Shown here: piece after piece, positions 1 through 64,000 of the stretch
Layout of the letters: every line of letters starts with the position of its first letter
How positions within the stretch are numbered: position 1 is the first letter of the stretch
The notes under the pieces: model-generated
Told to the model about the DNA's origin: nothing
The model's database searches: none
What the model saw: only the letters and a program-made list of their open reading frames with translations
Origin: Opitutus terrae PB90-1
GTDB lineage: Bacteria > Verrucomicrobiota > Verrucomicrobiia > Opitutales > Opitutaceae
Reading direction: 5' to 3'
NCBI RefSeq assembly: GCF_000019965.1
Contig: NC_010571.1
Coordinates: forward strand, 4,349,001-4,413,000
Length of the DNA stretch: 64,000 nt
Translations under genes and position numbers: made by a program

Positions 1-211
1 CCGGAATGGCCAACTTGATCCCGCTCGGCGTGCCGAGCGCCGGCGCTTCGGTCGCCATGTAGTTGTCGCCCTCGCCCGCGACCAATTCGAAGATCGTCGG
101 GTTCTCCTTCATCCGGTCGCTCAGCCCGTAGGTGAAATACAGCACCAGCGCGGCGAGCACGCCGTGCAGCGTCGCCGAAAGCAAAAAGGCACTGGGAGAG
201 GTCGCCCGCAT
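1..211 (-). CDS. TonB/TolA-like energy-transducing protein, N-terminal part (cut by window edge)
   Basis: Only the first 70 codons are visible; the gene runs off the left edge. The start ATG at 211 overlaps the exbD stop by one base (TGATG), so translation is probably coupled. The product begins MRATSPSAFLLSATLHGVLA and continues into one hydrophobic stretch, residues about 8-27, as in TonB or TolA proteins that anchor in the inner membrane by one N-terminal segment. A polar region rich in E, N and D follows. Position directly after exbB and exbD supports the third subunit of a TonB or Tol energy-transfer complex. The C-terminal domain that would separate TonB from TolA is outside the window. 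Confidence 0.6.
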   Translation of the reverse strand, partial: MRATSPSAFLLSATLHGVLAALVLYFTYGLSDRMKENPTIFELVAGEGDNYMATEAPALGTPSGIKLAIP

Positions 212-639
212 CAATCCGCCGTCTGGGTATCGAACGTGATTTTGGTCAACTCGTGTTTCTTGATCTCGTCCATCAAGCGCACGACCTGCTGCCACTGCAG
301 CGTCAGGTCCGCGCGAATCCGGATCACCGGCGGCTTCGGCCGCCGCGCCAGCTCCGCCAGCCGCGGGGCGAGTTCCTCAAAGGCCACGCGCGTCGAGCCG
401 AAGAAATAGTTGCCGCGCCGATCGATCGCGATCGCTTGAAAGGTCTGCTCCTTGTCCGGCTTCTCCTGCGCGCGCTTGGACTCCGCCGGGAGGTTCACCG
501 CGATCGACTGCTCCTGCTGCATCAGCGGCGTCGCAATCATGAAGATGATCAGCAGCATGAACCCGAGGTCGATCAGGTTCGTGACGTTGAGATCGGCGAT
601 CGGATGCGCCGTGCGCTGTCGTCGGAAATTTCGCGCCAT
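211..639 (-). CDS. exbD: ExbD/TolR-type biopolymer transport protein
   Basis: The 142-residue product has the usual ExbD/TolR length. A basic N-terminal tail is followed by a single membrane segment near residues 20-42 (core NLIDLGFMLLIIFMIATPLM), containing the conserved aspartate that takes part in proton coupling in this family. The periplasmic part ends with the typical region VIRIRADLTLQWQQVVRLMD. It lies 13 bases after exbB and overlaps the next gene by one base, so the three form one operon. The expected role is to work with ExbB and TonB (or TolQ and TolA) to convert the proton gradient into outer-membrane work. ExbD and TolR cannot be told apart from this alone. Confidence 0.88.
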   Translation of the reverse strand: MARNFRRQRTAHPIADLNVTNLIDLGFMLLIIFMIATPLMQQEQSIAVNLPAESKRAQEKPDKEQTFQAIAIDRRGNYFFGSTRVAFEELAPRLAELARRPKPPVIRIRADLTLQWQQVVRLMDEIKKHELTKITFDTQTAD

Positions 640-652
640 GGCCTGGGTCCGG

Positions 653-1357
653 TTACTTCGATTCGAGTTCGATCCGATCGGCGAGCGAGCTCGCGTAGTT
701 TTCCAATTCGGTGACCATCGCGCGCGTGTTGCCGAGCAGCAGATTGTAGCCGAACACCGACGGAATCGCCACCACCAGACCCGCGATCGTCGCGAGCATC
801 GCGCCGGACACGCCGGGCGCCAGCTGCTGGATGCCCGCGGTCTGCTGCGTCGCCACGGCGGCGAACGCCTCCATCACGCCCCACACCGTGCCGAGCAGTC
901 CGATGAACGGCGCGCCCGAGACGATCGACGCGAGAAAGATCATGCTCGATTCGTAGCGCAGCGTCTGCCGGGCGATCGCGCGCTGGATCGCGTTCTCCGC
1001 GTGCTCGAGCCGCGCTCGCCCGCTCATCTGCCCCTGCTCCTTGCTGATCGCCGCCGCGCGCCAGTAGCTCTCCACCGCGTCGGCGAACAGGTCGGCATAC
1101 GGGATCACGCGTTTGTTTCGAAACGACTCCGGCAGGTCGAGGAGCGTGCGCTGGTCGCGGAGGTGCGTCTCGAAGCTGTAGTTCAGGAGCCGCAAACGTT
1201 TCAGCTCAAAATGCTTTCCGAGCATGACCGTCCACGCCGCCAGGCTCGCGAGTCCCAGCCCGAGCACGATGACCTTGTCGACCGTTCCACAGCGCTCGAA
1301 AATCTCGATGATGTTTGCCGACGCCAGGACGGGGTGAAACAGCGGAAAAGCGGCCAT
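653..1357 (-). CDS. exbB: ExbB/TolQ/MotA-family proton channel protein
   Basis: The 234-residue product fits the ExbB/TolQ family. A first hydrophobic segment lies near residues 28-48 (VIVLGLGLASLAAWTVML). A cytoplasmic loop is followed by the conserved MotA/TolQ/ExbB block near residues 138-205, with IFLASIVSGAPFIGLLGTVW and SGAMLATIAGLVVAIPSVFG forming two membrane helices. It is first in the exbB-exbD-tonB-like operon and probably supplies the pentameric channel scaffold. The start at 1357 is the first ATG after a short intergenic space shared with the divergent sugar kinase gene. Confidence 0.88.
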   Translation of the reverse strand: MAAFPLFHPVLASANIIEIFERCGTVDKVIVLGLGLASLAAWTVMLGKHFELKRLRLLNYSFETHLRDQRTLLDLPESFRNKRVIPYADLFADAVESYWRAAAISKEQGQMSGRARLEHAENAIQRAIARQTLRYESSMIFLASIVSGAPFIGLLGTVWGVMEAFAAVATQQTAGIQQLAPGVSGAMLATIAGLVVAIPSVFGYNLLLGNTRAMVTELENYASSLADRIELESK

Positions 1358-1482
1358 GATGTAAAAGCTCAGAGTTGGAGGCTTTGGGCGGCGCGTTCAA
1401 CGGAAATTCCCGCGCGGCAGCACGCGATTCTGTTTGCCGCTCGGGCGCCGCAGTTTTTGCTGAACCTCCCTTCCTCTTTCAC

Positions 1483-2595
1483 ATGGAATTCAAAACCCGC
1501 ACCCTGCAGGAGCTCCGCGACCGCCGCAGCACGCTCTCCTCCAAGCAAGCGATTCTCGGGCTCGACGGTTTCGTCGACACCATCGTGACCCCCGTCGCGC
1601 TGCGGGCCGGCCAAGGCGAGAACTTCACCCCCATCTCCACCATCTCCGAGTTCGGCCAACGCATCGCCGCCGCCGCCGGCAAGAGCACGAACATCGAGTT
1701 CTATCCGCGGATGGACAAGCTCGGCGGCAACGGCCCGATCATGGCCAACGCGGTCCTCGCGCAGGGCGCACAGGTCACCTACCTCGGCGCACTCGGCACG
1801 CCGACAGTGCACCCGGTGTTCGCCGACCTCGCCAAGCGCGCGCACGCCGTCTCGCTCTGCGCCGCCGCATCGACCACGGCCGCCGAGTTCACCGACGGCA
1901 AGATCATGCTCGGCATGATGAAGAGCCTCGACGAGATCACGCCGCAGCGCATCGACGAGGTGATGGGCGCCGCCGCCTACCGCGCCGCCCTCGCCGCCTC
2001 CGATCTCGTTGCGCTGGTGAACTGGACGATGATCCCGAACATGAGCGCGATCTTTGACGATCTCGTCTCGCGCGTGCTGCCGCAGCTGCCAGTCAAACCG
2101 GGCCGGGTGTTCTTCTTCGATCTCGCCGATCCGGAAAAGCGCTCCAAGTCGGATCTCGTCTACGCGCTCGGTGTCATCGGCAAATTTGAGCAGTTCGGCC
2201 GCGTCACCCTCGGGCTCAACCTCAAGGAGGCGCAGCAGGTGTTCGCGGCGCTCGGCTTCGGCACCGAGTCCGAGAGCGAGGCCGGATTGCGCGCGATGGC
2301 GGACAAGATTCGCCGGCGGCTCGATCTCACCACGGTCGTGGTTCACCCCAAGGAATCCGCCGCCTGCGCCACGCGCGACGGCACCTGGTGGGTGCCCGGT
2401 CCGTACGCGGCCAAACCGCTCATCACCACCGGCGCCGGTGATCACTTCAACGCCGGCTTCGTCTCGGGCCAGCTCATGGCCCTCTCGCCCGAGGCCTGTC
2501 TCGGGCTGGGCGTCTGCACCAGCGGCCATTACGTCCGTACTGCGCAAAGCCCGACGCTGGGCGACCTCGAAACATTTCTCGCGAACTGGAAATAA
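1483..2595 (+). CDS. PfkB/ribokinase-family carbohydrate kinase
   Basis: The 370-residue product is a PfkB-type small-molecule kinase. The N-terminal glycine-rich region contains ILGLDGFVDTIVTP and, further in, KLGGNGPIMANAVLAQGAQV, matching the first PfkB signature. The C-terminal signature TTGAGDHFNAGFVSGQL carries the catalytic aspartate in the GAGD motif. The start at 1483 (MEFKTRTLQELRD) was chosen because the family-like sequence begins there; the frame is open upstream to 1375 but encodes nothing recognisable. The substrate cannot be read from sequence. It lies upstream of tmk in the same orientation with an 18-base gap and may be co-transcribed. Confidence 0.85.
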   Translation: MEFKTRTLQELRDRRSTLSSKQAILGLDGFVDTIVTPVALRAGQGENFTPISTISEFGQRIAAAAGKSTNIEFYPRMDKLGGNGPIMANAVLAQGAQVTYLGALGTPTVHPVFADLAKRAHAVSLCAAASTTAAEFTDGKIMLGMMKSLDEITPQRIDEVMGAAAYRAALAASDLVALVNWTMIPNMSAIFDDLVSRVLPQLPVKPGRVFFFDLADPEKRSKSDLVYALGVIGKFEQFGRVTLGLNLKEAQQVFAALGFGTESESEAGLRAMADKIRRRLDLTTVVVHPKESAACATRDGTWWVPGPYAAKPLITTGAGDHFNAGFVSGQLMALSPEACLGLGVCTSGHYVRTAQSPTLGDLETFLANWK

Positions 2596-2613
2596 CTTCC
2601 CCAGAATCCGTCC

Positions 2614-3264
2614 ATGCCCCCGCTGAAATCCAAACCCACCGGCAAGCTCATTTCATTCGAAGGCTCCGAAGGCAGCGGCAAGTCGACGCAGATGTCGATG
2701 CTCGCCGCGCGGCTGCAGAAAGACGGGCGCGACGTCGTCACGACGCGCGAACCCGGCGGCACGGAAATCGGTGAGCAGGTCCGCAACATCATCGTCCACA
2801 ACTCCCGCGGCGACGAGATGTGCGCCGAGACCGAGTTGCTCCTTTTCGCCGCCGCGCGCGCGCAACTCGTCCGCGAGGTCATCGCCCCCGCGATGCAGAA
2901 GGGTTCGATCGTGCTGAGCGATCGGTATCTCGATTCTTCGACCGTCTACCAAGGCATCGGCCGCAATCTCGCCGCCGATCCCGTCGCGCAGATCAATCGT
3001 TTCGCCGTCGGCAACGTCATGCCCGACCTGACGATCGTCATCGACGTACCGGCGGAGGTGGGCCTCGCGCGGATTCGCCAGCGCGCCTCGGACCTGCCCG
3101 ACCGGATGGAGCGCGAGAACATCGATTTCTACAAAAAGGTGCGCGACGGCTATCTCGTCCTCGCGAAAGGCATGGCGGACCGTTTCGTCGTGATCGACGG
3201 CACGCAGACGCAGGACGTGGTGTCGAAAAAAATCTTCGCCGCCGTCAAAGAGCGGCTGGGGTGA
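2614..3264 (+). CDS. tmk: Thymidylate kinase
   Basis: The 216-residue product phosphorylates dTMP to dTDP in dTTP synthesis. It shows the P-loop FEGSEGSGKST near residue 15, the DR(Y/H) motif in LSDRYLDSSTVYQG with the substrate-binding arginine, the upstream TREPGGTEIGE motif, and a lid region LARIRQRASDLPDRME. Length and motif order match bacterial Tmk. It is followed by the DNA polymerase III delta' gene after a 157-base gap; tmk-holB adjacency is common in bacteria and supports both assignments. Confidence 0.95.
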   Translation: MPPLKSKPTGKLISFEGSEGSGKSTQMSMLAARLQKDGRDVVTTREPGGTEIGEQVRNIIVHNSRGDEMCAETELLLFAAARAQLVREVIAPAMQKGSIVLSDRYLDSSTVYQGIGRNLAADPVAQINRFAVGNVMPDLTIVIDVPAEVGLARIRQRASDLPDRMERENIDFYKKVRDGYLVLAKGMADRFVVIDGTQTQDVVSKKIFAAVKERLG

Positions 3265-3421
3265 GAGCGAGTTGAGAGCTGAGAGCTGAGGGTTGAGAGC
3301 CAGGCCAGCGCGTGCAGCCGCCGCGCTCTGACTCGACGCGATCCTCCCAGCGGTTTCATGTTCGCTTCCGCCGCGGTGGTTCGGTCTCTCAACCCTCATC
3401 CCTCAACTCTCAACTCATCTC
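3265..3421. repeat. Inverted pair of 7-bp (heptad) repeats between tmk and holB
   Basis: Immediately after the tmk stop there are about four copies of a 7-base unit of the form GAGNTGA (positions about 3267-3300). Near 3385-3420, just before the next gene, the complementary version (units such as CTCAACC and CTCAACT) appears in the opposite orientation. The two blocks can pair with each other across about 85 bases. Similar degenerate heptads occur at 47184-47220 and 54798-54827. Confidence 0.6.
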
Positions 3422-4384
3422 ATGCCCCATTCCCCCTGGCCGCCGACGCTCTTAGGCACGCCCACCGTGGCGGTGATCGAGCGCGCGATCGAGCGCCAGC
3501 GGCTGTCGCACAGCCTGCTGCTGCACGGCGACGACTTCGACACGCTGCTGCGCGTCGCGCACGCGATCACGGACCGGTTGCTCACGCCGGACCCGACCGG
3601 AAGCGCGCACCATTTCCCGCCGGAGCAGCATCCCGACTGCCACGCGCTGCGGCCCGCCGGCAAGATGCGGCAGATTTCCGCCGAAGCCACGCGCAACCTC
3701 ATCAGCCAGGTGCAGGTCTCCGCCACGGTGTCCAAGCGCAAGGTCGCGATCATCCATGAAGCCGATCGGATGAACGTCCCCGCGGCCAACGTCTTTCTCA
3801 AAACGCTCGAAGAGCCGCCGGCCAACACGACGCTGCTCCTGTTGACAACCCGGCCGTACGCGCTGCTGCCGACGATCCGCAGCCGCGTGCTGCATTTTCG
3901 TTTTCCCAGCGCCACGACCGCGCTCGCCGCCGACGGATGGACGCCCTGGCTCGACGACTACCGCGCGTGGCTGAGCCGGCTCGTCGAGGGCACCACGCAC
4001 AAGTCCACGGTCGCCGATCATCTTTTCACCGTCTACGGCCTCGTCGCGCGGTTCAGTGCGGTGCTGGACGCCGCCACCGAGGTCGTCTGGAAACAGGAGA
4101 AGGAAAAACTTCCGGCCGAACTGGACGACGACGAGCAGGTCGCGATCGAGACGGGCATCGCGAACGGGCTGCGCGCGCGGTTGTTCACGGAAATCGAGCA
4201 AGCCACGCGCACCTTCGCGCTGCCGCGACTCGAAGCGGCCACGGCGGAGCCGACGCGCCGCGCGTTGGTCGCGGCGGTCGCCCAACTGGAGCACGACGTC
4301 GGTCTGCTGCGCCTCAATCTGAACGAAGCCACCGCACTTGAGCACTTCCTGCTCTCCTCGCTCCGGATCTGGTCCAGGCGGTGA
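3422..4384 (+). CDS. holB: DNA polymerase III delta' subunit (clamp-loader)
   Basis: The 320-residue product is an AAA+-fold clamp-loader subunit. Visible features are the DnaX/HolB-like segment KRKVAIIHEADRMNVPAANV (Walker B region, here HEADRM), then FLKTLEEPPANTTLLLLTTR and LLPTIRSRVLHFRF, which hold the sensor 1 and SRC (arginine finger) motifs. The usual zinc-binding Cys cluster is not evident and the P-loop is degenerate, as expected for delta'. The C-terminal part is alpha-helical. Context after tmk agrees. An alternative label is a generic DnaX-like ATPase, but the TLEEPP and SRC motifs favour delta'. Confidence 0.85.
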   Translation: MPHSPWPPTLLGTPTVAVIERAIERQRLSHSLLLHGDDFDTLLRVAHAITDRLLTPDPTGSAHHFPPEQHPDCHALRPAGKMRQISAEATRNLISQVQVSATVSKRKVAIIHEADRMNVPAANVFLKTLEEPPANTTLLLLTTRPYALLPTIRSRVLHFRFPSATTALAADGWTPWLDDYRAWLSRLVEGTTHKSTVADHLFTVYGLVARFSAVLDAATEVVWKQEKEKLPAELDDDEQVAIETGIANGLRARLFTEIEQATRTFALPRLEAATAEPTRRALVAAVAQLEHDVGLLRLNLNEATALEHFLLSSLRIWSRR

Positions 4385-4436
4385 CGCGCGCCACGGCGGT
4401 CGAACCTTCGTGCTGTCGAGGTCGCGCGCGTATGAG

Positions 4437-4862
4437 TCAGACAAGCGAGCTCGGGAAGAACTCACGAAGAAACGCGGCGGTTTCATCCGAGAGGCCGACG
4501 ATCTTGTTCGTCGCTTGGCGATAGAATTTGAAATTGAGCTCGGTCTCGGGACGTCCGTCGCCCTAGTTGGAGAAAGGCTTGAGCTCACTCCGCCCCAAAC
4601 GCCGCTGCGCGGACGCGGTGCGCCGGACGGTAATGCTCACGCGCGGTGTTTGCCGGGCGACGCCGGATTTTCTGGCAACCGCCCTCGCCGAAGTGACGAC
4701 ACCGCTCGCGACGAGTCCCGCGCCGCCTTCATTCTCGCTCGCAAAGATGAAAATCGTGTCCCTTTCGCCGATGTATTTGCCGCCATACATCGTCTTCTGC
4801 GCGGGGAAAACATACGTCCTCGCCCGCGGATCGCTCAGTTCGGCTTTGATCGCGAAAGCCAT
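4437..4862 (-). pseudogene. Unknown conserved-looking protein interrupted by an in-frame TAG
   Basis: Reading from ATG 4862, 99 codons encode a protein-like sequence (AFAIKAELSDPRARTYVFPA near the start, then GGKYIGERDTIFIFASENEG). An in-frame TAG follows at 4563-4565. The same frame then continues for 41 more codons with equally protein-like sequence (GDGRPETELNFKFYRQATNK, then IVGLSDETAAFLREFF) to TGA at 4437. Continuity of frame and composition suggests a single gene of about 140 residues with a nonsense mutation, a sequencing error, or recoding. A start at 4871 is also possible; the 4862 start has a GAGAG stretch just upstream. The family was not recognised. Confidence 0.5.
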
Positions 4863-5020
4863 GGCTCTCATGCCCGCAAGATTGGAGACTTTGTGCGCAC
4901 TTCAAGTGCCATGCGTGTCGAGCGGACGCCGGCACACCAACCTTCGGCACCGGCGTCGTAGTTCCCGCGGCAACATTTTTCGCGATTGCCGCGCTTTCCG
5001 CACCGGCGTTACTTCCCCTC

Positions 5021-5692
5021 GTGGCCGGCATGTCTTCACCGCTCGTTCCAACCTCCTCCGGTCGTCTCGCTTTTTTCCTGCGACTGTGGCCCGTGTTCAT
5101 CGCGCTGCTGCTCGCGGGTTGTAGGGCGTCTGACGATGCGACGAAAAATCCCGCCGCGTTCGTCGTGCGGATCCAGCCCGCTGACTTCGCCGCCGCCGAA
5201 CTTCCCTTCGAGGAACCCCTCTCGCGCAACTACGAACTCGTGTTCCTGCGCACCGACTTTGGCCAACCTGTATCCGCGCTGGCCTTGCGAGCGCTGCCCG
5301 GTGGGGCCTACGAGCTTTACTTCGGCGCGAAGGATGCCGGTGGGCAGTGGCAGAAGATCACCACGGAGCTGGAGCAGGACGTAGGGCAGCAGGTGCTCCG
5401 GGCCGCGGAACTCCGCCTCCACCGCCGGATCTTCGTGGAAGGCCAGCGGCACGACGTGGCCAAGAACGATGGCGATCTCTGGGTGCAACAACGCTTCGCT
5501 GATGGCCGAATCGCCGCGGCGCTGATCCCGTTCAACGCCACCGTCGGTAATCCCGACGCCCAAGCGTTCGTCGACGATCTGCTTGGCACGCTGCAAAAAC
5601 TCGCCCACGTCGATCCCGCCGACCGCGGCGAACTGCTCACGCGGCTGGATCAGATCGCGACCGGCATCATCCTCGCGGAAACGCCGCAGTAG
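5021..5692 (+). CDS. Putative lipoprotein of unknown function
   Basis: The 223-residue product has a positively charged start, a hydrophobic core and a lipobox ending LLLAGC near residues 30-35, so it is very probably lipid-modified and membrane-anchored. The mature part (ELVFLRTDFGQPVSALALRA, later LWVQQRFADGRIAAALIPFN) is soluble and has no motif I recognise. ATG at 5030 (MSSPLVPTSS) is an equally likely start. The gene stands alone between the broken minus-strand gene and a hairpin repeat at 5709-5757. Confidence 0.65.
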   Translation: MAGMSSPLVPTSSGRLAFFLRLWPVFIALLLAGCRASDDATKNPAAFVVRIQPADFAAAELPFEEPLSRNYELVFLRTDFGQPVSALALRALPGGAYELYFGAKDAGGQWQKITTELEQDVGQQVLRAAELRLHRRIFVEGQRHDVAKNDGDLWVQQRFADGRIAAALIPFNATVGNPDAQAFVDDLLGTLQKLAHVDPADRGELLTRLDQIATGIILAETPQ

Positions 5693-5708
5693 AGCGTGCG
5701 GTGCGACT

Positions 5709-5757
5709 TGTAGCCGGAGTCGGTGACTCCGGGCCGGGCTCACCGAGCCCGGCTACA
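5709..5757. repeat. Two-hairpin interspersed element, family A copy 1
   Basis: The outer inverted repeat TGTAG/CTACA encloses two perfect hairpins with 3-base loops: CCGGAGTC-GGT-GACTCCGG and GCCGGGCTC-ACC-GAGCCCGGC. The two loops are complementary, so the element is a palindrome of palindromes. It lies just after the lipoprotein gene and before the end of the convergent GH15 gene, where it could also act as a bidirectional terminator. Confidence 0.75.
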
Positions 5758-5813
5758 CGATGGCGCGACCTGCTCCGGAGTTTGTCGCTGTCCGCGGACG
5801 CTCGCGAACGGTC

Positions 5814-7619
5814 TCAATGTTCCGACTCGGAACTACGGCCCGCCGCGGGCCCCACCGCCCCCCGCGAGAGATTCTGCGCCGAGTTGATCAGCCCGATGTG
5901 CGAGAATGCCTGCGGAAAATTGCCGACCAGCCGGCGATGCCCCGGATCGTATTCCTCCGCGAGCAGCCCGAGCCCGTTGCGCAGGCCCAGCAGCCGCTCA
6001 AACAGCTCGTGGGCCTCCCGCTCCCGACCGATCAGCTTCAGGCAATCCACCAGCCAGAATGAACACGGCAAAAACGCCCCCTCGCCTGGCGGTAATCCGT
6101 CGACGTTCCCCGAGCGCAGCGGATGATAGCGATAGACCAGCCCGTCCTGCACGAGCTCGCGCTGGATGGCCTCGACCGTTCCGACGACGCGCGGATCACG
6201 CGCCGGCAGGAACCCGACCAGCGGCATCATCAGCAAACTCGCATCCAGCAAATCGGCGCCGTAGTACTGCGTGAACGCCTGCCGCTGCTTGTTGTATCCG
6301 TGTTCGCAGACGTCGGTGTGGATCTCCTCCCGCGCCCGGCTCCAGCCTTCAAGGTCGCCCGGCAGGTCGAACTGCTCGATCGCCTTCACCGCGCGGTCGA
6401 GGGCCACCCACGCCATCACCTTCGAATGGGTGAAATGCCGCCGCGGCCCGCGGATTTCCCAAATGCCCTCGTCGGGTTCGCGCCAGTTTTTAACCACGAA
6501 ATCCACGAGGTGCCGCTGCAGGCTCCACGAGTGCGGGCCCAGCCTCAGCCCGACTTTGCGCGCGAGGTGCATCGCATCCAGCACCTCCCCGTAGATGTCC
6601 AACTGGAACTGCGCGGACGCGGCGTTGCCGATCCGCACCGGCCGCGAACCTTCGAAGCCGGCAAGATGTGGGAGCTCCAGCTCCGTCAGCGTGCGCTCGC
6701 CCGCCGCGCCAAACATGATCTGGAGCTGCGCGGGATCGCCCGCCACCGCGCGCAGCAGCCAGTCGCCCCACGCCGCCGCCTCCTCGGTGTAGCCCGCCTC
6801 CATGAACGAATACAGCGTGAACGTCGCGTCGCGCAGCCAGCAGTAGCGGTAGTCCCAGTTGCGCACGCCGCCGATCTGCTCCGGCAGCGAAGTGGTCGCC
6901 GCGGCGAGGATCCCGCCCGTCGGCGCGTAGGTCAGTCCTTTCAACGTGATCAACGACCGGACCACCGCGTCGCGCCATTCGCCGCGATACGTGCAGCGCG
7001 ACACCCACTCGCGCCAGAACAGTTGCGTGCGCTCGAGCGCGCGCAGCGGATCGATCGGATCCGGCTGCGGCGTGTGCGAGGGAAACCAGCTCAGCACGAA
7101 TGGCACTTTGTCGCCTTCGTGCACCACGAACTCTGCCACCGTGGACAACTGCTCGCCGTGCGTCGGCACATTCGTGCGCAACACCACCGCGTCCGGTCCG
7201 GCCACCGCCATCATCCCGCCGCCGTCGGCATGTCGCACCCAGGGAATCGTGCGGCCGTAATCCATCCGGATCACCAGCCGCAGCGCCATCGGCACCGAGC
7301 CCCGAACGCCCTGCACCACGCGCACGAGGTCGCGTCGCGAGCGGCCGGGCGGCATGCAGTCGATCACGCGCACCACCCCCGAGGAAGTCTCGAATTCGGT
7401 TTCGAGCACGAGCGTGTCAGGCTGATAACTCTGTCCCGAGCGGATCGCGGGCTCGCGCGGCGCGATCCGCCAGCAGCCGTTGTTCTCGTCCCCCAGCAAC
7501 GCTGCAAACACTGCCTGCGAGTCGGCGCGCGGCAGGCACAGCCAGTCGACGGAACCGTTGACCCCGACGAGCGCGCAGGTGTGCAGGTCGCCGATGAATC
7601 CGTAGCACTCGAGATTCAT
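5814..7619 (-). CDS. Glycoside hydrolase family 15 protein (glucoamylase/trehalase-like)
   Basis: The 601-residue product matches the cytoplasmic GH15 family that cleaves terminal alpha-linked glucose from maltodextrin or trehalose. The N-terminus (YGFIGDLHTCALVGVNGSVD, then WLCLPRADS) is the characteristic beta-sandwich opening. The (alpha/alpha)6 barrel carries the signature VRNWDYRYCWLRDATFTLYS, and near the C-terminus GLLAEEYDP supplies the likely catalytic base, followed by NFPQAFSHIGLINSA. No signal peptide is seen, so it is probably cytosolic. Glucan versus trehalose specificity cannot be decided. It is divergently oriented to the sorted surface protein gene. Confidence 0.9.
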   Translation of the reverse strand: MNLECYGFIGDLHTCALVGVNGSVDWLCLPRADSQAVFAALLGDENNGCWRIAPREPAIRSGQSYQPDTLVLETEFETSSGVVRVIDCMPPGRSRRDLVRVVQGVRGSVPMALRLVIRMDYGRTIPWVRHADGGGMMAVAGPDAVVLRTNVPTHGEQLSTVAEFVVHEGDKVPFVLSWFPSHTPQPDPIDPLRALERTQLFWREWVSRCTYRGEWRDAVVRSLITLKGLTYAPTGGILAAATTSLPEQIGGVRNWDYRYCWLRDATFTLYSFMEAGYTEEAAAWGDWLLRAVAGDPAQLQIMFGAAGERTLTELELPHLAGFEGSRPVRIGNAASAQFQLDIYGEVLDAMHLARKVGLRLGPHSWSLQRHLVDFVVKNWREPDEGIWEIRGPRRHFTHSKVMAWVALDRAVKAIEQFDLPGDLEGWSRAREEIHTDVCEHGYNKQRQAFTQYYGADLLDASLLMMPLVGFLPARDPRVVGTVEAIQRELVQDGLVYRYHPLRSGNVDGLPPGEGAFLPCSFWLVDCLKLIGREREAHELFERLLGLRNGLGLLAEEYDPGHRRLVGNFPQAFSHIGLINSAQNLSRGAVGPAAGRSSESEH

Positions 7620-7849
7620 CGCCCGTCGCCTCCGCTTGCGCTTTTCGGTCGCATCGTCCTCCCTTCGTCAACCAACGGCCGCGCTGGTTTCACGGCGCCG
7701 CGGTTTCCGCTCCCCCATGCCGTATCGGGCGTTCCCGCACATGCGGAAGGGTGTTTTTCGACGGAACATTGCATTGCCGTGTTCCCGGGCGCCGCGACAC
7801 CTTGGGACATCACCCCGGCCCCCGGTGGGGCCGGAGTTCCCAACCCACT

Positions 7850-8545
7850 ATGAAATCGCTCGTTCGTTCGCTGCTCCTCCTGCCGACGACAGCGCTGGTA
7901 TGCCTCACTGCGGCCCACGCCCAGCTGACGCTCACTGGCTCGTCGCACGGAGTGTTTACGGGGCCCACCGGCCTCTTTAACTCGATAACCAACGGGCCGG
8001 TCGAGTCCTCGTTCACGACTGGCTGGCCCTTCCCAACCAAGATCACGTTCACCGGCGACACCTTCGCTGCCGTGGGCAATGGCGACACCTTCGATCTCGG
8101 TCAGGTGAAGATCAAGAATGGCATCACGCTCTTCGGCACTGCGGCGGCCGACGCCCAGATGGATCTCTATCTGGACGTTCCCGGTCATGCCGTGAGCGAC
8201 TTCAAGCTGACGACCTTGCTGTTCGCGATCACCAACACGCCGAACATCCCGAACTGGCAGCCGGACCTCTACTACATCGGTTACACGGCCCCGGCGCTGC
8301 TGAACATCGACGGCACCTACGTCACGTTCGACATCGGATTCACCGATCCGGACTTCAACGTGCCGCCCGGTGAACCCGTGAGCGAAAAGCACAAGGATAA
8401 GGTCGGCCTGTATGCGACCGTCGCGTTCTCCGATCCGGTTATTACGCCGGTTCCTGAAGCCTCCACCTACGCCGTTTTCGCGGCGCTGGGCCTGCTCGGC
8501 TTCGTCGCGATTCGCCGTTCCCGCACGCGTCCGCTCGCCGCCTGA
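7850..8545 (+). CDS. Choice-of-anchor K-type exported protein with VPEP C-terminal sorting signal
   Basis: The 231-residue product starts MKSLVRSLLLLPTTALVCLT and has a typical cleavable signal peptide ending in AHAQ. The mature region (TLTGSSHGVFTGPTG, FTGDTFAAVGNGDTFDLGQV) resembles the choice-of-anchor K family. The tail VPEASTYAVFAALGLLGFVA followed by IRRSR is a VPEP/PEP-CTERM-like signal: motif, membrane helix, basic end. Such proteins are exported and processed by an exosortase. The ATG at 7850 was chosen because it begins the signal peptide. The function of the mature domain is unknown. Confidence 0.75.
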   Translation: MKSLVRSLLLLPTTALVCLTAAHAQLTLTGSSHGVFTGPTGLFNSITNGPVESSFTTGWPFPTKITFTGDTFAAVGNGDTFDLGQVKIKNGITLFGTAAADAQMDLYLDVPGHAVSDFKLTTLLFAITNTPNIPNWQPDLYYIGYTAPALLNIDGTYVTFDIGFTDPDFNVPPGEPVSEKHKDKVGLYATVAFSDPVITPVPEASTYAVFAALGLLGFVAIRRSRTRPLAA

Positions 8546-8637
8546 GCCGACGCAAGCCCGCGGCGACTGTGCCGCGGTCCTTGAAGAATCATCATCATCG
8601 ATCGAGTGATCCCGGCTTTGTCACCGCGGATCGCCAG

Positions 8638-8680
8638 ACGGCCCACGTTCCGGTTTCGCCGGCGTGGGCCGTTCTGCTTA
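8638..8680. terminator. Rho-independent terminator-like hairpin
   Basis: The perfect 10-bp stem ACGGCCCACG (8638-8647) / CGTGGGCCGT (8663-8672) with a 15-base loop is followed by TCTGCTT. It lies between two convergent genes, the sorted surface protein (plus) and the sugar-binding protein (minus), and can serve either. Confidence 0.6.
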
Positions 8681-8751
8681 CGGTGCGGAAACAAAAACGC
8701 GGTAGCCAGGCTCGTGGAACCCGGCCCCCGGGGCGCCGCCCGGCGAGAACG

Positions 8752-9693
8752 CTACGGTTTCCGCAGCGCCTGCACCTCCGGCGAACGGAAGTTGTCGCTC
8801 GTCACGAGCACGAACGCCGGCCGTACCACCGCCGGCACCGACTCGCCCTTCGCCAGCGCCACGGCGGCGCGTACGCCCTGCACGCCAAGATCCTTCGGCT
8901 CTTGCGCGACCCAGCCATGCAGAATCCCGTCCTCGAACGCCTGCGCGGCTTCGTCGGGCAGATACGTGCCGAAGCCCACCACCTTCACCTTGCCGACGAG
9001 CCCGCTCTGCCGAATCGCACGGATCGTCGAGAGGGTACCGCGGGTCGCGGACGCGAAGACCGCCTTGATTTTCGGATGCTGAGTGAGCAGCAGCTGCGCC
9101 TGCTGATCCTCCTGATTCTTCTCGCTGCTGGCAAAAACATCCGCGTGCAGCACGAGTCCGCTCCGACTTTGCACCGCCTGCCGGAGCGCTTGTTCGCGCA
9201 ATAACACCGGCCGGTCGAGACTGTTGTTGCGCAGCAACGCGACTTCGTCGCCATCCTTCGCCAGCTCGAGAAACACCTGCGCCGCGGCGGCCGCAATCAC
9301 CGCCTGGTCCGCTCCCACGAAAACATCCGCCACCCCGTCCTTGAACGGCGTGTCGAGCGTGACGATCTTCACGCCTTTGCCCGCCAGTTCGCGTACCATC
9401 GCTTCGACCGCGTCGGGATTCGTCGGCGCCACCACAAGCGCGTCGAGATTTTGCGTCGCCAGCGCGGCCAGCAACCGCGGCTGGAAACCCACATCGAGCA
9501 CCGAGGGCGGGGCCTTGACGATCACCTCGGCGCCCAATTGCTCGCCGGTCTCGACCGCGCCCTGCTCCGCGTACACCCAGAATCCGGGCAAACGATCCTT
9601 CAACAACACTCCCACGCGTGGACCAGCGTAGCCGGTCAGCGGCACCCAACAACACGCCGCGAAAACCGCGGCCAAGCGCAGTGACATAGCCAT
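8752..9693 (-). CDS. Periplasmic sugar-binding protein of the LacI/ribose-binding type
   Basis: The 313-residue product begins MAMSLRLAAVFAACCWVPLT, a signal peptide, so it is probably periplasmic. The mature protein has the type I periplasmic-binding fold of ABC transporter sugar receptors: ALATQNLDALVVAPTNPDAV, KIVTLDTPF, VGADQAVIAAAAAQVFLELA and IKAVFASATRGTLSTIRAIR. No ABC permease or ATPase lies nearby, so it may serve a distant transporter or a sensor. The start at 9693 (or 9687) is preferred over upstream ATGs because the signal peptide begins there. The next upstream gene is a GH28 pectinase, consistent with uptake of released sugars. Confidence 0.8.
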   Translation of the reverse strand: MAMSLRLAAVFAACCWVPLTGYAGPRVGVLLKDRLPGFWVYAEQGAVETGEQLGAEVIVKAPPSVLDVGFQPRLLAALATQNLDALVVAPTNPDAVEAMVRELAGKGVKIVTLDTPFKDGVADVFVGADQAVIAAAAAQVFLELAKDGDEVALLRNNSLDRPVLLREQALRQAVQSRSGLVLHADVFASSEKNQEDQQAQLLLTQHPKIKAVFASATRGTLSTIRAIRQSGLVGKVKVVGFGTYLPDEAAQAFEDGILHGWVAQEPKDLGVQGVRAAVALAKGESVPAVVRPAFVLVTSDNFRSPEVQALRKP

Positions 9694-9766
9694 AACGGCG
9701 ACATCTACGGCACCGGATTCGGTAACTTGATGATAATTCGCCGGTCGCCGGCCCGCTGTCCCGAAA

Positions 9767-11101
9767 CTAGTGAACGTACGCCGGCTTTCTAGGGGCAACA
9801 CCCGGCTCGATCTGCCGGGTCACGCGTTCGAATACCGGCGCGCCCGCATCTTTGACCACTAGATCCTTCTCTGCCTGGATCGTTACGTCGCGCAACGTCA
9901 CCCCCGAGATCGGGCTATCCGGCAGGCCCACGATCTTTCCCGCCTTCAGCGAGCCGGTGACCGTCACGTGATCGATGAGGATGTCGCGGATCACGGGGAT
10001 TTTCGTCGGATCGCCGCGGAAATTCGGCCGGTTGTTATCCGTGTAGGTCAGATCGAGCACGATCGCGTTCTCGACGTCCTTCATGGTGATGCCGGTGTAG
10101 CGGATGTTTTCCACCACGCCGCCGGCGCCGCGCATGGATTTGATCCGGATGCCGTTGTCCGTGCCGTCGAAGCTGCATCGCCGGACGAGCATGTTCCGAA
10201 CGCCCTCCGTCGTCTCGGAACCGATGGAGATGCCGTGGCCATGCTTGATGACACAATCCTCGATCAGGATATTCGTGCCGCCGGACTTGATCACGATGTT
10301 GTCATCGCCCGTGTCGATGTCGCAGTGATGAATCCAAGCGTTGGTAACCGAACCCGGATCGATGGCGTCCGTGTTCGGTGCCTCCTCGGGCGCGCGGACT
10401 TTCACCCGCTCGATCGTCAGGTCGGTGATCCGCCGCGGCACGAGATGAAACATGGCTGAGTTCGACAGCGTGACATCCGCGACCCGCAGTCGTTCACAAC
10501 CGTCGATGATGATCATGTGCGTGCGCTTGTAGACCAGCCGTCCGCGCTGAGCGCGTGCGGCGCGTTCCGACCACGCCCACCACAGCGCGCCATTGCCGTC
10601 GATCTGGCCGGAGCCCGTGATGGCAACATCGTGCAGCTTGCGACCGTGAATCAATGGAGGCACCGGCTTCACCGCCGCGTTCACTTCGGCCTGCGAGCTG
10701 AACGTCGTCGGCTCGGGCAGCCCCCAGTCGGCGAACGTCGCCGGGGCTTGGATCAGCGCACCCGCCTCGAGATGCAGTTCAAGACTCGAGCACAATGCGA
10801 ACGGACCGGTCCGGAACGTTCCCGCGGGAACCACGAGTTTGCCGCCGCCGGCTTTGGCCACCGCGGCGATCGCACGCGCAAACGCTTCTGTGTTCAGCGT
10901 CGTGCCGTCACCCACCGCCCCGAAGTCCGTGAGCCGGAACGTTCGCTCCGGAATCACCGGCAGCGCCGGCCGCACGTGCTCGACCGCCGTCACGTCGACT
11001 TCGGCCGCGCGCAGGTCGAACGGCCTGCTGCCAGTCGCCAGTCCGGCCATCAGCAGGCCCAGGGCGAGGCGCACGTACTGCCGCTTCCAGGGGGTTTTCA
11101 T
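9767..11101 (-). CDS. Exported glycoside hydrolase family 28 protein (polygalacturonase-like)
   Basis: The 444-residue product begins MKTPWKRQYVRLALGLLMAG, a signal peptide, and then shows the pectin-lyase-fold opening FRLTDFGAVGDGTTLNTEAF. All GH28 catalytic signatures are present in order: NTDAIDPG, the paired aspartates in DTGDDNIVIKSG, GHGISIGSE, and IRIKSM. It should hydrolyse alpha-1,4-galacturonan or a related pectic chain outside the cytoplasm. The frame is open upstream to 11233, but the signal peptide sets the start at 11101. It lies 128 bases downstream of a histidine kinase gene on the same strand. Confidence 0.92.
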   Translation of the reverse strand: MKTPWKRQYVRLALGLLMAGLATGSRPFDLRAAEVDVTAVEHVRPALPVIPERTFRLTDFGAVGDGTTLNTEAFARAIAAVAKAGGGKLVVPAGTFRTGPFALCSSLELHLEAGALIQAPATFADWGLPEPTTFSSQAEVNAAVKPVPPLIHGRKLHDVAITGSGQIDGNGALWWAWSERAARAQRGRLVYKRTHMIIIDGCERLRVADVTLSNSAMFHLVPRRITDLTIERVKVRAPEEAPNTDAIDPGSVTNAWIHHCDIDTGDDNIVIKSGGTNILIEDCVIKHGHGISIGSETTEGVRNMLVRRCSFDGTDNGIRIKSMRGAGGVVENIRYTGITMKDVENAIVLDLTYTDNNRPNFRGDPTKIPVIRDILIDHVTVTGSLKAGKIVGLPDSPISGVTLRDVTIQAEKDLVVKDAGAPVFERVTRQIEPGVAPRKPAYVH

Positions 11102-11229
11102 GGGACCGAGCCTGCGGTTGTGGCCGTCGCGCGCGACGGCGCCGGTTCGCTCATCGTTGACCGGTTCCTCGCTCCATCGCCGCGCGCCGGCCGCGGAAAC
11201 CATCAGGTTTTCGTCTCTTCGCACCAGCC

Positions 11230-12444
11230 TCACTCCGCCACCACGTCATTCGCCTCCAGCCGGATTCGGAAACACGTTCCCGCGTCGGGCGTACTCGTGA
11301 AGCTGACCCGCCCACCCAGCACCTGTTCGCCCAGCAACTTCATTGAATAGGTGCCCAGCCCGCGGCCAATCGTGCCCTTCGTGCTGAAATTTCGCTGAAA
11401 AATCCGGCGGGCGTTCTCGGCCGTGATGACGGCATCGTTCCACACGCAAAACTCGATCGCGCCCTCCGCCCGCTCCGCCCACACGCGAGCCTCGGCGCCG
11501 TCCGGCGTCGCTTCGAGCGCGTTGATCACCATGTTCTGCAACACACGGCCCAGCAGCGTCGGATCGGTGGCCAGCACCGGAGCCTCCGCCGGAGCCGGCT
11601 GCACGCGCAGCCGCCTGCCCCGGACCGCGGGATGCAGCACGCAGGCGCGCTCCAAGTCCTCCAACACCTGCCGCACCGTCACGCGCGTCGTGATCCGGCC
11701 CAGGCCGTCGGGGCGCGCGGTGACGAGACAGCGCTGCAGCTCGATCTCGCGCGACAGCCGGCGGGTCATCTCCACCAGATGATCCGCCATGTCGGCGTCG
11801 CTGCGCTCGCGATCCATCGCCAGCATTTCGCTCGCCCCGATGACGGCGCAGAGCGTGTTCTTCACGTCATGGTAGAACGTCCGATCGAGCAGCGCCCGCT
11901 GCTGCTCCTCCGTGATGTCCTGCAGCACGAGCAGCAGGATGCGACGGCCCTCGCGCCGGAGCGGGCAGGCTTGCACGCGGAAAAACAGGTGGTCGGAACC
12001 CGCGATCGGTGGCGCCACGTCGATCGCGCACACCCGTTCGACGGCGCGATTCTCCGCCAGGCTGGTGACCTGCGCGATCGCCGCTCCGCACGTGGAGCAA
12101 TATTCGCTGGTGCCACAACCCCCCGGCATCGCGTGCGCATGCACGCAGTGGACCGCCTCGCCCAGCCGCAGTCCGAACGCCTGCTCCGCCGAGCCCAGTC
12201 CGAGCAACTGCAGCAGCCGGTCGTTCACCGCCAGCACCTGCCGCTGCTCGTTCAGCACGGCCAGCAACCCGCCGACCACGCGCATCAGGCCATCGATCAC
12301 CGGATCGTTGGCCACAAAGTCCAGCTGCGCCCGCAACTCGCCGGCATCGACGCGCTCAGCGGGCGCATAATGCGTCAGCACATTGCCGTTCGCATCGCCG
12401 CGATTCATCGGAGTCCGGGCATCAAACGAGTTTGGGGAGATCAT
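11230..12444 (-). CDS. PAS-domain sensor histidine kinase with Cys/His cluster
   Basis: The 404-residue product has no predicted membrane segments. A PAS-like N-terminal region (about residues 50-180) contains the unusual stretch HCVHAHAMPGGCGTSEYCST at residues 99-118, giving three histidines and four cysteines (100, 110, 116, 119) that could bind a metal or Fe-S centre. The phospho-acceptor region has FYHDVKNTLCAVIGASEM. The ATPase domain shows MVINALEATPDG (N box) and GRGLGTYSMKLLGEQVLGG (G2 box). It is a cytoplasmic two-component sensor, possibly redox-responsive. Its response regulator is not adjacent. Confidence 0.83.
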   Translation of the reverse strand: MISPNSFDARTPMNRGDANGNVLTHYAPAERVDAGELRAQLDFVANDPVIDGLMRVVGGLLAVLNEQRQVLAVNDRLLQLLGLGSAEQAFGLRLGEAVHCVHAHAMPGGCGTSEYCSTCGAAIAQVTSLAENRAVERVCAIDVAPPIAGSDHLFFRVQACPLRREGRRILLLVLQDITEEQQRALLDRTFYHDVKNTLCAVIGASEMLAMDRERSDADMADHLVEMTRRLSREIELQRCLVTARPDGLGRITTRVTVRQVLEDLERACVLHPAVRGRRLRVQPAPAEAPVLATDPTLLGRVLQNMVINALEATPDGAEARVWAERAEGAIEFCVWNDAVITAENARRIFQRNFSTKGTIGRGLGTYSMKLLGEQVLGGRVSFTSTPDAGTCFRIRLEANDVVAE

Positions 12445-12648
12445 CGTGGGGCCAACCGTGGGCCAGACGCTTCAGCCTGACGATTCGGCACAGAATTCGG
12501 TACGCTGAAGAGCGCACTGACGCTGGCAGGCTTGGCCGCGTGAGGACAGCCGAAATCGACGTGCCACCGCGCAGCCCGTCGTGTTCCGGCCCATCACTGG
12601 TTTGCGGGCGGCGGATGCGCGCGATCCAGCGTGCATGCGGGGTTGCGT

Positions 12649-13839
12649 CTACGGCTGCTGCTTCTGGCGTTCGTTGCCCCAAAGCTTGGGCTCGCCACCC
12701 TGTTGCCGCCGCCACGCATCGCGCCAGAGATGGATATCCGTCGGCGAGATCGCCGGCAGCGGTTTCCGTTCGACGCGCGTGAAACTGCGCGGCAGCCGTG
12801 CCGCCGTGTCCTGATACCAGTACGCAACCGAGGCTAGATCCAGCGTCAGCGCGTTGTTGTGGCCGTGTTCGATCGTGAACCGGCAGGACTTCTCGAAGAC
12901 GATCGGATCGACGACGTGGAAGCGATACACGTGCGTGCGCCCGAGCCAGCCGGTCTCGCCATTCACGCGCGGATAACCGAAATAGGGATGCTGAAATAGC
13001 TCCTTCGGACACCATGCCGTGTTGAAATAGTCCTCTGTCCCGGTCCCGTTCAGCGTCGGCTTGGCGTCACCGTCGATGAACACCATCTCGTCGCCTTCGC
13101 CATACCACATGGGGGTCGGACAATTGACGTAGTAGTTCACGCCCACGAAGTGGCCGCGCCCCTGGATGTCGACGATGAGGTAGTTGTCCTTGCCGTCGAC
13201 ATTAGCGCCCTGGGTGCCGAGTGTGCCCCATTCGTTCTCGCCGCCCGGCAGCGCCTCCGTGACCTCGCGGTTATACCACGCATGGAATCGCCCCTGCCCC
13301 TCGGCCGGTGTAGCCATCTCGAGATAGTCGATATTGAAATACAGCGCCTCGATCGGCTGCTCGCTTTGATTCTCGATTTCGATCCGCGCGCCCGTGGCAA
13401 AGGGCATTGGAAAATAGCTCACATACGCGCGGCCCCAGCCCGGCGTCACCGCCAGCGGCGCGCTGATGAAGTTGTACGTCTCACCCCAGCCGTTGCCGAA
13501 AAACGAGCCGAGCGGCGCCTCCACCGACGGATAATCCTTCCCGTCCCAGAACATCCGCAGCACGAGATCGTCGCGGTTGAGCTTGTCGGCGCCCGGAGCG
13601 CACGTGATCCAGATGTGCGTGATGGTTCCGGCGCCCTTCACGTCCAGCAAGGTCGCCCGCGCACCGGGCGCGATCGCCGTGAGCCGATCGTCGTTCCCGC
13701 CGTTGCGATCGTAGCTGCTGACGCGGCGTGACTTCACGCCGCTGTGAATCTCCGCGAGTTGTCCCAGCGCGCCCGTGGGAACCTGTGCGCCCGCCAGCGC
13801 CGGGAGAAGCGACACGAAAAGCAAGGTGAGCGTCTTCAT
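12649..13839 (-). CDS. Exported DUF2961 protein, GH172-like
   Basis: The 396-residue product begins MKTLTLLFVSLLPALAGAQV, a signal peptide. The mature protein has the DUF2961 pattern: RVSSYDRNGGNDD, AGTITHIWITCAPG, LRMFWDGKDYPSVEAPLGSF, GKDNYLIVDIQGRGHFVGVN, and NGTGTEDYFNTAWCP. DUF2961 proteins include GH172 enzymes acting on fructofuranoside or arabinofuranoside linkages. The conserved acidic residues in GTGTEDYF and the aromatic-rich context fit, but the substrate cannot be inferred. It lies among pectinase and nitrilase genes on the same strand. Confidence 0.85.
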   Translation of the reverse strand: MKTLTLLFVSLLPALAGAQVPTGALGQLAEIHSGVKSRRVSSYDRNGGNDDRLTAIAPGARATLLDVKGAGTITHIWITCAPGADKLNRDDLVLRMFWDGKDYPSVEAPLGSFFGNGWGETYNFISAPLAVTPGWGRAYVSYFPMPFATGARIEIENQSEQPIEALYFNIDYLEMATPAEGQGRFHAWYNREVTEALPGGENEWGTLGTQGANVDGKDNYLIVDIQGRGHFVGVNYYVNCPTPMWYGEGDEMVFIDGDAKPTLNGTGTEDYFNTAWCPKELFQHPYFGYPRVNGETGWLGRTHVYRFHVVDPIVFEKSCRFTIEHGHNNALTLDLASVAYWYQDTAARLPRSFTRVERKPLPAISPTDIHLWRDAWRRQQGGEPKLWGNERQKQQP

Positions 13840-13910
13840 GAGAGAGGTCTTGAGTTTTCCGCGTGCCGGCCGCGAGAGCGAAAACGACCGCGATTCTGAC
13901 CGCCGGTCCG

Positions 13911-14960
13911 TTACGGCACGCGTCGGCGCATCCTTTCGATCGACTCCGGCATTTCGCGCAACCCGAGCTCGCCAATCATCGCGCCTATGCTGCGCTGCGG
14001 ATCGTTCGACCAGAACACGCCGGTGTCCTCGCGCGTCGAGTAGTCGTAGCCGACGTTCGCGCCGAAACGCTCCGTCAGTGCCCGGCCCTCGTGCAGCGTC
14101 TCGCTCCAGTGCAGGATCGCATACGCTAGGTCAATCTGGTGCACCAGCACGCCGGGCGCAGTGATCTGTGCCGCGACGCGGCCGATCGGATCGAAGATCG
14201 ACGCGTTGTCGCGCGGCGCGCTGTTCACCACGAAATAATGGTGTCGCAACGCCTGCGCCATGGGTCGCAGCGTCTGCGGCGAGGCGCTGGGCAGCGCCAC
14301 CAATTCCGCGCCACCGGCGGCGAGCGCGTCCCATGCTTCCTCATAGCTCATGTCCCAACAGATCAGAATGCCCAGCCGGCCAAAATCCGTCTGAAACACG
14401 GGATAGCCGTCGCCCTGCGTCACCCCACCCTCGCACACCCCGCGCTCGTCGATCATCGGATGGACTTTGCGAAAGATCCCCGCCACCTCGCCGGACCGAT
14501 TCACCAGCACCGCGGCATTGCTGATCCGGTCCCGCTCGCGCAGCGTCATCGGCGCGACGATCCAAGTCTGATGCTCGCGCGCCTTCCGCGCGAGCGTGTC
14601 GAGCACCACCCCTTGGAGCGACACCGCTTGGTCCGACGCCGTGGTCGCGTCGTCGCGTTGCAGGGCGAATTCCGGAAACACCATCAGATCCAGTCCGCGG
14701 CCACCGGGCGCCTGGTTCGCCTGCGCTGCCGCCTGGTCGAGCAAGGTTGACATCAGGCTCAGCCGATCGGCGAGCGGCCCGTGAAAACCCGCCACTGCCG
14801 AGCCCAGCACCACCTTCCGAGGAAGCGAGTTTGCCCGGGTCGCCCACGTGCCCGCAGGCTGCGAGGCCACGGCCGCGCCCGTCAGCGGTTCCGCGTGCAG
14901 CACAACGGCAGCGAGCAGGAAGGCGACGAAGGCAGAGATCCGTGGGGCGCGGTCGTTCAT
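13911..14960 (-). CDS. Secreted carbon-nitrogen hydrolase (nitrilase superfamily)
   Basis: The 349-residue product begins MNDRAPRISAFVAFLLAAVV and carries a signal peptide ending near HAEP. The nitrilase catalytic triad is visible in order: Glu in VFPEFALQ, Lys in GIFRKVHP, and Cys in LILICWDMSYEEAW (written in the protein as GILICWDMSYEEA). It should hydrolyse a C-N bond of an amide or N-acyl group outside the cytoplasm. The start at 14960 is preferred over 15068 because it begins the signal peptide. It lies 71 bases upstream of the DUF2961 gene on the same strand. Export of a nitrilase-family enzyme is less common than cytosolic forms. Confidence 0.85.
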   Translation of the reverse strand: MNDRAPRISAFVAFLLAAVVLHAEPLTGAAVASQPAGTWATRANSLPRKVVLGSAVAGFHGPLADRLSLMSTLLDQAAAQANQAPGGRGLDLMVFPEFALQRDDATTASDQAVSLQGVVLDTLARKAREHQTWIVAPMTLRERDRISNAAVLVNRSGEVAGIFRKVHPMIDERGVCEGGVTQGDGYPVFQTDFGRLGILICWDMSYEEAWDALAAGGAELVALPSASPQTLRPMAQALRHHYFVVNSAPRDNASIFDPIGRVAAQITAPGVLVHQIDLAYAILHWSETLHEGRALTERFGANVGYDYSTREDTGVFWSNDPQRSIGAMIGELGLREMPESIERMRRRVP

Positions 14961-15137
14961 GTGCCGCAGCCTAGCGACAGCAATTTCCCAACCAATCCCA
15001 ATCGATTCGCTGGCGTCCACGCTGTTCGTGGCAGGCCACTTACCCGCCGCGCTCTGCGACGGGGTCATCCTCTGACTTTCCGTCCACTGCTGCGGCAGGA
15101 TTGCGACCGCAATCGTGACCGCTATCCACCGCGAGTC

Positions 15138-15560
15138 TTAACCGGCCCGCTCAGCAGCCGCGGGCGGACGCCCGCAGACTTCGTTGAGCACCGGACTCAC
15201 CGCCGCCACCGGCCGCACCTCCACCGTGAGCCCCAGCGGCAGTCCCGGACAGCCGCGCGCGATCTCCGTCGCCTCGTCGAGATCCGCGACGCTGAGATAC
15301 AGATAACCGGCGACGACTTCCTTGGCTTCGGCGTAGGGACCATCCGTCACCTTCTCGCCGCGCGGGCCTGACACCACGCGACCGTGCAGTTCCAGCGGCT
15401 GGCCGTGCTGGACTTTGCCTCGCGCCGCGAGTCCCTCATACCAGTCGTTCCAACGGCGCGCGAGTTGCGCGCGTTCGTCGCGAGTGAGGTGCCGGTGCGC
15501 CTCGATGCCGCCATTGCGAAATAGCAACAGGAACGGTGCCGGATGGATTTCAGTTGCCAT
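15138..15560 (-). CDS. YCII/DGPF-domain protein
   Basis: The 140-residue product has the YCII-related (DGPF) domain: FLLLFRNGG near the N-terminus, RRWNDWYEGLAARGKV, then VVSGPRGEKVTDGPYAEAKE with the DGPF-like motif as DGPY, and ATEIARGCPGL. Small dimeric proteins of this type are the usual partners and targets of ECF42 sigma factors. A second copy lies at 23367-23780 beside the ECF42-like gene. The start MATEIHPAPF aligns with the start of the other copy; MTAGMATE at 15572 is an alternative. It is divergent from the VOC gene. Confidence 0.85.
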   Translation of the reverse strand: MATEIHPAPFLLLFRNGGIEAHRHLTRDERAQLARRWNDWYEGLAARGKVQHGQPLELHGRVVSGPRGEKVTDGPYAEAKEVVAGYLYLSVADLDEATEIARGCPGLPLGLTVEVRPVAAVSPVLNEVCGRPPAAAERAG

Positions 15561-15673
15561 GCCTGCCGTCATGTGTCCCGGCCAGCGGCTCGTCAAAACC
15601 TCGCCGCCCGGATGACACACACTTTCCTCGCATGGCGGCGAGACACTGGACGCTGACACGGATTTTATGAACG

Positions 15674-15700
15674 CGTCCGCCTCAAACCGAGTCGTTCGTT
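15674..15700 (+). promoter_or_regulatory. Candidate ECF-type promoter upstream of the VOC gene
   Basis: CGTCCG, 17 bases, CGTT, ending 65 bases before the VOC start codon. The same layout, and the exact submotifs GTCCG-N14-GTTCGT, occur upstream of the DUF1579 gene (23217-23243). It resembles the published ECF42 pattern (TGTCGA then CGTC), from memory. The link to the sigma factor at 23937 is inference. Confidence 0.4.
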
Positions 15701-15765
15701 GATGAGTTGGGCGCGATCTGGCTCGAGCCAATCGCGCCCGATGAAACCTCAACCCACACTCCCCC

Positions 15766-16260
15766 ATGAGCATCACCACCCTCTCGAGCGCGGCCACTCA
15801 GTCCGCCGTCAAGCCCGTGCCAGAAGACATGCATACCGTCACACCTCACCTCGTATGCGCTGGGGCCGCCGCCGCGATCGAGTTCTACAAAAAGGCCTTC
15901 GCCGCCGTGGAAGTGACCCGCGTGCCCGGTCCCGAAGGCAAGCTCATCCACGGTTCCGTCCGGATCGGCAATTCGCTGGTGATACTCGCCGACGAATTTC
16001 CGGATTGGGGTTCCACGAGTCCGAAGACGCTTGAGGGCACGTCAGTGACCATTCACCTGAGTGTGGAAAACGCGGATCGCGTCGCCGAGACCGCGGTGCA
16101 AGCAGGCGCCAAGATCATCATTCCGGTCGCCGATGCCTTCTGGGGCGATCGCTACGGCGTGCTCGAGGATCCGTTTGGCCACCGTTGGTCCGTCGGCACA
16201 CACGTGCGCGATGTGAGTCCGGAGGATATCCAAAAAGCCGCCACCGAGCTGTGCGGCTAG
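15766..16260 (+). CDS. VOC-family protein (glyoxalase/PhnB-like)
   Basis: The 164-residue product has one vicinal-oxygen-chelate module of the PhnB/YdcJ-like type: TPHLVCAGAAAAIEFYKKAF, GPEGKLIHGSVRIGNSLVIL, VTIHLSVENADRVAETAVQA and FWGDRYGVLEDPFGHRWSVG. These are small cytosolic dimers; PhnB-like members often have no known substrate. It is divergent from the first YCII gene and shares a candidate ECF promoter with the DUF1579 gene, so it may belong to an ECF42 regulon, which commonly includes VOC proteins. Confidence 0.88.
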   Translation: MSITTLSSAATQSAVKPVPEDMHTVTPHLVCAGAAAAIEFYKKAFAAVEVTRVPGPEGKLIHGSVRIGNSLVILADEFPDWGSTSPKTLEGTSVTIHLSVENADRVAETAVQAGAKIIIPVADAFWGDRYGVLEDPFGHRWSVGTHVRDVSPEDIQKAATELCG

Positions 16261-16535
16261 CCAGAGTCGTTCATAGGCCGACGTTTCCCGCGGGCCGTTT
16301 GAGCGGTCGCCGCCAATCAGCGAGCGGATCAACGCGCGCGCCGTGCCGGTGCACATCCCGGCACCGCGGGTGCTGCCGCGTAAGAATACGTAGTCGCGGC
16401 GGTTTGAGCCCGCGGGGCCGGCGTTAGCGTACAGCCGTTCCCTGCGCATCGCCGCATCGCGCGGCACACCGCGACGGAGGTCACGCTCCGTCGTGGGCGC
16501 CGCGCGATGCGGACAACCCCGCAACTCTTGTCGCC

Positions 16536-18263
16536 ATGAGCAACCCTTGCCAAGTTCGCGGCCGCAATCCGAAGGCCTTGTTTTCCCTCAAACTCCATCG
16601 CGGCGACGGCATGACGCTGCTGGCGATGAACTGGCGGCGGCGCCGCCCGCCACTCGATTTCGTCGGCTTCGCGATCGAATACCAGGAGCCTGGCGGCACG
16701 CGTTTCTACGCGCTGAACAACCGCCTCAGCTTCGCCGCAGACGCCGCCAAGCCGAAGAAACTCTCCACGCGGCTCTCGCCGATCCAGAAATTTCGCTGGG
16801 TGCATTTCCCCCGCAACGCGGAGCTGGACGGCGATTTCACCTATCGCGCCACGCCGGTCTTCATGGATGCTGCCGGCAAGCTGAGCTACGGCGAGCCACA
16901 GGAAGCGGCGATCCAGCTCCGCCGTGAGACCTACCCGGGACAGCTCAACGTCACCTACACGCGCGGCTTCGTCTCGTCGCAGGCGTTCGCCGATCGCTAT
17001 GGCAAATATCCGCTCACCGCACTGCTGCCTGCCACGGCCGACCAAGGCCTCGAGTTCCAACCGGGTTGCCCCGAAAAGGTGGCGAAGGGCGCCTACGCAT
17101 GGATGGGTTTTGAAGCGCGTAGCGCCGTGCTTGAGGTGCTCGACCAGGCGCTCGGCGATCCGCAAGCGCAGGTGCGCGTCGTCGCCTATGACCTTTGCGA
17201 ACCCGGCATCGTCTCCCGGCTTGAGCAACTGGGCACGCGGCTGAAGATCATCATCGACGACTCAAAACCAGACCACGGCGCGAAAACCTCCGCCGAGGCC
17301 GCCGCCGAGCGTCGGCTCATCGCGTCGGCCGGCCCCGATCACGTCAAGCGACAGCACGTACGAAAGCTTCAGCACAACAAGATCGTCGTGGTCGACGGCC
17401 CGGCCGTGCAGGCCGCGGTCGCAGGCTCGACCAACTTTTCCTGGCGCGGATTCTACGTGCAGAACAACAGCGCGGTGATTCTCCGTGGTCCATCCGTCGT
17501 GCGGATTTTCACCGCAGCGTTCGAAGCCTACTGGAACAATGCGCGGCCGGAGGTATTCGGCGCGACCGCCTCCGCCGGCTGGCAGAAGCTGGGGCTCAAA
17601 GGTATTAAGGCCGCCATCACCTTCTCGCCGCGGCTTGCGCAAAACGCGGTGCTCGCCTCAATCGCGGCCGACCTCGCCCAAGCGCGCTCCAGCCTCTTCT
17701 TCTCGCTCGCTTTTCTCTATCAAACGCCGGGCCGCATCGTCGACGCGCTCAAACAAATCCAGTCCGACGCGAAAATTTTCTGCTACGGAATCTCGGACAA
17801 GAAAGTGAAAGCGCTCGCCGCGCCCGGCCTCGCGCTCACCAAGCCGAGCGGTCAGATGAGCGTCGTTTACCCGCAGGAGCTGACGCGCGATCTGGCCGGC
17901 CTGTTCAAGGAGGAGTCCAGCGGCGGACGCGGCGTGCGGCTGCACCACAAGTTTCTCGTGATCGATTTCGATAAGCCGACGGCACGCGTCTATGTGGGCT
18001 CCTTCAACTTCTCGGGCGCCGCGGACACTAGCAACGGCGAAAACCTGCTGTGCATTCGCGACCGCCGGGTGGCGACCTCCTACATGATCGAGGCGTTGCG
18101 GATCTTCGATCACTACCATTTCCGCGTCGCGCAAAAAGAGGCCAAGGCGGGACACCGCCCGCTGCAGCTCGCCCGTCCGCCGCGCGCACCGGACGAGAAG
18201 CCGTGGTGGGACGAATACTACTCGGATCCACGCAAGGCGCTCGACCGAAAGCTGTTCGCCTGA
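16536..18263 (+). CDS. Phospholipase D-like protein with two HKD motifs
   Basis: The 575-residue product carries two phospholipase D catalytic half-sites. The first, near residues 275-305, is QHNKIVVVDG followed by AGSTNFSW. The second, near residues 468-495, is LHHKFLVIDF followed by VGSFNFSG. The N-terminal 120 residues (FSLKLHRGDGMTLLAMNWRR) are a separate all-beta-looking region. No signal peptide is seen. PLD-fold proteins include lipases, nucleases and transphosphatidylases. The role here is unknown; a nuclease-like or restriction-associated role is possible given the neighbouring mobile patch, but this is speculative. Confidence 0.8.
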   Translation: MSNPCQVRGRNPKALFSLKLHRGDGMTLLAMNWRRRRPPLDFVGFAIEYQEPGGTRFYALNNRLSFAADAAKPKKLSTRLSPIQKFRWVHFPRNAELDGDFTYRATPVFMDAAGKLSYGEPQEAAIQLRRETYPGQLNVTYTRGFVSSQAFADRYGKYPLTALLPATADQGLEFQPGCPEKVAKGAYAWMGFEARSAVLEVLDQALGDPQAQVRVVAYDLCEPGIVSRLEQLGTRLKIIIDDSKPDHGAKTSAEAAAERRLIASAGPDHVKRQHVRKLQHNKIVVVDGPAVQAAVAGSTNFSWRGFYVQNNSAVILRGPSVVRIFTAAFEAYWNNARPEVFGATASAGWQKLGLKGIKAAITFSPRLAQNAVLASIAADLAQARSSLFFSLAFLYQTPGRIVDALKQIQSDAKIFCYGISDKKVKALAAPGLALTKPSGQMSVVYPQELTRDLAGLFKEESSGGRGVRLHHKFLVIDFDKPTARVYVGSFNFSGAADTSNGENLLCIRDRRVATSYMIEALRIFDHYHFRVAQKEAKAGHRPLQLARPPRAPDEKPWWDEYYSDPRKALDRKLFA

Positions 18264-18401
18264 CTGCCTTCGATGCCATAGGTGCCAAACGATACGGCGT
18301 AGAACACGACCAACGCCACCAGCCAGCGCGAAACTCGCCTCTTCGCAATGGCATCGAAGACGGGCAGCCGGACCGCTGCGAGGTGATCCGCACCGCGACC
18401 G
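18264..18401. other. Junction between PLD gene and IS110 remnant
   Basis: No complete gene is visible. A perfect 12-bp inverted repeat, CTTCGATGCCAT (about 18270) and ATGGCATCGAAG (about 18347), brackets it. On the minus strand a short open stretch reads AKRRVSRWLVALVVFYAVSF, which looks like a membrane helix. It may be the tail of a deleted gene, or chance. Confidence 0.3.
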
Positions 18402-18999
18402 TTGACGGAAGATCCCGCCGTGCTCGGGCCGGCCGAGTTGTATCTGCACGCGCTCTTGGCCCAGCTCGAGCCGTTGCTCGTGGTGCTCGAACGCTACGAC
18501 GAACGCATCGCTCAAGTCTTCGGCGCCCATCCCGATCAGGCCCTGATCCGTTCGTTTCCCGGCGTCGGCCCGGTGCTCGCCCCGCGACTGCTCGCCGCCC
18601 TCGGCGACGACCGCAGCCGCTTTCCGGCAGCGAAGTCGCTGCAGTGCCTCTCCGGGATCGCCCCCGTCGTGATCCGCTCCGGTCACAGCACCCAGATCTG
18701 TCGCCGCCACGCCCTGCCCCACCTTCCTGCGCCAGTCGTTCCACGAACACGCCAGCGAAAGCATCCGCCACTCGCGCTGGGCCCGCGCCTACTACGAGCA
18801 GCAAAAGCTACGCGGCAAGAAACACCACACCATCGCCCGCGCCCTCGCCTTCAAATGGCAGCGGATCCTCGTCCGCTGCTGGCAGGACCATCAGCCGTAT
18901 GACGAGACCCGCTACCTCGCCTCGCTCCAACACCGCAATCCCGCCCTTTACCAACTCGCCCTCCACACCCGCCTGCCCAGCGACAAGGCCCCCGCATAA
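18402..18999 (+). pseudogene. IS110-family transposase remnant, 3' part with frameshift
   Basis: Only the C-terminal half of an IS110/IS1328-type transposase is present. It begins near PAELYLHALLAQLEPLLVVL, includes the transposase_20 helix-hairpin motif SFPGVGPVLAPRLLAALGDD and CLSGIAPVVIRSG, and then loses frame near 18713, where an extra C appears to have been inserted. The rest continues in the next frame (FLRQSFHEHASESIRHSRWA, then YYEQQKLRGKKHHTIARALA) to TAA at 18997-18999. The N-terminal DEDD (RuvC-like) domain is missing. The element is inactive. Confidence 0.8.
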
Positions 19000-19048
19000 A
19001 CCTCACTTTCCCGCTTGCTTGGAGACCTCAGATATCTGGTTGGGCCGT

Positions 19049-19609
19049 TTATTCATCGAGGCTACTAACAGCCACTAGGTGCTTTCCAAACCAATGCCAC
19101 GCATCGTCCACGAGCCTATGATCGCTGGCGGATACACGCCAATCCCGGGGGCTTTTGGGATGTGTCACGCGATCCCGGATTTCGACTGCTGCTAAGAAAC
19201 GAGCGCCCTCTTCCCCGGAGAAATCTACTTTGTATGACTTCCCGCACACACGCCCGTAGGCCCTGAAGGCCAGCTTGATATTCTCCTTGAGCGGACGCTT
19301 TGCCTTCTGAAAGCCCGCTTGGGCTAGTCGCAAATCCTGTAACTCAAGCTTGTCGGCATCGGAGAAATCACCCGGTTCTGACAATGCGCATGCAGCAGAC
19401 TTTAGATGGAAGACGTGAGCTTCGATGCATGAAAAGACGACACGCACTTTAAGCCTTCGAAGAAAATCCGTGTCCTTCTCTCGGGCCGCGAGATCGTTGA
19501 AGCTAGCGATTTCGCTGCGGGTCATGTCGAGCAACTCAGAAAGCTCGGCGAAGTTCAGACGTAGAAGAGTGAGCCGGTCCATTTTTCCCAACGACCAAAG
19601 ATCAGCCAC
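19049..19609 (-). CDS. HEPN-like protein with R-x4-H motif (putative RNase toxin or defence effector)
   Basis: The 186-residue, mostly alpha-helical, soluble protein is not a family I can name. Near the C-terminus it has VEIRDRVTHPK, residues 143-153, in which R145 and H150 form the R-x4-H motif typical of HEPN ribonucleases; the HPK context after an amphipathic helix is also common in HEPN proteins. It overlaps the upstream gene by 8 bases, so the two are co-translated. Codon use and base composition look lower in GC than the surroundings, and an IS110 remnant is adjacent, both suggesting transfer. ATG at residue 10 is an alternative start. The HEPN call rests on one motif. Confidence 0.5.
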   Translation of the reverse strand: MADLWSLGKMDRLTLLRLNFAELSELLDMTRSEIASFNDLAAREKDTDFLRRLKVRVVFSCIEAHVFHLKSAACALSEPGDFSDADKLELQDLRLAQAGFQKAKRPLKENIKLAFRAYGRVCGKSYKVDFSGEEGARFLAAVEIRDRVTHPKSPRDWRVSASDHRLVDDAWHWFGKHLVAVSSLDE

Positions 19610-20153
19610 GCGGGCCGAGCGAGGATGGAGTTTCGGATGCGGGCGAATCGTCCGAAGGCGGACGGCTGCCCGCGTTGCGCTGTGACGGCTGGTTCGGCTC
19701 TTGCTTCAGCTCCACCAGCCGTCGGGCGGTGCGCCTTTCCGGCGGAGTAATATCTTGGCGGGTGAAGGTGCTCTCGCCGGTAAGAAGCCGGCTTTTGAAC
19801 TTCTCGACTGTGGCACGGGTGAGGACGTAATTGATCCCGGGCGAATCCCAGTCGTGCAGGGTGTCCAACAAGCGCTCGTTGTAAGGGGCCTCGTCCTCGA
19901 ATCGAAAGTGGTCGGACGCAATAATGCAGAAGGCAATCGGCTCCAGGTCTTCAGCGGCTAGCGAGCCATCCAGGACAGCATCACAAAGCCGCAACACGTG
20001 GTCTCGGGTGATGAGCAATTCTTCCTTCATCGGATCCACATACTGGGTGAATACATCCGAAGAGGTTTGGACGACGGCGCCAGCCAAGTCTTTCTTCAGA
20101 GCGGCCGCAGGTGCGACACCGACGAGGAAATCTCTAAGGACGGACTCGCGCAT
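19602..20153 (-). CDS. Unknown partner gene of the HEPN-like cassette
   Basis: The 183-residue product is unrecognised. The first 130 residues look folded and acidic (FLVGVAPAAALKKDLAGAVV, LCDAVLDGSLAAEDLEPIAF, CIIASDHFRFEDE, HDWDSPGINYVLTRATVEKF). The last 45 residues are polar and probably disordered. It is the first gene of the pair and overlaps the HEPN-like gene by 8 bases. That order (partner first, HEPN second) and tight coupling fit a toxin-antitoxin or abortive-infection module with this protein as antidote or sensor. This role is inference from context only. Confidence 0.5.
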   Translation of the reverse strand: MRESVLRDFLVGVAPAAALKKDLAGAVVQTSSDVFTQYVDPMKEELLITRDHVLRLCDAVLDGSLAAEDLEPIAFCIIASDHFRFEDEAPYNERLLDTLHDWDSPGINYVLTRATVEKFKSRLLTGESTFTRQDITPPERRTARRLVELKQEPNQPSQRNAGSRPPSDDSPASETPSSLGPRG

Positions 20154-20166
20154 GTTCTGCCGAACA

Positions 20167-20203
20167 GTGTTATTCAGCCTCAGGGGAAAACCTAACTCGA
20201 GGC
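20167..20203 (-). promoter_or_regulatory. Possible promoter/operator of the HEPN cassette
   Basis: On the minus strand TTAGGT, 17 bases, TAACAC precedes the start codon at 20153. A short inverted repeat GCCTC/GAGGC (20177-20181 and 20199-20203) overlaps it and could be an operator. The boxes are weak. Confidence 0.25.
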
Positions 20204-20537
20204 AGGTTCATGGGCGCCATCACGCCCGATAACTCCTTTGGCCTCAACAGCCAAATTACAGCTCCTGGCTTTTCGAGATCGCCGCTGGCGCCGGCAAAAA
20301 GCGTGAAGCGGATCCGTTACCCCGCCGTCTGTCGTGCCCACCGACTCGATATCGTTTCCCGGATGGGGAGCAGGTGCTGTGGCGCACGGATGCGAATGTG
20401 GTCACCAAGGCCGACCGCCGGCGGCCCGGACAGCGATGGTTCGTGTGTTTGGTAGGTTGTGGTGAACTCGATGGAGCATCCTGCAAGCGCCTGTGCAGAG
20501 AGCTTAGGCCGGAGGCCACCTTGGTTACATCGAGCTG

Positions 20538-20559
20538 ACGCGACGAGGGCGTCGCGCCA
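20538..20559. repeat. Family B hairpin, single-arm copy
   Basis: GACGCGACGAGGGCGTCGCG is the AGGG-loop hairpin seen in the complete elements at 25392-25443 and 42250-42305; the partner hairpin is missing. Confidence 0.6.
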
Positions 20560-21101
20560 GCAGGGCAGGCATCTTCAGGAACGCGATGGGACACTCGCAT
20601 CCCTCAGAGGACCGAATCGACGACCAACCAGACCCTAAAAGGGGGGCTCAGGAACCCTCCGGAACCGCACAGCATGGTCGCAGGTAGTCAACAAGAGGGT
20701 CACAAGAGGGATTCGGAGCGTCAGAACCACCCGGATTTCCAGCAACCCAAGATGTTAAAAAGCACACCGGGGAAGGTGGCGGGCTTGGGCGCAGCAAGCC
20801 TGCGTGTATCCGAGTAATCGCGGGTGAGATGCTCCGTGTGGTCGGTGTATGCCGTGGGCGGCTCGTTCCCGCGCGATATGGAGTTCTGAGTTCTGCGCCT
20901 TCTGCACTTCTTTGCGGCAGTCATGGTTTCGCGCCTTTGGTGTGCTTCGTGGTTCTCCCAGCTCCATTTCGCGGCGGGCAAGATCCACCTTCGCCAGCGG
21001 CTACGGCCGACAAGTTGCCCGCGCGCCGATGGCCCGGGCTACGACAAACCACGCGGAGGAGGGCCCCGACCTAGTCGGGCTAGACTGGCCGCATTCCCCG
21101 T

Positions 21102-21131
21102 GGATTCGTGAGATTCGCGTGATTCGCGGGC
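21102..21131. repeat. Tandem 9-base repeat (GATTCGYGN)
   Basis: Three consecutive 9-base units, GATTCGTGA, GATTCGCGT and GATTCGCGG, follow CCCCGTG. Similar phrase repeats are known in intergenic DNA of planctomycetes and verrucomicrobia; the function is unknown. Confidence 0.6.
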
Positions 21132-21315
21132 AAGATCTTCTGTCGCCAAGGCTCGTAGCTACGCCGCCCACAGCAGATCGACGGCAGCGATCCGGAGTTC
21201 TGCCGGGGTGACTTTGCGAGCACGGCCCCATGGCGGAGAGAGCACTCTCGGGAGACTATGCCATGCCGTGTGAGCCGTGTTTCAGCGCGCGGCACCGTTT
21301 CTCAGCCATCCTGCC

Positions 21316-22221
21316 ATGAAGCCTCGCAACTTTCGCTTTCTCTTCACGGCTTCGGTCACGTCGGTGATGCTCACAAGCCTTGCCGTTGTCCGGGGCGCTG
21401 CACCCGCGTCAGCTCAGCCTACACCTCCCGCACCGACTTCCACCGCCCCGGAGCCACCGCAACCCGTCGCACTCACCGCGCTTCCACTGGAAAAGCTGCT
21501 CTGGCGCGACGTGCGCAATCCGCAAGGGAAGTCTCTCGGCATCGTTAACGACGTCCTCGCGCACATGCCGTCCGGCCGGATCATTTATCTTTCGATCCTG
21601 CCCGCGCGGCTCTACGGCCGACCGAAGGTCGTGCCGCCAGGCGTCGTCACCGTGCCCGACGATCCCAGGGCTCCGCTGCAGATCGACATCACTGAGGAGC
21701 GCTGGATCGAGGCGCCCGTGATCGACTGGAACAACGTCATGGTCGTGAAACCCACCGACCAGGGAGCGCAGGTGTATGCGTTCTACGAACAGAGCTGGCT
21801 CGAGCCGCCGCCGGGCGTCGACGGCCCCGTGGACCTCTCGGCCAAAGTGCCGGATCCGTCCAAGGCGGAGCGTTACGTCGCGCTCAAGCCGCTGCTGCTC
21901 GAACGCGTGACCTCGCAGAAGAACGAACAGACCGGCTACCTGAGCGGATTCCTGATCGACTGGCCGGCCCATCGCGTAACGCACGCGCTGGTCTCGCCGC
22001 GATTTCCTCCGGTGCCCAAGCCCGACGAGCAGTGGTTCGCCGTCCCGCTCGCGTTGCTCACGCCGCCCAATCCAGAGGAAACGATCGTGGTCCAAGCCGA
22101 CACCGCCGCGTTCAACCAGGCGCCGGTCGTGCCGGCATCGGATCGGCTGCCGGCTGGTGACACCCCACGAATCTATCGCTATCCGGCAGCCAAGGCCGCC
22201 GAAGTGGTCGCGGCCGAGTAG
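21316..22221 (+). CDS. Exported PRC-barrel domain protein
   Basis: The 301-residue product begins MKPRNFRFLFTASVTSVMLT, a signal peptide, followed by a Pro/Thr/Ala-rich linker. Two PRC-barrel-like modules are visible: LPLEKLLWRDVRNPQGKSLG with IVNDVLAHMPSGRIIYLSIL near residues 45-95, and YVALKPLLLERVTSQKNEQT with GYLSGFLIDWPAHRVTHALV near residues 190-235. Periplasmic PRC-barrel proteins are often stress-related, but no function is established. ATG 21316 is taken because it opens the signal peptide. It stands alone upstream of the convergent DUF1579 gene. Confidence 0.75.
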   Translation: MKPRNFRFLFTASVTSVMLTSLAVVRGAAPASAQPTPPAPTSTAPEPPQPVALTALPLEKLLWRDVRNPQGKSLGIVNDVLAHMPSGRIIYLSILPARLYGRPKVVPPGVVTVPDDPRAPLQIDITEERWIEAPVIDWNNVMVVKPTDQGAQVYAFYEQSWLEPPPGVDGPVDLSAKVPDPSKAERYVALKPLLLERVTSQKNEQTGYLSGFLIDWPAHRVTHALVSPRFPPVPKPDEQWFAVPLALLTPPNPEETIVVQADTAAFNQAPVVPASDRLPAGDTPRIYRYPAAKAAEVVAAE

Positions 22222-22602
22222 CGGGTCGGCGCGCGACGTTCAGCTGATCACGCGGCGAATCGAGGCGCCGCGTTGGTCAGAGGCGCCCGCGGCGCGGAGC
22301 GGAATCCTACCTCACCGCTGCAATTTGATTCCGCCGTTGTCGCGTAGATGCTCGCGATCGTTCTCGCCGCAGCCTTCGCTTACTTCGCAGGAGTCGGCAC
22401 CGAGGCGGAGCTGACGCTGGATGACCGCTGCCGCGAGCATCGCGATGAGATGCTCGAGCGGCTGCCTGCCGTCGCGCGCACCCTCTTCGCCAGGCTCGCC
22501 CAGAGCGTCCGAGTTCGGCGGCAACGGATCAGAGCGCGGCACGCACCGGATGGAAGTCATGAGGCAAGCTCGGGTGAGCGCGAGGACGGCAAGCACTCCG
22601 AT
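22222..22602. other. Intergenic stretch without a supported gene
   Basis: Both strands carry open frames. A minus-strand GTG-started frame, 22312-22596, lies 6 bases after the DUF1579 stop (its N-terminus is LAVLALTRACLMTS); a plus-strand frame from 22348 starts MLAIVLAAAFAYFAGVGTEA. Neither shows a known motif, and they exclude each other, so neither is called. Confidence 0.4.
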
Positions 22603-23166
22603 TCACGCCGACGCGCGCCGGCGAAAATCGATCCGGACCATCTGCTGCCACTCGCCACGCTCGTTCCACCGCGAGGACGTGAATACGCGGTGATCCTTGC
22701 TCTTGAATTCCGTCACTTCCCGGAATTTCGACAGCCCGCCGTCCGGTCCAGGCGGAAACGGGCCCTCCGTCTCCAGCGTGAGAATGCGACCGGTGGCATC
22801 GACGGTGCCGCGATAATGCCAGAGGTGACTGGACATCGAGTCCATCCACGTACCGACGTAACAACGCTGGCGCCGATCGTAGCCCAGCATCAGACGGCAA
22901 ACGTAGGGGAAGTCTTCGTTGCGGCCCTCCGACTCGAGCCAGAACCCGCCGAAGATCCGCGCGCGTTCGTGGCCGCGGCTCTTCATCGGCGAGCGGCCCG
23001 GACCGCAGTCGATCTCGAGTTCCAGGTCCCATTCGCCGACGAACTGCTGCAGCCACTCGTGCTCCTGGCCGGGGGATTCGGACGGCATGTCCGCGCAGGG
23101 CGCACGGTCGGAGTTCTCGTGGGAAGTGGCGGTGGTCATGTCTTGGGATGCAGTGGTTGTGCTCAT
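22603..23166 (-). CDS. DUF1579 family protein
   Basis: The 187-residue product has the DUF1579 pattern: HEWLQQFVGEWDLELEIDCG, ARIFGGFWLESEGR, LGYDRRQRCYVGTWMDSMSS, GRILTLETEGP and KDHRVFTSSRW. These lipocalin-like small proteins are typical members of ECF42 regulons along with DGPF/YCII proteins. The start MSTTTASQDM has a clear ribosome site (GAAAGGAAACC) just before it. It is divergent from the second YCII gene and has the ECF-type promoter candidate at 23217-23243. Confidence 0.85.
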   Translation of the reverse strand: MSTTTASQDMTTATSHENSDRAPCADMPSESPGQEHEWLQQFVGEWDLELEIDCGPGRSPMKSRGHERARIFGGFWLESEGRNEDFPYVCRLMLGYDRRQRCYVGTWMDSMSSHLWHYRGTVDATGRILTLETEGPFPPGPDGGLSKFREVTEFKSKDHRVFTSSRWNERGEWQQMVRIDFRRRASA

Positions 23167-23216
23167 GAGGTTTCCTTTCAGTGAACGCCGCGATCGCGGC
23201 GTGGTGACACTTCCTC

Positions 23217-23243
23217 GACGAACGGGCCCTCGCGTTTCGGACA
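23217..23243 (-). promoter_or_regulatory. Candidate ECF-type promoter upstream of DUF1579 gene
   Basis: TGTCCG, 17 bases, CGTC, ending 50 bases before the DUF1579 start codon. It shares GTCCG-N14-GTTCGT with the site before the VOC gene (15674-15700) with identical spacing, and is close to the published ECF42 target pattern as I recall it. Confidence 0.45.
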
Positions 23244-23366
23244 CCGCTCGCCGACTTGTCATAAAACTCCGGCACGCCCGGTGCGTTGCGCCCCCAATCC
23301 TGTGCGATGTGCTATGTTATCCGCGGCCGGGCGGCCCGGCCTGTTCAATCACACATTCCTGCCCCC

Positions 23367-23780
23367 ATGGACCTCGCCCCTTCGACTTCCTACCTCCTGC
23401 TGTTCCGCAACACCGGCCCGGAGATCTTCGCGAAGCTCTCCGCCGAGCAGAAGCAGCAACTCGTGACCCGCTGGAACGCATGGTATGACGAGCTTGCGCA
23501 ACGCGGACAGGCCCTCGAGGGACAACCGCTCGAGCCCGAGACGCGCGTCGTCAGCGGGCCGGCTGGTCAGCGGGTGATGGACGGGCCGTTCGCCGAGGCG
23601 AAGGAGGCGGTCGGCGGCTACGTGAAGTTGTGCGTCAGCGGGCTCGACGAGGCCACGGCCATCGCGCGCCGCCATCCTGCACTGGAGCACGGGCTCGTCA
23701 TCGAAATCCGGGAACTGACCGAGCACTGCCATCTCGGCGTCAAGAGCCGACAACCATCCGCGGCGGCCGCGATGGCTTGA
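23367..23780 (+). CDS. YCII/DGPF-domain protein, second copy
   Basis: The 137-residue product has YLLLFRNTGPEIFAKLSAEQ, VTRWNAWYDELAQRG, VVSGPAGQRVMDGPFAEAKE (exact DGPF motif) and ATAIARRHPALEHGLVIEIR. It is a close relative of the protein at 15138-15560. It lies 156 bases upstream of the ECF42-like sigma gene in the same orientation, the standard genomic arrangement of that sigma group. The start MDLAPSTSY was chosen by comparison with the other copy. Confidence 0.9.
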   Translation: MDLAPSTSYLLLFRNTGPEIFAKLSAEQKQQLVTRWNAWYDELAQRGQALEGQPLEPETRVVSGPAGQRVMDGPFAEAKEAVGGYVKLCVSGLDEATAIARRHPALEHGLVIEIRELTEHCHLGVKSRQPSAAAAMA

Positions 23781-23840
23781 TTCGAATGCATGCAATCAAA
23801 TCTGTCTCATCCTGAGCGGCCAAACCGGCGAGAGGCGGTG

Positions 23841-23912
23841 CGCGCTGCCTTCAAGGCTATGGGAAGATACTCGCGGGCGAGACAGCGCCTTGAGGGTAAG
23901 GCGCGCCACCTC
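23841..23912. repeat. Family F hairpin element between YCII and sigma gene
   Basis: The stem GCGCCTT/AAGGCGC with loop GAGGGT (about 23885-23904) is preceded by a weaker complementary arm (CTGCCTTCAAGGC). The conserved GAGGNN loop and following CCACCTC match copies at 43722-43750 and 44914-44948. Confidence 0.6.
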
Positions 23913-23936
23913 CAACCGCCCACTGCGGCCTGAGGC

Positions 23937-25277
23937 ATGGCGACGACGGATGTTCCGACGCAGCCCGCGACCGACGCGACGCCACCGCCGCCAGTGGCGG
24001 CCGGCCCCGCGGAACTGGTTGAACATTTCTTTCGGCACGAAACCGGTCGGCTGCATGGCACGCTGATCCGGCTGCTCGGCGTCCAAAATCTCTCGCTCGC
24101 CGAGGATCTCGCGCAGGAGGCAATGCTCCGCGCGCTGCGCACGTGGTCGATGGGCGGCGTGCCGCCGAATCCCTCGGCCTGGATCACGCGCGTGGCGATC
24201 AATCTCGCGCGCGACGCGCTGCGGCATCAGCGGATGTCCACCGGCAAGGAGTCCGCGATCGTCACCTACCTCGACCAGACGCGGCCCGGCTCCGCGGCGC
24301 CCGCGGATCCGGATCAGGAAATTCGCGACGACGCACTGCGGCTGATGTTCGTGTGCTGCCATCCCTCGATCGCCGCCGATGCGCAGGTCGTGCTCGCGTT
24401 GAAGGTGCTGTGCGGATTCAGCACCGGCGAAATCGCGCAGGCGTTCCTCACCAGCGAGGCCGCGATCGAAAAGCAGCTCACGCGCACGAAGCAGCGGATC
24501 GCGGACGCCCGGATTCCCTTCGAGCTGCCGGCCGGCACCGATCTCGCCCCGCGGTTGGACGGCGTGCTGAGCGCACTCTACCTGCTGTTCAACGAAGGCT
24601 ACAAGGCTTCCGCCGGCGAGCGCCTGTTGCGCGAGGAGTTGTGCGCCGAGGCGATCCGGTTGGGCACACTCGTCGTCGAGCATCCAGTGCTCGCCACGCC
24701 GCGCGCGCAAGCGTTGCTGGCGCTGATGCTGCTCACGGCAGCGCGGCTCCCCGGTCGGCTCGATCAGAACGGCGAGCTACTGCGACTCGACGACCAGGAT
24801 CGCACCAAGTGGAACCAGCGCATGATCGAACAGGGTCTGGTGATGCTGGGTGCGGCGGCGCGCGGCGAGGAGCTCAGCGAATACCACCTCGAGGCCGGCA
24901 TTGCGGCGTGCCACTGCGCCGCGACGGATTACGCTTCAACGGATTGGCCGCGGATCCTGCGCCATTACGATGAACTGCAGCGCATCAAACCGTCGCCGAT
25001 CGTGGATCTGAATCGCGCGGTGGCCGTCGCCGAAGTGCACGGGCCGAAGGCGGGACTCGACGCGCTCGCGGCGATGCCGCGCCGCGAACGACTGGACTCC
25101 TATTATCTGCTGCACGCGGTGAGCGGGGAATTTCACTGGCGGCTAAACCAGCGGCCGCAGGCGATCGCTTGTTTTCGGAAAGCACGCGACTTGGCGCGCG
25201 TCGGTCCCGAACAACTCTATCTTGATCGGCTGCTCGAGCGGCTCGCCGGCAGTACGCCGCGGCGCTCGGAGGCGTGA
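23937..25277 (+). CDS. ECF42-type RNA polymerase sigma factor with C-terminal TPR-like extension
   Basis: The 446-residue product has an ECF core in residues about 25-190: region 2 with LSLAEDLAQEAMLRALRTW and PSAWITRVAINLARDALR, and region 4 with LALKVLCGFSTGEIAQAFLT, then SEAAIEKQLTRTKQRI. A 250-residue C-terminal extension of helical repeats (DUF6596/TPR-like) follows: LYLLFNEGYKASAGERLLRE, DLNRAVAVAEVHGP and FHWRLNQRPQAIACFRKARD. This architecture with a neighbouring DGPF gene is diagnostic of group ECF42, which lacks an anti-sigma factor and is thought to be controlled through the extension. Likely targets here are the YCII, VOC and DUF1579 genes. Confidence 0.92.
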   Translation: MATTDVPTQPATDATPPPPVAAGPAELVEHFFRHETGRLHGTLIRLLGVQNLSLAEDLAQEAMLRALRTWSMGGVPPNPSAWITRVAINLARDALRHQRMSTGKESAIVTYLDQTRPGSAAPADPDQEIRDDALRLMFVCCHPSIAADAQVVLALKVLCGFSTGEIAQAFLTSEAAIEKQLTRTKQRIADARIPFELPAGTDLAPRLDGVLSALYLLFNEGYKASAGERLLREELCAEAIRLGTLVVEHPVLATPRAQALLALMLLTAARLPGRLDQNGELLRLDDQDRTKWNQRMIEQGLVMLGAAARGEELSEYHLEAGIAACHCAATDYASTDWPRILRHYDELQRIKPSPIVDLNRAVAVAEVHGPKAGLDALAAMPRRERLDSYYLLHAVSGEFHWRLNQRPQAIACFRKARDLARVGPEQLYLDRLLERLAGSTPRRSEA

Positions 25278-25391
25278 TGGGAGGTCCCTGACCTCTGAAG
25301 GTCGGGCGCTCACGCCGCGAGTGCCACGAACATCAAGCGACATCCCGGCGGAAAACGGAATGGCCGCCCTCCTTCGCAAGCGCTGCCCGAA

Positions 25392-25443
25392 TGGAGACGC
25401 GACGCCCTCGTCGCGTCACGGCGACGAGGGCGTCGCCGCTCCA
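25392..25443. repeat. Two-hairpin element, family B copy 1
   Basis: The outer arms TGGAG...CTCCA enclose the hairpins GCGACG-CCCT-CGTCGC and GCGACG-AGGG-CGTCGC, whose loops are complementary. The same element occurs inside hrpB at 42250-42305. Confidence 0.75.
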
Positions 25444-25486
25444 TCGATCATACACGGCCAACGCGGCTAACTCCCAGAGACGGATG

Positions 25487-25557
25487 GTAGGGGCGCAGGC
25501 TTGCTGCGCCCTTATCACCGGCAACCGATTGAGGGCGCAGCAAGCCTGCGCCCCTAC
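25487..25557. repeat. Two-hairpin element, family C copy 1
   Basis: The outer arms GTAGGGGCG/CGCCCCTAC enclose GGGCGCAG-GCTTG-CTGCGCCC and GGGCGCAG-CAAGC-CTGCGCCC (complementary loops), separated by about 18 bases. A half copy lies at 20787-20804. Confidence 0.75.
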
Positions 25558-25639
25558 GATGGCGAACACATCGCAGACGCGCCCTCACGTTTGCGCCGGG
25601 CGAACATCCTTTTACCGGTTGATCCGTCATCCCCGTGCC

Positions 25640-26365
25640 ATGTCCTCACTCGCTCCCTCTCGTCTCTCCGGCCGCACCGCCCTCGTGACCGGTTCCAGTC
25701 GTGGTGTCGGCCAATTGGTCGCCGAGGCCCTCGCCCGCCAGGGTGCGCGGGTGTTCGTCCACGGCCGCACCGAAACGGCTTGCGCCGCGACGCTGGCGCG
25801 GGTCGTGGCGGCGAGCGCGGGTCGGGCCGATCCGGTTGTCGTGGCGGCGAATCTCGCCGTGCCCGCTGAAGTCGAGGCACTGGCGGATCGCGTGGAGGCG
25901 CTCGGCGGAGTCGACATCCTTTATAACAACGCCGCGATCATGCATCCGTGGCGCGAACGCATCGAGAACCACACGCAAGCGGACTGGGAATCCAGCTTTC
26001 AGGTCAACGTGTTCGCGCTCGTGCGGCTCTGCGCGCGGTTCGTTCCCGCCATGCGCAAACGCGGCTGGGGCCGCGTGGTCAACGTCACCTCGGGCATCGA
26101 CAAAACCCCGCAGCTCGCCGGCTACGGCGCAAGCAAATGGGCCGTCGACAAATTTACCGATGACCTCGCCGCCGAGCTGAAGGACACCGGCGTGATCGTC
26201 TCGCGGCTGGACCCCGGCTGGCTGCGTACCGACATGGGCGGAAAACAGGCGCCCAACGACCCCGAGACCGTACTCCCCGGCGCGCTCGTGCCCGTGCTGC
26301 TGGCGGACGACGCGCCCGGCGGACAGTTTTTCCGCGCCCAAGAGCTGCGCGGTGCAAACGTGTAA
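25640..26365 (+). CDS. Short-chain dehydrogenase/reductase
   Basis: The 241-residue classical SDR shows the cofactor motif TALVTGSSRGVGQLVAEALA near the N-terminus, an NNAAIMHP equivalent of the NNAG motif, catalytic Ser in VVNVTSGIDK, and YGASKWAVDKF supplying the Tyr-x3-Lys pair. The WLRTDMGG segment after the active site is typical. Arg in HGRTE after beta-2 suggests NADP(H). The substrate is unknown. The start MSSLAPSRLSGR was chosen at the beginning of the Rossmann fold; the upstream open frame runs through repeats. Confidence 0.88.
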   Translation: MSSLAPSRLSGRTALVTGSSRGVGQLVAEALARQGARVFVHGRTETACAATLARVVAASAGRADPVVVAANLAVPAEVEALADRVEALGGVDILYNNAAIMHPWRERIENHTQADWESSFQVNVFALVRLCARFVPAMRKRGWGRVVNVTSGIDKTPQLAGYGASKWAVDKFTDDLAAELKDTGVIVSRLDPGWLRTDMGGKQAPNDPETVLPGALVPVLLADDAPGGQFFRAQELRGANV

Positions 26366-26377
26366 GCGCGGTGGCAT

Positions 26378-26451
26378 GTAGCCGAGGTCGCTGACCTCGG
26401 CCGTTTCACGTTACATCACAAAGCCGCCGGGCACGCAGAGCCCGGCTAAAG
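26378..26451. repeat. Two-hairpin element, family A copy 2
   Basis: CCGAGGTC-GCT-GACCTCGG follows TGTAG, and a second hairpin, GCCGGGC...GCCCGGC, ends in GGCTAAA. Compared with copy 1 the stem bases differ but still pair. It lies between the convergent SDR genes. Confidence 0.65.
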
Positions 26452-26459
26452 CTCCGCGC

Positions 26460-27323
26460 TCAACCTTTCCCGCTCGAGAATGCCGGATACAGCACCATGC
26501 CGCCGTCGATGAAGATCGTCGTGCCGGTGATGTAGTCCGATTGATCCGAGGCGAGCCACACCGCGAGCCGTCCGACGTCAGCGGGTTCGCCGATCCGGCC
26601 ATACGGGATCATCGTCAGCAGCTGTCGCATCGCCTCCGGCGTTTCCCACGCGTGCCGGTTGATGTCCGTGCGAATCGCGCCCGGCGCGATGCTGTTCACG
26701 CGAATCCGATCGCGCGCCACCTCCTGTGCCAGGCTTTTCATCATCAGCATCACCCCACCCTTGGATGCACAGTAGTTCACATGTCCCGCCCACGGGATCA
26801 CCTCGTGCACCGAGCTGATGCAGATGATCTTGCCCGCCGCCGAGGAAATCTCCGGCCGCACGCCGCGGCGTTTGAACTGGCGCACCGCCTCGCGCGCGCA
26901 GAGGAACTGCCCGGTGAGATTCACATCAATGACCTTCTGCCACTGCGCGAGCGTCATCTCGTCGAACGCCACGTCCTGCTCGATGCCGGCGTTGTTCACC
27001 AGGATGTCGACGGTGCCACACTCCTCGCAGGTGCGACGGAACATCGCCTGCACGTCCGCTTCGCGACTCACATCGCCTTGGACGACCAGCGCGCGGCCGC
27101 CTTCGGCGCGAATCTCGCTCGCGGTCTGCTCCGCGCTCTTTGCGCTGTGCGCATAGTTGATGACCACGGCCGCGCCCGCGCGCGCGAGCTCAATCGCGAT
27201 CTCGCGCCCGAGCCCGGAGCCGGAGCCGGTCACGAGCGCGATTTGTTTTTCCAACCGCCGCGGCGGATCGGAAACAACGGGCGGAGGAATGGAGGCAGAT
27301 GCGGACGAAGGAGCGTTGTTCAT
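26460..27323 (-). CDS. SDR-family oxidoreductase, glucose 1-dehydrogenase-like
   Basis: The 287-residue product has a 25-residue polar N-terminal tail, then IALVTGSGSGLGREIAIELA, LVVQGDVSREADV, DILVNNAGIEQDVAFDEMTL, catalytic Ser in IICISSVHE, and VNYCASKGGVMLMMKSLAQE with the Tyr-x3-Lys pair. The C-terminus ends YITGTTIFIDGGMVLYPAFS. The overall pattern matches glucose 1-dehydrogenases of the SDR family (oxidation of beta-D-glucose to gluconolactone), though many homologues act on other sugars. It converges with the preceding SDR and is not related to it closely. Confidence 0.85.
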   Translation of the reverse strand: MNNAPSSASASIPPPVVSDPPRRLEKQIALVTGSGSGLGREIAIELARAGAAVVINYAHSAKSAEQTASEIRAEGGRALVVQGDVSREADVQAMFRRTCEECGTVDILVNNAGIEQDVAFDEMTLAQWQKVIDVNLTGQFLCAREAVRQFKRRGVRPEISSAAGKIICISSVHEVIPWAGHVNYCASKGGVMLMMKSLAQEVARDRIRVNSIAPGAIRTDINRHAWETPEAMRQLLTMIPYGRIGEPADVGRLAVWLASDQSDYITGTTIFIDGGMVLYPAFSSGKG

Positions 27324-27510
27324 GGGATCAGCGTTGCGGCATAGTGCGTCCGCCGGAAACAGCGTTCCCGCGATTGTGCGATGTCGCGTTCGGATCGGTG
27401 AATTGCCGGAGCCGTGATCCGGCCAGTCAGAGACCCGCGTTGCGGCCGCCCGGAAACTTCAGCCACGGTTTACCGCTCCTACAGCAGTGCAGCTGGGCGG
27501 CTGTCGAATG

Positions 27511-27540
27511 CCCGGTCCGGGGTCACCGACCCCGGCTACA
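27511..27540. repeat. Family A hairpin, single-arm copy 3
   Basis: CCGGGGTC-ACC-GACCCCGG followed by CTACA: another compensated version of the family A stem, 17 bases past the end of the permease gene (convergent side). Confidence 0.65.
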
Positions 27541-27556
27541 ACACTATCAACCGCGC

Positions 27557-30016
27557 CTAGTTCGCGCGGAGCGCTTCCACGGGCGTCACGCGCGCGGCGC
27601 GCCGCGACGGAATCAGGCAGGCTAGCACCGCCACGAGCGAGAGCACCACCGCGGTGCCGCCGAGCACGGTCACGTCGCTCGGCGCGACGCCGAAGAGCAT
27701 GCCGCTCATCGCGCGGCCCGCGAACCAGGCGCCAAGCAACCCGAGCGGCAGCCCGATCAGCAGCAGCCGGCCGCCGAGTCCGAGAAACTGCGCCAGGATC
27801 TGCTCCGGCAGCGCCCCGAGCGCCATCCGCACGCCGATCTCACGCTGCCGTTGCGCGACCGTGTAAGCCAGCACGCCGTAGATTCCCACGGCCGCCAGCA
27901 CCAGCGCGACGGCCGCGAAGATTCCGGCGAGCAGCAACGGCACGCGCCGCCCGGCGACGCTGTCAGCCACGCGCGTTTCCATCGTTTTCAAATCGTCCAC
28001 GGGCAGTTCGGGGTCGATGCGCAGCACGGCACCGCGCAGGGCCTTGCCGGCCAGCTCGGCGGGCTGCGTCGTTCGCACCGTGAGCGCGAACCACGTGCTC
28101 GCATAGTTGTTGTAGGGAAAATAGATCGCGCCGTTCGCGCGCGCGTCGGCGAGATCGGTCTGCTTCACCGCGCCCACGACACCGACGATCGTGTAGAGTT
28201 TTTGATCCTTGCCCGGCGGCTCGTTCGAGAGCCGGTGCCCCACCGCGCTTGCCTTCGGCCAGTAGCGGCGGGCCACGTCTTCGTCGATGACACAGACCCG
28301 ATTTTCGCCGTGCAGATCGGCGGCAGTGAGATAGCGGCCCTCGCGCAGGGGCACGCCGAGCGTTTGAAAGTAGTCACCCGCCACGCCGCTCGTGTAGTGC
28401 GCCTGGAGGGATTCGCCCTGCGCCGGTTCGCGTCCCTCGATCCACGTCGCGTTGTTGTTGGCCGAACCGGTGAACGGCAGCCCCGTGCCGATCCCGACGG
28501 AAGTGACGCCGGGCACGCCCTGCAGCTCCACCAGCAATCGATCGATGAAGGCAAGCCGCTGCTTGTCCTCTTTGTAGTTCACCCACGGCAGCGCGACCGT
28601 GCCGGTGAGGACATTCTCGGCCTGAAACCCCGGATTCACCGCCATGACGCGCGCGAAACTCAATCCGAGCAGACCCGTCCCGGCGAGCAGGACAAACGCG
28701 AGTGCGATCTGCGCCACGATCAACGCATGCCGCAGCCGGTGCACCGCACGCGTGGTCGTGCCGCCACGCGACTCGACGGACAATGCCGCGGTCAAGTTGC
28801 CGTGCAACGTGTGCCAGATCACCGGCACGGCGAGCACCACGCCGAGCACGATCGTCCCCGCGAGCGCGGCCAGATACACGTTGAAATCCAGCGAGGGATC
28901 GATCGCCACCGGCAACTGGTCGGCAGCGAGCAAGACGATGCCGCGCACGGCCGCCGCGCCCAAAGCCAGTCCGATCACACCGCCGAGCACCGAAAGCACC
29001 ACGGTCTCGGTCACCAGCGAGCGCGCCAGCTGGCCCCAACTGGCGCCGAGGGCCTGCCGGACACAGAATTCCTTGGTGCGGCCGGTGGCGCGGACGAGCA
29101 ACAGGTTCGCCAGGTTGACCGCGCCGATCAGCAGCAGGAACAACACGCCGGTCTGCAGCAGCAGCAGCACCGGCCGAAGTTCCGCCACGTAGTCCTGGCC
29201 GAGATCGCGCACGAACGTATGAAACCCGGCATCGATGACGGTCTTGCCAAAGGGATCTTCCTTGAGCGTGCGGGCGTTGAGCGCGTCCACCTGCGCCTGC
29301 GCCGTCCCAACTGATTCGCCCGGCTTCAGCCGCGCGATCATCTGCATGTTGTTCGAGTGCCGCCGATCCTGTTTCCGGTCGTCGTCCGAAAAGCACAGCG
29401 GCGTCCAGAGCTTCGCGCGCTGCGACAGATAGCGGAACGACGGCGGCATCACGCCGACGATCGTGAACTGCTCCGTGTTGATCCGCATCTTCTGGCCGAT
29501 CACCGCGGGATCCGCCCCAAACCGCTGCCGCCACAGGCTGTCGCTGAGGATCACGACCAAATGTTTCCCATAAAAACCCTCCTCGTCTGTGAACGTCCGT
29601 CCGAGCGCGGCATTCACCCCGAGCGTGCGGAAAAACGACGGCGTCGCGCTCGTGGCGTCGACTCGCTCCGGCGAGCCGGCTTCGCCGATGGTTACCCCGG
29701 AGCCGCGCACTGCGCCGGCGTCGGCGAACGCGGCGACTTGCTCCTTGCGCTCGAGGTAATGCGGCACGGAGGCTCCGGCGCGCGGCACACCCGCCTTGGG
29801 ATAAGCGTTGGCCACCAGCACGAGTTGCTCGGGCGCGGTGAACGGCAGCGGTTTCAGCAGCACGCTGTTCACCACCGCAAAGATCGCGATGTTCGCGGCG
29901 AGGCAGAGCGACAGGATCAGGAGTGCCGTGGCCGTGAAACTTTTTTCGCGCGCGAGGTTGCGGAGGGACAAGCGCACGTCGCGCAGCACAGATTCGAAGG
30001 GCGGCATACGGCACAA
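27557..30016 (-). CDS. Orphan MacB/FtsX-type ABC permease (ADOP family)
   Basis: The 819-residue product starts with the ADOP-like opening LRDVRLSLRNLAREKSFTAT, then a first membrane helix, a MacB periplasmic domain (residues about 50-250, GLGVNAALGRTFTDEEGFYG type), a FtsX domain with three helices (about 275-440), a second periplasmic domain, and a C-terminal FtsX domain ending VLACLIPSRRAARVTPVEAL. This duplicated architecture without a fused ATPase is typical of acidobacterial duplicated orphan permeases, common also in verrucomicrobia. No ATPase or membrane-fusion gene is adjacent. MPPFESVL at 30007 is an alternative start. Confidence 0.9.
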   Translation of the reverse strand: MCRMPPFESVLRDVRLSLRNLAREKSFTATALLILSLCLAANIAIFAVVNSVLLKPLPFTAPEQLVLVANAYPKAGVPRAGASVPHYLERKEQVAAFADAGAVRGSGVTIGEAGSPERVDATSATPSFFRTLGVNAALGRTFTDEEGFYGKHLVVILSDSLWRQRFGADPAVIGQKMRINTEQFTIVGVMPPSFRYLSQRAKLWTPLCFSDDDRKQDRRHSNNMQMIARLKPGESVGTAQAQVDALNARTLKEDPFGKTVIDAGFHTFVRDLGQDYVAELRPVLLLLQTGVLFLLLIGAVNLANLLLVRATGRTKEFCVRQALGASWGQLARSLVTETVVLSVLGGVIGLALGAAAVRGIVLLAADQLPVAIDPSLDFNVYLAALAGTIVLGVVLAVPVIWHTLHGNLTAALSVESRGGTTTRAVHRLRHALIVAQIALAFVLLAGTGLLGLSFARVMAVNPGFQAENVLTGTVALPWVNYKEDKQRLAFIDRLLVELQGVPGVTSVGIGTGLPFTGSANNNATWIEGREPAQGESLQAHYTSGVAGDYFQTLGVPLREGRYLTAADLHGENRVCVIDEDVARRYWPKASAVGHRLSNEPPGKDQKLYTIVGVVGAVKQTDLADARANGAIYFPYNNYASTWFALTVRTTQPAELAGKALRGAVLRIDPELPVDDLKTMETRVADSVAGRRVPLLLAGIFAAVALVLAAVGIYGVLAYTVAQRQREIGVRMALGALPEQILAQFLGLGGRLLLIGLPLGLLGAWFAGRAMSGMLFGVAPSDVTVLGGTAVVLSLVAVLACLIPSRRAARVTPVEALRAN

Positions 30017-30099
30017 AAACTCCGCTGCGCACGGAAAGTTTCAGATCTTTCGGCGTCATAATTCGTCGAGCGTGCCGTCCCCAGGATTCCGCTTGATTC

Positions 30100-30160
30100 G
30101 TAGCGGCAAGCGTCCCTGCCTGCCGTGGCTCGTTTCGGCAGGCGCGGAAGCCTGCTCCCA
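30100..30160. repeat. Two-hairpin element, family D copy 1 (imperfect)
   Basis: GTAGCGGCAAGCGTCCCTGCCTGCCG followed by GGCAGGCGCGGAAGCCTGCT in inverted order (the pieces are separated by GTGGCTCGTTTC). It matches the better copy at 51882-51949. It lies just upstream of the GH3 gene. Confidence 0.55.
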
Positions 30161-30188
30161 TGCTCAGTTGCTCTCCTTGCTGTTGGTT

Positions 30189-32432
30189 ATGCCATCCTAC
30201 CCCACCCTCGCGCCGCTCCTGTCTTCCTGCTGCTTCGCGCTCGCCGTTTCCGGCACCTCGGCCCAAACGCTGCCCACGGGGCTGCCGTTTCAGGACCCGG
30301 AACTTCCGGCCGAGCAGCGCATCGACGACCTCATCGGACGGATGACGCTCGAGGAGAAAATCGACTGCATGGCGATGCGGGCGGCCGTGCCGCGGCTCGG
30401 GGTGAAAGGTTCGCGCCACATCGAGGGCTATCACGGCGTGGCACAGGGCGGCCCGAGCAATTGGGGCCGGCGCAACCCGACCGCGACCACGCAGTTTCCG
30501 CAGGCGTATGGACTCGGCGCCACGTGGGATCCGGAGCTGATCCGGCAGGTCGCCGCGCAGGAGGCGGAGGAAGCGCGCTATCTGTTCCAGAGTCCGCGTT
30601 ACGATCGCGCCGGACTGATCGTGCGGGCGCCCAACGCCGATCTCGCGCGCGATCCACGCTGGGGCCGCACGGAGGAAGTTTACGGCGAGGATCCGTTTCA
30701 CGCGGGCACGCTGGCGACGGCGTTCGTGCGCGGGCTGCAGGGCGACGATCCGCGCTACTTCAAGGCCGTGAGCCTGGTGAAACATTTTCTGGCCAACAGC
30801 AATGAGGACGGACGGGAATCGTCGTCATCCAACTTCAGCGAGCGACAGTGGCGCGAGTATTACGCGAAGCCGTTCGAGATGGCGATCGTCGACGGTGGCG
30901 CACCGGCGCTGATGGCCGCCTACAACGCCGTCAACGGCACGCCGGCTCACGTGCACCCGATGCTGCGCGACATCGTCATGGCCGAGTGGAAGCTCAACGG
31001 CATCCTCTGCACCGATGGCGGCGGACTGCGGCTGCTCGTCGAGAAACATCACGCGTTTCCCGACCTGCCCAGCGCGGCCGCGGCGTGCGTGAAGGCGGGC
31101 ATCAATCACTTCCTCGACCGGCACAAGGATGCTGTCACCGAAGCGGTCGCACGCGGCTCGATCACCGAGCGCGACCTCGACGCGGCGCTGCGGGGACTTT
31201 TCCGCGTCTCGTTGAAGCTCGGCCTGCTCGATCCGGATGAGCGTGTGCCGTACGCGGCCATCGGCCGCAACGGCGAAGCCGAGCCCTGGCTGCGTCCCGA
31301 CACGCAGGCGCTCGTGCGCAAGGTCACCCAGCGCTCGATCGTGTTGCTCAAAAACTCCGGCGCGCTGCTCCCGCTCGATCGCACGAAGGTGAAGACGGTC
31401 GCCTTGGTTGGCCCGCTGGTGAACACCGTCCTTCCGGATTGGTATGGCGGCACGCCGCCGTATACGGTGCCGCCGTCGATCGGAGTGGAAAAAGTCGCGG
31501 GCGAGGGCGTGAAGGTTGGCTGGCTCGCCGACATGGGCGACGCCGCGGTCGAGCTCGCCCGCACGTCTGAGATTGCGATCGTCTGCGTCGGGAACGATCC
31601 GATCAGTGCCGGCGGCTGGGAACTGGTGCGCACGCCGAGCGAGGGCAAGGAAGCCGTGGACCGCAAGGACCTCGCGCTGCCGCGCGATCAGGAGAAATTC
31701 ATCCGGCGCGTACTCGCCGCCAATCCGCGCACGATCGTCGTGCTGATTTCGAATTTCCCCTATGCGATGCCGTGGGTGGTGAAGCACGTGCCGGCGATCG
31801 TCCACCTCACGCATGCGAGCCAGGAACTCGGCCACGCGCTCGGCGACGTGTTGTGGGGCGAGGTCAATCCGGATGGCAAGTTGGCGCAAACCTGGCCGAA
31901 GTCGCTGAAACAGCTGCCGCCGATGATGGATTACGATCTCACCCACGGACGAACCTACCAGTATTTCAAAGGCGAACCGCAGTTCCCCTTCGGGTTCGGG
32001 CTGAGCTACACGACGTTCAATCTTTCCAATCTTCGTGTCGGCCTGGATGTAGCCCGGCACGTGGGCGCCGGGGCAGAAACTCCTGCTGAATCGCCGGCCC
32101 CGCGGACATTCGCGCCGAACGCCATCCTCTCAATCGCGGTGGAGGTTACCAACACCGGGACGCGCGCCGGTGATGAAGTCGTGCAGGTCTATGCACGGTA
32201 TCCCCACTCAAAGGTCTCCCGCCCGCTGAAGCAGCTCTGCGGTTTTCAGCGCATCAGCGTGGCAGCGGGCGAAACGGCGCACGTGAGACTGCAGTTGCCC
32301 GCGTCGCGCTTCGCCTACTGGTCGGTCGAACAGCATGCTTGGGTGGTTGAGCCCGGCCCGGTAGAATTGCTCGTCGGCAATTCGTCGGCTGACTCGGACC
32401 TGAAACTGCGACAGACCATTTCCATCGAATAA
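30189..32432 (+). CDS. Exported glycoside hydrolase family 3 protein
   Basis: The 747-residue product begins MPSYPTLAPLLSSCCFALAV, a probable signal peptide ending in SAQ. The GH3 N-terminal domain runs from about residue 35 (RIDDLIGRMTLEEKI, DPRWGRTEEVYGEDPFHAGT, LVKHFLANSNEDGR, MAAYNAVNGTP), with the nucleophile aspartate probably in LNGILCTDGGG. The GH3 C-terminal domain (SIVLLKNSGALLPLDR, VLWGEVNPDGKLAQTWP, FPFGFGLSYTTF) and a fibronectin III-like end follow. Likely activities are beta-glucosidase or beta-xylosidase. ATG 30189 is the only plausible start at the signal peptide. It is probably co-transcribed with the GH2 gene 67 bases downstream. Confidence 0.92.
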   Translation: MPSYPTLAPLLSSCCFALAVSGTSAQTLPTGLPFQDPELPAEQRIDDLIGRMTLEEKIDCMAMRAAVPRLGVKGSRHIEGYHGVAQGGPSNWGRRNPTATTQFPQAYGLGATWDPELIRQVAAQEAEEARYLFQSPRYDRAGLIVRAPNADLARDPRWGRTEEVYGEDPFHAGTLATAFVRGLQGDDPRYFKAVSLVKHFLANSNEDGRESSSSNFSERQWREYYAKPFEMAIVDGGAPALMAAYNAVNGTPAHVHPMLRDIVMAEWKLNGILCTDGGGLRLLVEKHHAFPDLPSAAAACVKAGINHFLDRHKDAVTEAVARGSITERDLDAALRGLFRVSLKLGLLDPDERVPYAAIGRNGEAEPWLRPDTQALVRKVTQRSIVLLKNSGALLPLDRTKVKTVALVGPLVNTVLPDWYGGTPPYTVPPSIGVEKVAGEGVKVGWLADMGDAAVELARTSEIAIVCVGNDPISAGGWELVRTPSEGKEAVDRKDLALPRDQEKFIRRVLAANPRTIVVLISNFPYAMPWVVKHVPAIVHLTHASQELGHALGDVLWGEVNPDGKLAQTWPKSLKQLPPMMDYDLTHGRTYQYFKGEPQFPFGFGLSYTTFNLSNLRVGLDVARHVGAGAETPAESPAPRTFAPNAILSIAVEVTNTGTRAGDEVVQVYARYPHSKVSRPLKQLCGFQRISVAAGETAHVRLQLPASRFAYWSVEQHAWVVEPGPVELLVGNSSADSDLKLRQTISIE

Positions 32433-32499
32433 CTTCTCACCGGTAGCCACGCGCATTGGCGCGCGGTCCCGCCGCCACCCCTCAGCCACGTTTTCAACC

Positions 32500-34377
32500 A
32501 TGCACCTCCCGCGCACGCTCGCCGTCATTATCGCCTGGCTCTGTCTCATGACCGCTCTCCACGCCGACACCGCTCCGCTCAACGTGCTCGCCCGGCCCGG
32601 GCTCAATCTGAACGGCAAGTGGGCGATGATCATCGATCCCTACGAAAACGGATACTACGACTACCGTCACCAGCCCTACGATGCCACCGAACCGGCGACC
32701 GGCGGCTACTTTCTCGACCGCAAGCCGGCGAACAAGAGCGAGCTGATCGAATACGACTTCGATACCGCGCCGACGCTCACCGTGCCCGGCGACTGGAATT
32801 CGCAGGCGGAGCGGCTCCTCTACTACGAGGGCAGCGTCTGGTACCGCCGAAAGTTCGACTACACGCCTTCGGCCGCCGACCATCGGCTCTTCCTCTATTT
32901 TGGCGCCGTCAACTACCGCGCCGACGTCTACCTGAACGGCAAAAAACTCGGTACGCACATCGGCGGGTTCACGCCGTTCGCCTTCGAGGTCACCGGCCAG
33001 GTCCAGCCCGCCGGCAATTCGCTCGTGGTGCGGGTCGACGACACGCGTCGCGTGGAAGCCGTGCCCACCGTAAACACGGATTGGTGGAACTATGGTGGAC
33101 TCACGCGCGACGTGCTGCTCGTCGAAACGCCGGCCGTGTTCATCCGCGACTACCAAGTCCAGTTGAAGCCCGGCTCATCGAACACCATTCAGGCAATCGT
33201 CCGGCTCGACCGCGCCGGGCCGGCTGCCTCGGCTGCGGTTGCCCCTGCCGCACCGGCGCCTGTTGCCGTGAGGGTCTCGCTGCCCGATCTGGGCCTCAGC
33301 GCCTCCGGTCAAACCGACGCGGACGGTGTCGCGCGCTTCGAGTTGCCCGCGCCGAACCTCGCCTTGTGGTCACCAGCAAGCCCGCGCCGCCACACCGTCG
33401 AGCTCAGCACGCCGGGAGACCGCATCAGCGAAAAGATCGGCTTCCGCACGATCGCGGTGCGGGGCGCCGACATCCTGTTGAATGGCGAATCCGTTTTCCT
33501 GCGCGGCATTTGCCTGCACGAGGAAAATCCGCTGCGCGGCGGGCGGGCCACCACCGAAGCCGACGCCCGGTTGCTGCTGGGCTGGGCCCGGGAGCTCGGC
33601 TGCAATTTCGTCCGGCTCGCCCACTACCCACACAACGAATACATGGCCCGCGTCGCCGACGAACTCGGCCTGATGCTCTGGGAGGAAGTGCCGGTTTATT
33701 GGACGATCCAGTGGGAAAACCCCGACACGCTCACGAATGCCCAGGCGCAGCTGACCGAGTTGATCATCCGCGATCGCAATCGCGCGAGCGTGATCATCTG
33801 GTCCGTGGCCAACGAGACGCCCGTCAGCGAGCCGCGCACGCGTTTCCTCAAAACGCTCGTCGATACCGCGCGCTCGCTCGATCCGACGCGGCTCGTTTCC
33901 GCCGCGATGGAGGTGCATACCGATCCCGCTGATTCGAATCACAAGATCGTCGACGATCCCTTCGGTCAGTACACGGACCTGCTCAGCTTCAACCAATACA
34001 TCGGCTGGTACGACGGGCTCCCTGACAAGCTGCCCAAGGTCCGATGGACCCTCGCCTATGAAAAGCCGGTGGTGATCAGCGAATTTGGCGCGGACGCATT
34101 GCAAGGCCTGCATGGCGACAAACTTACCCGCTTCAGCGAGGAATATCAGGCCGATCTCTACGCCCAGACGCTCGCCATGCTGCAGAAAATTCCGCAGTGG
34201 CGCGGCGCCACGCCGTGGATCCTGTGCGATTTCCGCTCGCCGCGGCGGCCGCTGGCAAACGTGCAGGATGGCTGGAACCGCAAAGGCCTGATCGGCGAGA
34301 ACGGCACGCGCAAGCAGGCGTTCAATATCCTCCGGGAGTATTACGAATCACGCCGCTTCACAGCCGTGTCGCCGTAG
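32500..34377 (+). CDS. Exported glycoside hydrolase family 2 protein
   Basis: The 625-residue product begins MHLPRTLAVIIAWLCLMTAL with signal cleavage near HAD. The GH2 sugar-binding domain (LFLYFGAVNYRADVYLNGKK, GGFTPFAFEVTG), immunoglobulin-like domain and TIM barrel (VFLRGICLHEENPLRGG, GCNFVRLAHYPHNEYM) are in order. The acid/base glutamate lies in VIIWSVANETP and the nucleophile glutamate in PVVISEFGAD. The pattern is closest to beta-glucuronidase-type GH2 enzymes; beta-galactosidase is possible. It follows the GH3 gene in the same orientation, so the pair probably acts on one polysaccharide in the periplasm. Confidence 0.92.
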   Translation: MHLPRTLAVIIAWLCLMTALHADTAPLNVLARPGLNLNGKWAMIIDPYENGYYDYRHQPYDATEPATGGYFLDRKPANKSELIEYDFDTAPTLTVPGDWNSQAERLLYYEGSVWYRRKFDYTPSAADHRLFLYFGAVNYRADVYLNGKKLGTHIGGFTPFAFEVTGQVQPAGNSLVVRVDDTRRVEAVPTVNTDWWNYGGLTRDVLLVETPAVFIRDYQVQLKPGSSNTIQAIVRLDRAGPAASAAVAPAAPAPVAVRVSLPDLGLSASGQTDADGVARFELPAPNLALWSPASPRRHTVELSTPGDRISEKIGFRTIAVRGADILLNGESVFLRGICLHEENPLRGGRATTEADARLLLGWARELGCNFVRLAHYPHNEYMARVADELGLMLWEEVPVYWTIQWENPDTLTNAQAQLTELIIRDRNRASVIIWSVANETPVSEPRTRFLKTLVDTARSLDPTRLVSAAMEVHTDPADSNHKIVDDPFGQYTDLLSFNQYIGWYDGLPDKLPKVRWTLAYEKPVVISEFGADALQGLHGDKLTRFSEEYQADLYAQTLAMLQKIPQWRGATPWILCDFRSPRRPLANVQDGWNRKGLIGENGTRKQAFNILREYYESRRFTAVSP

Positions 34378-34446
34378 ACAATCCGTCGACTCCAGCACCC
34401 GGACGGCGCTTCAGTCTCATCGTCCGTGCGGCGCGCCGACGCCGGG

Positions 34447-36030
34447 CTAAACATCGCTGAAATGCAGATCGCTTCGCCCATTGGCTCCTGCCAGCGCGGC
34501 GGCGCGCACGGGCGGAGAAGACGCCGCCCTGTTGGCCCGAGCCGCGGGAAGATCTACCACGTGTCCCGACTTGGTCCGTGTCCGCGTCGACGACTGTGCC
34601 CGCTGCACCTGGATCCCAACCAGATTCTGGAGATCAGCCACCGCCGCCCGGAGGTCCGCGGCTTGTGCGTTGAGTGCTTCCGACGCACTCGCACTTTCCT
34701 CAGCGCTGGCCGCATTGTTCTGCACCACCTTGTCCATCTGTGTCACCGCCGAATTGATCTGCTGCACGCCCTGGCTCTGTTCGCGACTGGCGGTGGCCAC
34801 ATCACCCATCAACGTGTCGACGCGGCGGACCTTGTCCACAATCTCGGTCAGCCGACCGGCGACCTTGGTGCTGATCTCGACCCCCTGCGTGGTCTTGCTG
34901 ATGGCGGCTTCGATCTTCGCGGCGCTTTCCTTCGACGCATGGGCGCTGCGTTGCGCGAGGCTCCTCACCTCGTCGGCGACGACGGCAAACCCCATCCCAG
35001 CTTCGCCGGCCCGCGCGGCTTCCACCGCCGCATTTAGTGCCAGGATGTTCGTCTGAAAGGCAATCTCGTCGATGGTCTTGATGATTTTCGCGATGTCATC
35101 GCTAGACTTCTTGATGTCGCTCATCGCCGCGTTCATCGCCTGCATTTCGCCGGCGCCGGCATCGGCGGCTTGCCGGGCTTCCCGGCCAATGGCGTTCGCC
35201 TGGGTCGCGTTCTCCGCATTCCGCTGCGTCATGCCCGCCATCTCCTCCAACGAGGAACTGGTCTCTTCCAAGGATGCGGCCTGTTCGCTCGCACCCGCAG
35301 CGAGGGACTGGCTCGAGGTGGAGACCTGTGCCGCCGCACTGGCAGTGTGCTGGGCGGTCAGCGACAGCCGGTCCACCATGGCAATCAGGGGACCGTTGAT
35401 ACCCTTTTGAATCAACCAACCGCTCGCCGCGACGATCAGCACTACGAGGCCGGCAGCGATGCCGAGCCCCCAGCGGGAGGAGGATTCGGCCATGGCCATC
35501 AGCCGGCCTGGTTCCAACTGGGTGAGGCTCAGGGCGCGGCTCATCAAGGACGCGCTGCCCTCGCCCAACCGGTTGTACAGCGGCAGCACCTTGCCCTGCA
35601 GCGCGTCCACGCCGTCCTGCTGCTGGAAATTCGCCGCCAGCGTGAAAACCTGCATCGATTGCTCCAGAAAGTCCGGCAACGTCGCGGTCAGCGTTTTTCG
35701 TCCGCTCTGCATCTCCTGGTCCTCCAGCAATCCCGCAAGTTTCTCGAGTTCGCCCCGAAGTGCCTCGCCGAGGCGCGTGAACTCCGCCTGGTCCTTCACC
35801 ACCTGATCGGAATGGATCTGGGCTGGAGCCTGACTCACCAGCGCACCTTGCCGGGCCAGCATGCGGTTAGCCCGCTCCAGCGACTCAATACTGGCCAGAC
35901 TCACCTCGCTCAAGCGCGACGCGGCACGACTCAGGCGTCGCGCTGAAGCAAAGTTCGCCAGCGACATGATGATCAACCCTGCAATGGCCAGTCCAACCAG
36001 CGCGATGACTCGAGAACGAATGGTTTTCAT
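34447..36030 (-). CDS. Methyl-accepting chemotaxis protein
   Basis: The 527-residue product starts [20 protein letters not shown] (first membrane helix), has a periplasmic four-helix-bundle-like region (about 35-185), then a second helix [21 protein letters not shown] long signalling coiled coil follows with the hairpin tip [20 protein letters not shown] and [20 protein letters not shown], which contacts CheA and CheW. A HAMP domain is short or absent. Placement in the same orientation behind a PstS-like binding protein and a phosphate-type porin suggests the receptor senses that ligand or the loaded binding protein. Start 36030 is chosen at the positively charged helix start. Confidence 0.9.
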
Positions 36031-36171
36031 GCGGTGCTTTTCTATCAATGACGAGGGGCTGCCTGGTGGCTCGCTGAGCTGCGACGCGTCTCGCGCCAGG
36101 CTCGATTGCGCAGAGCGATCCGCAACTACTGTCTCACAGGTGATTCTCGTGCGAAGATTGGGCCGTGCGGG

Positions 36172-36963
36172 CTAGTTTACGACGGACCGCGCCGCCTCGA
36201 TGACCTTGGCTTGGAGTGCGCTCGGACTGCCTTTGGTGACGAGAAAGAACGCCATGCCAACCGGCTTGTCGGTCTGCAGCACTTTCACGCCGGGCCCAAA
36301 ATTCGACTTTCCGACGAATCCGAAACCATCCGGTTTTTGCGCGACGATCGGACAGATATCGCGCGGCGTCTCGCGCTGGATGGCGGTTTTCGTCACCGCA
36401 GCCCCCAGCAGCACCTGCTCGTCCACACCGATGCGTGGGCCATTTCGCGGCCCAAGCGAGAATACGGTGATGGGTGCGTCGTGGCCGCCCACTTCTTTCC
36501 AGTTCTGAATCGCACCGGTGAGAATCTCCTTGATCTGCGCGATCGTCAGCGAACTCACGGAATTGGACGGATGCACCACGAAGAGAATCGGATCGCGGCC
36601 GATCTCAACCGGGACCAACTTGGCGAGATCAACGCTGCCCGGCTTTTCCGCATTAGCGCCGGCGGCTGCGCGTTCGATCGATCCCGTCACCATGCCTATG
36701 TCGCATGCGCCCGAGCTGACATCCTGCAATCCCTTGCCCGCATTCTTGCTGATCAGCTGCACCGGTCCTCCGGCGGACTGATCGAGCGTACTCTGTCCTT
36801 TATTCAAAGCCGCGCAGAGGGCGGCTGCCCCGCTCATGCGCAGGGGTTCAACGGCCCGGCCGACGGTAATACCGGTCAGGAGCGCAACGGAAAGCAGCAG
36901 GCAGGCGAGTCCCCGATTGGTCACGGGGGAAGAGCGAAGGTTGGAACTGAGTGGATGTTTCAT
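36172..36963 (-). CDS. PstS-like periplasmic phosphate-binding protein
   Basis: The 263-residue product has a long signal peptide (core GLACLLLSVALLTGITVGRA). The mature protein shows PstS/PBP-like pieces: MSGAAALCAALNKGQ, ISKNAGKGLQDVSSGACDIG, DPILFVVHPSNSVSSLTIAQ, IKEILTGAIQNWKEVGG and a C-terminal FFLVTKGSPSALQAKVIEAA. It probably binds phosphate or another oxyanion in the periplasm. No PstCAB genes follow, so it may serve the adjacent chemoreceptor or act with a remote transporter. It lies 53 bases after the porin gene. Confidence 0.82.
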   Translation of the reverse strand: MKHPLSSNLRSSPVTNRGLACLLLSVALLTGITVGRAVEPLRMSGAAALCAALNKGQSTLDQSAGGPVQLISKNAGKGLQDVSSGACDIGMVTGSIERAAAGANAEKPGSVDLAKLVPVEIGRDPILFVVHPSNSVSSLTIAQIKEILTGAIQNWKEVGGHDAPITVFSLGPRNGPRIGVDEQVLLGAAVTKTAIQRETPRDICPIVAQKPDGFGFVGKSNFGPGVKVLQTDKPVGMAFFLVTKGSPSALQAKVIEAARSVVN

Positions 36964-37016
36964 GATGAGGCTGCGGGCGTTAGTTCATGGGCAAAATTCA
37001 GGCAGCGCCGAGCGCT

Positions 37017-38210
37017 TCAGAAGACGACCTGTAGGCGCGAGATGAGTCGGCCTTCCTCGGCGCGGGGTCCCGGCAAATCGCCAAGCAGGTAGTTGAAGGA
37101 CAGCTTCAGATCATCGCCTTTGATCAGATAGTTGAAGCCCACCGTCCAAAGCTCGGTCGTGTCGCCGGCCAGATCACGATCGACGTCGTACACCTCATAG
37201 CGCAGCACTCCCTGCAGCAGCTTGGGAATGATCACACAACTCCCGAGCAGCGACCATCCCTCCGCGGTGTAGTCCCGGCCGATCGCGCGATCGAAGCAGG
37301 TATTGAGATACTCCGCCTGAAGTTCGAGTCGCCGATACGAGGCCTGCAGATCGACGCCCAAGCCCCGACGGTGGCCGCTGAAGCTGCCGGAGTCCCGCCC
37401 GGTGAATGCATTGATGCCGGTGGACACGCGGCCCGCGTCGGTCTGGATCCAGGTTCCGGCGACGCGCCCAACGTAGGTGAACTGGTCATTGTCGTTGGCA
37501 CTGTTGTTGGAGCCGTTGCCGTTGAACAGCCCCGCTGCATAGGTCAGGCGCGGACCGCCGACGGAACCGCTCAGCATCGCGCCGATCTGGCGCCGCAACG
37601 TGAGCTGGTCGTTCACCAGCGCTCGTTCGATCACGATGTGCTTCGTGCCGGACATCAGCTGCTCGTAGCCGAAGGGCGTCTTGAACTGGCCGACCGTCAC
37701 GGTCGCTGCCGGAAAACGGCTCCACGCCACATAAGCGTCGGTAATCTGGGCGCGATAGCCGCTGACGGTGCCGAGGGAGTTGCTGCCGAAATCGGACGTC
37801 AGGGCGAAGTCAAATCCCTCGACGAAGCTGCCCTTGACTCCGAGGCGCGCGCGACGCACCAGGAACCGGTCGCCGACGGGAAATCGAGCGTCTGGGGCAT
37901 CGCCCCACTCACCCTGCAAATGCAGAAAACCACCGATCGCGAGCTTCGCCTCCTTGCCCATCGGCACGACCGCGGCCGGCCCGGATTTCGCGGGTGCACT
38001 GGCGCCGAGTCGCTGTTTCAGTGTCGCATTCTCCTCGGTAAGCGTCGCGACCTTGGACTCGAGCGCACGAAGCCGCGTTTCCAGCTCATCGGGAGTCGCG
38101 CCCGCGAGCGCGGGAGCGGCAAGGCCCAGGGTGATAACGGCCGTGGCCAGCAGCGCTGCCCGTGCTGCCGGGCGCACGCGAAACGCGGGAGAGTTCGCAG
38201 AAGAGTGCAT
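37017..38210 (-). CDS. Phosphate-selective porin (OprP/OprO-like)
   Basis: The 397-residue outer-membrane protein has a signal peptide ending ALAG and a short coiled coil (residues about 40-68, ELETRLRALESKVATLTEEN), which is common in this family and may trimerise. A beta-barrel rich in alternating residues follows and ends in phenylalanine (LISRLQVVF), the outer-membrane C-terminal signal. Pieces such as FLVRRARLGVKGSFVEGFDF, GQFKTPFGYEQLMSG and YEVYDVDRDL match OprP/OprO porins. It is first in the porin/PstS-like/chemoreceptor cluster. Confidence 0.88.
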   Translation of the reverse strand: MHSSANSPAFRVRPAARAALLATAVITLGLAAPALAGATPDELETRLRALESKVATLTEENATLKQRLGASAPAKSGPAAVVPMGKEAKLAIGGFLHLQGEWGDAPDARFPVGDRFLVRRARLGVKGSFVEGFDFALTSDFGSNSLGTVSGYRAQITDAYVAWSRFPAATVTVGQFKTPFGYEQLMSGTKHIVIERALVNDQLTLRRQIGAMLSGSVGGPRLTYAAGLFNGNGSNNSANDNDQFTYVGRVAGTWIQTDAGRVSTGINAFTGRDSGSFSGHRRGLGVDLQASYRRLELQAEYLNTCFDRAIGRDYTAEGWSLLGSCVIIPKLLQGVLRYEVYDVDRDLAGDTTELWTVGFNYLIKGDDLKLSFNYLLGDLPGPRAEEGRLISRLQVVF

Positions 38211-38338
38211 GAGTGGGTTGCGTGGTCTTGAGGCTCAGCGACTCCGCGGAGCTGCTGCAGTCTCCCACTCGTTCGGCGCCCGGCGGCGGCACTCCACCCC
38301 AGATTGTCTGAGTAATTCTACGGGGCCGATGCCGCCAG

Positions 38339-39073
38339 TCAGCTGCGCTTTGCCACGGCCGGCAGTTCGACCACCACGCTCGCGCCGCCGGCCACGTGGC
38401 GTTGCGCCCGTACCCGGCCGCCCTGGCACTGCACCAACCTCACCAGACAGCGAAGCCCCTCATCCCGCGGCTGCGGCGGCCCTCCTCCGGAATCGAACGC
38501 CCCCGCGGCGCCCCAAGCGTGCGCCATGGTATCCCCGCCGTGGGCGCTCACCTCCAGCGCCACCCTTTCGCCCTGCGTCTTCGCCGTCACCGCAATCTGC
38601 GGATCGCCGGCCGGCCCTGCCGTTCGGACCGCGTTATCGATGAGCCAGTAAAGCATCCGTTCCAGCGCGAGCCGACTCACGCCCACCGGCGGGAGCACCC
38701 CCAGCCTCAGCGTAGCACGTGTGCGCGTGTGCGCCTGCACGTGCGCCCAGACCCGGTGGACCGCTTCCGCTGTATCCGCGGCGTAACTCGCGTAGCGTTC
38801 TTCCAACTCACTCAGTTCGCTGGCCAGCCCGGCCAGTCCTTCCAGCTGCGCCTGCAGATCGCGCAGCGCTGCCTTCGCGTGCGCGAGGTACTCCGCCTCT
38901 GCGGAGCCGGCGCCCAGTGTATTTTCGTCCAGCAACGATAGAAATCCGTTGGCAGCCGTGAGCGGATTTCGCAGGTCGTGCGTCAGGAAGCTGGCATATC
39001 CGGCCAGCCAGGCGTTGGCCGCCTCCATCCGCCGCATCCGTGCCGCCGGTGCATCGCCCGGTTCCGGCGTCAT
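38339..39073 (-). CDS. Small sensor histidine kinase, degenerate ATPase region
   Basis: The 244-residue product has a normal dimerisation/phospho-acceptor helix (ASFLTHDLRNPLTAANGFLS, with H in THDLRNP), and an N-box-like LYWLIDNAVRTAG. The glycine boxes of the ATP-binding domain are weak: only DEGLRCLVRLVQCQGGRV is left near the C-terminus. No membrane or sensing domain is present. Its ATG overlaps the response-regulator stop by four bases (ATGA), so the two are coupled. It is probably a partner kinase or phosphatase of that regulator. Confidence 0.72.
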   Translation of the reverse strand: MTPEPGDAPAARMRRMEAANAWLAGYASFLTHDLRNPLTAANGFLSLLDENTLGAGSAEAEYLAHAKAALRDLQAQLEGLAGLASELSELEERYASYAADTAEAVHRVWAHVQAHTRTRATLRLGVLPPVGVSRLALERMLYWLIDNAVRTAGPAGDPQIAVTAKTQGERVALEVSAHGGDTMAHAWGAAGAFDSGGGPPQPRDEGLRCLVRLVQCQGGRVRAQRHVAGGASVVVELPAVAKRS

Positions 39074-39786
39074 GCAGCAGGCTGCGACGACAAGGGAGCG
39101 TCGCACTCCGACGGCTCCGGCAGATACGCCAGCGGCGCATCGATCAACCCGAGGCGCGCGGCGTACAACACCAATTGGGCGACCGACCGCAGCCCGGTTC
39201 GCTTGAGAATGTTGGCCCGATGGTTCTCGACCGTGCGCGTCGACAGCGCCAGCCGGTCGGCAATCTCCTTGGACCCGAGCCCCTCGGCGACATAGCGCAG
39301 GACCTCACGCTCCCGATTGGTCAGAGCCGGTCCCGCGCCAAGCCGCATCGCGGCATGCGCTTCCTGCTGCAGCAAACGCTTCGCGCTGGCGCCGAGATAC
39401 TCCCGCCCGGCGGCGACGCTGCGCAGCGCCATCTTGAACTCATCGAACGGGGCGGTCTTCTCGAGATAGCCCTTTGCGCCGGCGGCCAGCGCTTCGCGCA
39501 CCGCCAGCGCCGACGTAATCGCGGAGAAGACCAGGACGCGCGGCGGCGGATCGATCCGGATATCCCGCACGAACCCGAGGCCGCTGCGGCCGCTCAGCAT
39601 CCAGTCCAGCACCACTACGCTCGGCCGGTGCAGCTCCGCCATGGCCAGCGCCTGTTCCACAGATTCGGCTTCCGCCACCACGTGAAACCCCGGCATCGCC
39701 GCCACGAATGCCGCCAGCATCTGGCGGATCGCCGTGTGGTCTTCCACCATCATCACCGAGACGTATCCGGGGGGTGTGACACACAT
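39070..39786 (-). CDS. NarL/FixJ-family response regulator
   Basis: The 238-residue product has an N-terminal receiver (VSVMMVEDHTAIRQMLAAFV, phospho-acceptor Asp in VVVLDWMLSGRSGLGFVRDI, conserved Lys in GAKGYLEKTAP) and a C-terminal LuxR helix-turn-helix (LTNREREVLRYVAEGLGSKE, IADRLALSTRTVENHRANIL). It is a DNA-binding transcription factor, probably paired with the small kinase that follows with a 4-base overlap. The start MCVTPPGYV was chosen because the open frame further upstream has no domain-like sequence. Confidence 0.9.
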   Translation of the reverse strand: MCVTPPGYVSVMMVEDHTAIRQMLAAFVAAMPGFHVVAEAESVEQALAMAELHRPSVVVLDWMLSGRSGLGFVRDIRIDPPPRVLVFSAITSALAVREALAAGAKGYLEKTAPFDEFKMALRSVAAGREYLGASAKRLLQQEAHAAMRLGAGPALTNREREVLRYVAEGLGSKEIADRLALSTRTVENHRANILKRTGLRSVAQLVLYAARLGLIDAPLAYLPEPSECDAPLSSQPAA

Positions 39787-40048
39787 AGGATGGCAATAGC
39801 ATTCGACCTGCGCCGGTCGGAGTTGATCGGGATCTGGGAGGAAACACCTACCATTCGCGCCCTTGATCGTCAGTATTAGCACCGTGCCACAGGCCTGACG
39901 CCCAGGCGATCTATTCGTCTCCACCGACTCCTGACCTTCGCCGGAGCCACGTTTTGACTTTGCATGCGTCCGGGGTGACGTGACTGACGTGCACCCCGCG
40001 AATCGCCAGCTGAACGCGGTCGACGCGTCGCCTCGGAGCGGCCGGCAC

Positions 40049-40867
40049 ATGCTCAAGGCCACAGCGGAGCGTTCACCCAGGACGTGGCATTCGGCGTTGA
40101 CCGCAACGGCTCGAGCGCGGGCTGCGCGCGGTCGATCGCGGCGGATCGCGCTGCTCGCCATTCTGGCCGGCACCGGCCTGACTAGCACCGGTGCGCAACC
40201 GACCAACGACCTCGACGCATTCGAGACCTGCGAAGCCATCCGTGCTGGGTTTCGCGCGTTTCGGCACGACGCGTTTCCGGAGGGCAAGTGGACCTGCGAA
40301 GCGGGAGTGCTGCGCAGCGTCAAGGGGCAGCGAGTCGACCTGATCACCCGCGGCGAATACCAGGACTTCGAGCTGGAGTTGGAGTGGAAGGTCAGCTTCG
40401 GCGCCAACAGCGGAATCATGTACGGCGTGACCGAAGCTGCGACGGAGACGTATTGGTCCGGGCCGGAAATGCAGATCAACGACGATCCACACCATCCCGA
40501 CGGTTTGCAGCCGAAAACCTCCGCCGGCGGTCTCTACGACCTGATCGGCCCCAGCGATCGCGGCGCGTTCAAGCCGACCGGTGACTACAATCACATCCGA
40601 ATCGTGAGTCGCTCCGGTCACGTTGAGCACTGGCTCAATGGCATCCGCGTGGTCGCCTATGAGTGGGACAGCCCTGAACTTCGCGCGCTCATCCAGCAGA
40701 CGAAGTTCGCCCAGGCCCCGTTGTTCATGAAACAGCGGCGCGGACACATCGCGCTGCAGAGCGAGGGCGACGAGGTCTGGTTCCGGCACATCCGCATCCG
40801 GCGACTGTCGCCGGACGCATCGGATAAACGGACGTCGGCTGCCGATGCGGGTCCCGCGGCAAAGTAG
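40049..40867 (+). CDS. Exported DUF1080 (3-keto-glycoside hydrolase-like) protein
   Basis: The product has DUF1080/concanavalin-like sequence: FRHDAFPEGKWTCEAGVLRS, GEYQDFELELEWKVSFGANS, GIMYGVTEAATETYWSGPEM, and GGLYDLIGPSD. These are lectin-like domains, some of which hydrolyse 3-keto-disaccharides, and are very abundant in verrucomicrobia. A signal peptide core RRIALLAILAGTGLTSTGAQ lies behind an unusually long basic N-terminus; MTDVHPANRQ at 39980 is an alternative start. It should be periplasmic. It is divergent from the response-regulator pair and convergent with hrpB. Confidence 0.85.
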   Translation: MLKATAERSPRTWHSALTATARARAARGRSRRIALLAILAGTGLTSTGAQPTNDLDAFETCEAIRAGFRAFRHDAFPEGKWTCEAGVLRSVKGQRVDLITRGEYQDFELELEWKVSFGANSGIMYGVTEAATETYWSGPEMQINDDPHHPDGLQPKTSAGGLYDLIGPSDRGAFKPTGDYNHIRIVSRSGHVEHWLNGIRVVAYEWDSPELRALIQQTKFAQAPLFMKQRRGHIALQSEGDEVWFRHIRIRRLSPDASDKRTSAADAGPAAK

Positions 40868-40922
40868 CCGCTGCCTGGTCCGATTTCCGTCGCCCGGTCG
40901 AACGCGATCGCACCGCGCCCGC

Positions 40923-43520
40923 CTACCGCCACTCGTGGCGCGGGTAACGTCGCGAAAGCTCGGTCTTGATTTTCGGATACTGCTCGCGCCAGAAATTCGT
41001 CAGGTCATCGGTGACTTGGATCGGCCGCTGGTTCGGAGCGAGCACCTCGATCTTCACCGGCACGCGACCGTGGCCGATCGTAAATTTCCCGTTGATCCCG
41101 TAGAGCTCCTGGATCCGCGCAGAGAGGATCGGCGGGCCGTCGTTCTCATAGCGCAGCTTCGAGCGGCGGCCGTTCGCCATCGTCAGCCGCTCCGGCAGGT
41201 AGTCGTCCAAGACCGCGAGCTGTTCCTGCGTCAACCAATCGCGCAACACCGGCATCACAGGCTTGTCCCTCACGTCGCGCGCGCTCAGCTCGCCGTAGCA
41301 CACCTGTTCGATCAGCGTTGCGCGGTCGGCGTCGGTGATCGGGTTCACCTCGAGTTCGGGGAACCACTCGGCCATTCGGTTGACGCGCGTGATCCACTGC
41401 TCGACGGCTTCATCCCACGCCTCGAGTTTGATCCGGCCGGCGAGCACTTCCTTCGTCAACAACGCCGCCGCCTCATTGAGCGGCGCCTCGTCGCCGCTCA
41501 CTTTCGCCTCTAACACCAGGTCGCGAAACCGTCGCTCGCGCCGCGACACCACGCGTTTCGCCTGTTCGTCGTAAACCACGCCGCGCGTCTGCCGGTAGTC
41601 GTCGGGAAAGATCTCCTCCAACCAAGGTTCCTCGATCGCGGTCGCGAGCGACAGCAGCACGTTGATCTCGCCGCCGCGGCCCTCAACTTCGCTGATCTCG
41701 GCCGCGACCAACAGCGGCGCTTTGTGAATCGCGCTTTCGCGCGCCAGCAGTCCGCGCCGCTGGTGCACGAGTTCGCAGCGCAGGGTGCCGGCGTCGAGCC
41801 GCTTCGCCAGATGATCCGAAAAGCCCGCCAGCACACACTTCCTGACATCGCTGCTTTCGACCCGACGCTCGCCCACATCGAGGCCTTCCTTCTCCGCGAT
41901 CTCGAGAAACTGCTGGAACAAGGGACCAACCTGTCGCGCCGCCTGCGCATGAATGCCCAGCCGGCGACACGCCTCGAGTGAGTAGTTGCTTCGATCGGCG
42001 TAGCTCCATGCGCGCATCAGCAGGAAAAAGTCGCTCTCGTGCTCTTCGCCGAGAGCGTCTTCCCGCGCATCGTCCACGTCGCGCGACACGCCGCGCAGCA
42101 GGAAACTGCGGCCCTGCGTCAGCGCGGCCATCAGCGCCACCGGCCGCACGCAGCCGCGCTCCTGCGCTGCCAACAGCATTCGCGCATAGCGAGGATGCAC
42201 GGGGAAGCGGAGCATCTTCCGGCCGACGTCGGTGATTGAGGTCTCTCCTGGGGGCGCTACGCCCTCGTCGCGTCGGTCCTGCCGCGACGAGGGCGTCGCG
42301 GCTCCAATGGCACCAAGGTCCGCCAGCAGCATCTCTGCCCGCTCGAGCGCCTTCGGATCCGGTTTCTCCAGCCAGGGAAAATTCGCCACGTCGTCGATCC
42401 CACTCGCCTTGAGTGTCAGCACGACTTCGGCGAGATCGAGTCGCTTCACCTCCGGCAGCTCCTGCGGCGCCCGTTGCGCGTGCTCGCGCTCGGTCCAGAG
42501 CCGGACGCATACGCCCGGGGCCGTCCGACCCGCGCGGCCCGCGCGCTGATCCGCGCTCGCGGCGGAAATCTTCTCGATCAGCAGCGTGTTGATTCCGCGG
42601 TGCGGATCGAACCGCGCCATGCGCGCGAGTCCGCTGTCGATCACCGCCGTCACGCCTTCGATTGTCAGCGAGGTTTCCGCGACGTTGGTCGAAACGATGA
42701 TCTTGCGGGTATCGTAGCGTGCCACCGCACGGTCCTGCGCGTCGGGTGGCAATTCGCCATGCAGCGGAAAACACACGCAATCGCGCAGCGCCCGCGAGCC
42801 TTGAATCGCCTGCACGGTCCGACTGATTTCATAGGCGCCCGGCATGAATACCAGCATGTCGCCCGCTTGGGTGGTCGCGATGCGTTCACACTCGCGCGCG
42901 GCGACGTCCCACACGGCGTCGTGGTCGAAGTTCACCGTCTTCGGCAGATACTCGATCCGCACCGGAAAACTGCGGCCCTGCGACACGAGCGTTTCGCACG
43001 GCGCGAGGTAGGTCTGCAGCGCGCCGGCGTCGAGCGTCGCCGACATCACGAGGATCTTCAAATCGGGCCGTGTGCTCTGCTGAATTTGCAACGCACGCGC
43101 GAGCGAAATGTCGCCGTAAAGATGCCGCTCGTGAAACTCGTCGAACACCACCGCGCTCACGCCGCGCAGGCTCGCATCGAACGACATCTGCCGGAGCAGG
43201 ATTCCCTCGGTCACGAAGCGGATCCGCGTGCGGTCACTCACACGCGACTCGAGCCTGATCTGATAACCGACGGTGTCGCCGAGCCGGCTGCCCATTTCCT
43301 CGGCGACGCGCTTCGCGAGCAGTCGCGCGGCGAGTCGCCGCGGCTGCAATACGACGACCTCGCCGCGTTCGCCCAGCAGCCCGTGCTGCAGCAGCATCTG
43401 CGGAATCTGCGTCGATTTGCCCGAGCCAGTCGGCGCCTGGACGATCAATCGGCCGTGCGCGCGCACCGCCGACACGACGGCGGATTCGAGTTCGTAGATG
43501 GGCAGTTCGCGCGGCGACAT
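40923..43520 (-). CDS. hrpB: ATP-dependent RNA helicase HrpB, with in-frame repeat insertion
   Basis: The 865-residue product is a DEAH-type helicase of the HrpB family: P-loop APTGSGKSTQIPQMLLQHGL, Walker B VVFDEFHERHLYGDISLA, motif III SATLDAG, motif VI DQRAGRAGRTAPGV, then ratchet and C-terminal HrpB domains. Between LLADLGAI and ITDVGRKMLRFPVHPRYARM an insert of about 23 residues (GAATPSSRQDRRDEGVAPPG and on) is encoded by a family B hairpin element. It preserves the frame and lies at a domain junction. The start at 43520 (MSPRELPIYEL) matches the family; the upstream frame is open to 43604. Confidence 0.93.
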   Translation of the reverse strand: MSPRELPIYELESAVVSAVRAHGRLIVQAPTGSGKSTQIPQMLLQHGLLGERGEVVVLQPRRLAARLLAKRVAEEMGSRLGDTVGYQIRLESRVSDRTRIRFVTEGILLRQMSFDASLRGVSAVVFDEFHERHLYGDISLARALQIQQSTRPDLKILVMSATLDAGALQTYLAPCETLVSQGRSFPVRIEYLPKTVNFDHDAVWDVAARECERIATTQAGDMLVFMPGAYEISRTVQAIQGSRALRDCVCFPLHGELPPDAQDRAVARYDTRKIIVSTNVAETSLTIEGVTAVIDSGLARMARFDPHRGINTLLIEKISAASADQRAGRAGRTAPGVCVRLWTEREHAQRAPQELPEVKRLDLAEVVLTLKASGIDDVANFPWLEKPDPKALERAEMLLADLGAIGAATPSSRQDRRDEGVAPPGETSITDVGRKMLRFPVHPRYARMLLAAQERGCVRPVALMAALTQGRSFLLRGVSRDVDDAREDALGEEHESDFFLLMRAWSYADRSNYSLEACRRLGIHAQAARQVGPLFQQFLEIAEKEGLDVGERRVESSDVRKCVLAGFSDHLAKRLDAGTLRCELVHQRRGLLARESAIHKAPLLVAAEISEVEGRGGEINVLLSLATAIEEPWLEEIFPDDYRQTRGVVYDEQAKRVVSRRERRFRDLVLEAKVSGDEAPLNEAAALLTKEVLAGRIKLEAWDEAVEQWITRVNRMAEWFPELEVNPITDADRATLIEQVCYGELSARDVRDKPVMPVLRDWLTQEQLAVLDDYLPERLTMANGRRSKLRYENDGPPILSARIQELYGINGKFTIGHGRVPVKIEVLAPNQRPIQVTDDLTNFWREQYPKIKTELSRRYPRHEWR
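42250..42305. repeat. Two-hairpin element, family B copy 2, inside hrpB
   Basis: Same arrangement as 25392-25443: CCCT- and AGGG-loop hairpins between outer arms (one arm imperfect). It is translated in frame as part of HrpB. Confidence 0.75.
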
Positions 43521-43929
43521 GGAAGTTGGGAGGTCGGAGTTTCGAGTTTGGAGTTCAAGCCGCGCAAGCGCAGAAGCACCCTCCACGGCGCGAGGGCAGT
43601 CCAACCCGTCGACGCAGCGCGGATGCGCTTACTCAGGTGGAGCGCCTGGCTCTCATGGCGCTGTGGGGCGCAGGAACGCGTGAGCGTTTCGGCGGAAGCC
43701 TCATGGCTTCCGCTACCAAACGCGTTGAGGGCAACGCGCTTCACCTCGCGCCCGAAACTCTGAATTCGAAAGTCAAAACCGCACGCGCGCGGCCGGCCGT
43801 GCATGTGAGCAACCGGTGAGCAACTTTGCTCGCAAGTTATTCACCGCTTTTCACTGCGAACCGAATGTGAAAAACAATGGCTTCCGTTTCCCGCGCGGAC
43901 CCGCACGCTCGCCCCCGTTCCTTGATAGA
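43521..43929. other. Leader side of the large intergenic gap
   Basis: Upstream region of hrpB (minus) and of the candidate RNA (plus). Apart from the family F hairpins there is a locally AT-richer stretch near 43830-43880. No promoter box is clear. Confidence 0.35.
43636..43750. repeat. Family F hairpin cluster upstream of hrpB
   Basis: Three hairpins follow each other. The first, AGCGCC...GGCGCT, comes after AGGTGG. The second is GCGGAAGCC-TCAT-GGCTTCCGC. The third is CGCGTT-GAGGGC-AACGCG with a following TTCACCTC. The last matches the conserved loop and tail of the copies at 23885 and 44916, with a compensated stem. Confidence 0.6.
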
Positions 43930-44785
43930 ACAGTCGCAGTGCGGCGGCCTGAAAAACCCGCCGAGAGCGCGACTGGGATAATCCCGGGCAACCGGGGAAA
44001 GGTTGGCGGCAGCTGGTGCCGCCCTCCCCTTGCAACCGCGTCAGCGGATTGAAAGGCACATATCACCAGCTCCTCTGATCCGGAGTCGTGTCCGGTCAGT
44101 TCACACGAACCAGGAGCTGAGCGGCGAGCGGCGATTAGAAACCGCGCGCGAGCCGAGTCAGGCCCACAGGAAGTTTCGACCTGTGCGCCGACGCAGTTAC
44201 CCAGAGGGTTTTGGTTGCTACTGCGCAGACCAGAACGCAGTCGCGTTTCCCGGCGGGCCCACCCCGCCAAAAGGCCCCGCTCGTTCGCGCGAGCAGGGCG
44301 CGCAAGGGAAGCGTGGCGGCGGGGAGTGAGCGGGCCTGGCAAAGCTCGTCAACCTCCTCAAATTGGGGCGGCGTGAAAAACCGCGTCACCCCACTGCAAA
44401 AGCGAATGCAACCTGAGAGTTAAGAGGTCAGACCCGTAACGCGGGGCCAACGTCCGGCCAAAAGTCGGAGCCGTCCCCGTGGCAACGGTGCCGACGCGAA
44501 GGTAAGATTTGCAGGCGTGTCCGCACCACGTCCGGCGAGCCGCTTCCGGCAGGGAGCGTCCGAACCGGGCGAAGAGGCCTCACTCGATAGATCCCGATCG
44601 GAAACGGTCAGGACGGTCCCGCCATGAGACCGAGACATCCGCATGCCGCGGAGAGTGGCGTCGGGGAGCACACGGCCCGCGAAAGCGAGGCGCCCAACAG
44701 TGTGCCGACGGGAAAGAGCGCGTGGCGAACGCCCACCCCCAAGTTTGGCCCCGGGACCGCGAGGTTCCGGGGCCTTACTTTTTTT
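43930..44785 (+). ncRNA. Candidate long structured noncoding RNA ending at a strong terminator
   Basis: No convincing protein frame exists here. Strong local folds occur in series: GGCGGCA-GCTGG-TGCCGCC (44005-44023); a junction with closing stem CAGCTCCT/AGGAGCTG (44067-44074/44112-44119) around a 9-bp bulged hairpin CTGATCCGGA/TCCGGTCAG; GCCCCGCTCG/CGAGCAGGGC (about 44273-44299); GTCGG...CCGAC (about 44464-44495); CGGTC...GACCG (about 44611-44629); and 44660-44709 with GCACAC/GTGTGC and a CGC-GAAA-GCG tip. The stretch ends at the terminator 44747-44785. It does not match RNase P RNA, tmRNA, SRP or 6S RNA as I know them. The 5' end is uncertain. Confidence 0.45.
44747..44785 (+). terminator. 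Strong Rho-independent terminator with GNRA loop
   Basis: Stem GGCCCCGGGACC/GGTTCCGGGGCC (12 bp, one G-T pair), loop GCGA, then TTACTTTTTTT. No protein gene on the plus strand leads into it, which is the main reason to suspect an RNA transcript upstream. Confidence 0.85.
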
Positions 44786-44913
44786 GGCGCCTGCAGGCGG
44801 CGCGCGGGCAGTCTTTGGCGGGTTCGTCGGGCCGCATTCCGCGGTCCGTGGCGGAGGCGTCCGACTTTCGCCGAAACTACGTCGCCCGAGGCACTCACGC
44901 GTCCTGCTACAAG

Positions 44914-44948
44914 CCAGCGCCTTGAGGCCAAGGCGCTCCACCTCGAGC
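44914..44948. repeat. Family F hairpin upstream of typA
   Basis: AGCGCCTT-GAGGCC-AAGGCGCT (44916-44937), then CCACCTCGAG. Same loop class and 3' tail as the copies at 23885-23912 and 43722-43750. Confidence 0.65.
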
Positions 44949-45116
44949 CATCCCGCTTTCGCGGCCGCCGCCCGCACCCCCGGCTCCGCACGCCCGGCGC
45001 TGCACCCTTGTCTGGTGCCACCAAGCGTTTTGTGACATGGTCCGCTTAGGCCTTGCGTTCACTCCGTGCGCTCCGCACGTTCACCGGTTTTTCGAAGCCG
45101 GAACGCGGCCGCCACA

Positions 45117-46940
45117 ATGAACGAGAACATCCGTAATATCGCCATCATCGCCCACGTCGACCATGGGAAGACCACCCTCGTCGACCAGTTGCTGAAGGAA
45201 GGCGGAGCTTTCCGCGCCAACCAGCACGTGGACGAACGCGCCATGGACTCGATGGATCTTGAGCGCGAAAAGGGCATCACGATCAAGGCCAAGAACACCT
45301 CCATTCACTGGCACGACAAGATCATCAACATCGTCGACACGCCCGGCCACGCCGATTTCGGCGGCGAGGTGGAGCGGGCGCTCCGGATGGTCGACGGCGT
45401 GCTGCTCGTCGTCGATGCCTACGACGGCCCGCAGGCCCAGACCCGTTTCGTCCTCCGCAAGGCGCTGAACCACGGGCTCAAGGTCGTGATCGTCATCAAC
45501 AAGATCGATCGCGAAAACGCCGAGCCCGCCAAGATGTATGACAAGGTGCTCGAGCTGCTGATGGAGCTCAACGCCACCGAGGAGCAGTTCGACGCGCCGG
45601 TCGTCTACGGTTCCGGCCGCGACGGCTACATGATGAAGAAGCTGGACGACAAGCGGGAGAACATGGCTCCCCTCTTCCAGACGATCCTCGATCACATTCC
45701 GCCCCCGTTCGCGCGGCCCAACCAGCCCTTCCACATGCTCGTCTCCAACATCGATTGGAGCGACTACGTGGGCCGAATCGCGATCGGCAAGATTCTCGGC
45801 GGCAAGATCTCCGTCGGCGACCCGGTCTTCGTGGTCCGCAACAGCACCGGCCAGAAAGCCCGCGCCAAGGTGACGAAGGTTTTCGAGTACTCCGGACTCG
45901 GCACCAACGAGGCTTCGATGGCCGTCGCCGGCAACATCGTCGGGCTGTCCGGCTTCGAGGACATCGACATCGGCGACACCATCGCCGTCAACGAGGAGCA
46001 GAAGGCGCTACCGTTCACGCAAATCGATCCGCCTACGCTGGAGATGCAGTTCTGCGTGAACGACGGTCCGCTCGTCGGCCAGGACGGCCGGCTCGTCACC
46101 TCGCGCCAGCTGCGCGAGCGGCTCTTCCGCGAATTGAAGACCAACGTGTCCATCTACGTTGATGACACCGACCGGGCTGGCGTCTTCACCGTGAAGGCAC
46201 GTGGCGCGATGCAGGTGGCCGTACTCGTCGAGACGATGCGTCGCGAGGGCTTCGAGCTTCTGGTCTCGCGGCCGACCGTCATCGAGCGTCGCGGCCCGAA
46301 CGGCGAGCGGCTCGAGCCCTACGAGACCGTCTGGGTCGAAGTGCCCGACGAATGCGTCGGCGCGATCATGCAGAATCTCGCCAACCGCAAGGGGCAGCTC
46401 ACGAACATGGAGAAGATGGCGCACTCGACGATGATCGAGGCGACCATTACCACCCGCGGATTGATCGGCATGGAGATCGACGTCGTCAACGCGACGAGTG
46501 GCCGCGGCGTGATGAGCCATCTGTTCAAAGAGTACGGACCCTACGCCGGCGAGGTGCTCACGCGATTGACCGGCACACTCCTCGCGACCGAGGCGGGTGA
46601 AACGACATCGTACGCCCTCGTGATGGTCCAAGAGCGCGGCAAGCTCTTCGTCGGCCCCGGCGAGCAGGTATACGAAGGCATGATCGTCGGCGAGAATCCG
46701 CGTAACGAGGACATCCCCGTCAACGCCGTCCGCGAGAAGAAGCTCACCAACTTCCGTTCGCAAGGCGAAGGCGTCGCCGCGGGCCTGACTCCGGCGACGA
46801 AGCTGTCGCTGGAACGTGCGATCGAATACATCGCGGCGGACGAATTCGTCGAGGTCACGCCGCACCACCTGCGGCTGCGCAAGCGCATCCTCAGCCAGAC
46901 CGATCGCCGCAAAGCCGAGCGCGCCGCAAAAGCGGAGTAA
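45117..46940 (+). CDS. typA: TypA/BipA ribosome-associated GTPase
   Basis: The 607-residue product is a translational GTPase acting on the ribosome, linked to 50S assembly and stress growth. It has G1 [21 protein letters not shown]2/G3 [17 protein letters not shown] and [15 protein letters not shown]4 [12 protein letters not shown], the EF-Tu-like beta-barrel, EF-G-like domains III/V, and the TypA-specific C-terminal domain ending near [20 protein letters not shown]. Length is standard. The start [18 protein letters not shown] is chosen by family; the frame is open upstream to 45066 without support. Confidence 0.97.
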
Positions 46941-46957
46941 GGAACGAGTGAGGCTGG

Positions 46958-47025
46958 CACGGGCGTCCCGCCCGTGTTCACCGGTCGAGTCCGCCATCGT
47001 GGCGGAGCCCGCCGTCCCGGCGGGC
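46958..47025. repeat. Triple-hairpin element (family E) after typA
   Basis: Three hairpins with 3-base loops in a row: CACGGGCG-TCC-CGCCCGTG (46958-46976), TCCGCCA-TCG-TGGCGGA (46990-47006), and GCCCGCCG-TCC-CGGCGGGC (47007-47025). They begin 18 bases after the typA stop, so they could also stop transcription. Confidence 0.65.
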
Positions 47026-47113
47026 TTTCCGTTCGTGGGCTAGGCTCGCCTGATGCCGCCACGGCGGAGTCAGGAGACCCCGCCCTACAACGGCAGCCCA
47101 CGCTTCGCTGATG

Positions 47114-47165
47114 GTAGGGCCGCCGTTCACCGGCGGCCGCGGCCGGCGGCGAGCGCCGGCCCTAC
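47114..47165. repeat. Two-hairpin element, family E
   Basis: Outer arms GTAGGG/CCCTAC enclose GCCGCCG...CGGCGGC and GGCCGGCG...CGCCGGCC. Related copies are at 53507-53611 and 54640-54720. Confidence 0.65.
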
Positions 47166-47183
47166 GATAGGTCCTGGCCTTCG

Positions 47184-47220
47184 CTCTGGACCCTCAGCTT
47201 TCGGCCCTGGGCTCTCGACC
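47184..47220. repeat. Degenerate heptad repeat
   Basis: Units around CTCTGGACCCTCAGC and CTGGGCTCTCGACC, resembling the tmk-holB heptads (3265-3421) and 54798-54827. It lies just before the end of the RND transporter gene. Confidence 0.45.
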
Positions 47221-47225
47221 TTGTC

Positions 47226-50200
47226 TCACTTTGCCGGCGCGGCGACTTCGACTTCCTCCGCGGTCTCGTGCCGGATCTCCTCGGCCTTCTTCAAGCCATA
47301 CGCGCTCGAGTGGCCGGTGACCTTCACGGCGAAGTGATCGACGAGCACGTAGAAGATCGGCACCACGAACAGCGTCAGGAAGGTCGCGATGCTCAAGCCG
47401 CCCACGACCACGATGCCCATCGGATTCCGCGTTTCCGCGCCCGCGCCGGAGGCAAACGCGATTGGCACCGCGCCCAGGATCGTCGCGATCGCGGTCATGA
47501 TGATCGGCCGGAATCGCAGAATCGACGCCTCATACGCCGCTTCAAAAGCGTTGCGCCCTTCGAGTTGGAGCTGGTTCGCGAACTCCACGATCAGGATACC
47601 GTTTTTCGCCACCAGCCCGATCAGCATGATCAGCCCGAAGCGCGAATAAAGGTTGTCCGTCATCGCCGTGCCCCAGAAGCGCGTGCAGTAAAGCACGATC
47701 ACCCCGCCGGCCAGCGCCAGGATGATGCCGGTGAAAATCGTGATCGGATGAATCCACGATTCGAACTGCGCGGCGAGAATCAGAAACGTGAACACCAGCG
47801 CCAGCGTGAACAGCATCCAGGTGTCGCTGGCGCTCTCGACGTATTCACGCGTCTCGCCGTCCCAGGCATACGTGTAGCCCGCCGGCAGCAGCTTCTCCGC
47901 CTGCACCTGCAGAAAATCCACGCCGTCGCCGATCGTCGCATTGCCCACCAGCTGGGCCGAAACCGTGACCGAGCGCAGCCGCATGAAGTGCGGATAGTTC
48001 TCCGGCACCACCGCCTCGTTCGCCTGCACCAGATTCGTGAGTTGGATCAGGTGCCCGGTGGAGGATTTCACGTAGACGCGGCTGAGATCCGACGGCGTCG
48101 TGCGATCCTCGTCCGCGACCTGCACCAGCACGTCATACTCCTGGCTGCCGCGCTGGAAGGTCGTCACGCGTTTGCCGCCGAAGAGCGTCTCCAACGTCGA
48201 GGCGATCTCGGAGATCGGCACGTTCAGATCCGCGGCCTTGGCGCGATCGATCCGGACGTCGAGCTGCGGCTTGGTCGGCGACGGATCCACGCGCGGCAGA
48301 TAAAACATATCGGTGCGTTCGCGCATCGCCGCGATCATCCGGTCGCCGAGCTGCTGCAGTTGGTCGAAGTCGGAGCCCTGCAATACCACCTGAATGCCGG
48401 CGCTGCCGCCCCGCTGGCCGAACGGCCGCGGCGCGAGCGGGAAGGCCTGTCCGCCCGTGATCTCGCGCCGGAATTTTTCCCGCATCTCGGCGATGATCTG
48501 CTGCGCCTTGCGCTCGCGCTGCTCCCACGGCTTCAGCGTCACGAACATGAACGCGCGGTTGCTGTCGCCGCTGCGGCGGAAGGTCCGCTCCACCTCCGGC
48601 ACGTCGAGCAGCATCTGCTCCATCTTGCCCGCGTAGTAGTGGCCGAACTCGGGCGTCGATCCGACCGGCGCGATGAAATACGCGCGAAACGCGCTGCGAT
48701 CCTCCAGTGGCGTCAGCTCACGCTGGAGTTGCAGATAAAAGATTGGACCCAACGCCGCCACCGCGCCCGCCCCCAGCAGCACCCAGAATTTATGCCGCAA
48801 CGTCCAGTTCAACATCGCGGCGTAGCGGCGGTTCATTCCTTCGAAGAAGGGTTCGGTCTTCTCATACAGCCAGCCGTGCTTCACGTGCCCTCCCACGAGG
48901 CGCGCCTTGAGCATCCGCGAGCTCAGCATCGGCGTCAGCGTCAGCGCAACGAAGGCGGACACCAACACCGAGATCGCCAGCGTCACGCCGAACTCGAAGA
49001 ACAACCGCCCCGTCTGGCCCGACTGAAACGCCACCGGCAGGAACACCGCAGCGAGCGTCAGCGTGGTGGCGATGATCGCGAACGCCACCTGCCGCGCGCC
49101 GTGCACCGCGGCGCGGATTGGCGGCTCTCCACCCTCGATGCGGCGGTAGATGTTCTCGAGCATCACGATCGCGTCGTCGACCACGAGGCCGACCGCGAGC
49201 ACCAGCGCGAGCAGCGTCAGCACGTTCAGCGAGAATCCCAGCCAGCTCATGATCGCGAAGGAGCCGATCACGGAAACAGGAATCGCCAGGAGCGGGATGA
49301 ACGTCGCGCGCCAGTCGCGCAGGAACACGAAGATCATCAGGATCACCAGCGTCGCCGCTTCCCACAGCGTCTTGTAGACCTCCGCCACGGAACGGTCGAC
49401 GAACACGGAGCTGTCGAACCCGATGTCGATGGTCACGCCCTTCGGCAGGCTCGCCTGGATGAGCGGGAGCTGGGCTTTCACGCCATCCGCCAGATCGAGC
49501 AGGTTCGACTGGGATTGCCGGAAAACCTGCACGCCCACCGTAGGCACCCCGCGGTAGTAGCTTTCGCCGCGATAATCGTTCTGCCCCAGCTCCACGCGAC
49601 CGATGTCGGAAAATTTCACCTGATAGCCGTTGCGCACCGCGAGGATCAGGTTCTCGAACTCCGCCACCTCCACCAAGCTGCCCTGCGTGCGCACGGTGAA
49701 CTCGCGCGTCACCGACTCGATGCGACCCCCGGGGATCTCGACGTTCTGCTGCTGCAGCGCGCGCTCTACGTCCGCCACCGTCAGCTCGTGTGCCGCCAGC
49801 CGGTCGGAGTCGATCCACAGCCGCATCGCATAACGCGGCCCGCGGATCTGCACCGCGCCCACCCCCGGTACGGTTTGGATCCGCTGCACCACGAAACGAT
49901 CAGCGATGTCGTAAAGTTCCTGCCGCGAATACCGGTCGGACGCCAACGAAAAGCCCATGATCGGATCGGCGTCGGCTTCGGTCTTCGTGACCTGCGGTTC
50001 GAGCACCTCGTCCGGCAGCTGCCGGCGCGCGCGGCTGACGCGGTCGCGCACGTCGTTCGCCGCCTCGTTCACGTCGCGCCGGAGGTTGAACTCGACCGTG
50101 ATCTCCGAGCGCTGTTCGAGCGAGAGCGAACGCACCACGCGAATCCCATCGATCGAGGAAATTTCTTTTTCCAGCGGTTCGGTGATTTTCGACTCGATCA

Positions 50201-50372
50201 CCTCCGCGGACGCGCCGGGATACGTCGTCGAGACCGAGATGATCGGCGAGTCGATGTCCGGATATTCGCGCACCGGCAGCCGCCGAAACGACAGCAGGCC
50301 GATCAGCACGATCAGAATCGAGGCAACGAGGCAGACCACCGGCCGCCGGATCGAAACGTCGGACAGGATCAT
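47226..50372 (-). CDS. RND-family efflux transporter, inner-membrane pump (AcrB/MexB type)
   Basis: The 1048-residue pump has the hydrophobe/amphiphile (HAE1) pattern: ILSDVSIRRPVVCLVASILI start, IDSPIISVSTTYPGASAEVI, the first helix group with VLTLLALVLAVGLVVDDAIV and MLENIYRRIEGGEPP (conserved aspartates of proton relay), and the second repeat with LILAAQFESWIHPITIFTGI and GLVAKNGILIVEFANQLQLE. It sits in the inner membrane and exports hydrophobic or amphiphilic compounds through an adaptor and outer-membrane channel. Its ATG overlaps the adaptor stop by 4 bases. No outer-membrane channel gene is nearby. Drug versus other substrate is unknown. Confidence 0.95.
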   Translation of the reverse strand: MILSDVSIRRPVVCLVASILIVLIGLLSFRRLPVREYPDIDSPIISVSTTYPGASAEVIESKITEPLEKEISSIDGIRVVRSLSLEQRSEITVEFNLRRDVNEAANDVRDRVSRARRQLPDEVLEPQVTKTEADADPIMGFSLASDRYSRQELYDIADRFVVQRIQTVPGVGAVQIRGPRYAMRLWIDSDRLAAHELTVADVERALQQQNVEIPGGRIESVTREFTVRTQGSLVEVAEFENLILAVRNGYQVKFSDIGRVELGQNDYRGESYYRGVPTVGVQVFRQSQSNLLDLADGVKAQLPLIQASLPKGVTIDIGFDSSVFVDRSVAEVYKTLWEAATLVILMIFVFLRDWRATFIPLLAIPVSVIGSFAIMSWLGFSLNVLTLLALVLAVGLVVDDAIVMLENIYRRIEGGEPPIRAAVHGARQVAFAIIATTLTLAAVFLPVAFQSGQTGRLFFEFGVTLAISVLVSAFVALTLTPMLSSRMLKARLVGGHVKHGWLYEKTEPFFEGMNRRYAAMLNWTLRHKFWVLLGAGAVAALGPIFYLQLQRELTPLEDRSAFRAYFIAPVGSTPEFGHYYAGKMEQMLLDVPEVERTFRRSGDSNRAFMFVTLKPWEQRERKAQQIIAEMREKFRREITGGQAFPLAPRPFGQRGGSAGIQVVLQGSDFDQLQQLGDRMIAAMRERTDMFYLPRVDPSPTKPQLDVRIDRAKAADLNVPISEIASTLETLFGGKRVTTFQRGSQEYDVLVQVADEDRTTPSDLSRVYVKSSTGHLIQLTNLVQANEAVVPENYPHFMRLRSVTVSAQLVGNATIGDGVDFLQVQAEKLLPAGYTYAWDGETREYVESASDTWMLFTLALVFTFLILAAQFESWIHPITIFTGIILALAGGVIVLYCTRFWGTAMTDNLYSRFGLIMLIGLVAKNGILIVEFANQLQLEGRNAFEAAYEASILRFRPIIMTAIATILGAVPIAFASGAGAETRNPMGIVVVGGLSIATFLTLFVVPIFYVLVDHFAVKVTGHSSAYGLKKAEEIRHETAEEVEVAAPAK

Positions 50373-51475
50373 AGCTGCGTCCGGGTCTGGAAGGCGGTCA
50401 CCACCGGTCGCGGCTCGATCAGCGTGCCGGGGTACAGCACCAGCGCGCCGACGCCCGAGGCCACGATCTGCTGCGATTCGACGAGTTCCCCCTTGAGTGG
50501 CGTGACCTCGACGTAGCCCTTGGCGCGCAGCCCGGTGCGCACGGGAATGAACTCCACCGTCTTGTCGGCACCCTGATCCTTCACCGCGATAATCTGCGTG
50601 CCTTGCGTCGTAGTCAGGATCGATCCTTCCGGCACCGTCAACACGCCGTGGTGCACCTCGAGTACGAGTTCGACATTGGTGAACATGCCGGGCTTGAGCC
50701 CGGGCGCGAGGGTGTTGACGAACCCCTTGACCTCGCTGGAGCGTGTGGCCCGATCGACCACGGAAGCCACGAAGTAAACTTCACCGCTGATCTCCGTGCC
50801 CGCGGGCAATGACTGCGAACGCACCGCGAACGTGGTGCCCGGACGGACCTTGCCCGCAAAGCGCTCCGGCACCTGGAAATCGATTTTCATCCGGCTGAGG
50901 TCGTCGATCGTCGTGATCACCGCCTGCGAGTTGACGTAGTCGCCCGGCGAGAGCGTGCGAACGCCCACCACTCCATCGAACGGCGCACGGATTTCCGTCC
51001 GATCGAGCCGCACACGAATGAGGTCCAGCTCGGATTTCGCGGAGGCGAACTCCGAGCGCGCGCGATCGACATCCGCCACGCTGGTGGACTGGGTTTCGCC
51101 CAGCCGTTCCGCGCGCTGGAGATTGAGCTCAGCCAGCCGATAGCGCGCTTCCGCCTGCGTCAGCTGCGCCCGCAGCTCCGAGTCGTCGATCTTCACCAGC
51201 ACCTGACCCTTCACGACCTGCTGGCCTTCCTCGAAATGGATCTCGCGCACCAGCCCGGTCGTCTCGGGTCGGATCGTGGCGGATTCGTTCGCGGCGAGCG
51301 ATCCGACGAGGTTCAGGGTCTCGGCGAGATCCTGGCGCGTAAGCGGCGCCACCTCCACTGGCTGACGTTGCGCGACCGCGGCACCGCGCGTCTCGGTCTT
51401 TTTGTTGCAGCCACCGAGCCCGAGCGCGAGTGCAAGCCCCAGCATCGTGGTGAACGTCGTTCGTGAAGAAGGCAT
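50369..51475 (-). CDS. RND efflux periplasmic adaptor (membrane fusion lipoprotein)
   Basis: The 368-residue product begins MPSSRTTFTTMLGLALALGL and has a lipobox LGGC, so it is anchored as a lipoprotein. It shows the adaptor order: lipoyl-like half-motif (ETTGLVREIHFEEGQQVVKG, QVLVKIDDSELRAQLTQAEA), a helical hairpin (about residues 90-150), the second lipoyl half (TEIRAPFDGVVGVRTLSPGD), a beta-barrel and a membrane-proximal domain. It precedes the pump gene with a 4-base overlap; together they form an RND efflux unit. Start 51475 is fixed by the signal peptide. Confidence 0.93.
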   Translation of the reverse strand: MPSSRTTFTTMLGLALALGLGGCNKKTETRGAAVAQRQPVEVAPLTRQDLAETLNLVGSLAANESATIRPETTGLVREIHFEEGQQVVKGQVLVKIDDSELRAQLTQAEARYRLAELNLQRAERLGETQSTSVADVDRARSEFASAKSELDLIRVRLDRTEIRAPFDGVVGVRTLSPGDYVNSQAVITTIDDLSRMKIDFQVPERFAGKVRPGTTFAVRSQSLPAGTEISGEVYFVASVVDRATRSSEVKGFVNTLAPGLKPGMFTNVELVLEVHHGVLTVPEGSILTTTQGTQIIAVKDQGADKTVEFIPVRTGLRAKGYVEVTPLKGELVESQQIVASGVGALVLYPGTLIEPRPVVTAFQTRTQL

Positions 51476-51957
51476 CGGAGAAAATAGAAAAAGTGAAACG
51501 CGCACGGGGCGCGACGTCCCGCCTGACGGCTCCGCCGTTGCAAGGATGCGACGCGATTTGATCCTCACAGCCGGAGCGGTGCAAGACCCCTGACGACGAC
51601 GCCCGGCGGGGCTTTGGTTACAGCTATCGTGGTCTGGGCCGGTCGGACAGTTCAATGGACCGCTCGCCGAGTGAAATTGCTGCCGCCGCGCACCCCCCCC
51701 TCCCGGAACCAACCATCGGGCCCGCGGCATCTACCGTGGCCGGCTATTGAGTCATACTGATCTAGTCAAAGTTACGCCGCGTCAGGTAGAACCGCTGGGC
51801 CTGCTCGGGCCAATGCGGCGCGCCCAGCGGTCGCGGTTACCAGCGCGGCGCGCCCCTGCCTCCAAGCCGCGGGTTCACGAAGTAGCGGCAGGCGTCTCTG
51901 CCTGCCGCACGGACAATCCAGATCGGCAGGCACGGAGGCCTGCCGCTACGCTGCACC
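51476..51957. other. Intergenic region between RND operon and gcvH
   Basis: No gene is seen. It contains the family D element (51882-51949) and an 8-base C-run near 51702. The promoter of the efflux operon should lie near 51480-51600 but no clear boxes stand out. Confidence 0.4.
51882..51949. repeat. Two-hairpin element, family D copy 2
   Basis: Outer arms GTAGCGGC/GCCGCTAC; hairpins GCGGCAGGC-GTCTCT-GCCTGCCGC and GGCAGGC-ACGGAG-GCCTGCC. It lies 9 bases past the gcvH stop. Confidence 0.75.
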
Positions 51958-52341
51958 TCACCCCAGCAGTTTGCCGTAGTCCGCCGCGTTCAGCAGCGCG
52001 TTCGCGTCCGCGGGGTTGGCCAGCTTGAGCTTCAGCATCCAACCCTCGGCGTAGGGCGCGCGATTGACCGCGTCGGGCGCGCTGTCCAGCTCAGCGTTGA
52101 CCGCGACCACTGTTCCTCCCGCCGGCGCATACAGATCGCTCGCCGCCTTCACGGATTCGACCACGCCAAATGTCTCACCGGCTTTCAGCGCCGCGCCGAC
52201 CTTGGGCAACTGGACATAAGTGATGTCACCCAACGAACTCTGGGCATAGTCCGTGATGCCAATGGTCGCGGTGCCGTCAGCCTCGAGCTTCAGCCATTCG
52301 TGGGATTTCGCGTAACGCAGATCGGCGGGAACGTTGCTCAT
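51958..52341 (-). CDS. gcvH: Glycine cleavage system H protein
   Basis: The 127-residue lipoyl carrier of the glycine cleavage complex shows [40 protein letters not shown] and the lipoylation site [20 protein letters not shown], with the modified lysine in ESVKA. Length is typical. Its start overlaps the gcvT stop by 4 bases, so they are coupled. The P protein (gcvP) is not in the window downstream; only a repeat follows. Confidence 0.96.
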
Positions 52342-53450
52342 GATGCTTTCTTCAATGCGACGAACGGCGGTTTGACCAGATGCAAATTCAACCGGGTGCC
52401 GCGGATATCCACCGCCAGCGGCGCGTCCGGCGTGGCGCTGGCCGTCGTCACCAAGGCGGAGCCGATCGCCTCGTTCAGCATCGGTGAGAGCGTGCCAGAG
52501 AGCACGCGCCCCACCTGCTGCCCCGCTCCGTCGAGCACCGGCGTTTCCGCGCGCGCGATCCGACGGTCGCCCGTGCGGAAAAACACGACCTTGTGCGGAG
52601 CGCCATTGGTCTTCTCGGCCAGCAGCGGTTCACGGCCGACGAAGTCGGCGCCCTTGTTGAGCTTCACCGTCCAGCCGAGTCCGGCGGTCAGCGGCGAGAT
52701 TTCTGCGGTGAGTTCGTGGCCGTAGAGCGGATAACCCGCCTCGAGCCGCAGGCTGTCACGCGCGCCGAGCCCGGCGAGTTCGAGCCCGTGCGGCGCGCCC
52801 GCGCGGAGCAGCGCCTCGGCGAGCGTCACCGCGTCGGCGGGTGCATGGTAGAGCTCGAAGCCATCCTCGCCAGTGTAGCCGGTCCGGCTGATCAGGCACT
52901 GCACGCCTGCGACGGTGCCCTCGCCGAAATGGTAGTAGCCAAGCGCGCCGAGCTTCGCGCCGGTCAACGATTGCACGATCGCCGCCGCCGCCGGGCCTTG
53001 CACCGCCAGCAGCGCGTAGTCGTCCGAACGGTCCGTGATCGTCACGTCGAACCCGCTCGCCTGCTCGCGCATCCACGCAAGGTCCTTCGCCACGTTGCTG
53101 GCATTGACGCAGAGAAAATAGCGATTCGGCTCCCGCATGTAGACGAGCAGATCGTCCACCACGCCGCCGTTGGGATAACACATCGGCGAGTAAAGCACGC
53201 GGCCGGGGAAAAGCTTGGCGACGTCGTTCGTGACGAGCCGATTCAAAAAACGCGCCGCGTCCGGACCGTGCACGTCGACCTCGCCCATGTGACTCACGTC
53301 GAACAGGCCGGCGGTGCGCCGCACTGCTTTGTGCTCCTCAAGGATGCTGCGGTATTGGACGGGCATCTCCCAGCCCGCAAAGTCCACCAACCTCGCTCCA
53401 TGCGCGGCATGAAAGTCGCGCAGCGGGGTGCGTTTCAGTTCGCTCATCAC
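52338..53450 (-). CDS. gcvT: Glycine cleavage system T protein (aminomethyltransferase)
   Basis: The 370-residue protein transfers the methylene group from the H-protein aminomethyl arm to tetrahydrofolate, releasing ammonia. Signature parts are [90 protein letters not shown] and [19 protein letters not shown], with the conserved Asp of the folate site. It is first of the gcvT-gcvH pair. No glycine-riboswitch-like structure was recognised upstream; a family E repeat lies there. Confidence 0.96.
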
Positions 53451-53810
53451 ACGACTACGCGCGGCCCGGCCGTCCGCGGCAAGGCCGTTTTGGTGGCGGC
53501 GTTTTTGTAGGGCGGGTTTCCCGCCCCCGCCGCGCGGCCGCGGGTGAACGGCGGCCCTGCAACCGGCCGTCAGGAAATCGTCGCGGTGCGATCAGGAGAC
53601 CCTCGCCCTACAGCGGAAACGTAGCCCGCGCGGTCTGCCCGGGCTCAGGTTCAGTTGCAGCGCGCTCGGCCTGAGCGAGCTGCGATGCGGAACCCTCCCA
53701 TGACAGGCCGACGGTCCCTCCGAGACACATCCGCGCCGCGGAAGGCATCCTGCCGTCGCGACGCGCGTTCGTCGTTGCGAAGGAACCGGCTGCGCACTCA
53801 ATGACCCACC
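53451..53810. other. Intergenic region between gcvT and lgt
   Basis: Filled largely by the family E element (53507-53611). No gene or riboswitch is recognised in the rest. Confidence 0.45.
53507..53611. repeat. Compound hairpin element, family E
   Basis: Starts GTAGGGCGGG-TTTC-CCGCCC and ends CGCCCTACAG; inside it GGCGGCCCTGCAACC and related GC-rich palindromes. It lies between divergent gcvT and lgt. Confidence 0.55.
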
Positions 53811-54620
53811 ATGCTTCTCGCCACCTGGACCCACCATTGGGATCCGTTCCTGATCCGGTTCAGCGAAAACTTTGGCATCCGCTACTACGGGCTCGCCTAC
53901 GTGCTGGGGTTCCTCGTCGCCGCGTGGCTGTTCGCGCGATACTGGCGCGCCGGCCGCTCCCAACTGCCCGCCGCGCAGATCTCCGACTTCATGCTCGCCA
54001 TCATCCTGGGCGTGATGATCGGCGGACGGCTCGGCTCGTTCGTGCTGTATCATCCTGATCAGCTCTGGAGCGATCCGCTCAGCCTGTTTCGCGTTTGGGA
54101 AGGCGGCATGGCGAGTCATGGCGGGATGATCGGTGTGACCGTCGCGGTCTGGTGGTTCGCGCGCTCCCGGCGCTTGCCGTTTCTCCATCTCGCCGACCTG
54201 ATCGTTTCGGCCGCGCCCGCGGGACTGCTCTTCGGCCGGATCGCTAATTTCATCAATGGCGAACTCTGGGGCAAACCGACGACCGTGCCGTGGGCCGTCG
54301 TGTTTGCGAACACTGGGGGCGGCAACCTTCCACGCCATCCGTCGCAACTCTACGAGGCGGCGCTCGAAGGCGCGCTGCTGCTGGCGTTCATGCAATGGCG
54401 GTTTTGGCGGAGCGACATCGTGCAGCGAACGCCCGGCCGGCTCAGTGGCGAGTTCCTGCTCGGCTACGCGCTGGTCCGAGCTTTCGGGGAAATGTTTCGC
54501 GAACCCGACGAAGGCGTGTCGCTGATCCTCGGGCTCAGCCGCGGCACGTTCTACTCGTTCTTCCTGGTGATCGGCGGAATCTTGCTGATCCTCTGGTCGC
54601 GGCGGCACGCGAAGGCGTAA
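53811..54620 (+). CDS. lgt: Prolipoprotein diacylglyceryl transferase
   Basis: The 269-residue multi-pass inner-membrane enzyme attaches diacylglycerol to the lipobox cysteine of prolipoproteins. Landmarks are IRYYGLAYVLGFLVAAWLFA, MIGGRLGSFVLYH, WEGGMASHGGMIGVTVAVWW (H-GG-M motif), LFGRIANFINGELWGKPTTV (Lgt signature with conserved Arg, Asn and Glu) and PRHPSQLYEAALEGALLLAF. It would process the lipoproteins in this window (5021-5692, 50369-51475). It stands alone between two repeats. Confidence 0.96.
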   Translation: MLLATWTHHWDPFLIRFSENFGIRYYGLAYVLGFLVAAWLFARYWRAGRSQLPAAQISDFMLAIILGVMIGGRLGSFVLYHPDQLWSDPLSLFRVWEGGMASHGGMIGVTVAVWWFARSRRLPFLHLADLIVSAAPAGLLFGRIANFINGELWGKPTTVPWAVVFANTGGGNLPRHPSQLYEAALEGALLLAFMQWRFWRSDIVQRTPGRLSGEFLLGYALVRAFGEMFREPDEGVSLILGLSRGTFYSFFLVIGGILLILWSRRHAKA

Positions 54621-54639
54621 GCCGCAGCGGCGCTTCGCG

Positions 54640-54720
54640 GGAGGGCCGGCGCTCGCCGCCGGCCGAACGCTCCACCCGCGATCCCTGGTAGTCGCGGCCG
54701 CCGGTAAACGGCGGCCCTAC
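54640..54720. repeat. Compound hairpin element, family E, after lgt
   Basis: GAGGGCCGGCG...CGCCGGCC (54641-54664) and GGCCGCCG-GTAAA-CGGCGGCC ending in CTACGG (about 54696-54722). It starts 20 bases after the lgt stop. Confidence 0.55.
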
Positions 54721-54797
54721 GGTTCAAACGTGCGCCCCGCAGGATCGGGGAAGTCGTGGAACATCCGCGGCACCGGCTACGGCGACCGCAGGAGTGC

Positions 54798-54827
54798 TCT
54801 AGCCTCTTAGCTCTGGACTCTCAGCTT
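54798..54827. repeat. Degenerate heptad repeat after glgC
   Basis: Units CTCTTAG, CTCTGGA and CTCTCAG, resembling 3265-3421 and 47184-47220. It lies just past the end of glgC. Confidence 0.4.
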
Positions 54828-54838
54828 CTTCGTCCGCC

Positions 54839-56128
54839 TCAAACAATCGTGCCCGGCGGCAGGATCGCGCCCTTGGTCACCACCAGCACGCCATCGCGGA
54901 TAATCACCGAGCCGTTCGCGTACGCGCCGTCGGGCTTGCCCTCGGCGCTCAGGACGGTGCCGTCGCCGATCCGCGCGTTCTTGTCGATGATCGCATGTTT
55001 CACGCGACAGCCCTTGCCGACACCGATCCTCGGCCGCGAGAGCTTGATGTTCTTCGCGAGCTGCTCCTCGGTCTCGTAATAGTCCGCGCCCATCATCACC
55101 ACGTCCTCGAGCACGCTGTCTTCGCCGACATACGAGCGGATGCCGATGACGCAGTGCTTCAGCGTCGAATCGGTGAGGATCGAGCCGTCACCGATCACGA
55201 CGTGATCGATCGAACAGCGGTTGAGCTTCGACGCGGGGAGGTAGCGGTCCTGCGTGTAGATCGGCGCATTGGGCTCGAAGAAATTGAACGGCGGCAGCGG
55301 CTGCGCGAGCGCCAGGTTCGCTTCGAAGAACGCGTGCACGGTGCCGATGTCCTCCCAATAGCCCTCGAAGATGTAAGCGAAGAGTTTCTTTTTTCCGAGC
55401 AGCGCCGGGATGATCTCCTTGCCGAAATCGACCATCGTGTTTTCCAGCGACTCCGCCAGCACGCCGCGGTTGAAAACGTAAATGCCCATCGACGCCAGGC
55501 AGCGCTTCTCCTCCGAGGGCTGCTTCAGCGTCGCTTCCAATGCGGGACTCAGCGCCAGCGACGCGATCAACTCGCGATCCTTCGGCTTCTCGACAAACTC
55601 GGCGATCGAAAGGTCGTCGTGCACACGCATCAGCCCGAGCCCCTCGACTTTCGAGACCGGGAACGCCACTGCCGCCAGTGTCACGTCGGCGCCGCTGTTG
55701 ATATGCTGCTGGAGGATCTCACGAAAATCCATGCGATACAGCTGGTCGCCCGACAGGATCATGACGATGTCATGCGGGAAGGCGCGGAAATGGAGCAGAT
55801 TGCGCCGCACCGCGTCGGCGGTGCCTTGATACCAATCGACGCTCTTTTCCGTTTGCTCGGCCGACAGGATGTCGACGAAGCCGCCGCCGAACGGATCGAA
55901 GTGATACGTGGACTGGATATGACGGTGCAGGGACGCGGTGTTGAACTGCGTCAGGATGAAAATCCGGTTCAGCTCCGAGTTGATGCAGTTGCTGATCGGG
56001 ATGTCCACCAGACGGTACTTGCCCGCCAGCGGCACGGCCGGTTTCGAGCGCTCCTGGGTCAGCGGATGAAGTCGGGTCCCGCGGCCGCCGCCCATGATGA
56101 CAGACAGCACGCGCTTTTGGTTGATCAT
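54839..56128 (-). CDS. glgC: Glucose-1-phosphate adenylyltransferase
   Basis: The 429-residue enzyme makes ADP-glucose for glycogen synthesis. It has the nucleotidyltransferase start VLSVIMGGGRGTRLHPLTQE (GGGxGTRL), RSKPAVPLAGKYRLVDIPIS, NCINSELNRIFILTQF, the catalytic region ILSGDQLYRMDFREIL, FVEKPKD, and a C-terminal left-handed beta-helix (VVIGDGSILTDSTLKHCVIG). This is the ADP-glucose pyrophosphorylase pattern rather than UTP-type. Together with GH15 (5814-7619) it points to glycogen metabolism. It is divergent from glmS, 84 bases away. Confidence 0.95.
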   Translation of the reverse strand: MINQKRVLSVIMGGGRGTRLHPLTQERSKPAVPLAGKYRLVDIPISNCINSELNRIFILTQFNTASLHRHIQSTYHFDPFGGGFVDILSAEQTEKSVDWYQGTADAVRRNLLHFRAFPHDIVMILSGDQLYRMDFREILQQHINSGADVTLAAVAFPVSKVEGLGLMRVHDDLSIAEFVEKPKDRELIASLALSPALEATLKQPSEEKRCLASMGIYVFNRGVLAESLENTMVDFGKEIIPALLGKKKLFAYIFEGYWEDIGTVHAFFEANLALAQPLPPFNFFEPNAPIYTQDRYLPASKLNRCSIDHVVIGDGSILTDSTLKHCVIGIRSYVGEDSVLEDVVMMGADYYETEEQLAKNIKLSRPRIGVGKGCRVKHAIIDKNARIGDGTVLSAEGKPDGAYANGSVIIRDGVLVVTKGAILPPGTIV

Positions 56129-56212
56129 GGTGAAAAGCTGTTTGGGGTTGGGTTAAACCTTGCTCCACGATTGGGCGGGTCGCTTAATTTCGCCAAACAA
56201 AAATCAGAAAAT

Positions 56213-58066
56213 ATGTGCGGAATCGTTGGCTATGTCGGTCGGCAGAAAGCATCTGCGATTATCCTCGAGGGCCTGAAGCGGCTGGAGTATCGGGGGTATG
56301 ATTCCGCCGGCGTCTGCGTGCTGCAGGGCCGTCAACTGGAGGTGGTGAAAAAAGCCGGCCGCGTCGAAACGCTCGTCAAGGAAGCCGCGCGCCACCAACT
56401 CACCGGCACCACCGGCATCGGTCACACGCGCTGGGCCACGCACGGCGGTGTCACCGATGCGAACGCGCATCCGCATGTCAGCAGCGATGGCAAGTTCGCG
56501 CTCATCCACAACGGCGTGATCGAGAACTACGCGCAGATGCGCGCGTTTCTCAGCACCAAAGGGTACACGTTCCACTCCGAGACGGACACCGAGGTGCTGT
56601 GCAATCTGATCGCCTACCACTACGCCAAAGAGCCGATGGAACAGAACGGCCACAGCCGGTTCCTCGAAAGCGTGCGCAAGACGCTCCGGCACGTCGAAGG
56701 CACCTACGGCATCGCGGCCCTGTGCGTTGATTTCCCCGGCGAGATCGTCGCCGCGCGTGAAGCCTCGCCGCTGATTCTCGGCGTGGGCGACGGCGAATAT
56801 ATCCTCGCGTCCGACGCGTCCGCCTTGATCAGCCGCACGCAGAACGTCGTTTACCTGAAGGACGGCGAACTCGTGCACCTCACGCCGGCGTCGTTCTCGA
56901 TCACCACGCGCGACCAGTCCGACGTGTCGCCGGTGGTGGACAAGATCACCTGGTCGATCACCGACGCGAGCAAGGGCGACTACGCGCATTTCATGGAGAA
57001 GGAGATTTTCGAGCAGCCCGCGGCACTCGAAAACGCGATGCGCGGCCGCTTCGCCGCCGATGGCAGCACGGCGCAATTCGGCGGCCTGAACGTGACCGCG
57101 AGCGAATTCCGCCACATCGATCGGCTGATGTTCTGCGCCTGCGGCACGGCGTGGCACGCCTGTCTGGTGACCGAGCACCTGATCGAGCGGTTCGCGCGGC
57201 TGCCGGTCGAGGTCGATTACGCGTCGGAGTTCCGTTACCGCAACACGCCGCTGGGCTCGAACACGCTGTTCTTCGTGATGAGCCAGTCCGGCGAAACGAT
57301 CGACACGCTGGCGGCGCTGCGCGAAGCCAAGCGCAAGGGCCATCGCGTGCTCGCGATCAGCAATGTGGTTGGCTCCAGCATCGCCCGGGAGGCGGACGGC
57401 GGCATCTACCAGCACGTCGGCCCGGAGATCGGCGTGGCCTCAACGAAGGCCTTCACCTCGCAACTGCTCATCGGCGCGATGATGGCGCTGTATCTCGCGC
57501 GGATGCGCGACATGAGTTTCACCGACGGCGTGCAGTTTGCGAACGCACTCAAGGCCGCGCCCGATCTTGTGCGCCGCGTGCTCGACCAGGCGCCGAACAT
57601 CCGCGAGATCGCGAAGCGCTACGCCCAGTCGACCGACATGCTGTTCCTCGGCCGGCTGTCGCTCTTCCCGCTGGCGCTCGAGGGCGCGCTCAAACTCAAG
57701 GAAATCTCCTACATTCACGCGGAAGGTTATCCGGCCGCGGAGATGAAACACGGCCCGATCGCGCTGATCAGCGAGCGGTGTCCCAGCGTGTTCTTCGCGC
57801 CCGCCGGCGAGATTTTCAACAAGATCGTCTCCTCGATGCAGGAGATCAAGGCGCGCAAGGGCGCGGTGATCGCGATCACCACCGAAGGCATGCAGCTGCC
57901 GGCGGGGCTCGCCAACGACGTGATCGAGATTCCGGCCTGCCACGAAGCGGTGCTGCCGATCGTCGCGGCGATTCCGATCCAGCTCCTGAGCTACTACATC
58001 GCCGTGGAGCGCGGCTGCGACGTGGACAAGCCGCGCAACCTCGCGAAGTCGGTGACGGTGGAATAG
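56213..58066 (+). CDS. glmS: Glutamine-fructose-6-phosphate aminotransferase (isomerizing)
   Basis: The 617-residue enzyme makes glucosamine-6-phosphate for cell-wall and lipopolysaccharide precursors. The catalytic cysteine is residue 2 (MCGIVGYVGRQKA), which fixes the start at 56213. The glutaminase domain continues with TTGIGHTRWATHGGVTDANA and HPHVSSDGKFALIHNGVIEN. Two SIS domains follow (LMFCACGTAWHACLVTEHLI, MSQSGETIDTLAALREAKRK, GLASTKAFTSQ-type motif as GVASTKAFTSQLLIGAM) and the end DKPRNLAKSVTVE is typical. The 5' leader is only 84 bases, too short for a glmS ribozyme. Confidence 0.97.
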   Translation: MCGIVGYVGRQKASAIILEGLKRLEYRGYDSAGVCVLQGRQLEVVKKAGRVETLVKEAARHQLTGTTGIGHTRWATHGGVTDANAHPHVSSDGKFALIHNGVIENYAQMRAFLSTKGYTFHSETDTEVLCNLIAYHYAKEPMEQNGHSRFLESVRKTLRHVEGTYGIAALCVDFPGEIVAAREASPLILGVGDGEYILASDASALISRTQNVVYLKDGELVHLTPASFSITTRDQSDVSPVVDKITWSITDASKGDYAHFMEKEIFEQPAALENAMRGRFAADGSTAQFGGLNVTASEFRHIDRLMFCACGTAWHACLVTEHLIERFARLPVEVDYASEFRYRNTPLGSNTLFFVMSQSGETIDTLAALREAKRKGHRVLAISNVVGSSIAREADGGIYQHVGPEIGVASTKAFTSQLLIGAMMALYLARMRDMSFTDGVQFANALKAAPDLVRRVLDQAPNIREIAKRYAQSTDMLFLGRLSLFPLALEGALKLKEISYIHAEGYPAAEMKHGPIALISERCPSVFFAPAGEIFNKIVSSMQEIKARKGAVIAITTEGMQLPAGLANDVIEIPACHEAVLPIVAAIPIQLLSYYIAVERGCDVDKPRNLAKSVTVE

Positions 58067-58148
58067 GTTTCTGCGACCCAAAAACCTAGCTCCCCTCCCT
58101 CCGCTCGGCGAACAACAACACGTCGAACTGTGCCGGTGGCAGGGGATT

Positions 58149-58176
58149 TTTACGTCGCCAAAACGGGCTTTAGATT
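58149..58176 (+). promoter_or_regulatory. Possible sigma-70 promoter of trpE
   Basis: TTTACG, 16 bases, TAGATT, about 18 bases before the trpE start. The boxes are acceptable but not strong; the leader would be very short. Confidence 0.3.
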
Positions 58177-58194
58177 CTCGCGTAGCGCAAACCC

Positions 58195-59676
58195 ATGAAC
58201 ATCCACCCGAGCCGGAACGCCTTCGTCGACCTTGCCCAGCAGGGAAACGTCATCCCGGTCTGCGCCGACTTGATGGCCGATTTCGAAACCCCCGTCTCGG
58301 CCTACGCCAAGCTGAAGGAGTCGGGCCCCTCCTACTTGCTCGAGTCCGTCGAGGGCGGCGAGAATCTCTCGCGCTACAGCTTCATCGGCTGCCGCCCCCG
58401 CAAGGTGTTCGCCTGCGGTGAAGCGACCACGGAGATTCGCGTGCCCGGCCAGCCTGTGCAGGTCGTGCCCACGCCGGTGGACCCGTTGCGGCTCATCGAG
58501 GACGAGATGCGCGGCTACCGACCCGTCACGCTGCCCGGACTTCCGCGGTTCACCGGCGGCGCGGTCGGTTTCGTCGGCTACGAATACCTCACGCGGATCG
58601 AGCCCACGGTGCCGGCGTCCGCCGTCAACGAGCTGGGCACGCCCCTGCTCTACTTCGTGCTCTCGGACTCGCTGCTGATCTTCGATCGTGCCAAGCAGAC
58701 GCTGCGGCTCTGCGTCAACGCCCACGTGCGCGGAGATCCGCTGGCCGCTTACGACCAGGCCGTCGCCGAGCTGCACCACCTCTACGAGATCCTGAAACAG
58801 CCGCGCGAGATCTCGCCCGCGCCGCTGATCGAGCCCGACAACGTCACCGTGCCCGCAGGCAACTTCACGCAGGAGCGTTTCGAGGAGGTTGTGCGGCAGG
58901 GTCAGGAATTCGTCCGCGCCGGCGACATCATCCAATTCGTGCCCTCGCAGCGATTCTCGCGGACGTTCTCCAAAACGCCGCTCGATCTTTACCGCGCGCT
59001 GCGCACGGTGAACCCGTCGCCCTACATGTTCATTCTGGAAGCCGGCGACTTTTCGATCGTCGGCGCCTCACCGGAGGTGCACGTCCGACTCACGGACGGA
59101 CGCGTGGAGATCCGGCCGATCGCCGGAACACGGCATCGGGGCGCCACGCCGGCGGCAGACCTCGCGCTCGAACAGGAACTGCTCGCCGATCAAAAGGAGC
59201 GGGCCGAGCACTTGATGCTGGTCGACCTCGCGCGCAACGACATCGGGCGCGTGTGCCGCTACGGCAGTATTCGCGTGCCGGAATTCATGGTCGTCGAGCG
59301 CTACTCGCACGTCATGCACATCGTGTCGCAGGTGGAGGGACAGATCGCGGCCGATCGCAACGCCTACGATCTCATGCGCGCAACCTTCCCCGCGGGAACC
59401 GTCACCGGGGCGCCGAAGATCCGTGCCATGCAGATCATCGCCGCCCACGAGCCCAGCCAGCGCGGCACCTACGCCGGCGCCCTCGGCTACTTTGGTTATG
59501 ATGGCAACATGGATACCTGCATCATGCTGCGCACCGCGCTGTTGAAGGACGGCCGGATTCACATCCAGGCGGGCGCCGGCGTGGTCGCCGACTCCGTGCC
59601 CAGTTCGGAGTACCAGGAGACCATCAACAAAGCTTCGGCGTTGTTCAAAGCCGTCGCGATGGCGGAGCGGTTCTAG
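58195..59676 (+). CDS. trpE: Anthranilate synthase component I
   Basis: The 493-residue enzyme converts chorismate to anthranilate for tryptophan synthesis, with a glutaminase partner (TrpG) not in this window. N-terminal domain: FVDLAQQGNVIPVCADLMAD and SYLLESVEGGENLSRYSFIG, which includes the LLES region for tryptophan feedback. Chorismate-binding domain: VPSQRFSRTFSKTPLDLYRA, GASPEVHVRLTDGRVEIRPI, AGTRHRG, MLVDLARNDIGRVCRYGSIR, FPAGTVTGAPKIRAMQIIAA, and AGAGVVADSVPSSEYQETIN. Length and motifs favour TrpE over PabB. Confidence 0.94.
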   Translation: MNIHPSRNAFVDLAQQGNVIPVCADLMADFETPVSAYAKLKESGPSYLLESVEGGENLSRYSFIGCRPRKVFACGEATTEIRVPGQPVQVVPTPVDPLRLIEDEMRGYRPVTLPGLPRFTGGAVGFVGYEYLTRIEPTVPASAVNELGTPLLYFVLSDSLLIFDRAKQTLRLCVNAHVRGDPLAAYDQAVAELHHLYEILKQPREISPAPLIEPDNVTVPAGNFTQERFEEVVRQGQEFVRAGDIIQFVPSQRFSRTFSKTPLDLYRALRTVNPSPYMFILEAGDFSIVGASPEVHVRLTDGRVEIRPIAGTRHRGATPAADLALEQELLADQKERAEHLMLVDLARNDIGRVCRYGSIRVPEFMVVERYSHVMHIVSQVEGQIAADRNAYDLMRATFPAGTVTGAPKIRAMQIIAAHEPSQRGTYAGALGYFGYDGNMDTCIMLRTALLKDGRIHIQAGAGVVADSVPSSEYQETINKASALFKAVAMAERF

Positions 59677-60167
59677 CGGCCGGTGACTTCGGAGCGCGGC
59701 CGTTCGCCCAAGTCGGGAACGTCGCCGGCTGCGAACAGGCCCTCTCGCCGGCCGCTTCGCGAACCGGTCCGTACGCATGTCGTGCTGCCTCGCTCGCTCG
59801 GCGGTTTGGGCCGCCGTTTCACCGCGGGACCAGCGCGTTAATCGAAGTCATATCCCTGTCGCCGCCCGATCAGGCTCCAAGGAGCATTTCTATAAGAGTT
59901 GCTCCCGCGAACATTAACGATGCTTGCGAAGAAAATCAGGATCGGCAGGATGCGGGAGCCTCCGGAGAGGGGTCGGGTGTACACCGTATTTTGCTCACTA
60001 TCTGGGCCATCCTGTCTCATTTTTCGCCAAATAATGCGCCATTTGTCCCGATGGCAAAGTTTAGGCGTGCAGTTTCCCAAGGGAGGGTTCCTACATTGAT
60101 ATGGAACAGGTTTAGCTACAGTTCGGGAACAAATCGTTAGTCTCCCGCTTCTAATCCCGCACACATC
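59677..60167. other. Leader region of the sigma-factor gene, lower in GC
   Basis: No gene is seen. From about 59850 the sequence is noticeably less GC-rich than its neighbours and holds small hairpins (GCTCC-AAG-GAGC at about 59874, CAAAT...ATTTG near 60030). A long regulated leader or several promoters are possible, but nothing specific is recognised. Confidence 0.4.
60096..60122 (+). promoter_or_regulatory. Possible promoter of the sigma-factor gene
   Basis: TTGATA, 15 bases, TACAGT, about 45 bases before the start codon. The spacing is short, so this is a weak call. Confidence 0.25.
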
Positions 60168-61229
60168 ATGCCCCTCAAAACGAAAGCCCTCTCCACTCCT
60201 GACGAGACCGAGACGTACACCGCTCCCACCGTCGAACTGCCGGACGCTCCTCCCTCCTTCCTCGAAAAGCCGGATCGCGTCGCGGATGTGCCGGTCGCCC
60301 ATGGCGATCGGAGTAACCTGCAGCTTTATCTTCAGGAGATTGGAAAGACCGCGCTCCTGACCATCGATGAGGAAATCAGCCTCGCGAAACGGATCCGCAA
60401 GGGCGACAAGGCGGCCCGGGATCACATGATCAAGGCCAATCTGCGGCTGGTCGTGAAGATCGCCATGGATTACAAGGATTTTGGCCTGCCGCTGCTCGAT
60501 TTGATCAGCGAGGGTAACATCGGCTTGATCAAGGCCGTGGAACGTTTCGATCCCCGCAAGGGCGGCAAGCTCTCCACCTACGCCGCATGGTGGATCAAGC
60601 AGTCGATCAAGCGGGCGCTCGCCAACCAGTCGAAGACGATCCGACTCCCCGTCCACCTCGTGGACAAGATTTCCAAGATGCGCCGCACGGCGATGGCGCT
60701 CACCGAAGAACTCGGCCGCGAGCCGACGGACGAAGAGTTGGCGATCGAGCTCCAGATCCCGACCAGCAAGGTCGCGCACCTGAAATCCGTGAGCGTCCGG
60801 CCCGCCTCCCTGGATGCCCCCGTCGGCGAGGAAGGCGACTCCGCCACCTTCGGCGAGATCGTCGGCGACGACAACGCGGTCAGCCCGTTCGAGGGCCTGC
60901 GCGAGAAGAATCTCAACTCGGACCTGCATGCCATGGTCGCGTCCCTCGATGAACGCGAGGCCGAGATCATCCGGCTGCGGTTCGGGTTGGACGGCAAGGA
61001 CGAGCTGACGCTCGAGGAAGTGGGCCGCCGGTTCCACGTCACGCGCGAGCGGATCCGCCAGCTCGAATACCTCGCCCTGTCGAAGATGCGTAAGGCGATG
61101 GCCAAGCACGAGGCGATCCGCACGTCCGAGGAAATCGAGGAAGAGGATCGCGTCCGTCAGCGGATGGACGTGATTCGCGAATTCATCGAGGCCAAGTCCA
61201 AGCGGGTCGGCCGCACCGGCCGCAACTGA
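60168..61229 (+). CDS. rpoD: RpoD-family RNA polymerase sigma factor
   Basis: The 353-residue group 1/2 sigma-70 protein has region 1.2 (NLQLYLQEIGKTALLTIDEE), region 2 (ANLRLVVKIAMDYKDFGLPL, LDLISEGNIGLIKAVERFDP, KLSTYAAWWIKQSIKRALAN), region 3 (KTIRLPVHLVDKISKMRRTA) and region 4 (IIRLRFGLDGKDELTLEEVG, RRFHVTRERIRQLEYLALSK). A long acidic region 1.1 and the non-conserved insert of E. coli RpoD are absent; the first 45 residues are Pro/Thr/Glu-rich. It may be the housekeeping factor or an RpoS-like one. It has its own terminator directly downstream. Confidence 0.92.
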   Translation: MPLKTKALSTPDETETYTAPTVELPDAPPSFLEKPDRVADVPVAHGDRSNLQLYLQEIGKTALLTIDEEISLAKRIRKGDKAARDHMIKANLRLVVKIAMDYKDFGLPLLDLISEGNIGLIKAVERFDPRKGGKLSTYAAWWIKQSIKRALANQSKTIRLPVHLVDKISKMRRTAMALTEELGREPTDEELAIELQIPTSKVAHLKSVSVRPASLDAPVGEEGDSATFGEIVGDDNAVSPFEGLREKNLNSDLHAMVASLDEREAEIIRLRFGLDGKDELTLEEVGRRFHVTRERIRQLEYLALSKMRKAMAKHEAIRTSEEIEEEDRVRQRMDVIREFIEAKSKRVGRTGRN

Positions 61230-61253
61230 CGCGAGGTCGTCTCCCCCCATTTC

Positions 61254-61280
61254 AAGGCCGACGAAAGTCGGCCTTTTTTT
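61254..61280 (+). terminator. Rho-independent terminator of the sigma-factor gene
   Basis: Stem GGCCGAC/GTCGGCC (61256-61262/61267-61273), GAAA tetraloop, then seven T. It is 25 bases past the stop codon. Confidence 0.92.
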
Positions 61281-61419
61281 GTGCGGCGAGTTTTCCGCGA
61301 TGCTCTGCTCCGGGTGGGCTGCGGAAGGAGCGGGACGGAAACGCTCCCCGCAAGAAGCTCCACCTTCTGCTCATGCGCAGGCCACCCCGCCACCTTCGGA
61401 ATCCAGCAGCCGATGCCCG

Positions 61420-64000
61420 TCACTTCAGGTCGCCGCTGCGCAACAGATCCATCGCGGCCGCGTGACTGGGATCGCGACGGAGCACGCGACGGAGCAAGCC
61501 GATACCACGGCTGTGCTGGCCCAACGCGAGGCGCGCCGACGCTTCCAGGCAGAGCGCGTGCAGCTCCCGTCGCGCTGCGGCGTCCTCGCGCAGCACATCG
61601 GTCGGCATCGATGTGGCGAAAAATCCGATACCGCCGGGGGTCTTCGCCAGTTCCTGCGCATAGCACAGCAGCGCGCGGAGGAGTTTTCGCGCCCTCGCCT
61701 TTTGCCCGAGTCTGCGCTGAGCGAGCGCAGCATACACCGTGAGCTCCGAGTAGGTCTGCACGCTCATCGCCTGAAAATCGCCCGTGTAGCTCGCTGCTTC
61801 GCGCCACTCCGCTCGCGCGGCGCGCGTGTCTCCGAGTGCCGCGTGCGCGCAGCCCAGCCAGTAGTGGACGTCACTCTGGTTGATGAACAGGTGCCGGCCT
61901 TCCCCGAGGTTCTCCGGCACCGTCAGCGCCGTCTCAAACCAGCGCCGCGCATCTGCGAAACCGCCCGATGCGAAGGCCGCGCGGCCGAGCGACAGGTGCG
62001 TGCGCACGTGCTGCGCCACGGCCTGGCCTTCGGCGCCTTCCCACGTCTGAAACGCGCGCGAGGCCAGCAACGCCCTTGCCTCCTCGTGCCGTCCGACCTG
62101 ATTCAGCAGCGCGCAGTATTCCAGCGAAAGATCGTCGCGGCGCCGCACCACCGCCCCCCGTCGCTCCAACACGCGCAGTCGGCTCGCTGGCGCTTCGGCC
62201 TGCCGCTTCGCCAGCTGGTCTCGCTCCAGCAGCACTCGCGCATCGTCGGGCGCGAGCTGGAGCGCCCGCGCGTAGGCCTGACGCGCCTTCGCGGGAGCAC
62301 CGAGCGCGTTGTGATACGCGAGTCCGAGATTGCGCCACACGATCGCGAACGAGGGATCCAGTCGCGCCGAGGTCTCCCATAGCGCCACGGCCTCGTCGTG
62401 GCGCCGACGCGCGTAGAGCAGATTACCGAGATAATACCGTGCCCGCGCGTCCCGCTGGTTCGCCCGGCTCGCTGCCTCGAGCACCGCGATTTCCTCCAGT
62501 CGCGCCGGGAAACAATAATCCGCGGTCTTGCCCATCGCGCGCTGGCGCGCCTGGCGCGCGGCCGCAGCATCGCCGCGACGTTCGTGCAGCCAGCCGAGCG
62601 TATAGTGAATCAGCGGCCCCGCGCCCCAGCTCTGCGTCGGCAAAACCGTGCCGGCGTCCGGCTCCGGCGCGCCCAGGATCGCAATCGCTTCGTCAAGCAA
62701 GCCGGCGCGCGCGCAATCGTGCGCCAGATCCAGCCGGGTTTGCGCGTCACACGTCAAAGGGTCGCCGCGCAGCCACCGCGCCCACCAGTCCAGCGGATCC
62801 AGCTTGAGCGTCTCGTCGAGCACCGCCGTCGCCTCCGCCGCGCGGTCGAGCCGCCGCAGCACGATCGTTTTCAAATCGCGCGCCCGCAGATTATCCGAGT
62901 TCCAGCGCAATGCCTGCTCGAGGTGTTCGCAGGCTTTGCCCCAGTCCGCGCGCCGGCAATCGAGTTCGGCCAGCGCATGAAACCCCGCGGCCGCGCACGC
63001 CTGATTCCAGGTCGACTTGTAGAAGGCCGCGCAAGCTTCCTCCAGCTTGCCGTCCCGTTCATCTCGCGCATCCGGCGGCAGCGCGTCCGCTTGGTGAACA
63101 AGGCAGAGCCCGAGATGATAGTAAGGCTCGCCGTCTGGCGGATTCGGATTCCGCGACGTCAAGCGTTCGATGGCGCGTCGAAGATGGATCTCCGCGAGCG
63201 CGAGCTCGCCGCGCCGCAGGTGCCACCCGCCGAGGGCGTGATTGCAGCGAATGTCGAGCGGATCGCGCCGCAGCGCCTCGCGCCAGTAGAGCGAGGGGCA
63301 GCGCGTCGCGTGCCGGTATTGCTCGAGATGCACCCCGATCAACCAAAGCTCGTCGGCCGACTTCACATCGCGCGGCAGCGGCGGCTTGACCGCGGGCGCC
63401 GGCGGCTTCGTCGCGATCGCCGGCTTGGGCGCGTAGCTGATCACCTCATTCCCCTCGGCATCGCGCACCGCCAGCCGCAGCGATCGCGTGCGGAGCTTGG
63501 GTGGCAGTCCGACGTTCTCGAGCAGCGGCGCGCCCGGCGCGAGGTCGCGCGTAAACGTGGCGAGGAGCTTGGTTCCCAGGGTCAGCGTCACGACCGCGCG
63601 CGACAATCGCCTCGTTACCGCCACCCCGACGCGGCACGTCGCTCGGGCTACGCTCAGGTGTACCGCGGCCGTGTGATTCGCCGCCTGAGTCTGCCCGATG
63701 CGCTGGATCGGATACCAGAACTGGGTCCATACCTTTGTTTCGCCGGGCTGCAGGAAAGAGAAATCGGGCTGATTGTCCGTGTAAACGCCGGCCATCAATT
63801 CGATGTACGGCGGATACTCGCCGTCCGCCGTCGGGTCCGTGAGGCTGCGGTCGCGCGCGTAGCCAAACTCGTGATTGCCCCACGTCCACTGTTTCTTGCC
63901 GGGCGCGAGGTGATGGTTGGCGACGTGAATCAGCCCGGTCTCCGTCGCATGATCATAGCCGCCAAAAAAATCCTCCTTCGTGCCGAGACACATGTAAGAG
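61420..64000 (-). CDS. DUF5107 and tetratricopeptide-repeat protein (5' end outside window)
   Basis: At least 860 residues are visible; the frame is open through the right edge (Ser-Tyr before Met at 63993), so the true start is probably outside. The first visible part has GGYDHATETGLIHVANHHLA, KKQWTWGNHEFGYARDRSLT and QPDFSFLQPGETKVWTQFWY, typical of the DUF5107 beta-sandwich domain. From about residue 200 onward there are many TPR-like helical pairs (DIRCNHALGGWHLRRGELAL, ARYYLGNLLYARRRHDEAVA, IVWRNLGLAYHNALGAPAKA). DUF5107/TPR proteins are found with carbohydrate enzymes. The exact role is unknown. Confidence 0.85.
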   Translation of the reverse strand, partial: SYMCLGTKEDFFGGYDHATETGLIHVANHHLAPGKKQWTWGNHEFGYARDRSLTDPTADGEYPPYIELMAGVYTDNQPDFSFLQPGETKVWTQFWYPIQRIGQTQAANHTAAVHLSVARATCRVGVAVTRRLSRAVVTLTLGTKLLATFTRDLAPGAPLLENVGLPPKLRTRSLRLAVRDAEGNEVISYAPKPAIATKPPAPAVKPPLPRDVKSADELWLIGVHLEQYRHATRCPSLYWREALRRDPLDIRCNHALGGWHLRRGELALAEIHLRRAIERLTSRNPNPPDGEPYYHLGLCLVHQADALPPDARDERDGKLEEACAAFYKSTWNQACAAAGFHALAELDCRRADWGKACEHLEQALRWNSDNLRARDLKTIVLRRLDRAAEATAVLDETLKLDPLDWWARWLRGDPLTCDAQTRLDLAHDCARAGLLDEAIAILGAPEPDAGTVLPTQSWGAGPLIHYTLGWLHERRGDAAAARQARQRAMGKTADYCFPARLEEIAVLEAASRANQRDARARYYLGNLLYARRRHDEAVALWETSARLDPSFAIVWRNLGLAYHNALGAPAKARQAYARALQLAPDDARVLLERDQLAKRQAEAPASRLRVLERRGAVVRRRDDLSLEYCALLNQVGRHEEARALLASRAFQTWEGAEGQAVAQHVRTHLSLGRAAFASGGFADARRWFETALTVPENLGEGRHLFINQSDVHYWLGCAHAALGDTRAARAEWREAASYTGDFQAMSVQTYSELTVYAALAQRRLGQKARARKLLRALLCYAQELAKTPGGIGFFATSMPTDVLREDAAARRELHALCLEASARLALGQHSRGIGLLRRVLRRDPSHAAAMDLLRSGDLK

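Follow-up and report, generated by a model that had tools for sequence, protein, structure and literature searches.

The window analyzed here, a 64,000-nucleotide stretch of the Opitutus terrae PB90-1 genome, contains between the hrpB and typA genes a large non-coding RNA gene, the core of which (43976-44733, plus strand) almost certainly belongs to the known MISL RNA family, RF03079. A cmscan search of the whole window yielded this match at 537.9 bits (E 1.9e-162), about twice the gathering threshold of 274.6 bits, and no other match in the window reached the gathering level. The match is full-length (model positions 1-751), the consensus pairs are formed, with 159 of the 172 projected pairs being standard, and the nested helices are the same as those of the family; by contrast, a 5' extension, five predicted pseudoknots and a terminator lie outside the model line printed by cmscan. 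The gene is present in a single copy in the 5.96-Mb O. terrae genome. In a permissive scan of 43700-45100, the minus strand gave only weak matches, all below gathering, and no second RNA family produced a strong match. The original prediction had placed an independent non-coding RNA with its own terminator here and had held it to be distinct from all known RNA families; the Rfam search that it proposed refutes the latter claim and, with it, the novelty of the RNA, whereas the non-coding reading stands, supported by the Rfam match, covariation and a conserved terminator. A coding or decayed gene was considered and rejected, as none of the eight open reading frames over the MISL region matches a Pfam family at E 0.01 and the covariation is RNA-like. 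Within the limits of our searches, the novelty lies in the ends of the transcript, in the pseudoknots and in the architecture of the promoter; MISL itself is a catalogued giant RNA.

The region folds with a z-score of -6.1 on the plus strand and -4.0 on the minus strand (each against 20 shuffles), which, together with the open reading frames devoid of Pfam families, confirms the predicted structured, non-coding stretch of about 850 nt. For the analysis of covariation in relatives, likewise proposed earlier, the Rfam structure was projected onto the window (172 pairs) and pairs were counted on a sequence-only MAFFT alignment of 40 relatives (alignment A1). Both sides of the pair have changed in 122 of the 172 Rfam pairs, compared to 70.6 in shuffles, and 90.0% of the cells are paired, against 79.0% in shuffles and 36.5-42.0% in slid versions of the structure; none of the 500 shuffles reached the observed values. 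These counts show selection acting on the MISL fold. Two local features predicted from the window alone are recovered in part. The 8-bp stem (44067-44074/44112-44119) of a multi-branch junction at 44067-44119 is the covarying Rfam helix 4, but a pseudoknot within its arm, at about 44076-44110 (PKd, see below), had been missed. A hairpin with a GAAA tip is real around 44668-44705 (helices 24-26), but its outer part, GUCGG at 44660-44664 with CCGAC at 44705-44709, lies outside the Rfam structure and competes with another covarying pseudoknot helix (PKe, at 44656-44660).

Both ends of the predicted transcript extend beyond the Rfam core. At the 3' end, an intrinsic terminator conserved in relatives (44747-44785, plus strand) consists of a hairpin at 44747-44774, with a 12-bp stem and a GCGA loop, followed by a U tract. 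In 99 of 122 loci, the core is followed, after a median of 13 nt, by a terminator hairpin and T-rich tail, compared to 39 of 1000 random segments, and this conservation at a fixed distance corroborates the terminator of the original prediction. Upstream, conservation reaches past the Rfam start. Of the 118 flanks (320 nt each), 97 contain the motif TCYTTGA (127 of 2000 random 320-mers), at 57-59 nt from the core in 66 of these 97 loci, and the other 21 flanks mostly read GTTCATTGAAAGAAC in its place; a pattern widened after inspection fits 117 of the 118 loci (77 of 2000 random sequences), and the single miss, L053, reads GTTCCTTGATCGAAC by eye. In the window, this conserved element is the boxA-like, palindromic motif GTTCCTTGATAGAAC (43917-43931, plus strand), which marks the presumed transcript start; the family pattern GTTCYTTGAWARAAC has its only exact match in the O. 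terrae genome at this position. The start predicted earlier, 43930, comes closer to the probable 5' end, at about 43917, than does the Rfam boundary at 43976. Immediately downstream, a stem outside the Rfam model, P1 (43931-43975, plus strand; CAGUCGC at 43931-43937 with GCGACUG at 43969-43975), encloses a hairpin and is paired in the minimum free energy (MFE) fold, with z = -2.17. At a fixed offset, P1 retains at least five of six pairs in 71 of 117 loci (shuffles: mean 31, maximum 41) and fails in the remaining 46. A sigma-70-type promoter was not found in the window, and one is located directly before the motif in only 18 of 117 loci (control, 24 of 2000). Taken at face value, these signals delineate a stand-alone MISL gene whose RNA is predicted to span about 43917-44785, or roughly 865 nt, and the 5' extension would correct the boundaries of the MISL transcript.

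Beyond the nested fold, comparative analysis predicts five covarying pseudoknot helices, PKa to PKe, each crossing the nested structure; these were judged against the structure line of cmscan, which cannot show pseudoknots, and Rfam or the original description of the family may annotate them. All-pairs covariation and pseudoknot counts were obtained from 123 deduplicated sequences, which left out the partial cores L079 and L084, sequences containing N, near-duplicates (more than 85% shared 11-mers) and matches that were not full-length. The top of the all-pairs table consists mostly of Rfam pairs and includes non-Rfam pairs as well. We also screened for antiparallel runs of four or more pairs, each 85% standard, with parallel runs as the control; two or more covarying pairs were present in 21 of 101 antiparallel runs and in 3 of 86 parallel ones, and 13 of these 21 contain Rfam pairs, and five of the other eight are the pseudoknots. 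PKa joins GGUUGC (44213-44218) with GCAACC (44408-44413), with all six pairs formed in 103 of the 123 sequences and at most one mismatch in 118; PKb joins CUGCAA (44394-44399) with UUGCAG (44509-44514), fully paired in 93 sequences and with at most one mismatch in 113; PKc joins CUGGU (44013-44017) with ACCAG (44229-44233), fully paired in 122, and connects a hairpin loop to a single strand, with a one-pair clash with the Rfam pair 44011-44017; PKd joins UCGUG (44086-44090) with CACGA (44104-44108), fully paired in 104 sequences and with at most one mismatch in 113; and PKe joins CGCCA (44620-44624) with UGGCG (44656-44660), fully paired in 121 (all on the plus strand).

In the 123 sequences, the five helices show 56-108 double-change cells each, compared to 11-15 in the parallel control runs that have at least two covarying pairs and 35 in one run with a single such pair; three further non-Rfam helices, with two covarying pairs each, were dropped because their 10-11 double-change cells are at the level of the parallel control. 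Jointly, on alignment A1, 96.7% of the pseudoknot cells are paired (shuffles 91.0, slid versions 26.0-40.7) and 72 are double-change cells (shuffles 17.2), values reached by none of 500 shuffles. Taken one by one (n = 123), none of the five is matched by any of 300 shuffles in either pairing or double-change cells. Cruder statistics fail to set the pseudoknots apart. For PKa to PKe, respectively, 46, 55, 31, 185 and 12 of 300 shuffles have at least as many covarying pairs, and the observed number of pair types is reached in 224 of 300 shuffles for PKd and in 161 of 300 for PKe. With two covarying pairs, PKe is the least strongly supported of the five; slid versions of it reach up to 44 double-change cells, against the 61 observed. 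If correct, the five helices provide fixed constraints for three-dimensional modelling.

Among 150 genomes of the host's family, MISL is present in 79 (67 of the 120 of good quality) and lacking in 71, and is therefore dispensable. Wider sets, all of which overlap, gave 28 of 132 genomes for the order (20 over the cut-off), 41 of 188 for the class and 23 of 288 for the phylum. Given that 8 of the 28 order matches fall below the gathering score, the cut-off misses divergent members; the locus L203 scores 358 bits with nhmmer and yet is below the RF03079 gathering score. A pattern scan of GTDB contigs yielded at least 119 stretches, and our own profile, built from 28 sequences, confirmed 85 of the 119 listed; among the 85 confirmed matches listed, some of which are contigs of genomes already counted, 84 bear Verrucomicrobiota-type names, that is, names of genera that we take to belong to this phylum. 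The remaining one is a partial match (L130:7880-7992) at the edge of a retrieved stretch in a metagenome-assembled genome labelled Proteobacteria, for which misbinning or transfer is possible.

MISL is a chromosomal gene of Verrucomicrobiota that, in the host's family, usually lies between hrpB and typA. Of 37 loci fetched from this family, 32 are main copies, with hrpB upstream on the opposite strand in 29 and typA downstream on the same strand in 28; both neighbours are present in 25 and at least one in all 32. The recurrent position of typA could suggest that MISL is a cis-regulatory leader of typA (or hrpB), but we consider this the least probable of the alternatives, and a typA riboswitch or leader was rejected: a terminator separates MISL from typA, the distance between the two varies from 198 to 4657 nt, and neither hrpB nor typA was seen in the fetched stretches of 24 loci from other families or orders, some of which have short flanks. 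No single neighbour recurs outside lineages that could be proposed as a partner by context; by eye, the neighbours in other lineages include a cysteine-synthase-like gene and a glutamyl-tRNA-synthetase-like gene. Five genomes of the host's family carry two full-length copies, and the second, paralogous copy type forms a clade (L046, L047, L050, L052, L055 and L200; support 0.816) whose members are located in unrelated places.

The scattered locations of the second copy type, along with the presence of MISL on two IMG/VR contigs, might be taken to indicate a mobile or phage-borne giant RNA, akin to many GOLLD and ROOL RNAs, which are linked to phages. This is very improbable given the conserved synteny of the main copies, and a phage or plasmid element was rejected because MISL had no blastn match among the phage (50,697) and plasmid (72,556) records in a search sensitive down to about 65-70% identity. 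Both viral contigs are ssRNA-phage sequences with MISL at the phage 5' end (L215:62-813 and L233:12-476). In L215 (5357 nt), MISL (543.2 bits) is followed by a maturation-like frame that is below the Pfam cut-off, a coat-like frame without a family and a replicase (145 bits), and, by eye, the last approximately 20 nt of MISL are replaced with phage sequence. In L233 (2347 nt), model positions 158-622 (230.8 bits, under gathering) precede a maturation protein (98 bits) that carries the PHROG name 'head maturation protease'. Because ssRNA phages have no DNA stage, both contigs derive from RNA. They could be real recombinants, that is, phages that captured MISL, and the two different MISL sequences in the same MISL-then-phage orientation would be compatible with this; nevertheless, the breakpoints differ, and in both contigs MISL is cut short on its 3' side at the junction with the phage 5' end, which is what template switching by reverse transcriptase would produce. 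In addition, the two contigs share one IMG number series, and MISL is absent from all 79 other related phage contigs (80 kept of 295 relatives). Capture by phages is accordingly as remote a prospect as a mobile origin, and the two contigs are probably template-switch chimeras with abundant MISL RNA; if so, MISL is transcribed, and abundantly.

Upstream of the 5' motif, the window contains two DnaA-box-like 9-mers: TTATTCACC, with one mismatch to TTATNCACA, at 43837-43845 on the plus strand, 80 nt before the boxA-like motif, and a site at 43866-43874 on the minus strand (TGTGAAAAA on the plus strand, one mismatch), 51 nt before it. The latter offset is the commonest box position (32 loci), and that of the 43837 box is also common to relatives, from which this weak site was recognized. 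In the 200 nt upstream of the motif, 53 of 117 loci contain a perfect TTATNCACA (0.95 when shuffled; 24 of 1473 random sequences), and the number rises to 109 when one mismatch is allowed (15.8 when shuffled; 103 of 1473 random sequences). The respective counts are 16 and 55 of 60 for loci from the host's family and 37 and 54 of 57 for those from outside it; with one mismatch allowed, individual permutations of the motif were present in up to 43 of 60 and 38 of 57 loci, although the means were 7.4 and 10.8. The commonest upstream 9-mers extracted without any prior motif are GTGAATAAC, GGTGAATAA, AGTTATTCA and TGTGAATAA. Between boxes of the same orientation, a spacing of 11 or 12 nt predominates (39 pairs), which corresponds to a 2-3 bp gap, and double boxes are present in 39 of 117 loci but in none of the 111 downstream and none of the 112 more distant upstream control regions, which are less AT-rich (0.405 and 0.385 versus 0.49). 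In vivo, E. coli DnaA is reported to prefer a 2-3 bp gap between boxes (PMC11317965), and the MISL upstream regions resemble the double-DnaA-box promoters of that bacterium in the direct 9-mers with this gap (PMC11317965) but differ in that the MISL box is TTATTCACA/C and the double form is found in 39 of 117 loci and is absent from the window.

In the vicinity of dnaA in 10 relatives, all eight perfect boxes, spread over six of the 10 loci, read TTATTCACA; the host's own dnaA has no perfect box in the surrounding 2389 nt (including 409 nt upstream). A strict double-box pattern was found at 21 places in 12 of 19 relatives and never at the MISL locus in the five genomes among the 19 that are known to carry MISL. 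Because the window has two single one-mismatch boxes and no double box, we do not classify the window copy as a DnaA-regulated promoter, and the claim at the family level comes from the relatives. Among the paralogous copies, five of six have no box at all, so that the main copies are boxed in 108 of 111. Together, these observations suggest DnaA-linked control of the MISL promoter via DnaA-box-like sites. Location of MISL at a dnaA-linked replication origin was rejected, as MISL and dnaA are separated by about 0.16-2.5 Mb in 10 genomes; the GC skew, negative in all 16 segments of the window, also counts against an origin there.

The 5' motif itself resembles boxA. The E. coli rrnB leader reads TGCTCTTTAACA following a hairpin, and the Akkermansiaceae locus L128 has TGCTCTTTGACA, likewise following a hairpin, with 11 of 12 positions identical to the E. 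coli boxA; the boxA of L. pneumophila Lens is given as GTTCTTTAAAA (PMC7862264), and L057 (GTTCTTTGAAA) matches it at 10 of 11 positions. The window motif matches 8 of 11 positions of the L. pneumophila boxA and 7 of 12 of the E. coli one, neither of these references being the host's own leader. A hairpin before the motif was recognized by eye at eight loci outside the host's family (L065, L066, L076, L128, L136, L146, L151 and L178). BoxA is reported to be often located upstream of long non-coding RNAs and to occur upstream of CRISPR arrays (PMC7862264), and in rRNA, a NusB-dependent action of BoxA against Rho has been described (PMC4807359). Similarly to such leaders, MISL is a long untranslated RNA behind a boxA-like element that, at a few loci, follows a hairpin as in rrnB; in contrast to them, the MISL motif is palindromic in most loci.

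The palindrome, with all four GNTC/GANC pairs kept in 97 of 117 loci, is what would be expected if the motif were merely a structural hairpin or a palindromic protein-binding site, for example, of the LexA type, rather than a boxA, and if the TTATTCACA repeats bound another factor. We regard this alternative as unlikely, if by far the most serious of those considered. Eleven loci with GATC or GCTC, in which the palindrome is weak or broken, still keep TCTTTGA or TCCTTGA, and the MFE fold of the window leaves the motif unpaired; the Verrucomicrobia LexA site, TGTTC-N4-GAACA, has a spacing of N4, whereas the spacing here is N7; and the upstream boxes repeat directly every 11-12 nt and match those near dnaA. 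If the motif is a boxA, it would load NusB/NusE; within the window, both the DnaA boxes and the boxA match are weak.

The reading that we favor, with a probability of about 0.6, is that MISL is a stand-alone, trans-acting RNA with its own promoter, DnaA-linked control, an antitermination leader and a terminator. Under this scheme, DnaA would bind the paired upstream boxes, so that MISL synthesis would follow replication or growth state; transcription would start just before GTTCCTTGATAGAAC, which, as a boxA-type site, would load NusB/NusE; the polymerase loaded in this way would complete the long untranslated RNA without Rho termination, as it does on rRNA; and the finished RNA would act in trans as a folded molecule. 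We consider MISL more likely to serve as a housekeeping or growth-state scaffold than to regulate its neighbour typA. A broader and decidedly more tentative proposal is that Verrucomicrobiota possess, in MISL, a phylum-wide giant RNA, antiterminated through boxA like rRNA, expressed from a DnaA-controlled promoter and coupled to replication or growth, with the duplicated copy type having escaped DnaA control. Control by DnaA and boxA in combination is, likewise, less likely than not. If the tie to DnaA and to ribosomal-type antitermination holds, the role of MISL becomes testable through its expression over the cell cycle and growth states, and an unusual link from the replication initiator to a large structured RNA would emerge.

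MISL resembles the OLE, ROOL and GOLLD RNAs in being a large, highly structured bacterial RNA of unclear function; neither a sequence nor a covariance match to any of these three was found in the window, where only MISL reached any gathering score. OLE, ROOL and GOLLD are reported to form oligomers (PMC12286853), and MISL RNA is mentioned in the Ribonanza paper; a literature search for the identifier RF03079 returned no mention. The hairpins of one repeat family that the original prediction placed on both sides of the region do exist but lie outside the RNA: a REP-like palindrome, TTGAGGSCAASGCGCTYCACCTCG, is found at 43725-43748 and at 44922-44945, in both cases without a mismatch to one consensus, and a weaker third copy, with 3 mismatches, is located at 23890-23913.
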